Below are positions 1-64,000 of a DNA stretch of 64,000 bases, one piece after another. Numbering within the stretch: position 1 is the stretch's first letter; every line of letters starts with the position of its first letter. The translations under genes were made by a program, and so were the position numbers. A model generated the notes under the pieces. The model was not told where the DNA came from. It worked only from the letters and a program-made list of their open reading frames with translations, and made no database searches. The stretch is from Anadara kagoshimensis (lineage: Eukaryota > Mollusca > Bivalvia > Arcoida > Arcidae): positions 53,489,261 through 53,553,260 of the forward strand of contig CM037871.1 in NCBI GenBank assembly GCA_021292105.1. Reading direction: 5' to 3'.

Positions 1-280
1 TTGACACATACGGGGCAATAACCACTTCGTATAAAAAGTCTCCACCCCAAAAAATTCAAAAGCAAGCTGGACTCTAGTTACCAGATTTCATGACCTTGTT
101 GAAAATCTGATTGCCTCTGTCAGCTGCACTCCTTTCTTTAGGTATTGATGCATAAGGTCACATCCCCAAAAATCAAGACTCCATGTGGCAAAGTAATGAA
201 ATAATGTATTTAATAAATGTAGCAGAATTACCAATGTGCCATAGAATACAAGATAATCAAGTGGTGGTCAGTGTTCACTT

Positions 281-575
281 GGTGGACTTTCAGTTTTAAC
301 ATAAAGAGGAAAAACTTAATAAGCCTCTGGTACCTACCTGCAAAATTGAAATGAAAACATAATGGTTAAAATATTTAAAGCATGTATTAATAGGTACAAT
401 GATGGGTCTTGTGTTCTGTTGAGAGTTGAATATTTTCCTTGTTTATTTTGTGGACTTGGTGGTTAACATAAAGATGAAATATTTTATTGACTTCTGCCTT
501 CTGGTACCCCTGCTGGAAAACTGAAACCAAAACATAATGGTAGAAATATTTAAAGCATGTGTTAAAAAGTACAAA
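281..575 (+). repeat. Imperfect local direct duplication
   Basis: Two related blocks, about 281-395 and 452-575, share the order 'aacataaagaggaaa', 'ctctggtacc', 'aaaacataatgg' and 'aatatttaaagcatgt'. They look like a diverged duplication of about 120 bp in the intron just upstream of the first visible WDR82 exon. No coding similarity to the missing WDR82 N-terminus was seen here. Confidence 0.6.
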
Positions 576-646
576 GAAAAGTTATGTTCAGTTGTTGATG
601 CTGATGAATGTAGTAGTACTATTACACTTGCATTATTTATTTTCAG

Positions 647-3600
647 ACCAAAGAAAACTTTAAACAGCAAGAAGTATGGAGTGGATATGATATGTTATAC
701 TCATGCAGTTAACACTGCACTTCACAGTTCAACAAAAGTTGATGGTATGTGTTTCCTTTATATATTAGGTCACTACATGAGCAAGCATATGTGACAAATG
801 CACAAAATCAAGCAACCACATCACTGAATCAGTGGTAGAGCATCTACCTCAAACCAACAGGTTGTGGGTTCAAACACTGTCTAGGTCATATAAAAGACTT
901 TTAAATTTGCAATACTGTTTCCTTGTCTGGCACTTGGTTTCAAGAGGACAGAGTATCAACTGGTTCACTTGATGTTGTTATGAATGTAACTGGAGGAGTG
1001 GTATTATTGTCTACATACAGCATACTGATTCCATGAGCTAGCACCTCAAAATTACCACGAATGTGCCAATATAAGACACTTGTACATCATATGCATACAA
1101 AGACTTGTTCTTGGATTAATCAGTAGAGATTAATAAACTTGTTCTTGTCGGGAATTATGGATGGACATGGCTGAGTGGTACTGTCGCTGGCTTTTGAAGT
1201 GGAGGGTTGTGGGTTCCAACCTCACTAGGGACAATGATTTTCATCTCCTGCCCCATACTATAACTGAAAAGGTCGATACTAAAATAGTCTTCCAGACGAG
1301 ACTCAAAACCGAGGTCCTGTGTCTCGGTGCATACTTAAGACACCTCTGTAGAGTTATAAAAGAGTAGGCCACCTGTGGCCGCTACAGAGGACGCTTAAAA
1401 GTACAAGTGATTGAAACAGGCTGAGATAGAGTATGTTTAACTTTGTGTCTATAAGGTATTTCTTAGATGCCTGCATGCTAGTCATATGCAGTTCTTTTGT
1501 TGTTAGCTCACCTGACCGAAGGTCATGTGAGCTTATGGCATAGCGCAGCGTGTGTATGTGCGTGTGTGCGTGTGTGCGTGTGTGCGTCGTTAACACCTAT
1601 TTTCGACTTCTCCTCTGAAACTACTGGACAGTTTTTAATGAAACTTTGTCAGAAGTATATATGGGCCGGTGCAATTCAGATTTGTTCGTGGCGTTGCTAT
1701 GGCTACTATAACTAGGTCAAGGTGACCTAGGGGTGCAAAAATCTTAAAAAATCTTCTTCTCCGAAAGTACTGATTGGAGAAAAAATCTGATGTGATATTT
1801 GGCTTCTCTAGGGTCTTAAGCCTATAGTTTGTTCATTTTGTGAAATTCTGATAAAAAATAGGTTACGCGTTTTTGCGTTTAATTTTGAAAAAATCGTAAA
1901 ATAGCTTCAAATTGTTATAACTTAACTATTTGACCAGATAATGACATGGGGTTTTCAGTTTTGACATCTTCTTGTTAGTATCTTCAAAATGAGGTCAAGG
2001 TCAATTGTGAAGGTCGTGACCTAATTTTTTTTACCTCTGATTATAATTATTATCTCAAAAACTATAAACTTTTTGTATAGGCATGTATATTAGAATGTTG
2101 TAGGTATTGATACAATGATCATTTTGATGTATAGAAAAAGGTCATGGGTTCAAAGGTCAAGGTCACACATGCGAAACAATACCGAAATGGTTAATTATCT
2201 CGAAAACTATAAACATTTTGTATAGGCATGTATATTAGAATGTTGTAGGTATTGATACAACGATCATTTTGATGTATAGAAAAAGGTCATGGGTTCAAAG
2301 GTCAAGGTCACAGATGTGAAACAATACTGAAATGGTTAATTATCTCGAAAACTATAAACTTTTTGTATAGGCATATATATTAGAATGTTGTAGGTATTGA
2401 TACAACGATCATTTTGATGTATAGAAAAAGGTCATGGGTTCAAAGGTCAAGGTCACAGATATGAAACAATACCGAAATGGTTAATTATCTCGAAAACTAT
2501 AAACATTTTGTATAGGCATGTATATTAGAATGTTGTAGGTATTGATACAACGATCATTTTGATGTATAGAAAAAGGTCATGGGTTCAAAGGTCAAGGTCA
2601 CAGATGTGAAACAATACCGAAATGGTTAATTATCTCGAAAACTATAAACTTTTTCTATGGGCATGTATATTAGAATGTTGTAGGTATTGATACAACGATC
2701 ATTTTGATGTATAGAAAAAGGTCATGGGTTCAAAGGTCAAGGTCACAGATGTGAAACAATACCGAAATGGTTAATTATCTCGAAAACTATAAACTTTTTC
2801 TATAGGCATGTATATTAGAATGTTGTAGGTATTGATACAACGATCATTTTGATGTATAAAAAAAAGCTCATGGGTTGAAAGGTCAAGGTCATAGATGTGA
2901 AACAATACCGAAATGGTTAATTATCTTGAAAACTATAAACTTTTTGTATAGGCATGTATATTAGAATGTTGTAGGTATTGATACAACGATTATTTTGATG
3001 TATAGAAAAAGGTCATGGGTTCAAAGGTCAAGGTCACAGATTCGAAACAATACTGAAATGGTTAATTATCTCGAAAACTATAAACTTTTTATATAGACAT
3101 GTATATTAGAATGGTGTAGGTATTGATACAACGATCATTTTAATGTATAGAAAAAGGTCATTGGTTCAAAGGTCAAGGTCACAGATGTGAAATAATACCG
3201 AAATGATTAATTATCTCTAAAACTATAAACTTTTTGTATAGGCATGTATATTAGAATGTTGTAGGTATCAATACAACGATCATTTTGATGTATAGAAAAA
3301 GGTCATGGGTTCAAAGGTCAAGGTCACAGATGTGAAACAATACTGAAATGGTTAATTATCTCGAAAACTATAAACTTTTTGTATAGGCTTATATATTAGA
3401 ATGTTGTAGGTATTGATACATTTTTCGATCATTTTGATGTATAGAAAAAGGTCCTGGGTTCAAAGGTCAAGGTCACAGATGTGAAACAATACTGAAATGG
3501 TTAATTATCTTGAAAACTATTAACTTTTTGTATAGGCATGTATATTAGAATATTGTAGGTATTGATACAATGGTTATCATGATTTAAAGAAAAAGTCATT

Positions 3601-6600
3601 GGGGTTTAGTATTTATGTTTTCTTAAAATCTATCAGCTAGCCATTAGTTATCAGGTGAGCGTATCAGGCCCATGGGCCTCTTGTTTTTTATCACAATCCC
3701 AACTATAAAATACATATCTGGTTATTTGATAAATGATGATAAATTTACATGATAAAATTTTTGTATTTATTGTAACATTTTATATTTCAGATACAATTCG
3801 ATACCTGTCTCTACATGACAACAAATATATCAGATATTTTCCTGGACATACTAAAAAGTAAGTTTTATTTAAATTTTGATACCTCTTAAAATTGAAATAA
3901 ATCTTTATCACATATTTTTGTTTAGTAGAACTTTGCTAGCTGGAATTAAAAAAAAATTAGATAGCCACTGAAACTTATTATTTATTATTTGGCCACCACT
4001 ATCATTATCATCCTTTGAAGTTTAAATTTACTAAAACATCCTGAATGTATGCACATCAAGTTAATGAAACTCCTCTGTATTTGTGTTGTATGTGAAAACA
4101 TAAAGGTCAAGTTTTAAAACGATGCTGTCCTGTGACTTGTTTACACTTCTAGTATGTATAATTGGATTGTGAGTTACCTGGTGTGTTATTGTAGCAAGTT
4201 GTTTTTTACCTGCCCAGGTAGACTGATCAGTTTAAGTCATCAGTCTATCTATGCTAGGAGATTTAGTTCCAGTATTTTGTACAATTACATATTGATTACC
4301 TTGTAATTACATTTCCAGTGACAATACATTGGTGAATAGATGTATGCCACTTTGCAAATACACATTCAACTTGAGAACTATATTTATTTTTCACCCAATA
4401 TTTATGTGAAGGTAGTTAAGGAAAACTATATTCTATAAAACAAATTGGATGGTTTCATCAGCAAATATCAGGAATACGGTACCTTGTAAATCAGCATAAT
4501 ATAGATATTTGGTGCTTATTTTTTCTTTCAGAGTTGTTACTTTGAATATGTCACCAGTCAACGACTCATTTTTATCAGGATCGCTGGATAAAACTATCAG
4601 AATTTGGGACTTGAGGTCACAAAATTGTCAGGTACAGTAGTATTGATTAACATAAAGATTAAGGTAAGGTAGATTTACCATCACCAATATGTCTTGTATG
4701 AGAAGTTCAGTTAAGATTATTTCAAACTTCAAAGAGAAAGTATAAGTATAGGTTTTTCCAAATTTATACATATCTCTCGTACAGATGTTATCACTACCCA
4801 GTTACATACTCCCCTCAGATGCTATAAATGCAGGTTCTAATAGTAAGCCAAAAAGTAGACACTAAAAATGATGACCTTAAAAGTTATTTAGATGTAGCAA
4901 GGTTTACCAAATTTAATGACCAAATAGATATTAAAGCACACTTGGTGAAAAATAATAAATGTGTAGATGTTTTCTTAGTCTCTCTGAACATCTTAAAAGT
5001 AATAACATGCAGTGATGCAGTGCTTCAGATTGTCGGTGCGCCCGCGCCAATCCCGCATTATTTTAAAAAATGGCGCATAACATTTTCTTCTAATGGGTCC
5101 ACGTGGCGCATGGTTTTTCTTAGCCAAATTGATCGTTAATAATTTCTTCCCAAAACTACATATTAGATTCCATGCGGTTTTCCGATTTGACTTTCTGTTT
5201 TCGTTTTCTATCGGAAAATCTCTAGCATCTTTGTTTATCTCATAATCAGCATGTAGACAGGACTCCCGACAAGCCCCTTCTCTTTGCTCTATGCGTCGGT
5301 TATTAACATTAATATTCAAAGGGGGAGAACTCGTAATAAAACTTTTTATGACCTCGGACGTTGTCGTTCATTTAATATGCTAGCGGCAACCATGGCTATG
5401 AGATGCAGACGACTCTATTCACATTTTTTAAAACAACACAAAGCGCAGAGAAGTAGATACATAAAATGAATCATGGAGTTGAAAGAGTTTAAAATATATC
5501 GTAAAGGTTAACAAAGTATAAATTAGCAGATGACAAGATCGCTTTTGGTGCATTATATGAAGATGTCAAGTGCCGACTTTCACTTTCAGTCACGTGGTCG
5601 TGGCATAACATTTAATTATGTGGCAAAACATGACCCACTATAACAAGAAATGACCCCTTGTTATTGGACCTGGTGGGCCCTTGTGGCCCACTATCTGTAA
5701 AAACAATCTGAAGCACTGGTGATGTTATGATACATGCATGGTTCATAAGACCTTTGGCTTTGTCTAAATTGGCCATAAACTTGTCATTTAAGGTTCCTTT
5801 GGTGTAAAAAGGGCAGAATAAATTTTATCCTACACTGTTCATTTTCATAAGCCTGTTGCATAGTGTAATTTCCAATAATATCACTTGTAGCTGCCGACGC
5901 CTATATAAGTGAAATAAAACTGCATTGGGGGACAAAAATTTTTGTTAAAATTCTTGCTTGATCAACTTAGATTTTGTTTTATTTTCAATTTCAGGGTTTA
6001 ATGCATTTACCAGGCAGGCCTGTAGCAGCATTTGATCCTGAAGGTTTAATATTTGCTGCTGGTATAAATTCAGAATGTGTTAAGCTTTATGATCTCCGGT
6101 CCTTTGACAGGGTAAGAAGCTTTGTCATGTTTATTTTACAAGTTGAATGAAGTTTTTCCTTTCATATTTATGTACTTTGTTTTGCATGTTGATACAAACT
6201 TTACAAAGGATTGCACACAGTTACATGAAGCAAATGCTGCATTATATATTGTATCAGATGGACTCCTGATGTTATTATTTACAGTTATAAGGTTACAAAT
6301 GTATAAGGACAGTACATGATTATGTCTGACCAATCAAAAAACATAATTACACAAGATGATGATAAGATATTACGGTAAATTTAACTGAATGTATATAAAT
6401 AAAAACATTCCAGGTAAATTGTGCAGACCTTTTGGTAAATTTTCGAGTAGAAGACAAATTTCTTAAAGTAAACAGCAAGTATTGCAAAACATAAACTAAA
6501 TAGAAGTAAGCAATGAACTTCAAATCCAAACAAGTAACAGACAACTGTTGTCACCTTGCTGACTTTTTTGAAACAGTGCACCGATTGTGTATCTAATTTT

Positions 6601-8188
6601 ATCATCCTTATTTCAGGGACCGTTTGCTAATTTCAAATTAACACAAGACAAGGATTGTGATTGGACAGGTATGAAATTTAGCCCAGATGGTAAACTTATT
6701 CTTATATCCACCAATGGTCAGATTGTGAGACTCATTGATGCTTTCCAGGGAAATCCCCTTCAGACATTTATGGTAGGTATATAAAACCAAGTATTAATCT
6801 TATTTCAGAGTTAAACCTATGTAAAAATTAAAAGAAATTAAAAAATATATAAAAAATACATAAACAAAACCTGATATAATTGGGAAAATAGAATGTGCAA
6901 AAGGTCATATACTTGTAAATCAAAATTACTACCATTCTGTTTTCATTTTCAATTATGTTCAATGCCTGGAGTTTCTAGTTTCATTTTTGAATTGTTTACA
7001 TTAATATGTAGAGATTCAGTTGATTATGTGCAAGTGCTCATTACTTGGGTAAACATGTACACTTCTAATTGAGATTGAAACTAGATAAAGTTGCCTTTGA
7101 AAAAGATCCCTGCCAATACAAGGAAGGAGATGGAAAATGCTTATTTTAATAGTTCTACACACCTCAGAAAATGTTGAGGAGGAATTTTGACACGGGATAA
7201 ATAACCAAGAAATTTTGATTTTATGTGCTACATATTTGAACTATTAATGTCTTTTGATATACATGTGCTAATTGACATATCGTCGGCCATGCATATTATG
7301 TTCCGACACTGTCCGCCATCACGGTACCAAAGCAGTGTCACTGCAACAAATAACGCACTAGTGTCAGTGAAGTCTTTAAATGGCACAATTCAGGCAGAGT
7401 TTTCATTCTTTTTGCGTGTAATTCAAGCATGCTGGCTCTTTCTCAGAAAATTGTGGGCGTGGCTAGTCATCTGTCATGTGTGTGCTTATACAGACCTGAT
7501 TAAAATTATGTTAGCTTTGTCAGGTCCATATAATCACATAAATGTCTTATCATATTTTCCATTATCATTGATAAAACCACTTGATTACATGCTTGGTATT
7601 GAGCAATCTGTAAAGTTCCTTGGTAAAGAATATAAAAAATAGAACTTTAGAGCTGAATAATTTGTGCATGGAAACTTAAAACACACCAGAACAAAAATAT
7701 GTGCAAAATTAAAAAAAGAGCAACCACAGTTTATTAGAATGTTTTCACATGTCTAATTGGTACAACCCCAGCTCTGAAAGACTCAGAAACTTTGGTTAGT
7801 TGGTCAGGTTTGAGGTCTAACACTTTATCACTCACCTTACTGAATGAAAGATGTTTTTTTCTTGGATTTTTATTGTTTCTATTTTTACAGGGTATAGCAA
7901 ATAATAAAGGTATTGGTTTAGAAGCTTCCTTTAGTCCTGATTCACAGTTTGTTTTCTCAGGTGAGTCCCTTGTAATCTGATTATATGTTATCTGTATCAA
8001 CACATACAAAACTTGAAATAATTTAATTTTTAAATGTCATTGTGTGCATGTATCATAACTATTCTTGCAGCAAAACTTTCTGAACTATATGATCTAGAAA
8101 AGGGAAATATGTGTATATATCCAATGGTTTTTCTAGTCCCCAGACTATGTATTTCATTTAAAAGTAATTCTTTAATATAACACAACAC

Positions 8189-8232
<44 letters not shown>

Positions 8233-9214
8233 TTGTTGTTGCAAAGTTTATACAGTTTTCAGTGTTAATTTGTATTTTTTTAGTTTTCAATATTAATTCA
8301 GATTTTATACTTTTCAATATAAGTTTAGATTGTTTTAATTTTACAGGTTCAACTGATGGAAGAATTCATTGTTGGAATACAGACACAGGTTGTAAAGTAG
8401 CTGTATTAAACTGTGATCATCCTGGACCAGTCCAATGTGTACAGTTTGATCCTAAATATATGATGTTAGCAACCTCTTGTACAAATATGGTAAATATAGC
8501 TTCTGTGAATATTAATTTTCCGAAATTGAAATTTAAAGAGGTTACGTGGTTTATGATCGAGTGCATGCTTGACTTTCATTCAATTTCTATTTAAAACATA
8601 AAAACAGAAGAAAAAAAAAACTGAAAAAGGGAGGGAAGGGCAGGGAAAAAAAGATTTACAGATCAGTTGTGTGGTAGAATACCGTAATTAATATTTAGAA
8701 AAATAATGAATGTATTAATAAACAGAAAGAAATATGTACATTTTGCTCTACAGCATGACGAAAATTGTTTAATGTCTGATTACATGCCCTATTTTTTGCA
8801 GCTTGTTAACTGCAATTTTTCTTAAATTATCATAAAACAGATACAGCAGTTGTGGAGTTGTTTCCCTTTGTCCATTCAGAGACATAGCATTATATGGACT
8901 AAACTGAATTCAATGAAGTTTGACATAGTAATAATATATTTGAATCAACACAACAACAAAATATTAATTTTGATAATTTTTGGTCAAGTCAATCTGTAAT
9001 ATGAATCAATAGCCTCAATCTGCAATCTATTATAAAAAATAAATGCAAATCTCTATTCAATGTGTCACACATTGATACGAGTGTAAAGACTTCTATTTAA
9101 CTTTATTATACCCACTGAAAACTAGTCATTGAAATATTATGGAGATTTAACTCACACCTTTTGATTATTTGATTTATTTTTCAGTCATTTTGGTTACCTT
9201 ACATTGATGATTGA
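647..9214 (+). CDS. WDR82: WDR82 (Swd2 homologue), last eight coding exons; 5' end outside window
   Basis: WD40 protein of the nuclear SET1A/B (COMPASS) H3K4 methyltransferase complexes and of the PNUTS-PP1 phosphatase complex; the family is known to bind the Ser5-phosphorylated RNA polymerase II tail. Exons by GT-AG sites: 647-744, 3791-3857, 4532-4631, 5995-6111, 6617-6772, 7891-7960, 8347-8489, 9185-9214. Phases agree throughout. The joined exons give 259 residues and stop at TGA 9212-9214, exactly the length of human residues 55-313. Recognisable stretches include [80 protein letters not shown] and the C-terminus FWLPYIDD. About 54 N-terminal residues must lie upstream. The second visible intron-exon interval (745-3790) is swollen by mobile elements. 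No internal stop or frame break is seen. Assignment is very secure. Confidence 0.97.
818..1152 (+). mobile_element. tRNA-derived SINE, family 1
   Basis: The head has an A-box-like 'agtggtagagcat' and a B-box-like 'ggttgtgggttcaaac'. The body ('gagctagcacctcaaa') and the 3' end ('agagattaataaa' then 'ttgttcttgtcg') match the SINE at 19346. It lies in a WDR82 intron. Confidence 0.65.
1153..1395 (+). mobile_element. SINE-like repeat with Ser/Leu tRNA-type head
   Basis: 'atggctgagtggtactgtcg' followed by 'gggttgtgggttccaacctc' resembles the A and B boxes of a Ser/Leu tRNA. The tail differs from the neighbouring SINE and contains an inverted pair, 'ctctgtag' / 'ctacagag' (about 1345-1391). A single copy is visible here, so the family is unconfirmed. 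Confidence 0.45.
1712..1730. promoter_or_regulatory. Perfect palindromic estrogen-response-element sequence in copy 1
   Basis: CTAGGTCAAGGTGACCTAG contains AGGTCA-n3-TGACCT, the vertebrate consensus ERE. It lies in the element's 5' unique part. Whether any receptor binds it is not known. Confidence 0.5.
2045..3590 (+). repeat. 145-bp tandem array with 10 DR0 (AAAGGTCAAGGTCA) sites
   Basis: Units run from 'aactataaactttttgtata' through 'aaaaggtcatgggtt'. The 'caaaggtcaaggtca' core starts at 2151, 2296, 2441, 2586, 2731, 2877 (variant), 3022, 3167, 3312 and 3461, a period of 145 bp with one 4-bp insertion in the last interval. Each core is a direct repeat of AGGTCA with no spacer, with a further GGTCA about 11 bp upstream in most units. 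Confidence 0.9.
5018..5718. mobile_element. Non-autonomous hAT-like DNA transposon in a WDR82 intron
   Basis: Terminal inverted repeats CAGTGCTTCAGATTGT and ACAATCTGAAGCACTG bound 701 bp, with the flanking direct repeat GTGATG at 5012-5017 and 5719-5724. The CAGTG start fits hAT, but the visible target duplication is 6 bp rather than 8. No transposase is present. Short reading frames inside it are not credible genes. Confidence 0.65.
5880..5935 (+). mobile_element. SINE body fragment
   Basis: 'gacgcctatataagtgaaat' matches the conserved centre of the family 2 SINEs at 10690, 22140 and 26957. Head and tail are missing. Confidence 0.45.
8191..8231. repeat. Poly(T) tract
   Basis: An uninterrupted run of about 41 T in a WDR82 intron, about 115 bp before the acceptor of the exon at 8347. 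Confidence 0.95.
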
Positions 9215-9795
9215 ACAGAATGCTCAAGTTTACCCTATAAAGCAGCAGTGGATATATCTAGATGTCTGAAAAACCAAGAAAAGGTGGCAGTCCTGGTATT
9301 AAAATTAGACGAGTGTTAAATGGTGTGAAACTGCCATCATCTCGGATAGAGATCAGTGTAAAATGAATTAAACATCTGATAGACATATAAATGTATTACG
9401 AAGGACAGTTATACTTGATTAGACAAGAGAGTGACAGGCAGCACGTTGAACATGCATTTAAATTTCATTTCAATCAATGACATTTTTCCATTTCCATTTA
9501 TCATAATATCTAATCCACCATTGAATATAGTGTAAAACTATATTTATTTGCACGCTATCCACTTCTCCATGTGTTACAAGGAGGGTAAAATCGCAATGAT
9601 ATAGATCACAACAAACATGAACATATATAAGGCTATATTTATATATTATTTCAGTTAGTATAAGTCATGACAGTTTGTAGTTTGAATTAAAAAATCAGGA
9701 AAGTTCGTAGCTGCAAATAAAAATTGGTTTACTGACCAGAGTTTGGTTTAAATCATTTCTCTACATCTATTGTTTTATTAGCAAATTGATATTGT

Positions 9796-9991
9796 TAACC
9801 AACTTTTATTCGTGGCGATTCTCTTAACAAAACAATTTGACAACTGTTAAATTTTTGCGATATGAACTAGGCTAAATTTTTCTTATAAATAATACCATTA
9901 TAAAAATTAGTTTGCGGCGATCAGTTTTTGTGATTATTTTGTCCTCGGGAATCATGCAAAAGTTAGTCGCAAGTGAATAAAAGTTGGTTTA
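9796..9991. mobile_element. Short MITE with TA-type ends
   Basis: TTAACCAACTTTTATTC at the left and GAATAAAAGTTGGTTTA at the right form inverted ends of about 16 bp around a 196-bp AT-rich interior. A related scrap, 'aaaattggtttact', lies at 9718. It is probably within or just past the WDR82 3' UTR. Confidence 0.55.
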
Positions 9992-10558
9992 CAGTAATAC
10001 TTGTATTGTATGTGTTGTATCTCAGTAGTGCTGTGTGAAAAAAATAGTTTTTTTCAAAGTTTTTAGTAAAATTTAGAAATCTAGAGTAAAGAAGACTAGA
10101 CTAGGTTAACCATTTCATATTTTGTACACTATATGTCAAATTTCATATAAATTGATGTCAGAGTTTTTCTTGGAGGTAGTTTGGAGAATCAACATTGTTT
10201 ATAACTTTGTCCAAGTGCAATTTTGTTATATTTAATTTTAAGATAAGGCAATAGTATCATGTTTTTTGTTGTAAATGTAGACTTTGGTGTATGTCAAGTC
10301 CTTGTTCTGTAAATTTTAGAAATAATTAACATATTTTCTTTATTTTTGCTTTTTTCATTAATAGTAGGTTTTCATTTTGTTTGGAAAATGTTCCAAACCT
10401 GGACTGGCTGTATTTTAAGTCTACTTAAGAGTTATACATACATAATATTGTGTTTTGTTTAATTATTGTTTTTACCAACAGAAATGGTATAACCATTATG
10501 AATTTACATATGTTATATACAAAAGAATGTCATCTGTTTCACACAGATATTTATATAT

Positions 10559-10564
10559 AATAAA
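10559..10564 (+). terminator. Candidate WDR82 polyadenylation signal
   Basis: AATAAA followed within 40 bp by T/GT-rich 'gtttagtgttttgctc'. It would give a 3' UTR of about 1.35 kb. Another AATAAA lies at 9716-9721, so the real end is undecided. Confidence 0.35.
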
Positions 10565-10689
10565 AGTTTATGTAAAATTAGGTTTAGTGTTTTGCTCTAT
10601 AATATTTTATATTTTGGGAACTTCTCATTAGATATCCCATTTGAGCCACTCTTTCCCAGATAGATAATGGTATGTAATTTTACTAGAAC

Positions 10690-10985
10690 CAGCCAGGCCT
10701 CGAACCCTGACTGGGTCTGACCAAAGACTTGAAAGTGGGTAGTGACTGTTCTTTTGCCAAGCACTCTGCATTACGAAATTAAAGTCACAGTTCTTTTGGA
10801 TGTGAACTAAAAAAAGAGGTCCCATGTTATGTTAGTGTGACACCATAAAGAACCCTGCTGTATAATGCCATCAGTGCAAGGCACAGGCAAAATTTCTGCA
10901 TCTCCGCCTATAGCTAGCGACGTCTCAATATAAGTGAAATTATCTTGAATTGGACATTAAACCCCATTAATCAATTCAACTCATC
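10690..10985 (+). mobile_element. tRNA-derived SINE, family 2
   Basis: It has a degenerate B-box region ('gcctcgaaccctgactggg'), the shared centre 'cgacgtctcaatataagtg' and a tail of the '…cattaatcaattcaa' type. It aligns with the SINEs at 22140, 26957 and 16981. Confidence 0.6.
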
Positions 10986-11909
10986 TCATTCTCGCTATGC
11001 AGTCTTTAATGCATGTTGGCAAGTAGACACCCTAACTTGTGAGTGAACAACAAGGAGATTAATTAGGCTTTTCTGAACTTCCTTAGCACAAGATCCATTG
11101 TAAATTTCAATCAATAAAGGATATTGATTTTCCCATCATAATGGACAGGTGTCCTTATTATAAACTTTGCAGTAATCCTTTTGAAAGTTGTAAAATGGAT
11201 GTAATATCTAATTCTTGTTAGACTTGTCTGCTAGAAATACCAGATCAGACAGGCATGTAATTATAGAATGTGCTGGTTCAGCTCTTGCAAATAAATAATA
11301 TTTGTTCTGTATAATTTTATGATGCAATCAAAAACAAACCTGTCCAAATCACAAACCAGAAGCAAAGTAAAAACTGAAACTGACAAGTTAGGTTAAACGT
11401 AGGCTGGGCAAATAATGCATACATTTCATTAAAATTATGTGTTAGTTATTTTTTTCTTTGTTCTAGATTTTTAAGGTGGATTTAGGTATTGCACACCATT
11501 CTGATCCTGTTATTCTAGCAATCGGTGTGAGAATATTGACAAGCAGACACATACATTTACATGCCTTGTCATCAGTGACCCTTTTTATTGATGATGGGGA
11601 GATGTCCCGTTGTCCACAATATTTAATGACCCCAGGAGTTATGTATGGGTGGGGGTACATGGTTTGACTTTCATTTGTTTAAGTGTCTTACTTGTAATGA
11701 AGCCACCCATCTTAACTTGAAACAACAAAGGTCATTATTTCAATTAGTGGATTTAATCCTACTGTAAACTCCAACATAATAAAATCACAGGATATTTTAA
11801 AACATATAGATATGTATGTTTGTCTAATTAAAACAATCACATATTTTTATACTCTTAAAAACTGAGTAACAGGGACGGAATTCCGAAAACTAAAAATATT
11901 AACTGTAAT

Positions 11910-11975
11910 CATTATGGACAAGATACTTGAAACAATAACATACATTATGGACAAAATACTTGAAACAATAACATG
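11910..11975 (+). repeat. Two tandem copies of a 33-bp unit
   Basis: 'cattatggacaagatacttg' and 'cattatggacaaaatacttg' begin adjacent units differing by one base in this stretch. Confidence 0.8.
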
Positions 11976-12361
11976 CATGTTTTTAACATTTAAATGTAAT
12001 GAAAAAAAAAAAAACCAGCTCATGGCCAAAATAAAACATTGAATATGAGCAGGAACACAGACGGATCAGTTCTTTCAAAGTATACATTTATGTTGTTAGT
12101 AATGTTTTTAACCACAAATATGGTAAAACACAAGAGTTCTTTGTGTTGATCACACATTCTTGCCCAAGACTTTAAGTTGGTTGTTAAGGAAATAAAATGT
12201 CACGATAAAGCCACTTATATAATAGACAATTATTCCACATAGTAAGTTGCAATACAGAACCAACTTCACTTGTGATTGAATATTTTCGTACAACAAGACA
12301 ACAATGATATCTACAAGATCACTCTACCATATTTAAGAAAATGTACATTTTCACTGAACAT

Positions 12362-15300
12362 CTATACACTGAATATTTTTTCTTTGTTGATGGACCCTGA
12401 ATTCACTCTCTTAGAACGACAGTACTTTTTAGTAAAATAGTCGAAATGTTTGTCGTACCATATTCTTGCATCCCGTTTGGGTCGATATTTTTCATTGATA
12501 AAGTACATTGAACCAGAAAGAAAAGAATCCTTCGGTAAGACCGATTTCAACAACGACTGTAAGTCCCCAGAAGGTACTTTTGGCAAGACGGAGTCGAATA
12601 TTGTGTGCATTTCACCAATGGCGATCCAGGAACTATCTTCCGGTAAATCGTCGATATCTGCTGGATATGGAACGAGGGTCGCCGCCTCGACGGATCTGTT
12701 GACATCTCCGCCGACAGAACACTTCTCTGCGATGTGATAGAAACCAGTCTTTAAACATTCCGTCTCTAAATGCTTCAAATCACCAAATTCCAAATCGTAT
12801 GTTAAGCGAGCTTTATAAAAGGAATTTTCCTTTTGGGACGAATCTGTGACGTTACCAGTTACTGTTATTGATAGAGTGCTGACGGTGTATGATAGGGAAT
12901 TCAGATCATTTTTGTCAATACAGATGCATACGGCACACATGTACCTAGGAGTAGAGATTTTCTTTTCCTGCATGTTGACTTCAGTTTCAGACTTGCGGCT
13001 TGAACGCCCAAGATATAAATGTTTTGCGAAGTTCACGCGTTTTCTCGATATCCCTTTAAACGCAGGCTTTTTATAAGTATGTTTAGTCACACGTTTCTTT
13101 CTAGTTGTAGAAACTTTCACTTGTCTCTTGCCCGGAGAAGCCAGTTTACTAGTTGGTTGCAAAACCGAATCTGATTGACATGCATTAGGTGACATTTTGT
13201 TACTGTCTATTTTATTTGCAGATAACAACAACAATTTGTTGCCATATGTAACTGCGTAAACCGGAACTTGTTGATTTATCTGATCGCCACAGACTGATGT
13301 ATGGTCATCACGATTACGAATTTGTGAAGTCCCCGCTTTACAAGGAGAGCTATCCGGTGTTTTAGTATAAGCATGGTCATACAGGTGCAGGATGTCGCCC
13401 TCTGTGTCTGTACCAAATTGATGGATGTCAGATTTAAAACGACTTTGTTGTGAGCCATCCTGGGTTGTCTCTGCAATGTTCGGTTTCTTTTGATCAACGA
13501 CTAACCATTTATCTTTTCCTTGCTTTACCATCTTGTCCGATTTTGAAAGATCTATGCCTGGTGCTTTTGCAGTCTGGTCGATATCGCCTTTTTGATCCTG
13601 GTCGATATTGGTTTTTTGAGCCTGGTCGATATTGGTTTTAACAGCTTGGGCGGCATTGGTCTTTATATCCTGGTCAATATTACTCTTTGCAGATTGAACG
13701 ATATTATTTTCATTAGGTTTCGTTTTAAATTCATCACATGGCTTTTCTTTGAAAGCGTAAACGAGACCAAGAGTGTTTCCGTCTTCTGGATTTGACGTGC
13801 AGTTATCATTACACTGAGATGTGTCAATTATGCTGTTATCATCACAGTGAAATGCGTCAGTTTTGCTACTGTTACAATTGTACTTGGGTGTCTCAGTTTT
13901 ACCACCATTACCGTTATGTGTAGGAGCGTCAGTTTTACCGCTGTTATCAGTTGTGACGTCACTTCTGCGTTTTACTGAAGACAACGTCATGGAACCACCA
14001 CTCACCTCCAGGAATTTATTGTCTTTTTGCGAACTCCTCTTTGGAGTACTAGCCTTCAATGGCTTGCCGATTCTTAGTTTGTCTAAAACAACGCTTGTTT
14101 CTTTAACGGCCATGTTGGATGCAGCTTGTGTATATTTTCCTGTCATGGATGCTTGACTACTTCCACCGGATCTTGGAAGAATAAACTTGTGATTGCCTCC
14201 ATTCTGCGTTTTCATGTTTGTAGGGTTCCCTGCCAAATGGCTTTCCTGGGTTGATGCCTTATCAAGACTAGGCGTGTTTGTTGTATGCGATGACGTGGGA
14301 AAATGTTTTCCCGCGTAAGTTACAAATGTATTTTTATCAGCACGCTGATTATGGTAAGGTACCCATCGGGCATTAGGGGTGATGTAACCTCCAACCTTAT
14401 TAATCTGCTGCTGCATTGCTGCCAGAGGGAACATGTTCACATTGGGAAATTTTGTATTTGTGGTATGAAGCGTTTCACGGTTGTAACTTGAACTAGAGGG
14501 ATTTGATGTGTTGACCGTTGGAGGATTAGTTTCTCGGTAGCTACCAACACCACCAGCGGGACCGACCCCTCTTGCATTATATTGCGAGTACATTGCGTTA
14601 ATATTTTTGTAGTAATTTCGACACATATCGTTATAATAGGTATATAGTGACTGCTGCGTCTCCAAGCTGTAACCGTTAGATTCCTGAAATAGCATGCTGA
14701 ATTGTGACCACGTTGGCAAGTCTGACGGAAACGGTCTACAAAACGATGGACGATTTTGTAATGACGGAAACATCCATGGCTTGATATTAGTGTATGTCTG
14801 CTTTCTTCCAGTTCGCTCTTTTCCTTTATTGACACCACTCTGTCTTGTTTCGTTGTTTTCAATTTGTCTAACTTTATCCTTAGGTTCTTTTGACTTTGGA
14901 CTGTCCGTGTTAACTTTTGAATTCGCGGGTGAAGGTTTGCTGCTTTTGGATCTGGATAATATTGCCGGTATTGTTCTTTGCTGTCTTTTCTCATCGTGTT
15001 TTACAGTTGCTGCACACGCGCTCACAAGCATGCACCCGCTAAAAGTTTTCCCTGTCCATAACGAGTTCATTTTATTATTTCCGGTTGTATGGTCACTTTT
15101 CACGGCCAACTCTGTTTTCAGTTTCGATTTAGTCTCAACCTTGTGCACACTCTCTTTCTTCTCGTTTGATAAAGATGTACTAGTGGTTGTATTGTTCTTA
15201 ACTTCTGTTATATTTATATTTGGTTTTCCCTCCTCTGTTTCTACTTTCACTTTGACCTCTTTATCAATCTTTGTCCTAGTTATGTTTTCAGTGTTTACGA

Positions 15301-16357
15301 TTCCCGATTCATTATTTACAAGAGAACTACATTTACGTTTTGAGGACCTATTTGGATACGAATCACTTTGACGTTTTGTTTTCTGTGGTGTTTTTCTTTC
15401 TTCTTTTATCAGAGCTCTTGGCCATACGTATGACGATTTTTCTCTTAACATTTTCGATATTTTTTCTAGTTTATCGTTGCTTTTCTGGCCTTTGGTTGTT
15501 GTTGTTGTTGTTCGTTTCTCGACTTTTTTCTCAGCAAAAGGCATTATCACGATACTTTCGTCCCGTTTAGGCGATATAACTTGCTGTTGTTTAGTGCCCA
15601 CATTTTTCTCCGTTGTTGTTTTATTCTCGCCGCCATGTATCACCGGTATGTTCTGCGTCCTGATGACGACGTTTTTACTGCTGTTATCAAAGTCTGGTTC
15701 TATCGTCACTGTGTGTACTACTCCTTTTTGCTTCAGTCGATGATGTCTTTTAATTGTAGCATTTGTCTTATTTTTAATGATAGAATAAGAAGGAAGAAGT
15801 TTTACATCTTTATTAGTGCTGCCAACAGTGTCATCTCTGCTGTTTATATTTATATTTTTTGCGCCACCAACAGTGTCATCATCTGCACTATTTCTATTCC
15901 TTTGTCTTGTCCATGTGTGTATGTTGTCTTCTTTCGCGTCCTCAACGAACAAAGAACTACCGGGATAACCCATTTCTTGTGTCTTTACTGGTGTAAAATT
16001 TGTGAAGTCTTTCTTATTTTTCACAGTTTGTAGCACCTCGGGATGTACTTCATCATTAGTTTTAGCGTTATCCTGAATATTTCCATCTGATCTAGTTTTA
16101 ATACGGGTGAAGTGACTTGGTGATCCTTGCTGTTTGTAGTCAGCTGTCTTGTCGTCGTCGCCCTTTTTGGGAGTACTGCGTCGTGTTATCCCTTTAACTT
16201 CCGAATGTTCTGTCCAACAAACAGATGGTCGTTTGGGTGAGAATTCTACGCCTGGTTCTAGTTTTGTGAGAATAACTGATGCTGACTTCAGTCTATATCT
16301 GTTGTCTGGTGAACTAATACCGGTATTTGGTGTCTTTGAATTGTGTCTGTCATCCAT
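12362..16357 (-). CDS. Intronless gene for an unrecognised 1331-residue basic, low-complexity protein
   Basis: A single open frame of 1332 codons runs from ATG 16357 to TAG 12364-12362, far too long for chance in DNA this AT-rich. I recognise no family. Most of the protein is rich in Lys, Ser, Thr, Asn and Gln and looks disordered. Residues about 804-854 hold several Asn-rich units of about 12 residues (TDAPTHNGN, TETPKYNCN, TDAFHCDDN). Residues about 885-934 hold a KTNIDQ-type repeat. Near residue 525 is a denser aromatic segment (RPFPSDLPTWSQFSMLFQ). A very basic stretch with KKR and RKR clusters, about residues 1070-1125, could be a nuclear signal. The last 200 residues, with conserved-looking Cys, Trp and Tyr and SSWIAIGEMHTIFDSVLP, look folded. 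No signal peptide or membrane segment is evident. A non-coding 5' exon may lie above 16380. It could be a lineage-specific nuclear protein; function is unknown. Confidence 0.75.
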   Translation of the reverse strand: MDDRHNSKTPNTGISSPDNRYRLKSASVILTKLEPGVEFSPKRPSVCWTEHSEVKGITRRSTPKKGDDDKTADYKQQGSPSHFTRIKTRSDGNIQDNAKTNDEVHPEVLQTVKNKKDFTNFTPVKTQEMGYPGSSLFVEDAKEDNIHTWTRQRNRNSADDDTVGGAKNININSRDDTVGSTNKDVKLLPSYSIIKNKTNATIKRHHRLKQKGVVHTVTIEPDFDNSSKNVVIRTQNIPVIHGGENKTTTEKNVGTKQQQVISPKRDESIVIMPFAEKKVEKRTTTTTTKGQKSNDKLEKISKMLREKSSYVWPRALIKEERKTPQKTKRQSDSYPNRSSKRKCSSLVNNESGIVNTENITRTKIDKEVKVKVETEEGKPNINITEVKNNTTTSTSLSNEKKESVHKVETKSKLKTELAVKSDHTTGNNKMNSLWTGKTFSGCMLVSACAATVKHDEKRQQRTIPAILSRSKSSKPSPANSKVNTDSPKSKEPKDKVRQIENNETRQSGVNKGKERTGRKQTYTNIKPWMFPSLQNRPSFCRPFPSDLPTWSQFSMLFQESNGYSLETQQSLYTYYNDMCRNYYKNINAMYSQYNARGVGPAGGVGSYRETNPPTVNTSNPSSSSYNRETLHTTNTKFPNVNMFPLAAMQQQINKVGGYITPNARWVPYHNQRADKNTFVTYAGKHFPTSSHTTNTPSLDKASTQESHLAGNPTNMKTQNGGNHKFILPRSGGSSQASMTGKYTQAASNMAVKETSVVLDKLRIGKPLKASTPKRSSQKDNKFLEVSGGSMTLSSVKRRSDVTTDNSGKTDAPTHNGNGGKTETPKYNCNSSKTDAFHCDDNSIIDTSQCNDNCTSNPEDGNTLGLVYAFKEKPCDEFKTKPNENNIVQSAKSNIDQDIKTNAAQAVKTNIDQAQKTNIDQDQKGDIDQTAKAPGIDLSKSDKMVKQGKDKWLVVDQKKPNIAETTQDGSQQSRFKSDIHQFGTDTEGDILHLYDHAYTKTPDSSPCKAGTSQIRNRDDHTSVCGDQINQQVPVYAVTYGNKLLLLSANKIDSNKMSPNACQSDSVLQPTSKLASPGKRQVKVSTTRKKRVTKHTYKKPAFKGISRKRVNFAKHLYLGRSSRKSETEVNMQEKKISTPRYMCAVCICIDKNDLNSLSYTVSTLSITVTGNVTDSSQKENSFYKARLTYDLEFGDLKHLETECLKTGFYHIAEKCSVGGDVNRSVEAATLVPYPADIDDLPEDSSWIAIGEMHTIFDSVLPKVPSGDLQSLLKSVLPKDSFLSGSMYFINEKYRPKRDARIWYDKHFDYFTKKYCRSKRVNSGSINKEKIFSV

Positions 16358-16980
16358 TTGTTCAAGAATAGAAATGTCACGCCAACGTCAGAGCTGAAAA
16401 ATATAATTGATATCGTTATTTAACATAATACAAAACTATAGAGTCAGCCTCCTCATTATAACTGAGCGGATTTGCGAGCTTTGGTATAGCATTTTTAAGC
16501 CGCGATATCTACTAGTATTTACATGTACATACGTCGGTAACACGCATGGTTGAATTTTCTGTCAGATATCAACGGGCTTGATGGGCACCGCATCTGCATA
16601 TTGCAAGTTTGTTGGTGATGTTTCATAGGCTATCAAATGAAAAAAAAACACCATAGCGGTCCATGTCCAAATCACAATCCCAAAGCAAAGTACGAGAAAT
16701 TTTGAAACTAACTAATTAAATTAAACAGGTGCACTTACATCAGGGAAGTGAGACCGGGTGCCCAGGAAAGAAAAGCACGTCCTGTTTATAGCTAGCTTCA
16801 CCTGCCATGTGTGGAATAAGATAAATTGAGAATTTCTAGATTTAAAAAAATTGCATTTAGCTTGGACAAAAATATTCATCAGTAGTCCCAATAAGAGATT
16901 AACAAAATTTTGCTATATTAAGGAACCGGGGCCTGAACCTGTAATGGAAAAATCCTCGATGGTATTAAACTCAACAGTAC
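16358..16980. other. Upstream region of the 1331-codon gene
   Basis: No gene seen. It should hold the promoter of the minus-strand gene, but no clear TATA box stands out. 16670-16800 carries a Penelope-tail fragment ('tccaaatcacaatcccaaag' … 'gggaagtgagaccgggtg'). Confidence 0.5.
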
Positions 16981-17325
16981 TGATTGATTGAATGGTGTTT
17001 TACGTCCCAGTCAAGATTATTTCACTTTTATCGAGACGTCAATAGGTGAAGTGACAGGAATTTTTACCCTTGCGTTGCCCTATATGTAGCAATTACGCTA
17101 TATGTGGTTCTTTTACGTGCCACGCCTGTCGTAACACGGGGCATCGGTTTTTAAGGTTTCTTCCGAAGGACCCCGCGACTTTAATTCCTAAATGCCGAGT
17201 GTTTGGGGAAGGAACAGTCACTTCCTATTTTCAAGTCTTATTTAGACCCGGTCGGGGTTCGAACCCACGACCTCCCACATTCGGAGCGAACGCCCTACCA
17301 ACTGAGCTGCAGTGGTGGTTCAGCA
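16981..17325 (-). mobile_element. tRNA-derived SINE, family 2, well preserved head
   Basis: Read on the minus strand it starts with a tRNA-like head, 'agctcagttggtagggcg' (A box) and 'ggtcgtgggttcgaacccc' (B box). It ends with 'gactgggacgtaaaacacca' and 'ttcaatcaatca'. It has the layout of bivalve Meta/V-type SINEs, but the exact family is not certain. Confidence 0.75.
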
Positions 17326-17879
17326 GTACCGTAAAAAACTTTATCTTTACATTAAGTCAAGAACAATTAAGACTTTAAATTCTTAGCTTGGATTGTGTTG
17401 AAACGCTGAAAAATCTCTGCTTTTAAATTTTAAAAAAAAGTGTTGGTGCAATCACAAAAGTCCATAAATAGTCCATTAGATTATCCGAAGCGAGATTACC
17501 TACCATGCCGTCCTAAAAATCCTAAAGGATAGAATAATGTAAAGACGGAAGGTCCGAACTTGTCTTCATCCAAACTTGTGTTCACGAATTGAAACATTTA
17601 CAAATGTATTAAAATCTATCCAACAATAGCTGTTGTAATTGATGTAAACTTATCTATGGTATACTGTAGATCTCATTTAGAAAAAAAATCAAGAAGAAAA
17701 ATATCAACATCATTATCGTTTCAAACAGATAAAGATAATCTTGATAAAGTTTTCAATTTTACACAAAATGCATAACCTATTCGACAAAGAAATCGCGAAG
17801 TGAACTATCTGATCTGAAAGACCCCCAAAAAGTCAAATTAAAATATCCAAAAGATCTGGTTTATTCTGTGAATCATACG

Positions 17880-18281
17880 GTCACAGAGACTTCATTTTAT
17901 AATCTGGCGAGAAGAGTGTCGCTAAACTATTCAACTCCACATACAGATACATGTACATACTTAACCAGCCTAAATTTGGAGACTATGTGAATTTTATTTA
18001 TCCTAGTGAGCTTGAAATAAAAGATGCAACTGACTCTTCAAGTTCTGCCTCATTATCACCCAATGGTAGAGCTTGTTCTCACTACATGAACTTTATACAT
18101 CGAGGTAAGCTGATTACAAATGAATTGTTGACCCAAAGATATTGCAAGCTTAGACTTATCAAGGCCTTCAAACGGTTTTATAGTCGCCATTACAATATTG
18201 TTGATAAGTATTATGTCTCTGTATCTATAATTACCCGGGATATATTTGACGTCCCACAGTTCATGTTGCTTTCATTATCTT
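17880..18281 (+). mobile_element. Penelope-like reverse transcriptase fragment (broken)
   Basis: The frame 17951-18283 reads QPKFGDYVNFIYPSELEIKD, then GRACSHYMNFIHRGKL and LLTQRYCKLRLIKAFKRFYS. These match parts of the better copy at 44472-45104. The family is a Penelope-like retroelement. Only part of the RT domain remains. It abuts the left end of the TTAA element at 18298. Confidence 0.7.
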
Positions 18282-18310
18282 AAAATTGACACCTTAACCC
18301 TTTTACTCCC

Positions 18311-18402
18311 AAGACGACATATTTGTCGTTTATGGGTTCAGTACCAAAGCGACAAATTTGTCGTTTAGGGGTAAACTACCAAAGCGACAAATATGTCGTT
18401 TA
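18311..18402. repeat. Three subterminal palindromes of the piggyBac-like element
   Basis: CGACATATTTGTCG, CGACAAATTTGTCG and CGACAAATATGTCG recur about 37 bp apart just inside the left terminal repeat. They are plausible transposase-binding sites by analogy with other subterminal repeats. Confidence 0.75.
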
Positions 18403-18843
18403 ATTGGTTTACATTCAATTTCAAGATATAAAGTGTTTATAATTGTCATTCATATTTACGCTGGTCGGTTAAGTTTATTTTACGTTGGTGACGTATGTAA
18501 GCTCACATAACGTCATTTACGCCAATGACGTAATATGCGTCACGGAAACCTATGACGTAAGCTACATGCGATTTTATTTTGGTGCTAGGTCACTATTTTC
18601 TGTCTGACAAGAAAGAATCATGTCGTAAGACGGTCAACTTGTGTATGGTCTGTGTAACACTTAACAATTTAAAATTCTCAGAAGTTTTAGAACTTCAGAT
18701 ATTTGAAATTTTAACTTAAAACCTAAAATACCAAATGTATACAAAATCTTTTTGAGTTTTTAGAATTAAGGTTTTTGACTGTCAAAAATCTAAAAAAGCA
18801 TATATTCAAAATAGTGTTAGTTTTTGAGCTTTTGGATTTTTAG

Positions 18844-19085
18844 CAGGGGTTCAAAATTCCCTGGATCCGAGGTCCGGGACCTATTGATTTTACCTTGGGA
18901 CCATTAATATTTAAATTGTAAAAGTCCGCTGAACCTGCCATTTTTACTTTTTCAATATAATTACATAATTGCACATGGATCTTTCAATGTTGATATTGGA
19001 CTTTCAAAACTTTATGTGGGACCTGCCAAAAATAAAGGCAAAAGGTCCTGGACCTTCCATTACAAAACATAATTTTGAACCCCTG
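18844..19085. mobile_element. hAT-like MITE, 242 bp
   Basis: CAGGGGTTCAAAATT at the left and AATTTTGAACCCCTG at the right are perfect inverted ends. The flanks share TTTAG on both sides. The interior repeats 'ggacct' and its complement. Confidence 0.7.
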
Positions 19086-19219
19086 TTTAGATTTTTTATT
19101 CAAAGTTTTATACCTGATCGTGACCAAGGGTACAACTCCAGACCACCGCTCGAAAAATGTCACTCGCACTACCGCAACCATGGAAGTCCTACCTTTTGGG
19201 GCTCGACCTTAATTGGAAA

Positions 19220-19251
<32 letters not shown>

Positions 19252-19345
19252 TTTTAAAATAAAGAAATAAAGTTCCTGTGATATTTTGATATTTAGATGT
19301 GGAATTGAGCTATCGGAAAACCCGAGTTTACTCTCCAGGTACGGG

Positions 19346-19710
19346 AGATGCCGTGGTGGCCTAATGGATAAGACGTCAGTCTCACCGCTGCGAGTCCCGC
19401 TCAAACCACATGTGGGGAAAGTGAATGTTCATTGCCGTTGGCCTTTACTGGTTCACTTGGCATCAGTAAAATGGTTCAGGGGAGTAGTACGATTGTCTGC
19501 GGTGTACTGACTCTGTGAACTAGCACTTTAAAGTCGCCCTGAGCGCGTTAGTACAAGGCAGACCATACAACACACTCGCACTTCACATGCATACACAAAA
19601 TTGTTCATAGATTAATCTATAGAGATTAATAAAATAGTTCTCGTCGCAAAAAGCTGAAAATTGCCGATGTGACGTTAAGCAGCATTCGACCAACCAACCA
19701 ACCAATCTCC
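19346..19710 (+). mobile_element. tRNA-Arg-like SINE, family 1
   Basis: The head 'gccgtggtggcctaatggat' continuing to 'cgagtcccgctcaaacc' resembles an Arg tRNA. The body 'gaactagcactttaaag' and 3' end 'tagagattaataaaa' match the SINE at 818. It ends in repeated 'ccaac'. Confidence 0.75.
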
Positions 19711-19790
19711 AGGTTCGATTCTTCAGTGACTTGGATACCACTATAACTGTTAATATAATATCCACATAGGTTATCTAGTAAAAACTAACC

Positions 19791-20068
19791 AAACTAGAAA
19801 ACTGTGAGCCACAATCTCACAAAAAATCTCACAAAAAAATCCCCCGCTCCCCCACATATAAAAATCCATCGGATCAAATTTTTAAATAGGAGGTGCACAT
19901 CTACATTATATCACAAAGATTGTGTGAAAGTTTAATGAAAATCCATTGAAGGGTTTAGGAGGAGTTGCGGATAAAAGAGATAGGTACCCTAGGGTGTAAC
20001 GGAAGGACGGACGGAAACACGGACAGACACCCCTATCACTATATACCTCCACTTTTTAAGGGGGTATA
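19791..20068 (-). mobile_element. Repeat R3, copy A
   Basis: Reverse complement of the copies at 20934 and 24617. On the minus strand it runs from 'ttataccccct' through 'ccgtccttccgttacaccct' to 'acagttttctagttt'. About 275 bp, with no coding content and no clear terminal inverted repeat. Confidence 0.8.
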
Positions 20069-20585
20069 AAAAGAGCTACAGTGTATACGTACACAATATA
20101 AGTATGAGTGCATGTATCACATTGTTTTATGTATCGATGAATGTAAATCTTGACGCTCTCTATTGATACACTATGAGTGTGGTACGGAAGTTCAATCAAA
20201 CCGTACATTTCTGAAGCGACGAAGTTGGGTCTAACCTGAGTAGAATTATCTAAAATTAGTATTGTAGTCCTGCGATTGTAATATGTAAATAGATCTCACC
20301 AAGTAATGCATTAAAGGTTTATCTAATGTGTTTTTGAAAACATAAGTCTAAGGCATTTCAGTATTCGTTTGTTGAACATGTAAATCAGAGCGAATGGTCA
20401 TGAATTCACCATTTATCCTTCGTTTTCTCTAAATTCCTCTAGTATTTAATAACATTATGCAAAAAGTTAGCGAGCTTTGAATGTTTAAAATGACATGTGA
20501 CTTATTACAGTATTTATAACATTTGAGAAAATTTCAAAATTAAATTTTATAAGGTCGTAAGCTTTTCTGTTGTCTGTACAGGTAG

Positions 20586-20672
20586 CTCATATTTTATCAA
20601 ATGTAGCCTTTCGTTGGCGACATATTTGAGGTACAAGAGAATCAGTTCAAGATCACTAGGATAGATGACAAT
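20586..20672 (-). mobile_element. Penelope-like fragment (broken)
   Basis: 'tagcctttcgttggcgacat' and 'tcactaggatagatgaca' match the minus-strand RT copy near 44836-44941. Only a scrap of about 85 bp remains. Confidence 0.55.
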
Positions 20673-20933
20673 GACTATAAGCATTGTGTGTCAAGATGTG
20701 ATTGGCACCAAAAGATATTTTACTACAGATACCACAGATTTAAAAGCATTGACCGATTCGGTGAATGAATGGAGGGTCTAAAATTTTACAGCTAACACAA
20801 GAGGTAATTTTTTTTTATAAAAAATGGATAAATTGTTTTGGATAATAAGAACTGCAGTTTGTACTTGTTGGTGGGGACATTTCCCAATCACTCGTCGTAC
20901 TGCTCTGCTTATTATTCAAACAAATACCATTAT

Positions 20934-21193
20934 TATATCCCCCGCTTAAAAAGTGGGGGTATATAGTGATAGGGGTGTCGTCCGTGTGTCGGTCCGTCCT
21001 TCCATCCTTCCGTTACACCTTAAGGTACCTATCTCTTATTCGCAACTCCTCCTAAACCCTTCAATGGATTTTCATGAATGTAGCTGTGCACCTCCTATAT
21101 AAAAATTTGATCCGATGGATTTTTTTTGTGGAGGGGGGGGGGGGGGAGCGGGGTATTTTTTGTGAGCTTGTGGCTCACAGTTTTTCTAGTTTT
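20934..21193 (+). mobile_element. Repeat R3, copy B
   Basis: It matches copies A and C through 'cctaaacccttcaatggatt' and 'gtggctcacagtttttctag'. It is inverted relative to copy A, about 0.87 kb away. Confidence 0.8.
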
Positions 21194-21384
21194 ATGTTAA
21201 TTCTCTGGTAAAGTATTCTAAAACACTATATGTATATAGTTTATATGATAGTGTTGTGCTATATTCTATTACTTTATGGTATACTGTTATATTCTATACA
21301 TTGTATCAATCGCCATATTATGTATAATTATGTATAGGAGGTACCACCTCTGGTGGTTTTGAGAGTAATAAAGAACTAGAACAA

Positions 21385-21482
21385 AAGGGCAACCACTACC
21401 TACGTATTTTTAAGTCTTGGTCTAATTCGGGAAGGGTTCGAACCCCATCCTCACACATGTTAGCATACCGGGAACGAGCAAT
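21385..21482 (-). mobile_element. SINE family 2 head fragment
   Basis: On the plus strand 'tttttaagtcttggtctaat', then 'gggttcgaacccc', mirrors the B-box region of the SINE at 16981. The remainder is lost. Confidence 0.5.
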
Positions 21483-22139
21483 CTACTAAATGAATTTGTG
21501 AAATGTTATGATTGTCGACAAACTCAGCAAAAATAAATGTTGTTTTACTTTCACAGTATAAACAATATAAACGTTTCTATTCCCTTTTTTGAGACAAACA
21601 TTGAATTATTTTGTTTTAATTTTGAGCTATCTGGACAAAGAAATTACCGATATTTTATATGTTGCCTTGAAAATTGTTTGTTTCAATAGAAATAACAACA
21701 TATCAGAGAATTTATACGTTTTCCGCGACCCGTCGGGGTGTTTTGTTGATTTTTCTCGTGTTCAAGTACCCTTACTGTCGAATGTATGCAGGTATATATG
21801 ATAGCGATTTTTTGAAATGGTATACAATTTCCATCGTTTTCATAAAGCTTGTTCAAGATATTACAGTATATGCTTAATCTTTGATTAAAAGTACTCGCTT
21901 ACTGTATTAAACATGTCCAGTTTCATTCATTTCTCGCTTCATGATCAGAAACAAAGAGTTGCTACTGTACAATTTCACTGAACATTCATTCACACAGTCT
22001 TCATACTGTGTGCGCATAATAATTCTGTATTTTTTCGAATACTAGAGTTAATTGTAATAAAATCTAAAAGTTTATGCTGCGATACCTTTACTTTCTCTGA
22101 TAAAGATATTCTGTCTGGCTGAATTTTTTACTTCGTATG

Positions 22140-22427
22140 TGAGAGGTCGTGGGTTCGAACCACATCCGGAGTCTTCCGCCAAGCACTTGGCGATAAAAAA
22201 TTTAAGTCACCTGGTCCTTCTGAAGAGACCTTAAAAACCTATTCCCTGTATAAAGTCACGCGTGGTATCTACCCGAAGAACCATCCCTGCACATTGATCT
22301 CAGCGCACTGCAAAGGTAAAAATTTCTGTCAATTTATCTATAGCTGGTGACGCCGCGATGTAAGTAAAATATTATTGACTTGGATGTGAAATCTTATCCA
22401 TTCAATCAATTGATGTTCAGGGTGTTT
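22140..22427 (+). mobile_element. tRNA-derived SINE, family 2
   Basis: B box 'ggtcgtgggttcgaacc', centre 'tatagctggtgacgccgcga', and tail 'ccattcaatcaat'. The A-box part is eroded. Confidence 0.7.
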
Positions 22428-22629
22428 TACAGAATACATGATTATGCATTCAAAATATTTTTTTTAAAAATTGCCCAAACGTAAAATTCACTCTGAAAAT
22501 AATAGAATCCTCAAAAGTTTATTAGAAATACCCATACCCGATAAGTGTATAAAATTTCATTACAAAATATTACAGAAATAATGTAAAAATCTAGCGCGAG
22601 CGCAGAAGCAGCTTACACTTTTCGAATGG

Positions 22630-23207
22630 TGGCCCCAGCGTTGGACATTTGAGCGAAAGCATAGGACAAAAAGAGCGAAAATAAACGGACGTTTGAGCGT
22701 CAAAGTAATGGACATTTGAGCGACAAAGTAATGGACATTTGAGTGACAAAATTTTAACCCATTTTAGCGAAATTCCTCATGGTAGACATTTAAGCGACAT
22801 TTTTTCTTGTCCAAAAATATGGATGTAGGATTTTGAGCAGGGATAAAGTTTTTGAAAAGCACCAATTAATTTTTTTTCCATTAACAGTCTAGCACTACAA
22901 TTAATAAAACTGTTAAAACTTGGTAAAAACAGGATAAAGCAGTAAAATAACATAAATTTTAGCCAGATATTTAAATTCCAGGATACATGTAAATCTGTTG
23001 CGATCTCACTTTTTGCATATTTCTGTTAAAATTTTCGCGTTTTCTCTTCATACTGAAGCAGAAAGTAGATTTAAACTATCGCTCAAACGTCCATAATGTT
23101 TAAAATCTGTCGCTCAAATGTCCACTAAAGTCGTCGCTCAAAAGTCCACTATGAGTTTTTTTTAATTTTCGCTTAAATGTCCTGCGCCCGATGCCCCAGG
23201 GTTACTC
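22630..23207. mobile_element. MITE with long, internally repeated inverted arms
   Basis: The left arm repeats 'ggacatttgagcgacaaag' variants (22650-22800). The right arm (23076-23207) holds the complements ('cgctcaaatgtccact'). The outer ends GGCCCCAGCG and CGCCCGATGCCCC are roughly inverted. The arms could pair into a large imperfect hairpin. Confidence 0.65.
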
Positions 23208-23621
23208 TTAGTCACGATCAATCAAAATTTCGATTCAATAATCTAATCTAAAAAAAAAAAAAAAAAAAAAAAACACTTAAAAACTTGAAACGATTTTGTT
23301 TATTTTATTTATTTTTTTAGATTTTTGGTCAACTTGTTTCACGATTGATTTTTTAAGAGAATGCAATGGCCTTAAATGTTTTTATCATGAAAATGGTATT
23401 CAATTAAAGATTGTCACAATGAAAATTTCATAAAAATCGGTTCAGTAATAAATTTGGTGTAATATTCCAAAATTTATCAATGAATTTTGGTATTATCTGA
23501 GTTCAATGTGCACAGATGAATACGACGTCATAATACTGTGGGATCTGATGTCATGTTTCTGTCGTTGCCTTTGGGTTTGCACAGCGTCAATAATTTGAAC
23601 GTCTGGGAGTAAAAGGGTTAA

Positions 23622-24616
23622 ATTCCTGAATATTTTGCAAATTAACAAAATTATTAAGATTTGAAATTTTGCAAAATTTAAGTTAAGGAAAATCTTAGCT
23701 AAGGAATGATTGTGAAACCGGGGCCAGCACATTTTTATGAATATGGCGCCAAGGTTAAAGATCAGTTTTGGAGTCACAACGGCTTTGTGTGGCAGACTGG
23801 ATTCAATTTGCAACCTAAAACGGTTGAATGTCCCAAAGCATTCCCTTTTCTTTTACATCCTTATGATTCGGTCGATTAATAGTTTCTTAGCTGCTTGTGG
23901 GCATTGTAGTTCAACCCCCCAATAAAATTATAACCTATAAAACAACCGAAAAATCCACGAGTTTGGCAGGGCCCGATAGATGGTAGATGTGTGCGGTAGA
24001 GCATCATGCCTGTATGCGGGTTCGATATTCTCGGGGCGGCAACTGTTTTGGATTTTTTAGTGAAAAAAACGGATGAAACGTGAGGCGGTCTGGCTAGAAA
24101 CCTCAGTGATGGTTCGAGCAGCCCAGTCATGATGTTACCATTTTTATGTTTTATCACCCTATTATGAGCACTAAAACTGATTAACTTTGGTGAAACTTCT
24201 GTACATAAACAATACTTTAGTGGTTTTTGTAGGAAGGAGAACGGGAGACAATTGAAAAAAAAAGATACCCGTGCTTTGAAATAGCCTTTCAGATTATGAA
24301 AATATTATCATAAGGCCTAGCTGGAAAACTATCAATCATTCAACAACGCAGGTTTTTATAAGCATACTCACCAAAAAAACTGAAATTGTGCTATTCGCAC
24401 GTCATCAGTAATTCTTTAGGTATTCGAATTTCGCATACAACGGTTATGACATGTGTCTTGTTGCCGGAAGTGTAAAGCAAAAAAAAAACAAGTCTTTGAA
24501 GTGATACTGACGTAATATCTAAATGACGTCATTACAATAAAGATGACGTCATTGTTTCTCGTCTGTTTCGGGCACATGCCAAATGTATGTACTCATTTTT
24601 AATTACTACAACTCTT
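23622..24616. other. Gene-free interval
   Basis: No gene is recognised. 23970-24030 has 'gtgcggtagagcat' and 'gcgggttcgatattc', which could be a decayed tRNA-like SINE head. Nothing else is supported. Confidence 0.4.
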
Positions 24617-24883
24617 ATTATACTCCCGCTTAAAATGTTGGGGGGGGGGGTATATAGTGATAAGGGTGTCCGTCCGTCCTTCCGTTACACCTTAGGGTAC
24701 CTATCTCTTATCCGCAACTCCTCCTAAACCCTTCAATGGATTTTCATGAAACTTTCACACAATCTTTGTGATATAATGTAGATGTGCAACTCCTATTTAA
24801 AAATTTGATCCGATGGATTTTTTTTATGTGGGGGGAGTGGAGAGTATTTTTTGTGAGCGTGTGGCTCACAGTTTTTCTAGTTT
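24617..24883 (+). mobile_element. Repeat R3, copy C
   Basis: It begins 'ttatactcccgcttaaaa' and ends 'cacagtttttctagttt', the same content as copies A and B. An independent site outside the piggyBac-like element shows that R3 is a dispersed family. Confidence 0.85.
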
Positions 24884-25325
24884 CTGTTTTAAAAACACGT
24901 ACTTTGTACTAAATGTGTGCAATAGAATTTAACTTTCAAGAACCCTTTCTTGAAAGTAAAACCCTTTGTTCTGTAGTCTGTTTTTTTCCAATAATCTAAA
25001 AATGTCCACGGTAAACGGGTTTAGGATAACAGAATATTTTGACGTATCTTAATCATGTCATCAATTATTCGAAATTTGTCTCCGACAGATGTGATCATGT
25101 TTAATCTTTACTTTTCATGATGTAAATATGATACATGTGTATTATCGTGACCCATCCTCGAACATATGTACCTATTTGGTAAAAATCCTTCTATTTTTCT
25201 CATTTCAACATTTTATTAATAGATATTTCGATTTTCACAATTTTGGTCTGAGCACTATTTGATGAGGAAATATATTCCGTAACAGTTGTCTAGTGCTGCA
25301 AAATTAAAACAGGTTTAGTAATTAT

Positions 25326-26260
25326 TAGTCTCCTACCGGCGAAAGCCAAAGGGGACTTTAGGTTTGCGCTCTGTCCGTCTGTCACGCCTCAGTTTTCCAC
25401 ACTTATTTTCTAAAATCTTTTAGATAATGAACTGATTTTTGGTATGTGAGTCTACCATAATGAGTTGCAGATCAAGTTAGCGTTTCATTCTGGTCCGCAA
25501 ATTTTTACATGAGTTATGGCCCTTTGAACTTTGAAAATTCATTGAAATTTCAGTTTTCCGCTCTTTTTTTTCTAAATGCTTTTAGATAATGAACTGATTT
25601 TTGGTATATGAGTCTACCATGATGAGTTATAGATCAAGTTTACGTTTCGTTTCCATCTGCTAATTTTTACCGGAGTTATGGCCCTTTGATCTTTAAAAAT
25701 TCACAGAAATTTTAGTTTTCCGCACTTTTTTTTCTACACGCTTGCAGAAATGGAACTAATGTTTGGTATGTGACTCTACTATTATGATTTACAGATCAAA
25801 TTTATGTTTCGTTTCCATCTGCTAATTTTTACGGGAGTTATAGCCCTTTGAACTTTGAAAATTCACTGAAATTTCAGTTTTCCGCTCTTTTTTTCTACAC
25901 GCTAGCAGTTAATGAATTTTTTTGGTATGCAGGTCAACCATGATGAGTTACAGATCAAGTTTACGTTTCGTTTCATTCCACTAGTTTTTATGAGAGTTAT
26001 GGGCCTTTGAACTTTGAAAATTCAATGAAATTTCAGTTCTTTTTTTCTACATGCTTGCAGATAATGAATTTTTGAGAACTCCATTGTTGGTTTTTGATTT
26101 TACTATGATCAAGTTTTGCTTTACATCTTGAACAGCAGGTATAATTTATAACTATAAATCTTTGTACCATATAATAGGGTACATTTTACCTAAAACTTTG
26201 GGATTAGTGAAATATGCGACCGGTAGGGGACTATGTATTGTTTTGCAATACTCTCAGAAT
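25326..26260 (+). mobile_element. Tandem-repeat element R4, copy A (upstream of the HPGD-like gene)
   Basis: The ends are TAGTCTCCTACCGGCGAAAG and GCGACCGGTAGGGGACTA, an imperfect TIR of about 17 bp with TA at both edges. Similarity to copy B runs a further 27 bp past the right end ('ttgcaatactctca'). Inside are about five units of about 160 bp, beginning near 25391, 25551, 25711, 25873 and 26032, each with 'gagttatggccctttgaac'. It ends about 400 bp before the HPGD-like ATG. Confidence 0.8.
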
Positions 26261-26663
26261 GCTTGTTAATATTAATGTCAATGTAAATTTTACGCGATAA
26301 TCGGTGAAGTGCATTAAAACGGACTGGATCCATAAAGTTAAAGGCCAGTATATTTTGGAGGCACATAGAACCAGAACCAGAGTACGATCTTTATTTGTTT
26401 GCAGAGGCTGGTGGTTGAGTAGCTTTGTGATACAAGATGCTAAGGGTAGATCTATCTAGAACGGTGGTTCCAGTCCCAGACCTGTCCTTCATTTTTTTTC
26501 ATAATCAAGTCGTACATCTTCTAGACGATATTTAAAAAGTTACATTATTTAAACATTTCAGATAACGCTCTGTTATTAAATTAATAACTAAGCCTATTTA
26601 TTCACCTTTATTATCGGATGTTTTGGTATGTGTAACGCTGCATGTCGTATACAGAATTTTAAC

Positions 26664-27344
26664 ATGGAATTGAAAGGGAAAGTTGCAGTTATTACAGGGG
26701 CAGCACAAGGACTTGGAAAAGCTTATATGAAAGCTCTACTCGAGAGAGGAGCAAAGGTATAAAATCAATTTTGGCCGGACATTATAGGTCAAAGACCTCG
26801 AAATGTAGGGCATAAAATGAATAATTTGACCCTAATAATGTACAAAGAAAAGTAGTTTTGCTACACGCAATCTTGAGAGTTTAGTTGTTTATATATGGTT
26901 TTCTGTCTGTCTGTCTCTGGATGATAACTTGAGTTAGGATGACCACTTTCATTGAAATTTGAGTTGAGTTGAGTAGCGGTGTTTAACGTCCTAGTCAAGA
27001 ATGTTTCACTTATATTTACAAACCTCGCCAGCTATAGGCGAAGGTGCAGAAATTTTGCCTGTGCTTTGCGCTAATACCACGCCTACGTACTGTGACACGA
27101 AACCTTGTTTAAGTTTTCATACAGTGACTTTCATTTCGTAATGTTGAGTGCTTGGCGAAAGAAAACTGAGTTCAAGTCTTGACCCGGTCGGGGTTCGAAC
27201 CAACGGCCTCTCACTTACAGACCGAACACTACCAACTGAGCTACCGCAGTGGTGCATAATGGTGAAGAGGTTGTGTGTGTTATTAGGTCATAATTCCTAA
27301 AATAAATTTTTGGGTAACTTGATGATAACGACGTTGAACAACTG

Positions 27345-27382
<38 letters not shown>

Positions 27383-28229
27383 TTTTTTGAATGAGACTTT
27401 TGACCGGTATCAACTTACAGTCATGACAAAAATCTTTGACGGTTTCTTAGTAGGAGTGTTACTAATATTTTCGCGTTTCAGGTGTCGTTCTGTGATGTAA
27501 ATCGCGTACAAGGACAGCAGACGGCCAGAGTTTTTGGTGAAGAATTCGGGAAAGAAAATATTTTATTTAGTTACTGCGATGTTCGCAAAATACCGGATTT
27601 AAAAGGTAAATACTGAAAACATTCAAACTATATACAGACGTAATGTATTACTGTCAAGATCTCACTGCTGTGGATTGGTAAAATAAACAGTTGAGCTTTA
27701 TACATTAATGGATATTGGCGTTGCTTACGGAGAGACTTGTACAGAAACACGGAACAAATGGTTCTTGAGACTTCAAAACAGTGTTGTTTTAGCTATCGGG
27801 TGGCATAAAATGAGGTTGTACTGTATCATAATAGTCATATTTGGTCCACATTTAATTTGTGCATGCCGTATTTTCAACATTATCACTATCAAAGCATTTA
27901 AAGCAGACCCTTTCCCGAGACCGCTTTCGAATCGCCTACGCATCGTCACTTCGTTTAGTTCTAAGGAAAGCGTTAATTGTAATCACTTGGCGTAAAAATA
28001 TCGGCGTTTGCATCAAGGGCGTTATGGATGCATCTATCGTGGGTCTTGATATATAGCCCACAAAAGTAAAACTGCTTACATAACACATTACATATTATAT
28101 TATAGGAGTATTTCAGACAACAAAAGAAAAGTTTGGTAGAATTGATATACTGGTAAATAATGCTGGTATTTGTAATGAAGTAGACTGGGAAATGTCAATA
28201 GACATCAACTTGGTAATTACAAACAGATC

Positions 28230-28271
<42 letters not shown>

Positions 28272-31235
28272 GATATTTTAACACTGTAAAGTAGGGATAA
28301 GTGAGATTAATAGTGAGGACAATGTGAGATTCATATAAGAATACGTTAGTTTTTTTACCTACAATGTAGAGACATTTTCAGTATTTAAATGCGAGGACAT
28401 TTTTGTAGGGACAATCGAATGTCTTCCGCCTAACCTAACCCTACCCTATTGTAAATAGTGTTTTAGAGCATTTCAGATCTGGGGACACAATGCAAGATGT
28501 ATCCCACATGGTTGGTGGTGTCCCCACTATATGCTTGTGATGGAATCTTTTATTAACAGCTGGGGCATCCACCTTGGTGTGCATATTTGATTATTTATTA
28601 ATACATGTAACTATTTACTGTATTTCCACAAATTTAGTGCACATGGTAAATATAAGACTAAAGTCGTACTTAAAAAAGAAACTCACAAAAATGTGAAAAC
28701 TCGATACAAAACTAAATATACTGACCTATTAGGAAAAAATATTTTCCACTCATCCAAAAGTGAATTTAATTCTGTACATAGAGCAATTGTAGAAGTTTTT
28801 ATCAAAACAACAAATATAACTATGTCAAATTATCCCTGCTGTCACGTACTGATTTTGAATTTTTATTAAAATAATGCATTTAAAATCAGCACATGACACT
28901 TTTGTACCTTCTTACTTGGAACAACTATAAATGTTATGTCATAATTGGAATATTCATGATGATCACACCTGGAAAATCCTGAACAACAATGAATTACCTG
29001 ACCCTAAAAACCCTGATGTACATTTGAATGAGGCCCAATTGGTGTAAAAACTTGATCAAATTTCAAAATTTTCCCCATAATTTCTCTATGTATAAGATAA
29101 CTGACTAACAATGTTTTCATTTAAAAGTATAATTTGGTTAGTTCAGTGCATTTTAAATGCATTTTATTGAGAGTTTAATGCAAACATTTTCAATTAAAAG
29201 AAATAAATAAGAACAAGAATTTTGAGAGTATTGCAAAACAATACATAGTCCCCTACCAGTCGCATATTTCACTAATCCCAAAGTTTTAGGTAAAATGTAC
29301 CTTATTATATAGTACAAAGATTTATAGTTATAATTTATACGTGTTGTTCAAGATGTAAAGCAAAACTTGATCATAGTAAAATCAAAAACCAGCAATGGAG
29401 TTCTCAAAAATTCATTATCTGCAAGCATGTAGAAAAAAGCGCAAAAAACTGAAATTTCATTGAATTTTCAAAGTTCAAAGGGCCATAACTCCCATAAAAA
29501 CTAGTGGAATGAAACGAAACGTAAACTTGATCTGTAACTCATTATGGTTGACCTGCATACCAAAAAACAATTCATTAACTGCAAGCATGTAGAAAAAAAG
29601 AGCGGAAAACTGAAATTTCAGTGAATTTTCAAAGTTCAAAGGGCCATAACTCCCGTAAAAATTAGCAGATGGAAACGAACCATAAACTTGATCTGTAACT
29701 CATCATGGTAGAGTCACATACCAAACATTAGTTCTATTTCTGCAAGCGTGTAGAAAAAAAGTGCGGAAAACTAAAATTTATGTGAATTTTCAAAGATCAA
29801 AGGGCCATAACTCCTGTAAAAATTAGCAGATGGAAACGAAACGTAAACTTGATCTGTAACTCATCATGGTAGACTCATATACCAAAAATCAGTTCATTAT
29901 CTAAAAGCATTTAGGAAAAAAAGAGCGGAAAACTGAAATTTCAGTGAATTTTCAAAATTCAAAGGGCCATAACTCATGTAAAAATTTGCGAACCAGAATG
30001 AAACGCTAACTTGATCTGCAACTCATCATGGTAGACTCACATACCAAAAATCAGTTCATTATCTAAATTTTAGAAAATAAGTGTGGAAAACTGAGGCGTG
30101 ACAGACGGACGGACAGACGGACAGAGCGCAAACCTAAAGTCCCCTTCGGCTTTCGCCGGCAGGGGACTAAAAAACGTGTGCCTTCCATTTATGGAAATAC
30201 AGTAGTTAATTTTAAGAATTGGTACGGGTCTTCTTATGTTTACTTACAGAATGGACTTATTCACGGAACAAATACGGCGCTTGATTACATGCGGAAAGAT
30301 AAAGGTGGTAATGGTGGAGTAATAGTAAATGTGGCGTCTTTGTATGGTAAAATTTTGACAGCATATTTCACCATGGCTATTTTTCCTTTATGTCAAAACA
30401 ATAACATTTTTGAGTTTTTAATTTGCCAGAATTGATATTGGTAGCCGGAAGACTTATTGCTATAAAAGGCAGTAACATAATTGAGTTTTGAATTAATATT
30501 AATAGTCGGAAGACTTGATATTAAAGGGTTAAATATTTTAACGTTTAATATTACTTAAAAAATTATTTGTCTCTTTCTGAAGTTGTAACTATCTATGATT
30601 TTTGTTTATTACGAATTTATCTGTAATTTTAAAATAGGAGTCTTTTTAATTGTTTCAGGCATTATACCAACAGTTTTTGCAGCAGTGTACAGCGCAACAA
30701 AATCCGGAGTAATAGGGTATACCAGAAGTTGGGCAGTAAGTGTACACATCTATACTTTGTTAAAATCATTGACAACGTGGTGACGAATTTGTTTACGCCC
30801 AATGATGTTCGTTCTCGTTCTGTTTGCAGTAGGCCGTAACCGGTAATCCGAAGTAATGGTTTATCTTTGATATAGTGTAAGCAGTGTGCTAGTATAGAAG
30901 ACATCTAGCCAGTTCAAACCGAATATTTTAATTTTGGAAACTAGCAACCTGCTGCTCATTTAAATAAACTGTGTGCATCAACCTAACTGGCAATCAAATT
31001 CCATAACGTTTCTGTGCGGCGTGCTTTATTGAAAACGTAAACGCCGCAAATTCCCGTTGTTTTATAGGGAAACCTCAACATAATTTTACAAAAAAAAAAA
31101 AAAAAAACCGCACGGAACATTTACATTTTAACTTGAAAACGCCAACAGAAGCATTCCGTATAAATACACCTATATCTAATAATAATACTATAATAGCAGA
31201 CATTATGTGAGTTCACATGGAACGCCGGTGAAACG

Positions 31236-31278
<43 letters not shown>

Positions 31279-32581
31279 GAGAGAGAGTTCCGAAATGTAA
31301 ATTTAATACTGACATAATATATTTTGTTTTAATAGATTATTACTGTTATAGTAAGCACTTTTGATAAGGTTGACATATATTTTATTGGTAGCGTCACCCA
31401 GACGTAGAGGCAAATGGTGTCCGAATGGTTTGCCTTTGTCCAAATTTTGCTGACACGGCAATATTAACTTCCGGTAAAGTCATCAGCAAATCACACTCAA
31501 AGATATTCCTGGAATACGTGGAAAAATTTAGTATAATGAGGTAGATAATAATAATAATAATAACTGTCTTTATTATCTTGAATATACAACATTGACCTTT
31601 ATTATGGACCAGTACATTTATGTGTAGGGATGTAGGTGGCTATTTGGTCCTCATCAGGGGAAACATACACCGTTTGTGTCTTAACACTACCCATGTACTG
31701 GGTGGATCATCATCGTATATGAATATTCCTAATGGAAGGTCAAGAGGACAGGTCAATGTTGTTTGCCTTTACAGTAAATGGTGACAAAACAGTGACGAAT
31801 ACTGTACCTCTGCGTTTAGTTGGCTGGTCAGTATGACGTCATAACTTAATGTGTCGTAAGGTACTAGTAGATGTCGCCATCCATGCCGTTACGACGCCTT
31901 TTTTTTAACAAAACCAAAGGAATACAAACCCTTTTGTCCATCCATTGTTTACAGTTGTATAATCAGTGGTGACAATGTATCACTTTTGTTTTCCTATTTC
32001 AGTCATTTGTTGTATTCAGTGCATCAGTAGTTGAATTCGCGTTTCTGAGTACAGTAAAACTTCACTATAATGCCCTAATAACTCTGTCACTTCACTTATA
32101 GCCACACACACACTACTTTGAAGTCCCAAAATACATTTATTCTATGTTTTCTTTATAAGGTTTATAGCCAAACCATTTTAGAATGCAAAAAATCTCGAGA
32201 ACATATAGTAGACTGGTGATCAATCAAGGTTTGTGTAATTGTGCATTATATGCAACACAAACACTTACTAGAGTCATTATGCTTTAAAGACGAATGCACT
32301 TGTTAATTAAAAACAGCATGTCAGACAACATTATACCTATTTACGCAACAATGGCGCTTAAAATATTTGTTACATATATATTTATTCAATATCTTTATTT
32401 CTTTTCCAGTCAAAGCAAAGTGGTTCAAGCGTTTATGAAGCTTTTAGATGACGTAGACAATAACGGAAGTGTACTGACCGTGGACCAGAAACTTGGGATG
32501 GAGTACGTAAATTACACAGATCCAGCCAATCAGGTAGTCGCTGCCATGAACCTCACAAAATATGCTTCGTCTAAACTATAA
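26664..32581 (+). CDS. HPGD: 15-hydroxyprostaglandin dehydrogenase-like short-chain dehydrogenase, complete, seven exons
   Basis: Exons: 26664-26756, 27482-27605, 28106-28212, 30250-30346, 30659-30735, 31392-31540, 32410-32581. All introns are GT-AG and phases agree, giving 272 residues (human HPGD has 266). The start is the ATG two residues before the Rossmann strand KGKVAVITG. Visible features are the cofactor motif TGAAQGLG (11-18), Asp36 at the NAD-selecting position, NNAG (90-93), and catalytic Asn107, Ser138, Tyr151 and Lys155 (YSATK), at the same numbers as human HPGD. Family role: cytosolic NAD-dependent oxidation of the 15-hydroxyl of prostaglandins and related hydroxy fatty acids. 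The exon 6 donor was placed at 31541 because it alone joins exon 7 in frame. Bivalves carry several such paralogues, so the real substrate is unknown. Intron 3 contains inverted repeat R4. Confidence 0.92.
26957..27257 (-). mobile_element. tRNA-derived SINE, family 2, in HPGD-like intron 1
   Basis: The minus strand reads 'ctcagttggtagtgttcggt', then 'gggttcgaacccc' style boxes near 27186-27250. The plus-strand left edge 'ggtgtttaacgtcctagtca' is the tail. Confidence 0.75.
27350..27388 (+). repeat. (TTTA)n microsatellite
   Basis: About nine 'ttta' units about 95 bp before the acceptor of HPGD-like exon 2. Confidence 0.9.
28232..28545 (+). repeat. Dispersed repeat R5 with (CT)n head, copy 1
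   Basis: (CT)n at 28232-28268 is followed by a body with 'tttgtagggacaat', 'aaccctaccctattgtaaat' and 'ggtgtccccactatatgctt'. The reverse complement recurs at 39650-39985, also edged by (AG)n. It begins about 20 bp after the HPGD-like exon 3 donor. Confidence 0.75.
29218..30169 (-). mobile_element. Tandem-repeat element R4, copy B (HPGD-like intron 3)
   Basis: Reverse complement of copy A. The ends are 'tgagagtattgcaaaacaat' … TAGTCCCCTACC on the left and CCGGCAGGGGACTA on the right. Internal units of about 160 bp carry 'gttcaaagggccataactc'. Its right end lies about 80 bp before the exon 4 acceptor. Confidence 0.8.
31242..31287 (+). repeat. (GA)n microsatellite
   Basis: Interrupted GA run in HPGD-like intron 5. 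Confidence 0.9.
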
Positions 32582-32855
32582 ATGACTAAGTTATATGGTA
32601 ACTGCAGGCATGTGAGAGATATAACAGCTGAAAACTTGTAAAAATGAATACAGTGTAAAATTGAACAATGTCTGCTTTTCGCCAGCCTTTTGCCAGGACT
32701 GGTATTGTAAGACTAAAAATAACACACGCATACATGGTACATGTATTATTATATTATTGATCAGGTATTTTCATTGAACACCTTGGCCAAATAGCTGGGT
32801 CAATATGAAAATACCTGATTAATGATAATTTCATTAATTAACATTTCATACTCTC

Positions 32856-32861
32856 AATAAA
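32856..32861 (+). terminator. Candidate HPGD-like polyadenylation signal
   Basis: First AATAAA after the stop codon, 275 bp downstream. Confidence 0.45.
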
Positions 32862-33276
32862 TTTATCAGTATCGTCGAATGTTACATCAACAAAACTATT
32901 TTGGCGCAAGTATCAGAAAATGTTTTCTAAGGCAGAATCTTCAATTTCTGTCATCATTTCATAGTGAGTTATGTCATGCGATAAAACCTAAGGAAGCATG
33001 TCTTCTCTTGTCTGACATTCGCTGAATCACGTTCTTGTCGTCTGATTGTTTGTAAATATACCATGTCAAACAAACGCTTACAAAACATGAGAGATGTGTA
33101 GCTTTTTGTATATTTTGCGAGATACTTTTATTGATAATATTTTTTATCAAAGAAAAGCAACTTTTCCACATAAAACACGCATATTTTTGTAATTAAAACG
33201 TTTTAATTTGCACTTGCCCATTTTGGATTTACAGAAGCGCTGCGGCTATGTGGTCAGCCATTTTTTTTTTTTTTTT

Positions 33277-34535
33277 TTAGCTCACCTTAGCCAAAAGGCT
33301 CAGTTGACCTATTGCAATCTATTACCGTCCGTCGTGCGTCGTGAGTCGTCCGTCGTGTGTAAACTTTACATTTTAATCTTCTCCTCCAAAACTACTGAGC
33401 CAAATTTGATGAAACTTGATGATTATCATGCCTGGGTAACAGGCTTTAAAAATTGTGTTCGGGGTTTGACCACGCCCAACAATATGGCTGCCGTTACTAT
33501 AAATAGCCAAAAGACAAAAATTTTTCTCTGAAACCAAAAGGTGCAGACAAATTTTGATTAGATATTTGGATTTAGGATGCATAAGAACATTAAAATTGTG
33601 TTTTTTATGAAAATTGGATGAAAAATAGATTACGCGTTTTTTTGCGTAAAATTACGTAATTTTTAAAATGAGACATATATTATTATGACTTTATAACGGC
33701 TGAAGATAATTGTATAGAGTTTTCACTGTTGATCTTGTCTTGCGATTTTCTTCCAATTGATGTCAAAGTCAAAGGTCAAGGTCATGTCCCAGTTTTTGAT
33801 CTTTGATAAAAATGCTATTTTTAAACATTTCTGGTGATAATGGCATAGGATTTTCAGTTAATTGTAGGTATTGACATGGCCAACATTTTGATACATAGAT
33901 CAAGGTCATGGGTTCAAAGGTTAAGGTCACAGATGTACAAATATACCAAAATAGTTAATTATCTGCAAAACTATGAACTTTTTGTATGGGCATGTATAAT
34001 AGAATATTGTAGGTAATGGCACAATGGTCATTTTGATATATGAATAAAGGTCACGGGCTTAAACGTCAAGGTCACATATGCAAATAAAACTTAGATGGTT
34101 AATTATCTTGAAAACTATTAACTTTTTGTATATGCATGTATATAAGAATATTGTAGGTATAAATCTAACGACTATTTTGATATATGAATGAAGGTTATGG
34201 GTTAAAAGGTCAAGGTCACAGATGCAAATGAATACTGAATTAGTTAATTATCTTCAAAATTAATAATTTTTTGTATAGGCATGTATATAAAAATATTGTA
34301 TGTAATGGCACAGTGGTCATTTTGATATATGAATGAACAGCATGGGTTCAACGGTCAAGGCCACAGATACAAACAAGTACTGAAATGAATATTTATCTTT
34401 AAAACTATAAACTTTTTGTATAGGCATGATGTATATTAGAATATTAGCCTATTTATCATTTTAAAATATGAATAAAGCTCATGGATTCAAAGGTTAAGGT
34501 CACAGGTGAGCGTTAAGGCCCATGGGCCTCTTGTT
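33277..34535 (+). mobile_element. HINE/pearl-like tandem-repeat element, copy 3 (diverged)
   Basis: The left end is 'ttagctcacc' after a T tract. The right end is 'aggtgagcg', then 'aaggcccatgggcct' and 'cttgtt'. The interior keeps the 145-bp period: AAAGGTCAAGGTCA or variants at 33771, 33916, 34061, 34205, 34349 and 34489. More diverged than copies 1 and 2, and it lacks the palindromic ERE. Confidence 0.8.
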
Positions 34536-34727
34536 CAAAGAAATGACGTCAGAATATTTGCACGCATCCATATGTATTGGCTCAATTTTTTATATTGGCC
34601 TAGTTTTTATCCATATTGGTCCAGCTTATCTCATATTTGCCCAGTTTTGTGAATTTATTGGCGAGGCAGATTTTTACGTATTGTATCAATCACACGTGTT
34701 GTTAATAAATAAATTTATTGCTGAGTC

Positions 34728-34730
<3 letters not shown>

Positions 34731-34785
<55 letters not shown>

Positions 34786-34802
34786 GTGTGTGTGTGTGTG
34801 TT
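34731..34802 (+). repeat. (CT)n(GT)n compound microsatellite
   Basis: About 20 CT units followed by an interrupted GT run. The frames crossing it are artefacts. Confidence 0.95.
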
Positions 34803-34943
34803 TAATAAAGACAAATGCAAAGTTATATCCTTTGCAACAGCAAGAATTAACGGAAGAAAATTGCATTAATTGACAAAAAATAAACCAATTAAACTGATAT
34901 CAGGATTGAATGTGTTATTGGTGTACTGAAATGCTAAAAAGTA

Positions 34944-34970
34944 TACTACTACTACTACTACTACTACTAC

Positions 34971-35001
<31 letters not shown>
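34944..35001 (+). repeat. (TAC)n(AAT)n compound microsatellite
   Basis: About nine TAC/ACT units followed by about ten AAT units. Confidence 0.95.
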
Positions 35002-35002
<1 letters not shown>

Positions 35003-35160
35003 GTCACTTTTCACTGCATAGTCTCCGTGTTTATCATCATAGATCTGTTGAGCGGGATGAACCTTAATCTCATACCCACCTCATACTTAGTTTTTATACT
35101 TTAACATGTATTGAATATGACCCCCGAAATGAAAAAGAAAATAATAAAAATGTTTATAAA

Positions 35161-35525
35161 TGATTGATTGATTGATTGGTGGATTAATTGGTTGATTGAT
35201 TGATTGATGAATTGAATGGGGTGTTACTTCCAAGTAAAAAAATATGTCACTCAAATCTTTTCGTCACAAGGTATGAAATGGCAGAAATTTCGACCTTTGC
35301 AGTGAGCTCAAAGTAATGTGCAGGGAGGGTTCGTTAACGTGCCACGCCTACCGGACACGGGGCATCGGTTTTAAGGTCTCTTCCGATGGACCCCGTGGCT
35401 TTCATTTCTAAATACCGAATTCTTAGTGAACTTCCTATTTTCAAGTCTTAGTTAGACCCGAGCTTGGTTCGAACACACCGCCTCCAACATATAACGCGAG
35501 CACAACTGAGCTACTGTAGTTGTTT
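35161..35525 (-). mobile_element. tRNA-derived SINE, family 2
   Basis: The left edge is repeated 'gattgattgatt', then 'tgaatggggtgttac' (tail). The middle 'ggggcatcggttttaaggtc' matches 17139. The head on the minus strand has 'tagctcagttgtgctcg'. Confidence 0.75.
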
Positions 35526-38500
35526 AATGATAATAACAAACATGCAGAAATAGAAAAAAACATGATTTTCTGAAAGATATGCGGATATACCATGTGTCAA
35601 GACCACGCCATATTTCACCAGACATAATCCCAGAATACACCAGGCCGGATAAGAGATGTCTTAATTAAACTCTTAAATGAACTACAGAACAACATGTGAT
35701 AAAACTGTCGGATGTATTTTAACTCAGCAACACAGAAGTTATACACACATGCTGCAGTAGGCATATACACAATCATAAATAAAGTTAAAGTACCTCTACT
35801 TTAATTTGTACTGTATGTTACTGAAGATAAAACACATGACATTTATTACACACCTAATGTGTACTAATAAACTGTATTACATGTACTTATCCTGTTATCT
35901 TCTTCGACTTACTTACTTTGACAGTATTGGTGCTCCAACAGTAAGTGGGAAATCAATGAAGAAAGACGTAGGGGAAAGTACTTGGCTTCTGCCATTCTAT
36001 CAGAAACCCGGATCTATTTGCAACATAATTTTTTTTTTTTTGACTAACAATACTAAGCAACAGAAAACGCCCCAATAAATTTTACACTGGATAAGTTTAG
36101 GAATATTCTGATACAGAAATAAATTCCGTTGCAATATTAGTTCCAGGTTTGGTAATTATTCGGATAGAATGGCTAGACTTGTGCAAATCGAAAGTCGTTT
36201 CATTAACAAAATTATTGCTTCTGATTTCTGCTAGGAATTACCGTGACAAGTTTAAAACTAGATACCTATGGAGAGTGGTAAACTTCGAATATTGGAATTA
36301 AGTTATCTCTATTAGGGGCCAGTATCATGAAACGTATGAAATAGTAAAGAGTACATCCAACCATTAAATGTCATGTAAATTAAAAAAAAATATTAAAAGT
36401 TAAAAATTTACAGAAATATAGAATCTGGTTTTATTATATCATTTTTCTATTAAATTTGAAAATACCAAATTTATGAATTGTAATCTGTAAAACTGGTAGT
36501 AATCTACAGCACATGCCTGCCGAAAGTTTAATACTGAGCCAACGAATTAGTGTTGAACTCGAGCCATCGTTGCCTATATCTCCGCAGGTTTTTTTGTTAT
36601 ATAAAGGCTTGAACCTATCTTAAATTTTAAAGGTCGCCTCTATATAAGTGTCACCTACTTTTAAAGGTTAGTATTTTTTATCTTAAATACTCTTTATTCA
36701 TGTTAATTGAACTTCTATGTAAGAACCACCTGCCCAGAAAGACCACTTTTACATGTTCCCTTGGGTGGCCTTTATTGTATATCGCTCTCATGTTTTTGGT
36801 CACTAGCTGTCCATTTGTATCTCACCCGCTCGGTAGCCAGTATCTACTTCTTTTTCTTATCTCAGCGTTAAATTTTGGACAGGTCTGTACTCTTTGTATA
36901 CCAAGCATCACTGATGATTTGTCTTGGCCTGAAATTCAATTATTATACAGTACGAAAATATTCTAAAAATTTGAGAACTTTTTAACTGGAAGGGAAGTGA
37001 ACCAAACTGGAATTTTAAGTTCATCATTACGATATCATTAAAATTGTGAATTTTTATACAAAAATAATAATTTCAGACAAAAAACTTGAATGTGTACTAA
37101 GGTTTCATGGTAGGGTTTCTGGCTGCCCAGATTCAGAACTTTAGAAAATATGTAACAATTTGGGAAATAATGAATTGCTTCAATTACCGATTTCTCTTCT
37201 TTGCCTCATGATTGTGTCGGAGAAAAATGCTTTCGATTTCCATAACTGACATCTGAACAGACATTACATGTACAAAAAGAAAGAAAAATGAAAACAAGTA
37301 TGAATTATTTGGTGCGAAAAAAGAAGCAAACATAGGCGTAAAGAATTTTTACAAGACATTTAGCGTGTCATAATGAATTGAAGTAGGAAGAGATTGTATC
37401 GGGGGAAAAGTAACAAAGTATTTCGATACGGCCAATTATAATGATTGACGATAGACTTGACAATCTAATTACTCTTGTTTTATATATAGGAACACCGAAT
37501 GAACTGTGAAAGGGGGTGGTCACGTGATCTAGGTGAAAAAAATAACATATCAATATCCAATTTTCTACTACAAATTGTTTTCAAATTTCACTATTCTGAC
37601 ATTGAGGTATGTCCGTCTTAAAATACAACGCTTAAGTGAATTAAATAAGTAAATAGCCAAGACATGCCTTCCACCAGCCTGTAATGATACGGGATGATCT
37701 TCTTTAGTGGCATTGTAGAAAATGTAGATTCACTGTGTAAATTCGGCTTGAACAAAAAATACACTACACCAATAAATAATGATTCTGAAGACCCCCAACC
37801 ATTAAAGAATTACCAAAAATACATTAAAACTAAACCAGAAAGACCGTGTGCTGTATCAAATATTCCAAAGTTGTCTTATCTTACGGTGGCACAGGTGACT
37901 TAAAATGTATTTTTAAATCAGTGTACTTACTATGTGCTCACTTATGTCACTTCTGTGCTACCGTAATATACTTTTTTTGACTGAATAATCATGGAACAGG
38001 CGTGTCAGTGTCGGACTGTCGGTATATGTATGCAGTGTTATACAAGAAGTTATATTAAGACACGGGTTATGATTATAAAGTTTTAATAAGTTAAACAGTT
38101 GAAAACTGGTAAATTACGATAAAACACGCGAACTTCCACCGGAGAAGTGAGACCGGATCCACCCAATACATGAGTAGTAACAGGGCGGCACGCAGTTATT
38201 TATATAAACAAGGTAGATGATTAATGTTCGCATTACGTAAAATTCACTCGTCCACAATAAATATTTAAATTAAAGGTCAAACGGACAGGTCAATGTTGTT
38301 TGCTTATAACTATATATAACTTTTATAACGTTCTTTATGTAATAGCATAACAGTGTTTATAGTAGATTGGGAAAATATGCATGTTTAATATGCAACACGT
38401 GTTTGTTGACAAAAAAGTTATAAATTTCGTCTTTATTTTCCAGCATGCCATAGTTTTGTCACGATCTTAGGCTTCATAATATGCGCAGAACTTCAAACAA

Positions 38501-39575
38501 CATTAGGTTTTAATTACAGAAAAGCAAATTTTTACAAGATCTCTGTTGGAGGTGATAAAGATGATATTTTTTATCATACTTTGATGTTATATATGTGTGT
38601 ATTCGTGTTTTGTTTTCATCCGAGATAGTATGGAGATAACCAGGGAATTCTGGATTTTTGGAATTTGTTTAATTTTGTGTTTTCCATTTATTTCATCACA
38701 GATACGGCAAGGTAAGCTCTATAATGCATTTTGTAGATAAGACGGAAGAATTGATGACAAAGCATAACACGAATGTTTGATGATAGAACACGGGAACATT
38801 AAATTATTTTGATTTTTTTAAAAAAAATAGTGTATAGTTGATTAATTCTGCGGGGAAAATTGACGGTTCAGACACTGAAATACAATTTCGCTTTGCAGTG
38901 GCCAGCGTTAACAATTTTCTGTGTGGATTATCTCAGTCTACGTTGAATTAATGTTACATTAAATATTCACTTTGTATTTTAATTTCGCTTTATAAAGTCA
39001 AAACCACAAATTAAACCCCTAGTGAATTATCATTAAAGCAATGATACAGTATATCGATCAAGAAGCTAAATGAGAACATCTTATCCAAAAAAGAACATGT
39101 ACATTTAGGCTATATTAAATCATGGTTCATTGTAAGAACTATCTATTTGCCTAAAACTAGATGTCACACATGCAGAACACATAAAGAACAGATTTTGTAA
39201 CCCCCTTTTTGTGTATTGCATGTACTAGATACAGTAGTGCATTTTCATTAATTTCCATGGATTATTGTAAGGTACACAATTTTAGTATTTCCCATGGATC
39301 AGCGCCGAGCGTTGGTCAACGGCCGGTGAGAGGCGTTCGTTATCGACACACATCGCATATGACATACTGGTACATAAGTTAACTTATACAGTATTGTTAG
39401 TGTTTTATTTTATAGGGAAACGATGGCTATGCTACATGGAATTAAGATTTGTCAGTCTTAGTTCAAGACAGTTATTATATGAACAGTTTTGTGTATATAT
39501 TGCAACTATTATCAAATAACTAGAAGCAAGTGATAACGACCATCCATTTATATTTGTATTTAGATTCTTAGTGTT

Positions 39576-39581
<6 letters not shown>
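35526..39581. other. Gene-free interval
   Basis: No gene is supported. Short frames at 35806, 36700 and 37694 resemble nothing known. 36620-36785 is a dispersed repeat fragment. 38110-38160 ('cgcgaacttccaccggagaa', 'gtgagaccgg') is a Penelope-tail scrap. Confidence 0.5.
36620..36785 (+). repeat. Dispersed repeat fragment R6, copy 1
   Basis: 'actctttattcatgtt' … 'accacctgcccagaaagacc' … 'cccttgggtggcctt' parallels 60539-60677 ('gttctttattcatatt' … 'ggtcacctgtccattaaggc' … 'cctttgggtggccttga'). Confidence 0.6.

Positions 39582-39628
<47 letters not shown>
39582..39628 (+). repeat. (AG)n microsatellite
   Basis: About 23 AG units. It edges repeat R5 copy 2. Confidence 0.95.
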
Positions 39629-39632
<4 letters not shown>

Positions 39633-39649
39633 ATGTTCCAGCCGTTGAT

Positions 39650-39985
39650 CTGATGACAATTATATCTCAAACACAAGCATAGTGGGGTCATCACCAACAA
39701 TGTTGGGACAGCTCTTGTGTCCCTAGATCTACAGTAGGTTAGTTGAAATGTTCTAAAACGTTACTTACATTAGGGTAGGGTAAGGGCAAATGGGGACATT
39801 TAATTGTCCCTACAAAAATGTTCTTATATTTAAATACTGAAACGATGAATATCTCACATTGTAGGTGAAAAAACTCACAATTTTTTTATGGATTTCACAT
39901 TGTCCTACGATTTATTTCACTTGTCCCTACTTTCATTGTTAAAACACCCAGAGAGATAGATAGATAGAGAGAGAGAGAGTACTAA
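39650..39985 (-). repeat. Dispersed repeat R5, copy 2
   Basis: Reverse complement of 28232-28545: 'cattagggtagggtaagg', 'attgtccctacaaaaatgtt', ending in a short (AG)n run at 39952-39980. Confidence 0.75.
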
Positions 39986-40949
39986 ACAGAATAGTCTTTT
40001 GTTTTGCATTTATTGGTAATTTGACTATTTACACTGTACTTTACATACCTCTTTTATATGGTGAGTTTGGTTGACCTTTGACCCTGTGGATATCATTTAA
40101 CCATCAACATTAACAATGGCAAATAAAAACTATACATTATTCACAAAAACATAATCAGTTAAAAGAAAAGGTTGAACCAGTCTGATGACCGGGGCATGGG
40201 TCATTCAGATTTAAGTACATTGTACATGTATATCATTTTGGACAATATTGATTTATGTTTGTTGTTTTTTAAACTATAAAAAGACCTCAATTTATTGCCA
40301 TCATTTGTTTAGTCCTATTTTTGCGTTATAAATCGAGGGAGACTTTTAAGGGTAAAAATGACTTGAAAATAGTGAGGTCGCAAAGTTATTGGTGGGAATT
40401 ATAAAGAGGTTTTATACAGCGAAAATGATATTATTATGGTTTCCAAATGATACTGGAGTATTTATACCTCAAAAGAAGTTCATGTCAAAAAACAGTTTAA
40501 TAATAAGTTGCCTCAGTATATGCATTTACCGTGTTTTACGTGCTATTTTTGTATTTTTTTTATGAAATGAAGTACTCCAAAAGCCTAAGAAAATAACTAG
40601 TTTTTGAATACTTTTTCCATATTTTAAGAAAATTAGCACATTTGTCTTCTTTATCTTTCGCAATGCTTTTTTACATTAGATATTGCTACTGACCAATAGT
40701 ACAATTTGCTTTCTTCATTCATGCAATTTCTTGAATTTAAAGTAACTGTAAATCTAGAGACCAAAATCATTATATTCTTACATAACTGTAGTGCAGAATG
40801 CGGTAAGTGAACCATTGTACAGCTTCTTCTCTGAACTAACATCAAGATACATCCCTCTTCATATAGTCATGCTGTCTTATTTTGATTTTGGTGTCAGTGC
40901 ACAATAACTTCAAACAAAACAGAAGTCTTAACAGGTAAATATAACAAAC

Positions 40950-41505
40950 AAATCCATATTCAAAGCACAATTCTAAAATCTTAAAAAAACAAACACAAAT
41001 CCATGTTCAAATCACATTCCCAAAACAAAAGTAAAACAAACCATACAAATTCATGTCCAAATCCCAACCACAAAGCAAAGTGAAAACATATATACCAATC
41101 CATGTACAAAACACAAAAACAAAATCCTAAAAACAAACATACCAATCTATGTCCCAGTCGTCAAAACAAAGTAAAAATAAATATACCAATCCATGTCCAA
41201 ATCGCGATCCTAAAGCAAAGTAAAACAAACATACCAATCCATGTCCAAATCACAACCTCCAACCAAAGTAAAAACAAACATACCAATCTATGTCCCAGTC
41301 CTCAAAACAAAGTAAAAACAAATATACCAATCCATGTCCAAATCGCGATCCTAAAGCAAAGTAAAACAAATATACCAATCCATGTCCAAATCGCGATCCT
41401 AAAGCAAAGTAAAACAAACCAAAACACAACCTCAAACCAAAGTTAAAACAAACATACCAATCCATGTCCCAATCACAACCTCAAACCAAAGTAAAACTTT
41501 ATGTA
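40950..41505 (+). repeat. Tandem array of about 12 units (44-50 bp) derived from a Penelope-element tail
   Basis: Each unit resembles 'aatccatgtccaaatcgcga', then 'tcctaaagcaaagtaaaac' and 'aaacatacc'. Single copies of the same sequence close the Penelope-like pieces at 44335, 48430 and 16680. Frames at 41102-41446 and 41250-41465 simply translate the array. Confidence 0.85.
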
Positions 41506-42133
41506 AAACTATGTAAATTATATGAAACACGCGAACATCCACCATGGAAGTGACACCAGATGCTCCGGTAAATATAAAATGAATCGTCACTTTTTATATT
41601 ACCTTTAGGTGGAAGTCAGATACATTTCCAATATATTAGGTCAGGACGTAAACGTTCACGTTCTTTTAGTTCTACAGACTTTATTCTTATTGGTTAAAAC
41701 ACGATCTACACGATAATAATACCAATGACAGAGACTGCCACGTTTACAGTGTTTGATCAAAATGTTTTGTTTTGAAAATACGTGTATGATAATATAGGTG
41801 ACTCTAGTCTGTATTATATCCCGTGATTCCCAAATCACATCCCCCGCCCCCAAGACAAAAAAACAAACATACGATCCACGTACAACAAATTATGTAGACT
41901 TATAACAAATAAAAACAGACCAATTGAATGGTGCATTCATTGACTCTCCAAAATAAATAAAAAAATATAAATATATAATCGACATGACTAATCTTGTGTT
42001 ACAACATATTATGTGAGATGTATGTTGTATCGACTGTTTGGGTCATTGATTCCATGGTTATATTATAGTGTCATGGTTACGTAACTGTACTGTAGGTTAC
42101 ATATTAATAAATATCAAAGTTATCAACGTATTT

Positions 42134-44170
42134 TTAGCTCACCTGACCGAAGGTCATGTGAGCTTATGGCATAGCGCAGCGTGTGTATGTGCGTGTGTGC
42201 GTGTGTGCGTGTGTGCGTCGTTAACACCTATTTTCGACTTCTCCTCTGAAACTACTGGACAGTTTTTAATGAAACTTTGTCAGAAGTATATATGGGCCGG
42301 TGCAATTCAGATTGTTCGTGGCGTTGCTATGGCTACTATAACTAGGTCAAGGTGACCTAGGGGTGCAAAAATCTTAAAAAAATCTTCTTCTCCGAAAGTA
42401 CTGATTGGAGAAAAAATCTGATGTGATATTTGGCTTCTCTAGGGTCTTAAGCCTACAGTTTGTTCATTTTGTGAAATTCTGATAAAAAATAGGTTACGCG
42501 TTTTTGCGTTTAATTTTGAAAAAAATCGTAAAATAGCTTCAAATTGTTATAACTTAACTATTTGACAAGATAATGACATGGGGTTTTCAGTTTTGACATC
42601 TTCTTGTTAGTATCTTCAAAATGAGGTCAAGGTCAATTATGAAGGTCGTGACCTAATTTTTTTTACCTCTGATTATAATTATTATCTCAAAAACTATAAA
42701 CTTTTTGTATAGGCATGTATATTAGAATGTTGTAAGTATTGATACAACGATCATTTTGATGTATAAAAAAGGTCATGGGTTCAAAGGTCAAGGTCACACA
42801 TGCGAAACAATACCGAAATGGTTAATTATCTCGAAAACTATAAACATTTTGTATAGGCATGTATATTAGAATGTTGTAGGTATTGATACAACGATCATTT
42901 TGATGTATAGAAAAAGGTCATGGGTTCAAAGGTCAATGTCACAGGTGTGAAACAATACTGAAATGGTTAATTATTTTGAAAACTATAAACTTTTTGTATA
43001 GGCATATATATTAGAATGTTGTAGGTATTGATACAACAGTCATTTTGATGTATAGAAAAAGGTCATGGGTTTAAAGGTCAAGGTCACAGATATAAAAAAA
43101 TACAGAAATGGTTAATTATCTCGAAATCTATAAACTTTTTGTATAGGCATATATATTAGAATGTTGTAGGTATTGATACAACGGTCATTTTGATGTATAG
43201 AAAAAGGTCATGGGTTTAAAGGTCAAGGTCACAGATGTGAAACAATACCGAAATGGTTAATTATCTCGAAAACTATAAACATTTTGTATAGGCATGTATA
43301 TTAGAATGTTGTAGGTATTGATACAACGATCATTTTGATGTATAGAAAAAGGTCATGGGTTCAAAGGTCAAGGTCACAGATGTGAAACAATACCGAAATG
43401 GTTAATTATCTCGAAAACTATAAACTTTTTCTATAGGCATATATATTAGAATGTTGTAGGTATTGATACAACGATCATTTTGATGTATAGAAAAAGGTCA
43501 TGGGTTCAAAGGTCAAGGTCACAGATGTGAAACAATACTGAAATGGTTAATTATCTCGAAAACTATAAACTTTTTATATAGACATGTATATTTGAATGGT
43601 GTAGGTATTGATACAACGATCATTTTAATGTATAGAAAAAGGTCATTGGTTCAAAGGTCAAGGTCACAGATGTGAAATAATACCGAAATGATTAATTATC
43701 TCTAAAACTATAAACTTTTTGTATAGGCATGTATATTAGAATGTTGTAGGTATCAATACAACGATCATTTTGATGTATAGAAAAAGGTCATGGGTTCAAA
43801 GGTCAAGGTCACAGATGTGAAACAATACTGAAATGGTTAATTATCTCGAAAACTATAAACTTTTTGTATAGGCTTATATATTAGAATGTTGTAGGTATTG
43901 ATACATTTTTCGATCATTTTGATGTATAGAAAAAGGTCATGGGTTCAAAGGTCAAGGTCACAGATGTGAAACAATACTGAAATGGTTAATTATCTTGAAA
44001 ACTATTAACTTTTTGTATAGGCATGTATATTAGAATATTGTAGGTATTGATACAATGGTTATCATGATTTAAAGAAAAAGTCATTGGGGTTTAGTATTTA
44101 TGTTTTCTTAAAATCTATCAGCTAGCCATTAGTTATCAGGTGAGCGTATCAGGCCCATGGGCCTCTTGTT
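42134..44170 (+). mobile_element. HINE/pearl-like tandem-repeat element, copy 2
   Basis: Same ends and order as copy 1 and almost the same sequence, including a shared 4-bp insertion in the last unit ('acatttttcgatc'). DR0 cores lie at 42782, 42928 (variant), 43072, 43217, 43362, 43507, 43652, 43797 and 43946, one unit fewer than copy 1, which accounts for the length difference of about 146 bp. Confidence 0.85.
42342..42360. promoter_or_regulatory. Perfect palindromic estrogen-response-element sequence in copy 2
   Basis: Identical CTAGGTCAAGGTGACCTAG to that at 1712-1730 in copy 1. Confidence 0.5.
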
Positions 44171-44334
44171 TAAATTTCAAAGTATCTACAATTCTTATTA
44201 CTTTATGTTTTAGTTCGAATTCGCAGTCACTGCAAAATGCATTTCAATGCAAAATTTATCCACATAAGGTGATTCAGAAAACGGTGATACGTGAATTACA
44301 ACCGAAAACGAGAGTGAAAGTAGAATAATCAAAA

Positions 44335-45104
44335 ACAATCATACTAATCCATTTCCGAATCACAATCCAGAAGCAAAGTAAAAACTGACAAGTTAGGTTA
44401 GGTTAGACACGTGAACTTCCACCAGGGAAGTGAGACCGGGTGCTCCGGAAGGGTAAGCACCTCCTGTTTAGCTAGCTACACCCGTCACGTGTGTAATCAA
44501 AATTGTGTGAAAGGAACATGGAACTATGAGACGTCAAATATATCCAAGGCAATCCTGGACACAGAGACATCAAACTTATCAACAATACTGTGATGACGGC
44601 CATAAAACTGGAAGCCTTGATAGGCCTATGCTTGCAATATCTCTGAGTCAACAATTTATTTGCAAGCAGCCTACTTCGTTGTACAAAGTCCCCGTAGTGG
44701 GAACAAGCTCTACCATAGCGTATTGATTTGGAAACAAATACACCATAAGCAGGAGAAGCAGGTATATTGCTGCATAAAAAAGGAAAGTTGACAATAGAAG
44801 AATTGAAGTCATCACGTTTGTCATAAAGTTTCAAATGTAGCCTTTCTTGTGCGTCATAGTTCAGGTATAAGTCTAAATATGAAGCAGAACTTGAGAAATC
44901 AGTCGTGTCTTTTATTTCAAGCTCACTAGGATAGATGACATTTACATAGTCTTCAAATTTAGGATTGTTAAGAGACAGAACGTCATCGATGTATCTGTAT
45001 GTTAAGTTGAATGATTTGGCAACAGTTTTCTCTCCAGATTTAACAAGGTTCTGCATAAATTCTACCCCATAAGAATAAAGAAACAAACCAGCAAGCATAT
45101 TCAT
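44335..45104 (-). mobile_element. Penelope-like retroelement, 3' part with partial RT (broken)
   Basis: The minus-strand frame 45104-44472 starts inside an RT domain (MLAGLFLYSYGVEFMQN) and includes TYRYIDDVLSLNNPKF (the RT catalytic YIDD), YPSELEIKDTTD, LYDKRDDFNSSIVNFPFLCS and YGRACSHYGDF. Downstream on the same strand is the non-coding end with 'cccggtctcacttccctgg' and the 'ctttgcttctggattgtgat' tail. It is a truncated, broken copy. The non-coding end recurs at 48430 and, as scraps, at 11340, 16680, 38110, 58703 and 63630. Confidence 0.8.
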
Positions 45105-45232
45105 TCAACAAACTACGAAATTAAGAGGAAATTTAGAACAAAGTCTTATTTCAGACTTAGAACTAGAAAGGACATTCTAAATACCACTACTTGTTATCCA
45201 TTATTATGTTTATTCTGTGGTACTAAATAACT

Positions 45233-45981
45233 ATGGAGGCATTTTGTGTTAATTTATGGACGGTGCTTAGTCACTTTATTAGCACTGAAGAACAGGTTCT
45301 ACTACGGCGCCGATATTATGAATTACGTGGAAAATTTCTGTATTTTAATTCAATTCTATAGCGGTAGTCAAACTGAAGGACTTGCTTAGGTACCTAAGGA
45401 CGCTTTATGCTGAAGTATATGATAGTCTACGAAGAATCCCGTGTTTGTCGAAGATTGTTCTTGGTTTTCAACGAGTGTTGTCTACGGAGAATGAGTTGAG
45501 AGGCAAAGAGTTTCTCTGTGACCTACAGTTATACATCATTAATAACATACCGGATCGGCCAATGAAGAGTAAGATTAAAACTATCAAGACCCTTGAAACG
45601 TTGAAAAAAATTATGCGAGAAGCTAGAAACACAAGTATCGATAAAACCATACTACAAGGATGTTACAATAACTGTACGGGTTTCCTGATACAGCAGTTAT
45701 GCAAAGAAACGTTAGGAAGTATCTCAAACAAAACACGTTACAAGAAGCTGAAAGGACTAAAACGTTATATAAAACTAAATTGTGTGAACCTTGATGAATG
45801 TACCCGGATGTTGATGCTGACGACTTTGTGTTACCTGAATGGAGAATATAAGGAGGTGGTATTAATTGTTGAGGAATTACTGACAATTCACGGTAGATTT
45901 ATGACCATAATATGTAACCATCAACTATACACGGATATATCTGTGGTCAGGGATACACACTTCAACAAAAGTTTGACTTAG
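45233..45981 (+). pseudogene. Probable remnant of a Mab-21/cGAS-like receptor type gene
   Basis: Two adjoining frames. ATG 45233 opens MEAFCVNLWTVLSHFISTEE followed by QVLLRRRYYELRGKF, which resembles the N-terminal helix of bivalve Mab-21-like proteins (a hydrophobic helix, then a TEE-V-RRR-type stretch). From about 45361 another frame, in a different register, gives about 205 residues: LRTLYAEVYDSLRR, QVLSTENELRG-like helices, and MLMLTTLCYLNGEYKEVVLI near the end. The last part resembles the helical C-terminal part of the same proteins. The nucleotidyltransferase core that should lie between is absent. No clear intron explains the join; 'attctatag' at 45353-45361 could be an acceptor of a longer gene. 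The family match is from memory of patterns and is tentative. Confidence 0.4.
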
Positions 45982-46853
45982 GAGTGTTTTCATATTGGTT
46001 GGGGTTTTTGTGTGATTTTAAATTTTATCCAAGAAAAATAGAATCGGAAGTTTTACAGTGGGAAAGTGGAAACAATTCCAGAAAAATTATATTCAAATGT
46101 TCTGCTAGTTTTGTCTTATTATTATTTGAAACTTATATCGAACATGAACTATGCTCTTAATTGACTGTATTTAGCAGCCCATGACGATCTATTTTTGGAA
46201 TCTGACAGAAGGACCTCTATTGCCCTTCTACACAAATGCATAGAAGTAACCAAGTGGCATCAAGAAAATATCTAAAATGTCACTTATATACCTATGATAA
46301 TTATTTTTATAGTATTAATATCTGTATAGTTAAGTACAGATAATATACAGGTATTCTTACAATGTTTTAACACTGACTAAGTAAATTTCTATGATATGGG
46401 AAGGGCCGCCAAGTGACATTTCGAAAGAGTAAATCTTAGAACTTTGTCTTTTTCTTATTAATGTCAGAAAAGTCAGTGATTTCATTTTAATGATAATTAA
46501 ACCTTTTTGATTTCAACATAAAATTAATTTTGTTTTTCAAACAGTCGTGTGGTTGGTATAACAAAATAGAGAATGGTTGATATAACAGTAAAGAAAGACT
46601 ACCTAACTGATGTTTTTTCAACTTCTCTCAATGGCTGTTCTACATCCATATTTAATATATCTCAAACAGAATATTCAAAGTTATATTTTTCAAAAAACAC
46701 TTTTCAAAATATAGGTAGCGTCGGTAGAAAGTAAGAGATTTTATGATGAATGATTTTAGGATTAGTTTGATCTCGTGTTTATTCATATTTTCGGTCGTGT
46801 GTTGTGTTGTGTTCTTGATGGCTTTGATTATACGAGCGTAGTCTCTACATGAT
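45982..46853. other. Gene-free interval
   Basis: AT-rich sequence without a supported gene or recognised repeat. Confidence 0.5.
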
Positions 46854-48283
46854 GTAGTCCGACTAATTAGCCCACTAAATCATCATTTTAATTTTTTGAC
46901 TTTTTGGGGGTTTGTGGTCTGACAGCTTCCATTATTGAATTCTTGAAATTTCTGACGAAAACGGCAGAAAGGTAAACACGCGTCGATAATTTCCAGTATT
47001 TCCTTACCTTGCTCTTGTTGACAACATGGAACACTTCCTAAAACATTATTCTACCGATCCATGCTTCACTTTTAATTAAAATCCATCGATATCGGTAGAA
47101 ATACAAAGTTTTCTTATGTCTGTCACTTTCGCATCGTGAAAACATTACTAATCTGCCATGACCAATCAGATCGCGCGTTTCATCTGGATGATGAAATTCG
47201 CAGTTCTATCTTTAGAAAGTACATGGTTATGTTAATTATATTACTAATTCGCATTGTTAATAGTGTTTTACATGGTGTTTTAATACTTACAAAAGGTAAC
47301 ATTAAAATGTATGTATTCAAAATATTTAGAAATACAATATGTCAGATTTATGCAGACGTCCAAATGGAGTAGTCGCGATCTTCTATGTATATTTTTATAT
47401 TCTTGATCTCTCTCATCTTTTTCTGAACTAGTATCCTGGAAATATTATTCCAGTAATTTTGGAAAAAATTATTTTAGCATCTCCCTGTATATATTTTTGT
47501 TCATGCAAAATACAGATAAAAAGTTAAACCCTATAACCAGATGACAAAATTTACAGTGTGGTCGGGATGAATACAAGACTGAAATTAATTTTAATGGCCT
47601 TGCGCACAAATACTCTTGTGTGGAACTTTATATATTATAACTGGTTTAAAAATGATAAATCTACGATCTACAAAATATGGGACAAAACTTAAAAGCATTT
47701 CAAGAGATCACGCAAGTCCCAGATATGATAGTATATTAGCCAATTCGAGAAAACAATTAAATTTAGATATAAGCGAGAAAAAACATGGGAAATCTTCACT
47801 GCATTTAGTACACATGTCTTCGCATGATATTGATAAAAATGACATAAGTAAAATGATATGTTATGCGCGTGAAAACACCATTAATAACGCGAATCGTTAA
47901 TGTGAATAAACATAGCCATGTGCTTTTTAAAGAAACTGTGAGCTTCACCATCCAAATGAAACGCGCGATCTGATTGGTCAATGCAGATTAGTAATGTCTT
48001 CACGATTCGAAAGTGACAGAGAGCTGAACAGACATCAAAAACCTTGTATTTCTACCGATATCGATAGATTTTAATTAAAACTGAAGCATGGATCGGTAGA
48101 ATAATGTTTTAGGAAGTGTTCCATGTTATCAGCAAGAGCGAGGTAAGGAAATACTCGAAATTATCGACACGTTTCTGCCGTTTTCGTCAGAAATTTCAAG
48201 AATTCAATAATGGAAGCTGTCAGACCACAAACCCCCAAAAATTAAAAAAAAGTGGGGGTTTAGTGGGCTGATTAGTCGGAGTA
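46854..48283. mobile_element. DNA transposon derivative with about 350-bp terminal inverted repeats
   Basis: 46854-47205 and 47936-48283 are inverted copies: TCCGACTAATTAGCCCACTAAA-type ends (22 bp, few mismatches), then 'gaattcttgaaatttctgac', 'ggaacacttcctaaaac' and 'caatcagatcgcgcgtttca'. Flanking TACATGAT occurs at 46846-46853 and 48284-48291, an 8-bp target duplication. Long arms with 8-9-bp duplications suggest MULE-like, or hAT less likely. The core of about 730 bp has a 94-codon frame (47616-47900) that I do not recognise, and no transposase. Confidence 0.75.
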
Positions 48284-48429
48284 TACATGATCCTCAACGA
48301 CTCGTTCCTCGTCCATAGAACAAGTACACATTTAACCTGTACTAAATATAACATTAATTTACATGTAAATATTCTGTATATCTATATAAAGTGAATTACT
48401 TTGGTACGAAGTTTAAGTAATAAACACAA

Positions 48430-48850
48430 ACATATCTACTCATGCCCAGATCACAACCCAAAAGTGATGTAAAACATAAAAAAATGACAAACTATGTTAA
48501 ACACTTAATCTTCCACCAGGAAAATGAGGCAGACTGCCCCTGAAAGTTTAGCGCCTCCTTTTTAGCGAGCTGCAACCGCCACGTGAGTTGAAAAAATGTA
48601 AATGAAAGGAACATGATACTATGGGACGTTACATATATTCAAGATAATGTTTGATACAGAGACAAAATAATTCCCATTTATCAACAGTATCAAGATCACG
48701 GTCATAAATCGTTGTGTTACGTTGTTTCACTTTGGTGTATAGATTTCCAGTTGCCCATATACGTGTATTATAAAAGAAAAGCACTATAAGAAGGAGAAGC
48801 AGATATATTCTGCATAGAAAAGGAAAGCGGACAATAGAACTACATTTAAC
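48430..48850 (-). mobile_element. Penelope-like retroelement 3' end (broken)
   Basis: It parallels 44335-44800: 'cttccaccaggaaaatgagg', 'ttttagcgagctgcaaccgc', 'gtaaatgaaaggaacatg', 'gaagcagatatattctgc'. It stops where HINE-like copy 4 begins, which suggests that element inserted into it. Confidence 0.7.
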
Positions 48851-48852
48851 AT

Positions 48853-49922
48853 AACAAGAGGCCCAAGGGTATAAACGCTCACTTGAGGGTATGTACATAT
48901 CTCATTCAATGCTTAATGGTCAATTTAGAAAGTTAAACGAGTATGTCCAAATTTTAAGCAGTTGGGGCCCATATGTCAGAATTGTTCGTAGAATTTACAA
49001 TTTTTGTTTCACAATTTCATAATATATTTTGGTGCTTTGGTTTTTTCAACATCTTGGGAAAAAGTTTTGGTTTCATAATTTAGGTCCAAGCACTACTAAT
49101 GAGCAATTGTATTCCGAACCGTCCCTCTAGTGCTGTAAAATTAAAACTGGTATAATATGTAATTCAAACCCTTGAGCTGGTATCTCTGCCGGTGGCTGGT
49201 ACCCCAAGGATATCAGAAATAAGTAGGTAATAATTGTGTATTGTCAAAAATGTACTATTGTCTAAATTTGCAGCTTTGTGAAATTTGAAATTCCTCAACA
49301 ACTAAGGTATACTACCTCATTCAAAGTATTTTCTTATCTAAATTTGATAAAATATATTTCGGTTCTTTGGGTATTTTTTCATCTTGTGGAATTGTATTCC
49401 GAAACGACTGTTTAGTGCTGTAAAATAAAATCCGGTATAATATGAAATTACAACTTCCTAAGAATGCTACAACTTCAACATTTAATATCTGGCTGCAGTA
49501 TATTTATAAGCAGCTAAAATAGTAAAAACAAAAGTAAATCCTAAAAAACTAGGTCATTTTAGCATTTATTTGCATTCGTGACCTTGCTCTTAAAAACGAT
49601 GACATTTTTTCACTAAATCAAAATGACCTTTATGTCAATACTTACAATATTCTTATACATGCCTACACAAAAAGTTTATAGTTTTTGAGTTAAATAACCA
49701 TTCCAGTATTCGTTTGCATCTGTGACCTTGACCTTTGCACCCATGATGTCATTCATATATCAAAATGACCATTTCACCAATTCCAACAATATTCTAATAT
49801 ACATTCCTATACAAAGGCTCATAGATTTTAAGATAATTTGAGTTGATTAAAATAAAAAAGTTTATAAACGACGGACGAAAGAAGATGACAATAGCTTACC
49901 TGAGCCTTTGGCTTGTGTTCTT
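48853..49922 (-). mobile_element. HINE/pearl-like tandem-repeat element, copy 4 (inverted, diverged)
   Basis: The left edge 'aacaagaggcccaagggt' and 'cgctcacttga' is the complement of the family's 3' end. The right edge 'ttacctgagcctttggcttg' complements the 5' end of copy 3. TGACCTTGACCTTTG at 49724 and the variant 'gtgaccttgctctt' at 49578 keep the 145-bp spacing. Confidence 0.7.
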
Positions 49923-50890
49923 AGTGGGAAACTTTGGGTTATCTAAATTCTACTAGTTTTACTTGTGACGATAGCTTCTATAAAATATTTAATTTTATAC
50001 CCCTACAATTTATTGTCAGAAAACAAAAGATATTGTGTTACGCCAATAGAGTAATGGATCCATGCATTTAAACATGACCAACAACTTGTAGTTTTCATTT
50101 GTTATTTCTCTTTACCTTTAGACAAAACTAACTGCCTGAATATAAATTAAATTAATTTAATACATTATTTTAAAACAAATAAACAGGTGTAAAATATCCG
50201 ACAGTGACATAAAACATCTTCCATACCCACTGAACATAGTTAACTAACTAATCTCTTGTATGGTTACTGTAATTCATAATGATTTGTTGTACTGGGTTAG
50301 CATTATTATTTTCACATTAACTATAAGAATTTCTTTTGATAAGTTTATATAGTTTTTATTCACGAATGCGTTTCTATTTCTTTGATTCATCAAAGCTAAT
50401 CACGTTCTTACAAAAATAGTGTTATGGTTTTTTTTTAAGAAAACTATACGAAAGCCTCGTCACACTATTTACTATTCAAACAAATATCTGCAGATAAAAT
50501 GAGTTTTCTGTTAAAAAATTCGTAATTTGTGGTATTGTTTTATGATTTCTCCTGCTTGGTTTTCGTTATTTAGTATCTAATGCACTTTAATGTTAATGTT
50601 TATTCGGGAGTTAAAACAATAAAAACACATGTATATTAAGTTAGTAAAAAGTGAAAGCAATGAAAACATGTGTTATTTGGCATGGGTTGGTATGTTTGAT
50701 TGGAATTTAATAAGCAAGACGTGTAGTAGTCTTGTTGATGGAAATAGATTAACCGGTGGGTTATGAATAGAGAATTAATCAAAACCTCTGACAGTTAATT
50801 TTGTTAATCAGGTATAAGATGCGTGTGATCACTTCTGAGAATTGACCAATCAGGATTAAGTACAATTATTGTGAATAATAATAATAATAA

Positions 50891-53638
50891 CTAGAGATTG
50901 TAACTGGGATACCAGTTACGTATGATTCCCCACCATCCATAAATAATTTATGGCATATATCTGGTGAAAAGAACCTACTTGCAAGGTTAGCGCTGGGTTG
51001 GAAAAGTCTGTCGCCAAGGAAATCGCCAGTTGTAAAATTCTGTCGCCAATTTCATTACTGTGTCGCCAAAAAGTGTACTTTTTGACACATACAATATTTG
51101 ACGTAATACACTAGTCGAGTCGGGTACCTGTGTGTGCAGGTAGTCTTACATCAAAGTTACGGCCCTTCATATATGAATTACAAAATTGAATACAAGAGAT
51201 GTTGTTGTGTAGTTATTAATTAACAGGTAATCATTTTTAATGTTGTGTATATATTGCCTTGATGAATGGTTACATTCTAAAGGCAGTTGTGTATGAAGTA
51301 CATTTGTACCGCGCCGACCTGGTAAACTAAAAAAATCATACCTTGATTACTTTTTTTCAATTTCTTTGAAAGTTAAAGTAGATTTGAATTGAAGTTTTCG
51401 GTTGAGAAAAAACGTACATTGGAAAGCCTTCTCGGCATAGGAAGTGACGTTTTCAATGAATTTCATTGAAAAAGAAAACTCGTAGAACCCCTCTATGGCC
51501 TTTGATTCGGCGTCGCCGCGTGTTACAATGAATGAACACGTATGGAAGGATTTGCGCTGGGCATCGCCAACGTCGCCAATTGCGATTGTTTTCTTTAACT
51601 GGTGACAAAAATGGCGCTTTGCGATTTTTCTGGCCACAAGTTTTCAAAGTTCACCGGTATCTTGGTCACCAGTAAGTAACAGGTGATAACAAGTTGAAGC
51701 CAGTGACAGATCGGCGAGTGTCACAGTAATTAACGACTGAGTTGATTAAGATCGTTGTCTTAGGTGTGAATGTAACACCTTCTAATTATGGGCAGGTAGA
51801 TCAAAGCGTGTCGACACTGCCTGAGGATATACCCAAGTGCCCTCCTGCCGATGTCGTCAGACAGTATAAACACCGATGGACTCGGAATTATTGTAAATTC
51901 CAAAATAAAATATAATAAAAGATACCCTTTGTGATGTTTATTTAATTTTTTTTAAAAGTTTATTGATTAATAAGTGTGATTCAATGCGAAGTACACATCG
52001 TAGGAGGTCATGTGTTTGTATTTTAATTACGCGACTTATATCTGTTATTCCTATATGTTTGAGGTTCATGATCATAACAGTATATCTACTGATCAGTCAA
52101 AATATATAAATTTTTGTAACCCTAGTTAAGAAAATTTCGTCATGGTCAAGAATATTCCTCATTAAAAATAAATAGTGGTGCCTCATAGATCGTAAGGGAA
52201 CAAAATAGTTTTTAAAAAAATGTTCTAAATTTCATTTCAAATTTTAATATAATTCTAATCTTATGCAACACCATAGCGTCAATTTTCCAATATATTTCAA
52301 CACATTATAAAGTCCTGTTAAAGTAAAAAAACTGACATTTTTATATGAAGCGTGTATGTTAACCGGGCTATATATCTGTGTATAGTGTGTTGAAATAGAT
52401 CGACGCTGTATAAAAGACCCCCTCTATTGAAAAAAACGGACTTTTCAACACGTCGAGGTACATATTAGTTTAGGTGTATTATACGGAATAAATCTCATAT
52501 TGTTATTTCCAGCATCTAAAAGACTCAGATCTTCATTGCTCTATAGATTATTGAGGTGTTTTTGATGCAAAGGAAATAAAGTCAACTCTCGTTAATTCGA
52601 AATCGTTTGAATCGAAATTTCGCTTAAATCGAAATGATACAAATGGTCCCATCAGATCGCTATGTATTTCTATGTAAATTTGTTTGTTAATTTGATATGC
52701 GAAATTTGAAGCGAATTTTCAGTCCAAATTACGAAATAGTACGAAAATTTCAATGTTTGAATCGAAGTGAATTTTAAGGCCAAATTACGAAATATTACGA
52801 AAAATCCCATGTTTAAATCGAAGTGAACTTTCAGTCCAAATTACGAAAATTTCAATGTTTGAATCGAAGTGAATTTTAAGGCCAAATTACGAAATATTAC
52901 GAAAATTCCCATGTTTAAATCGAAGTGAACTTTCAGTCCAAATTACGAAAATTCCAATGTTTAAATCGAATAAAAAATTACGAAAATTACAATGTTTAAA
53001 CCGAATAAAAAATACACAAAAATATTTTATCTTAAACTTTAAAAATACCTGAAATAATTGTCCATCTCTTATTTTAAAAGTGTTAATAGTGACAGAGTGG
53101 CGGCTTACTCGGAAGATTCATTTCCGATTAAAATTACCCATAAAATTTTTTTAACTCGACATACCGGTCATTAGAAAAGTGTCAATCAGCAAAAGGAGAA
53201 ATTTCATTGGTGTAAACTTAAAAAAGTGGGCAGTCTTCTACTTCCACAGTCAGTGATTAACAGAATAACCCCAAGCCATTTGATCTATCAAGGCAAATTG
53301 TATACACCATTCAGCTCATTGCGTAAGGTTTTAATTACAGGCGTGTGACGTGACAAGCTGTGGTTTAAAAAATCTTTGACGGTCACTAATCGGATTAACT
53401 CATAGGTGAAAGCATCAGCTTATGTCCATTCAGAATTGGTTTCCCCGGGTATTTAACTACGTATTTAATTACACAATTTACACCCATCCACCCACCTTCA
53501 AGATAACGAAAATGAACACGTCTTGATTGTCAACACAGACAAAAGATTATTGGTAGCAAATTTCATCTAAATCCATCAAGCCGTTCCCGAGATATGCATC
53601 AGCATATGGTCTTGAGAGAATAATAATAATAATAATAA
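50891..53638 (+). mobile_element. Hairpin-ended element R7, tandem copy 1
   Basis: It starts CTAGAGATTGTAACTGG with an 8-bp-stem hairpin, GTAACTGGGATACCAGTTAC, then 'gattccccaccatcc'. It follows an (AAT)n run and ends in another. It holds a TTACGAAA array (52581-53010). The hairpin tail present in copies 2 and 3 is missing. The small minus-strand frame at 51347-51637 is not preserved in the other copies. Confidence 0.8.
52581..53010 (+). repeat. TTACGAAA-rich tandem array within R7 copy 1
   Basis: After 'gtcaactctcgttaattcga', blocks of 45-60 bp repeat 'atgtttgaatcgaagtga' and 'caaattacgaaat'. Copy 3 of R7 has only a short version (57080-57320) and copy 2 has none. The opening looks like a pogo/Tigger-type end, suggesting an inserted MITE. 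Confidence 0.65.
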
Positions 53639-55743
53639 CTAGAGATTGTAACTGGGATACCAGTTACGTATGATTCCCCACCATCCATAAATAATTTATG
53701 GCATATATCTGGTGAAAAGACCCAATTGGTGTAAAATTTTGTTGCCAATTTCATTACTGTGTCGCCAAAAAGGATACTTTTTGACACATACAACATTTGA
53801 CGTAATGCACTAGTCGAGTCGGGTACCTGCATGTGCAGGTAGTCTTACATCAAAGTTACGGCCCTTTATATATGAATTACAAGATTGAATAAAACAATAA
53901 ATGAACAAAAGATGTTGTTGTTTAGTTATTAATCAACAGGTAAATTTTGTGATTTTCGCGTCACATGCGTTTTTAATGTTGTGTTTATATTGCCTTGATG
54001 AACGGTTACATTCTAAAGGCAGTTGTGTTTGAAGTGCATTTGAAAAAAATCCTACCTTGATTACTTTTTTAGATTTCTTTGAAAGTTAAAGTAGATTTAA
54101 ATTAAAGTTTTCGGTTGAGAAAAATCGTACATTGGAAGGCCTTCTCGACATTGGAAGTGACGTTTTCAATGAATTTCATTGAATAAGAAAACTCATAGAA
54201 CCCCTCTCAGGCCTCTGATTCGGCGTCGCCGCGTGTTACAATGAATGAACACGTATGGGAGGGTTTGCGCTGGGCATCGCCAACGTCGCCAATTGCGATT
54301 TTTTTCTTTCGGCGCTTTGCGATTTTTCTGGCCACAAGTTTTCAAAGTTCACCGGTATCTTGGTCACCAGTAATTAACAGGTGATAACACATTGAAGCCA
54401 GTGACGGATCGGCGAGTGTCACTGAATAAACACAGTAATTAACGACTGGTCTTAAAGAATGAGTTGATTAAGATCGTTGTCTTAGGTGTGAATGTAAGAC
54501 CTTCTAATTATGGGCAGGTAGATCCAGGTAATATAGCAGCGTGTCGACATTGCATGAGGATATACCCAGGTGCCCTCCCGATGTCGTCAGACAGTATAAA
54601 CACCGATGGACTCGGGATTATTGTAAAATCCAAAATAAAATATAATAAAAGTTACCCTTTGTGATGTTTATTTAATTTTTTTTAAAAAGTTTATTGATTA
54701 ATAATCGTGATTCAATGCGCAATACACATCGTATTTTAATTTCGCGACTGATATCGGTTATTCCTATATGTTTTAGGTTCATGATCATAACGATATATCT
54801 ACTCAGTCAAAATATATGAATTTTTGTAACCCTAGACAAGAATATTTCGTTCGGTCAAGAATATTCCTCATTTTCCGTATATATATATATATATATTATA
54901 CATATATACATATATATATATATTATGAGTGTATAACAATATAGTGCAATATTTTGGCAATGTTCATGGAAATGGTTCATTAAATTGAAATGTTTACAAC
55001 AAAATAATTATCCTATAATATACAAAATGGTAGTTATAATAACTTAATTTTATTTACAATTTTTGCCTTAATTTTACGAGTATGATTTCAACACACTATA
55101 TAAAGTCCGGTTAAAGGGTAAAAACGACATACCGGTCTTTAGGAAAGTGTCAGTCAGTAAAGGAGAAATTTCATTGGTGTTAACTTAAAAAGTGGGCAGT
55201 CTTCTACTTCCACAGTCAGTGATTTACAGAATACCCCGAAGCCATTTCGACACGCTTAACCTTCTTCGATCTATCAAGGCAAATTGTATACACCATTCAG
55301 CTCATTGTGTAAGGTTTTAATAACAGGCGTGTGACGTGACAAGCTGTGGTTTTAAAAATCGCGAAGTTTTTGATGGTTACTTATCGGATTAACTCATAGG
55401 TGAAAGCATTTGTTTGGTATGATTAAAGTGTCGTAACCAGCTTATGTCCATTCAGAATTAGTTTCCCCGGGTATTTAACTACGTATTCAATTAAGCAATG
55501 TACACCCAACCACCCACCTTCAAGATAACGAAAATAAACACGTTTTGATTATCTACACAGGCAACAGATTATTGGTACCGAATTTCATCTAAATCCATCA
55601 AGCCGTTCCCGAGATATGCGACAACATATGGTCCTGACAGAATAATAATAATAATAATAATAAGAATAAGAAGAAGAAGAAGAAGAAGAAGAAACAGAAC
55701 GAAAACAATATGATTCCCCACCTTCAATGGTGGGGAATCAAAA
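53639..55743 (+). mobile_element. Hairpin-ended element R7, tandem copy 2
   Basis: It begins CTAGAGATTGTAACTGG directly in the (AAT)n at the end of copy 1. It ends with (AAT)n(AAG)n, 'aacagaacgaaaacaata' and the hairpin GATTCCCCACC…GGTGGGGAATC. Shorter than its neighbours through loss of the middle section. Confidence 0.8.
54886..54922. repeat. (AT)n-rich tract
   Basis: AT/TATACA repeats at the point where R7 copy 2 departs from copies 1 and 3. Confidence 0.85.
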
Positions 55744-58176
55744 CTAGAGATTGTAACTGGGATACCAGTTACGTATGATTCCCCACCATCCATAAATAAT
55801 TTATGGCATATATCTGGTGAAAAGACCCTAGCAGGGTTAGCGCTGGGTTGTAAAAGTCTGTTGTCAAGGAAATCGCCAGTTGTAAAATTTTGTTTTCCAA
55901 TTTCATTACTGTGTCGCCAAAAAGGGTAAATCTTGTGATTTTCACGTCACATGCGTTTTTAATGTTGTGTATATATTGCCTTGATGAACAATTACATTTT
56001 AAACGCAGTTGTGTATAAAGTACATTTGTACCGCGCCGACCTGGTAAACTAAAAAAATCATACCTTGATTGCTTTTTAGAATTTCTTTGAAAGTTAAAGT
56101 AGATTTGAATTAAAGTTTTCGGTTGAGAAAAATCGTACATTGGAAGGCCTTCTCGGCATAGGAAGTGACGTTTTCAATGAATTTTATTGAATAAGAAAAC
56201 TCGTAGAACCCCTCTCAGGCCTCTGATTGGCGTCGCCGCGTGTTACAATAAATGAACACGTATGGGAGGCTTTGCGCTGGGCATCCTTAACTGCGATTTT
56301 TTTTCTTTAGCTTGTGACAAAACACGGCGCTTTGCTATTTTTCTGGCAACAAGTTTTCCGGTATCTTGGTCACCAGTTATTAACAGTGATAACACATTGA
56401 AGCCAGTGACGGATTGGCGAGTGTCACTGAATAAACACAGTAATTAACGACTGAGTTGATTAAGATCGTTGTTTAGTTGCGAATGTAAGACCTTCTAATG
56501 ATGGGCAGGTAGATCCAAGTAATATTGGAGCGTGTCGACACTGCCTGAGGATATACCCAGGTGCCCTCCCGATGTCGTCAGACAGTATAAACACCGATGG
56601 ACTCGGAATTATTGTAAAATCCAAAATAAAATATAATAAAAGTTACTCTTTGTGATGTTTATTTAATATTTTTCTAAAAAGTTTATTGATTAATAATCGA
56701 GATTCAATGCGCAATACACATCATAGGAGGCCATCTGTTTGTATTTTAATTACGCGACTTATATCGGTTATTCCTATATGTTTGAGGTTCATGATCATAA
56801 CGATACATCTACTCAGTCAAAATAGTAAAAGATGGACATTTTTATATGAAGCATGTATGTTAACTCTGTGTATAGTGTGTTGAAATAGATCGTCGCTGTA
56901 TATATAGTCCGATTTAAAAGACCCCCTCTATTGAAAAAACGTACTTTTCAACACGTTGAGGTACATATTAGTTTAGGTGTATTATACGGAATAAATCTCA
57001 TATTGTTATTTCCAGCATCTAAAAGACTCAGATCTTCATTGCTCTATAGATTATTTAGGTGTTTTTGATGCAAAAGAAATAAAGTCTACTCTCGTTAATT
57101 CGAAATCGGTTGAATCACAATTTCCCTTAAATCGAAATGATACAAATGGTCCCGTCAGATCTCTATGTATTTCTATGTAAATTTGTTAGTTAATTCGATA
57201 TGCCGAATTTAAAGCGAATTTTCAGTCCAAATTACGAAATATTACGAAAATTTCCATGTTTAAATCGAAGTGAGCTTTCAGTTCAAATTACGAAAATTCC
57301 AATGTTTAAATCGAATAAAAAAGACACAAAAATATTTTATCTTAAACTTGAACAATACCTGAAATAATTGTCCATCTCTTATTTGAAAAGTGTTAATAGT
57401 AACAGAGTGGCGGCTTACTCGGAAGATTCATTTCCGACTAAAACTACATGTTTTTGTACTCGACATACAGGTCATTAGGAAAGTGTCAGTCAGTAAAAGG
57501 AGACATTTCATTGGTGTAAACTTAAAAAAGTGGGCAGTCTTCTACTTCCACAGTCAGTGATTAACAGAAAACCCCCAAGCCATTTGATCTATCAAGGCAA
57601 ATTGTATACACCATTCATATCATTGTGTAAGGTTTTAAGTACAGGCGTGTGACGTGACAAGCTGTGGTTTTAAAAATCGCCAAGTTTTTAATGGTCACTA
57701 ATCGGATTAACTCATAGGTGAAAGCATTGGCTTGGTATAATTAAGGAGTAGTAACCAGCTTATGTCCATTCAGAATTGGTTTCCCCGGGTATTTAACTAC
57801 GTATTTATTTACACCCACCCACCCACCTTCAAGATAACGTAAATAAACGCGTCTTGATTATCTACACAGACAACAGATTATTGGTAGCAAATTTCATCTA
57901 AATCCATCAAGCCGTTTCCGAGATATGCGTCAGCATATGGTCTTGAGAGAAGAATAATAATAAGAATAATAAAAAAAAATAAGAAGAAGAAGAAACAGAA
58001 CGAAATCAATATCATTCCCCACCTTCGGTGGTGGGGAATCATAATAATAATAAGAAGAAACAGAACGAAAACAATATGATTCCCCACCTTCGGTGGTGGG
58101 GAATCATAATAATAAGGAAAAGAAGAAACAGAACGAAACAATATGATTCCCCACCTTCGGTGGTGGGGAATCATAA
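55744..58176 (+). mobile_element. Hairpin-ended element R7, tandem copy 3
   Basis: It starts CTAGAGATTG four bases after the hairpin of copy 2 and closes with three successive hairpin tails. Shared blocks with copy 1 include 'aggtgtattatacggaataa' and 'gtgggcagtcttctacttcc'. No convincing coding region. Confidence 0.8.
58012..58173 (+). repeat. Three tandem hairpin tails of R7
   Basis: Hairpins ATTCCCCACC-ttcggt-GGTGGGGAAT lie at about 58012-58041, 58077-58106 and 58144-58173. Each follows 'agaagaaacagaacgaaa' and is separated by AAT units, a period of about 66 bp. Confidence 0.9.
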
Positions 58177-58743
58177 TAATTTATCGTGTAAATCGTAAAA
58201 TGTAAATACGGTGACATTTTGATGTTTTTCCTTACCTTATATTTTTATTGGCTGATAATGGATTTCACATCTCGAAATCAATTTTATATTTTTGTTATGA
58301 GTATAATTTATAATTTACTTTATATTATGTGTCATTATATTTGTATTGATACTTCATTCATAAGAATTAATAAAACTAGCAAATGGCGTTTTTTATGTTC
58401 CGGGTTGGAGCTCGCTGGTTACATTGGATATTAGTATGGTCAAAAGCACTACAAGTTCTTCTCTTTTTCGTCTCAACACAAGTGTATTTTAGATTTACAT
58501 CAATATATACTATACACGATAGAGTCTGCTACCTTAAACTACATGTATATTATATAAACACTGTTTAAAAGGACAATCACGTTTAAGTTTTATCTTTCAT
58601 TGTTATAAAGTACTATTGTAATCAAACCATATTTATCATTTATCAGCCTATTTGCCAAGCATATTGGTCTCTGTAAAAAAATATTATAATTTTTATAATT
58701 TTTTTACTTTGCTTCTGGATTGTGATTCGGACATGGGCTAGTA
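58177..58743. other. Gene-free interval with a Penelope-tail scrap
   Basis: No gene is supported; short frames at 58219 and 58383 are unrecognised. 58703-58739 ('ctttgcttctggattgtgat', 'tcggacatgggcta') is the Penelope tail sequence, into which the next element is inserted. Confidence 0.5.
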
Positions 58744-58859
58744 CAGGGGAAACGCCAAGAGCAAATTGTGTTTCGGTTTTGTTTTTTGAAACCTTCCGCG
58801 GTCGAAAAAACGGGATTATTTTTTGTCAAGTGTCCGACACCGGAAAACAATCGGTCACA

Positions 58860-60000
58860 TACAGTTTCGTATTTTAACGGTAAAATTTGCATGTATGGAT
58901 GAAAACGCAATAAAAGCACATGTATCATAAACTTAAAATTTCGTATGCATTATAAAATTTTAGATGACATATCATACTTATAAAATATTCGCGATTTTCT
59001 GACGGCACCCGATTTCTCTTGAAAATCAACACGAAATTCAACTCGATTTTTAAAACTTGTACGTTTTTTGTACCATGAATATTTCTCTTTGAAATTTTGA
59101 CATAACATTACAATACTATTGTTATTTATTTCTTTAAAATATTATACCTGGCGCATAAAGTGTAGATATCTGAAAAAAACAAAAAACCAAGAGCCTCCAT
59201 TCACAAAAATGGCCGCGAGCTTCAGTGTATTGTAAATTCAGTGTCGTGTTTGAACGGTAAAGTTTGCATTTATGGGTGTGAACGCATTATAAGCAGATTT
59301 GTCATGAACTTAGAATGTCGCAATATGAAAAAATCCGAGATGCATACTTACAAAAAATTCGCGATTTTCTGACGGCACCTTGTTTCTCTTGAAAACCACT
59401 GTTAATCAGCATGACTCAATTTTTAAAACTTGTACGTTTTTTGTATCATGAATATTTCTCTTTGAAATTTTGACATAACATTACAATACTATTGTTATTT
59501 ATTTTCGCAAAATATTATACCTGTAGCATACGGTGTGGATATTTAAAAAACACAAAAAACCAAGATCCTTCATTTGTCGTCAATGAAAACAAATATGGCC
59601 GCAAGCTTCAGTGTACACTAAATTCAGTGTCGTATTTTAAGGGTAAAATTTGCATTTATGGGTGTAAACGCTTTATCAGCAGATTTGTTATGAACTTAAA
59701 ATTACGCATGTATGAAAAAATTCTGGATGACACTCTATTTTCTGACGGCACCTGATTTCTCTTAAAAATCACTGTAGCCTAATCAGCATGAAACTCGACT
59801 CGATTTTTAAAACTTGTACGTTTTTTGTACCATGGCCTTTTCTCTTTGAAATTTTGACATAGTATTACAATATTATTGTAAGTTATTTTAACAAAGTATT
59901 ATACCTGGTGCGTGCGGTGTCAATATCTGAAAAAAGTAAAAAATCAAGAGCTTTCATTTGTCGCCAATGAAAACAAATATGGCCGTGACCTTCAATGTAC
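58860..60000 (+). repeat. Three tandem units of about 370 bp
   Basis: 'gcgattttctgacggcacc' recurs at 58991, 59361 and (partial) about 59733. 'aaaacttgtacgttttttgt' and 'atggccgcgagcttcagtgt' variants follow in the same order in each unit. Confidence 0.85.
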
Positions 60001-60538
60001 TCATACATTGTACATACATCTGACGTAGTGACGTCAATATCGTGTTTCGCTTCATCACACAGTCGAGTCATGACTGTTGCATGCATTATCGATTTTTCTA
60101 CCTACATGCACTGTCAGCTGCCCAGCATGTTTACATATTGCGCTGACTTCTAATCGTTACATGTTGCAGGGATCCTACCATTTTGAGGTCCAAAATATAG
60201 GAAAAATAGGATTGTGGCATCAAAATTATAGGAGTTTTATAGACAACTATAGGAGTTTCCACTAAAATTATAGGAATATTTTTAAATAATTTGCACAAAA
60301 ATATACATCCATGGCCTCTCCTACAGTCATTTCTGTTCCCCCTTTTACTAACAAACATAAAATATTGGCAACTGCAATTTATACTTACTGGTTTAAAAAT
60401 ACATAAACGTGAATGTTGTTTCATTTATGTACTAAATGCAAGAAAATGTCCCCATTCTGAATTCCAGTAACAAAAATCATGATAGGAAAATATAAGAAAA
60501 GGGTAAAAACATGTATAGGAAATACAGCCCAACCTGCC

Positions 60539-60677
60539 CTCAAGGCCACATCTATATATAATTGTATCCTAATTGTTCTTTATTCATATTATTTGAACCT
60601 GTATACAAAGGTCACCTGTCCATTAAGGCCACTTTTACTGGTTCCTTTGGGTGGCCTTGATAGACAGGTTTAACTGT
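60539..60677 (+). repeat. Dispersed repeat fragment R6, copy 2
   Basis: Parallel to 36620-36785; it shares 'ctttattcat', 'cctgtcc' and 'cctttgggtggcctt'. Confidence 0.6.
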
Positions 60678-60762
60678 GTGGGTAAACATAGAAATGGTAG
60701 GATCTCTGATGTTGACCTCCACTCAAAGCAATATGTCTTGCTGGTCCAAATAATCAGCATTA

Positions 60763-60763
<1 letters not shown>

Positions 60764-60828
<65 letters not shown>
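60764..60828 (+). repeat. (GT)n(GA)n compound microsatellite
   Basis: About 19 GT units, then about 14 GA units. Frames crossing it on both strands are artefacts. Confidence 0.95.
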
Positions 60829-60829
<1 letters not shown>

Positions 60830-63340
60830 CATATGTGTGATGGGAGGGTAGGATTTGAGGAATTTCAAAACTGCATGATTATGTACAACATATTTACCCA
60901 TTACAAGCCATATGTGTTATATACATGTACATGAGTAGTCTACTACAATATTTGACTTATTTCAAACTAACACCAGAATATGCAGGTGCGCAATAAAGTG
61001 TTTATAAATTGAAAATGAAATGCATACATAAAAAATAATTAGAATGCTGCATCAAAACTAACCAAAGATAAATCTCATTTTTTTAAATTTTAAAATTAAT
61101 TGTACATGTGAAGTAGTCATGGACTTGACATTTTAATGAGGGAAAAGGCATAAACTATATTATGTTGAGGCAGTGCTTGTGAAAACAATATTCATTAACT
61201 TGGGTTTGAGCTTAGCTGTGAATTAACATCCTTAGATATTGCTTCAATATTTCATAATTTCATATCACAAAATTTCATATACAAAAGTTGTTTAATGTGT
61301 AATTTTAGTGTTCAATCATGAATTTTATTCTTTCCTGATCATTTTCAGCTTATGAGGATTAATTTGAGGTTGAATGTTACACAAATGAAAGTGTAAATAA
61401 GATTTACATCAAATACTTATTATAATTCCACATCAATTTAGTTTATCTCATATAGTTTTAATTTTAATACTAATTTTACCAGTCTAAAAATGGGTTTTAT
61501 CATAATTATAAATGAAAAAATGCACAAGTCATGAGTTATTAGTGAAAACTTGTTAAATCCATGGACTGAAACAAAATCAGCAAGGAATAATATAACTACC
61601 AGATGTGAAATAAGGTGTTTATTGCTGAATAAGAGAAAGTTTATAAGTGCCTTACATTGCATGTCCAAATTTCACAAAAAGTGAAATCATTTTTCATATT
61701 GAAATAATCAGTATGGGGGGGGGGGGGAGGTCTTTTTCTAGTTCCATACTTGTTCATCATCTGAATTAAATGACAACTTATGATGGGCCATGTTAGCTTA
61801 AATTTGAATTACTCTGGCGTTTAGAGTCAACATCAGATGATGGACACATGTATTGTTGTAGGTATGGTATGTCTATATGTCTATGTGTTTGTAACTCACA
61901 TCTAAAAACATCTGTCAAACTAAATTAAGCAAAGTGACTCTAATGACTTGGCTCAGTTGTGGGTGTTGACAATTTCATAAAAATTCAATAGTAGCATATG
62001 CCAGAGCTAATTACAATAAAAATAACTTAGTAGCTTAGATCATAGATGTATACACACTGTATGAGTCAAGTTTTTATGCAAATTTTCAATTTGTATAGGA
62101 TTTCAAATGAATTTTTTTCTGTTAAAATTTGATTAAACAATTAAATGGGACTGTATAATAAACCATGAGTTCATGCTTTGTACCAAAGTAAAGAAGGCGG
62201 GGTTTTATTACTTTAGAATTTGAAAAATATATAATTAAGACCAGTGCCAATCTTGTGATGAAATTCAAAATGTACATACATGTATTTATGAATGAGAGTT
62301 AAATTTAAGTTGAAAGATGTTCCTCATCTAAGGAATATTTTATGTAAAAATCCACACTCCTGGTCAAATATTAATGGTAAATATTTTGAGTAAACCCATT
62401 CCCCATGTATTTAAAATAAAATAAATAAAATAAGACAGTTGAATGTTATTTAGCAGCCAAATAAATTGAAGACCTACAAAGCATACAGGCCAATGTGTCC
62501 TGAGTACATGCAGGCCAGTGTATTGGTATCCATGCACACTTCATATATTCAGTGGTACCACAAATCAATCCTGCATGTTATATGGTGTAAAAACCATGAC
62601 TATCATGTACAAAATACAAAAGGATCATTTGGGAATGCAAAAAATAACTTTGAGGCGGTGACGGAACTTTTCTAAGATGGGTGCCTGAAAGTAGACCCAA
62701 ATTTCCGGCAAAATCGGCTTGAAGTGTGAAGAAAATTACTATTTAAATGGTAAAACTTACTTTATTTCAGCAAATAAATCCAAACAGCGTCTGTGGACTA
62801 TCAAATTTACATGGTGTACCATGAGGAAGCTGCCGTTGCATTATTAATGGGTCAAATGAGCCGGAAAAAGGACCGACCCATGATCACATATCCGACATTT
62901 TCATCGATTTTTTCGACTTTAAAACTTGTACGTTTTTTGTACCAGAAAATTTAACTGTCGAATTATAATTCAAAATAAACGCAGGAAGAAGTTCTTTCCA
63001 TTCATATTAAAACATCTTTGGTGCATGAGCAAATGATTGAAAGAGATCACATTTTTCAAAAAAATAATTTTCGATTTTAGGCAAGTGTCCCACATTCAAT
63101 CGGTATTTAAATGGTAAAATTGCCACCAAATTAGAGCAAATCTGCCTTTATTCAATTACAATTATTCAGAAATTTTAATAAAATGCCATGTGTTTCCGTA
63201 ATAACAGTTGGTAAGACAAATATTTCATTATTTCCACGCCTCGAGTGTATGCCGTTTTGGGCCATTTTTTCACCCCTTCAGAGCGTGCAAACTTGTTTAA
63301 TGAATTAATGCGTAGGCCGGGTTGGCGTTTCCCCTGAGTA

Positions 63341-64000
63341 CGTTTATTTTGATTACATTATAAAATTACTATTACAAAAGAGGACATGTCACCATTCTCA
63401 TTAGATCAAGTTACAAAGGTTTTTGTAGCCCGTTATGTATATTCTCATGTTGTCTTAATTTTTATTCATTTGTTACAGATTATATTGAGTATCTGTCATA
63501 AATATGTTTTAAAGTGACAAATCATCCTGTTCTATTTTACACAATAATTCTTAAAGACAGTATTTGGTGATTGATAGATAGTTTGACTGAAAATTCCTAA
63601 GATAAATCTCCAAATTTGTATTCTAGTCAGATTAAAAATCAAACATACCAATCCATATCCAAATCAAAATCCCGAAGCAAACAGAATTTGATTCCGTCGA
63701 CGGACGTCTATAAAAGACATCTGTATAAACTTAATTTGAAGGGATGAGAAAATTTTTTTCATCACCGAAACATTGTTGACATAAAAATCATAGGTATATA
63801 AATGTAATCATGGGATATTGTACAAAACAAAGATAAATATAAAAGGTACAAGATGTATATGGACAATGTCTATGGAAAAGTCTCATTTCAAAAACTTCTA
63901 TTTATACTCTTAAAGGAGCATAACCAGTCACAAACATATCGGTTTATGTTTAAACCACAAAACTGGCAATTGACTTTCCACTTGGTATCTGAGACAACAA
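63341..64000. other. Gene-free right edge
   Basis: No gene seen. 63630-63680 ('accaatccatatccaaatca', 'atcccgaagcaaac') is another Penelope-tail scrap. Confidence 0.5.

What the first reader, a model, noticed from the sequence alone, without database searches (positions are those of the whole stretch)
1503..3685. Mobile element carrying a regular array of nuclear-receptor type sites inside a WDR82 intron
Seen: ten units of 145 bp, nearly all containing AAAGGTCAAGGTCA, a DR0 of AGGTCA. It also contains TCAAGGTCA (the ERR/NR5A type) and AAAGGTCA (the NBRE type). Known: GCNF/NR6A binds DR0, NR5A and ERR bind TCAAGGTCA, NR4A binds AAAGGTCA, and molluscs have these receptor families. Inference: the element can scatter dense receptor-binding platforms through the genome, or exploits a receptor for its own activity.
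Basis: partly seen in the sequence, partly recalled or inferred. Interest (0 to 1): 0.72.

Follow-up and report, generated by a model that had tools for sequence, protein, structure and literature searches.

The report
Jumping-gene array of hormone-receptor-like sites
A very common non-coding jumping element in this animal genome carries, in each full repeat unit of the copy examined, a DNA motif of the kind that hormone-type (nuclear) receptors bind; the motif is among the best-preserved parts of the repeat and the same array sits upstream of a transposase gene in related elements, but receptor binding has not been shown.

Summary
Confirmed: 1504-3685 is a mobile element with 10.7 units of 145 bp; all 10 complete units carry AAAGGTCAAGGTCA. 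The genome has 89,999 exact copies, against 28 of the reversed word, and 9,034 exact copies of the element's 3' 20-mer. The element is a HINE, a non-autonomous Helentron of the Pearl/DINE-1/Cg_HINE kind. The array is not private to it: it also stands 5' of a Helitron_like_N (Rep-region) gene in a presumably autonomous, recently active Helentron whose 3' end matches; 22 of 22 near-full-length array-junction copies have that domain 5.8-10.0 kb downstream. DR0 is the most often intact 14-mer of the unit (90 of 117 units in 18 elements not chosen by the motif, rank 1 of 132), but a second block, TTTTGTATAGGCAT, is about equally conserved. AGGTCA is also enriched in the non-repeated leader: 6 against 0.17 expected, 0 of 2000 shuffles. 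Receptors: NR5A is present here, NR6A not evident, ERR not answered. Best reading: the AGGTCA cluster is constrained because a host nuclear receptor binds it and helps express the Helentron. Binding is untested. Known kind of element; the receptor-type array is a new variant.

The parts
1504..3685 (+). HINE copy A (non-autonomous Helentron) in an intron of a WD40 (WDR82-like) gene
   Evidence: ends and architecture read; copy C 42135-44170 about 96% identical; 3' end shared with a Rep-encoding Helentron
1505..1533 (+). 5' subterminal inverted repeat and its complementary repeat (hairpin AGCTCACCTGACC/GGTCATGTGAGCT)
   Evidence: inverted repeat I21
1548..1587 (+). microsatellite of the left module
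1714..1728 (+). AGGTCAAGGTGACCT, inverted repeat of AGGTCA with 3-base spacer (oestrogen-response-element type; the label is recalled)
   Evidence: intact in 8 of 8 type-I and I' leaders that reach it
1992..2022 (+). leader DR0 (1992-2003) and imperfect Pal0 AGGTCGTGACCT (2011-2022)
   Evidence: the DR0 12-mer is in 8 of 10 type-I/I' leaders that reach it
2049..3599 (+). central array, 145-bp unit x 10.7, one AAAGGTCAAGGTCA in each of 10 complete units
3651..3685 (+). 3' subTIR TCAGGTGAGC, palindrome GGCCCATGGGCC (3667-3678) and end CTCTTGTT
   Evidence: 9,034 exact copies of AGGCCCATGGGCCTCTTGTT
33278..34535 (+). copy B, diverged type-II HINE of the same family
42135..44170 (+). copy C, near-identical type-I HINE
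49555..49838 (-). copy D, array fragment
642..743 (+). coding exon upstream of the intron (approximate ends)
   Evidence: translation
3787..3858 (+). coding exon downstream of the intron (approximate ends)
   Evidence: translation

Best explanation
The feature is a HINE: a non-autonomous derivative of a Helentron rolling-circle transposon. Shown: its 145-bp array also lies 5' of a Helitron_like_N gene in a presumably autonomous Helentron with a matching 3' end, so the HINEs most likely derive from such elements by internal loss (derivation inferred). Shown: the AGGTCA cluster of the unit is one of its two most conserved parts, and AGGTCA is independently enriched in the leader. Inferred: the cluster is kept because a host nuclear receptor that recognises AGGTCA-type sites (NR5A/FTZ-F1, ERR or TR likeliest; probably not NR6A) binds the array and acts as an enhancer or chromatin opener for the transposase gene in cells where transposition pays; HINE copies inherit the sites and scatter them through the genome.
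For: Partner: 3' terminus 95% identical over 40 bp in the one copy examined; array junction in 22 near-full-length copies at 92% identity or more, 22 of 22 with a PF14214 match 5.8-10.0 kb downstream on the same strand; two copies read directly are identical over 601 bp of array and just beyond. Constraint: DR0 14-mer intact in 134 of 173 full units of 25 elements, and in 90 of 117 units of 18 elements not chosen by the motif, rank 1 of 132 both times, medians 73 and 27.5; windows over DR0 are first at 10, 12, 14 and 16 bases; base-matched permutation P 0.0006 over the 25 elements, positions taken as independent; the 27-bp block AGGTCATGGGTTCAAAGGTCAAGGTCA has a between-element to within-array ratio 0.17 of the rest (bootstrap 0.04-0.36; 21 elements with 4 or more units). 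Genome-wide exact counts are 89,999 for DR0 against 71,476 and 44,713 for two other 14-mers of the unit. Leader: 6 AGGTCA against 0.17, 0 of 2000 shuffles; a DR0 stands at the same place in 8 of 10 type-I/I' and 9 of 9 type-II leaders, with an extra half-site making DR1+DR0 in 3 of those 9. Receptor side: NR5A orthologue in this genome; oyster TR binds DR0 in vitro.
Against: No binding, expression or chromatin data. TTTTGTATAGGCAT is as conserved: first by element-weighted identity in all three sets, where DR0 ranks 4, 7 and 9, and its between/within ratio is 0.10, below that of the AGGTCA block; so the pattern is not unique to AGGTCA. In the 53 units under 85% identity DR0 ranks 32 of 132. 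For DR0 alone the singleton/shared test is not significant (p 0.22) and 17 of 145 windows have an equal or lower between/within ratio. The array is about 4.6 kb from the ORF, and the 5' end and helicase part of the presumed autonomous element were not read. The six leader sites lie in four clumps, and the leader DR0 may be a decayed array unit. Another Rep family (2529 aa) had no such array in the 8 kb of one copy examined, so Helentrons do not need it in general.
Confidence: 0.45

Rival explanations
1. Neutral passenger: the 145-bp unit is an ordinary HINE satellite; AGGTCA clusters are there by descent, amplified by unit turnover, and no receptor uses them.
For: Satellite-like central repeats are usual in HINEs such as Cg_HINE and Pearl (passages); a second, non-AGGTCA block is equally conserved; subfamily structure and array homogenisation distort conservation measures; DR0 ranks only 32 of 132 in the older units.
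Against: Base-matched permutation P 0.0006, between/within ratio of the 27-bp block with only 2 of 145 windows as low, AGGTCA enrichment in the unique leader, 0 of 2000 shuffles.
Confidence: 0.3
2. Transposition signal: the direct repeats work like iterons or replication enhancers bound by the Helentron Rep or an accessory protein, not by a receptor.
For: The array is on the 5' side of the Rep-encoding element and kept in HINEs; rolling-circle replicons use direct repeats (recalled); the complement of the 5' subTIR, GGTCAGGTGA, resembles AGGTCAAGGTGA.
Against: Other 5' hairpins of the family read GGCTCA rather than GGTCA, so the likeness is not general; a Rep family without the array in the part seen exists.
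Confidence: 0.12
3. A host DNA-binding protein other than a nuclear receptor binds one or both conserved blocks, for instance a satellite- or nucleosome-phasing factor.
For: Two conserved blocks per 145-bp, roughly nucleosome-sized unit.
Against: AGGTCA also recurs in the leader, in a different arrangement (IR3) away from the array.
Confidence: 0.1

Closest known systems
Cg_HINE / Pearl elements of bivalves (non-autonomous Helentrons with satellite-like central repeats; PMC7492417, outline and passages)
   Same: subTIR plus complementary IR, microsatellite, central tandem repeats, 3' subTIR and palindrome, T-rich insertion
   Different: here each complete unit of the copy carries an AGGTCA cluster that is conserved across copies, and the array is traced to a Rep-encoding Helentron; whether Cg_HINE units hold AGGTCA was not checked
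DINE-1/INE-1 HINEs of Drosophila (PMC4067079, passages)
   Same: same structural class and relation to Helentrons; the passages already mention DINE-1-like elements supplying regulator binding sites
   Different: no DR0 array in the passages seen
ISX/ISXR Helitrons of Drosophila miranda (PMC4384637, passages)
   Same: Helitron elements that spread binding sites of a host regulator
   Different: MSL recognition sites, 77 insertions on the neo-X, binding measured; here binding is untested
Alu DR2 retinoic acid response elements (PMC1785376, outline and abstract)
   Same: a transposon multiplied nuclear-receptor direct repeats: 108,582 consensus DR2 in human, 90% in Alu
   Different: dispersed single elements, DR2 arisen largely by CpG deamination, some shown to recruit receptors; here arrayed DR0, binding untested

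Membership tests
HINE (non-autonomous Helentron) | 5' subTIR followed by a complementary inverted repeat | tested here: met
   1505-1517/1521-1533
HINE (non-autonomous Helentron) | 3' subTIR and palindrome near the 3' end | tested here: met
   TCAGGTGAGC and GGCCCATGGGCC at 3651-3678
HINE (non-autonomous Helentron) | microsatellite and central tandem repeats | tested here: met
   1548-1587 and 2049-3599
HINE (non-autonomous Helentron) | insertion at T-rich/TT sites without target duplication | tested here: inconclusive
   3 window copies begin T|TAGCTC and end CTCTTGTT|; no empty site was sought
HINE (non-autonomous Helentron) | a Rep-encoding partner sharing the 3' terminus | tested here: met
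   95% over 40 bp in one copy, with shared array in 22 of 22 junction copies
HINE (non-autonomous Helentron) | partner sharing the 5' terminus and encoding a helicase | not tested
HINE (non-autonomous Helentron) | no transposase encoded by the element | tested here: met
   only two ORFs of 50 aa or more overlap it, 80 and 72 aa, both crossing its left end
Nuclear-receptor response element | consensus half-sites in a receptor-type arrangement | tested here: met
   DR0, DR1-type and IR3 by sequence
Nuclear-receptor response element | bound in vivo and alters transcription | not testable with these tools
   needs CUT&RUN and reporter assays

The most novel reading that the evidence does not exclude
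A rolling-circle transposon has built an amplifiable nuclear-receptor array as its own host-responsive switch, and its roughly 9,000 or more derivatives put some 90,000 DR0 sites into one genome, enough to titrate or rewire a receptor network.
Probability: 0.2. Interest if true: 0.85.

Novelty: new variant of a known kind. Interest (0 to 1): 0.6.

Why it matters
Tandem arrays inside Helentrons are described in several animals, and I saw no stated function for them in those passages. If the array is a receptor-driven switch of the transposase gene, that gives a testable reason why such arrays exist, and it would make this genome a case comparable to Alu/DR2 but with dense, conserved site arrays, some inside genes.

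Tried and rejected
Rejected: a chance motif; GCNF/NR6A as the likely binder. The 2529-aa Rep family as partner: no matching 3' end or array in the 8 kb seen around one copy. A claim that DR0 is the single most constrained feature: the TTTTGTATAGGCAT block equals it, and with 6-, 8- and 20-base windows DR0 is not first. The 161-bp arrays at 25389-26038 and 29411-30064 were viewed as a comparison; no end of this element's kind was found beside them. An oyster paper found by its motif letters held only a primer. Two unit scripts stopped with errors and were redone; only the per-locus hit counts are used. Genome searches for TATAGGCATGTATA, the ERR domain and AGGTCAAGGTGACCT did not complete.
Full report
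What is there. The stretch 1504-3685 begins TTAGCTCACC and ends CTCTTGTT. It has a 5' hairpin, a GT-rich microsatellite, a unique leader, 10.7 units of 145 bp, and a 3' subTIR with a 12-bp palindrome. AAAGGTCAAGGTCA lies in 10 of 10 complete units. Two ORFs of 50 aa or more (80 and 72 aa) overlap it, both crossing its left end. Three further copies are in the window. The flanking exons translate as a WD40 protein; the name WDR82 is recalled.

More than chance. The 14-mer occurs 89,999 times in the 1.115-Gb genome against 28 for its reversal. The 3' 20-mer occurs 9,034 times. I fetched 2 kb at 15 of the 100 places listed there, all on contig C1: 15 of 15 hold 145-bp units. A random 200 kb on two contigs gave 8 exact DR0 in 3 of 20 stretches, 40 per Mb against 81 genome-wide; the sites are clumped.

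What it is. The plan matches the HINE plan of PMC7492417 (outline, passages) and PMC4067079 (passages). The genome has 104 PF14214 (Helitron_like_N, the Rep region) matches, many with long open frames. For one family, represented by C15:13213320 with an open frame of 2611 aa, the 3' flank contains TATCAGGTGAGCGTATCAGGCCCAATGGGTCTCTTGTT, 95% identical over 40 bp to the HINE end. Its 5' side carries at least five units of the same array, some shortened, four of them with AGGTCAAGGTCA; neither the HINE end words nor the trailer profile were found between array and ORF. A second copy on contig C9 is identical over 601 bp at nearly the same distance. A 500-bp query spanning array end and Helentron sequence gave 41 matches, from 40 of 3109 candidates scored, so counts are lower bounds: 22 near full length at 92% or more, 17 of them at 100%, and 19 partial ones without the array part. 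Compared with 52 of the 104 PF14214 rows, all 22 have such a domain downstream on the same strand, 5.8-10.0 kb away; the chance per junction is about 0.0007. So the array belongs to that element. I call it autonomous by inference: its helicase part and 5' end were not read. The ORF's first ATG follows TTTGATATTTCAG, which looks like a splice acceptor; a 5' exon nearer the array is inference.

Is the motif constrained? 197 unit hits were found; 24 with under 120 aligned columns were dropped. Over the 173 full units of 25 elements DR0 is intact in 134, rank 1 of 132 windows, median 73; without 3 elements found by unit words 110 of 142, rank 1; in the 18 elements found by the 3' end or at random 90 of 117, rank 1, median 27.5. 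Bootstrapping those 18, the top window falls in the DR0 block in 2572 of 3000 draws and in the TTTTGTATAGGCAT block in 413. By element-weighted identity DR0 ranks 4, 7 and 9 of 132 in the three sets and the second block is first. In the 120 units at 85% identity or more DR0 ranks 1, in the 53 below it ranks 32. A base-matched permutation on the 25 elements gives P 0.0006. Between-element against within-array differences, for 21 elements with at least 4 units: 27-bp block 0.17 of the rest (0.04-0.36; 2 of 145 windows as low), DR0 alone 0.13 (0.00-0.45; 17 of 145), second block 0.10 (0.00-0.29; 10 of 145); in 15 elements not found by unit words the values are 0.23, 0.16 and 0.15. The singleton/shared test is significant for the 27-bp block (p 0.00056 for all, 0.019 for the 18) but not for DR0 alone (0.22) or the second block, and is open to saturation bias. 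I read this as moderate evidence of lineage-level constraint on two blocks, one of which is the AGGTCA cluster. Genome-wide counts agree: 89,999, 71,476 and 44,713.

The leader gives further support. AGGTCA occurs 6 times, in four clumps, in the 546-bp type-I leader against 0.17 expected (0 of 2000 shuffles), 5 times in type I' (0 of 2000), 3 in type II (1 of 2000); the type-III stretch tested there runs into the array and is not counted. IR3 is intact in 8 of 8 type-I/I' leaders that reach it. The DR0 12-mer at the leader's end is in 8 of 10 type-I/I' and 9 of 9 type-II leaders, extended to DR1+DR0 in 3 of those 9; the three type-III matches hold one AGGTCA each, and one distant, unclassified leader (L018) holds none. 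The leader DR0 could be a decayed array unit.

Who might bind? NR5A/FTZ-F1 is present: three pieces at C3:47655562-47657759 are 96, 72 and 79% identical to human NR5A1, the last with a stop inside the aligned stretch, perhaps an intron. For NR6A1 the best of 55 matches is 55% identical, and PMC4070562 (passages) reports NR6 missing in oyster, which has ERR and NR5 members. PMC4692385 (passages) shows oyster TR shifting a DR0 probe whose core AAGGTCAAGGTCAC is also in this unit; TR bound DR0-DR5, DR0 fourth of six in strength, so it is not DR0-specific. The ERR search did not complete.

How novel? Transposons that spread receptor sites are known (Alu/DR2, abstract of PMC1785376), as are Helitrons that spread a regulator's sites (ISX, passages of PMC4384637). 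Searches listed no title on nuclear-receptor arrays in Helentrons or HINEs; the lists showed 20 of 81, 20 of 152, 20 of 677, 30 of 36, 10 of 10 and 10 of 75 papers, and only open-licence papers are held.

Verdict. Receptor function remains inference.

Noticed in passing
25389-26038 and 29411-30064: Two arrays of a different 161-162-bp unit, inverted to each other, in flanks with AGTCCCCTACCGG-like stretches; another repeat-bearing element family.
   Followed up: partly
33278-34535; L015, L024: In some copies the array runs almost straight into the 3' end (for example AAGGTCACAGGTGAGC at 34496-34511): the unit's CACAG and the subTIR's CAG overlap, suggesting an internal deletion join.
   Followed up: no
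leaders of L001-L004, L036, L037, L040, L041, L047 and others: Leaders are mosaics: at least four leader types stand before the same 145-bp array, as if modules were swapped.
   Followed up: partly
G000 C1:30605426 and other places with 2529-aa open frames: A second PF14214 family with equal scores on many contigs, apparently recently active, without this array in the 8 kb seen around one copy.
   Followed up: partly
L054:1230-4001: The N-terminal part of the ORF matches Pfam Herpes_teg_N (E 9.8e-08), perhaps the cysteine-protease domain mentioned for Helentrons.
   Followed up: no
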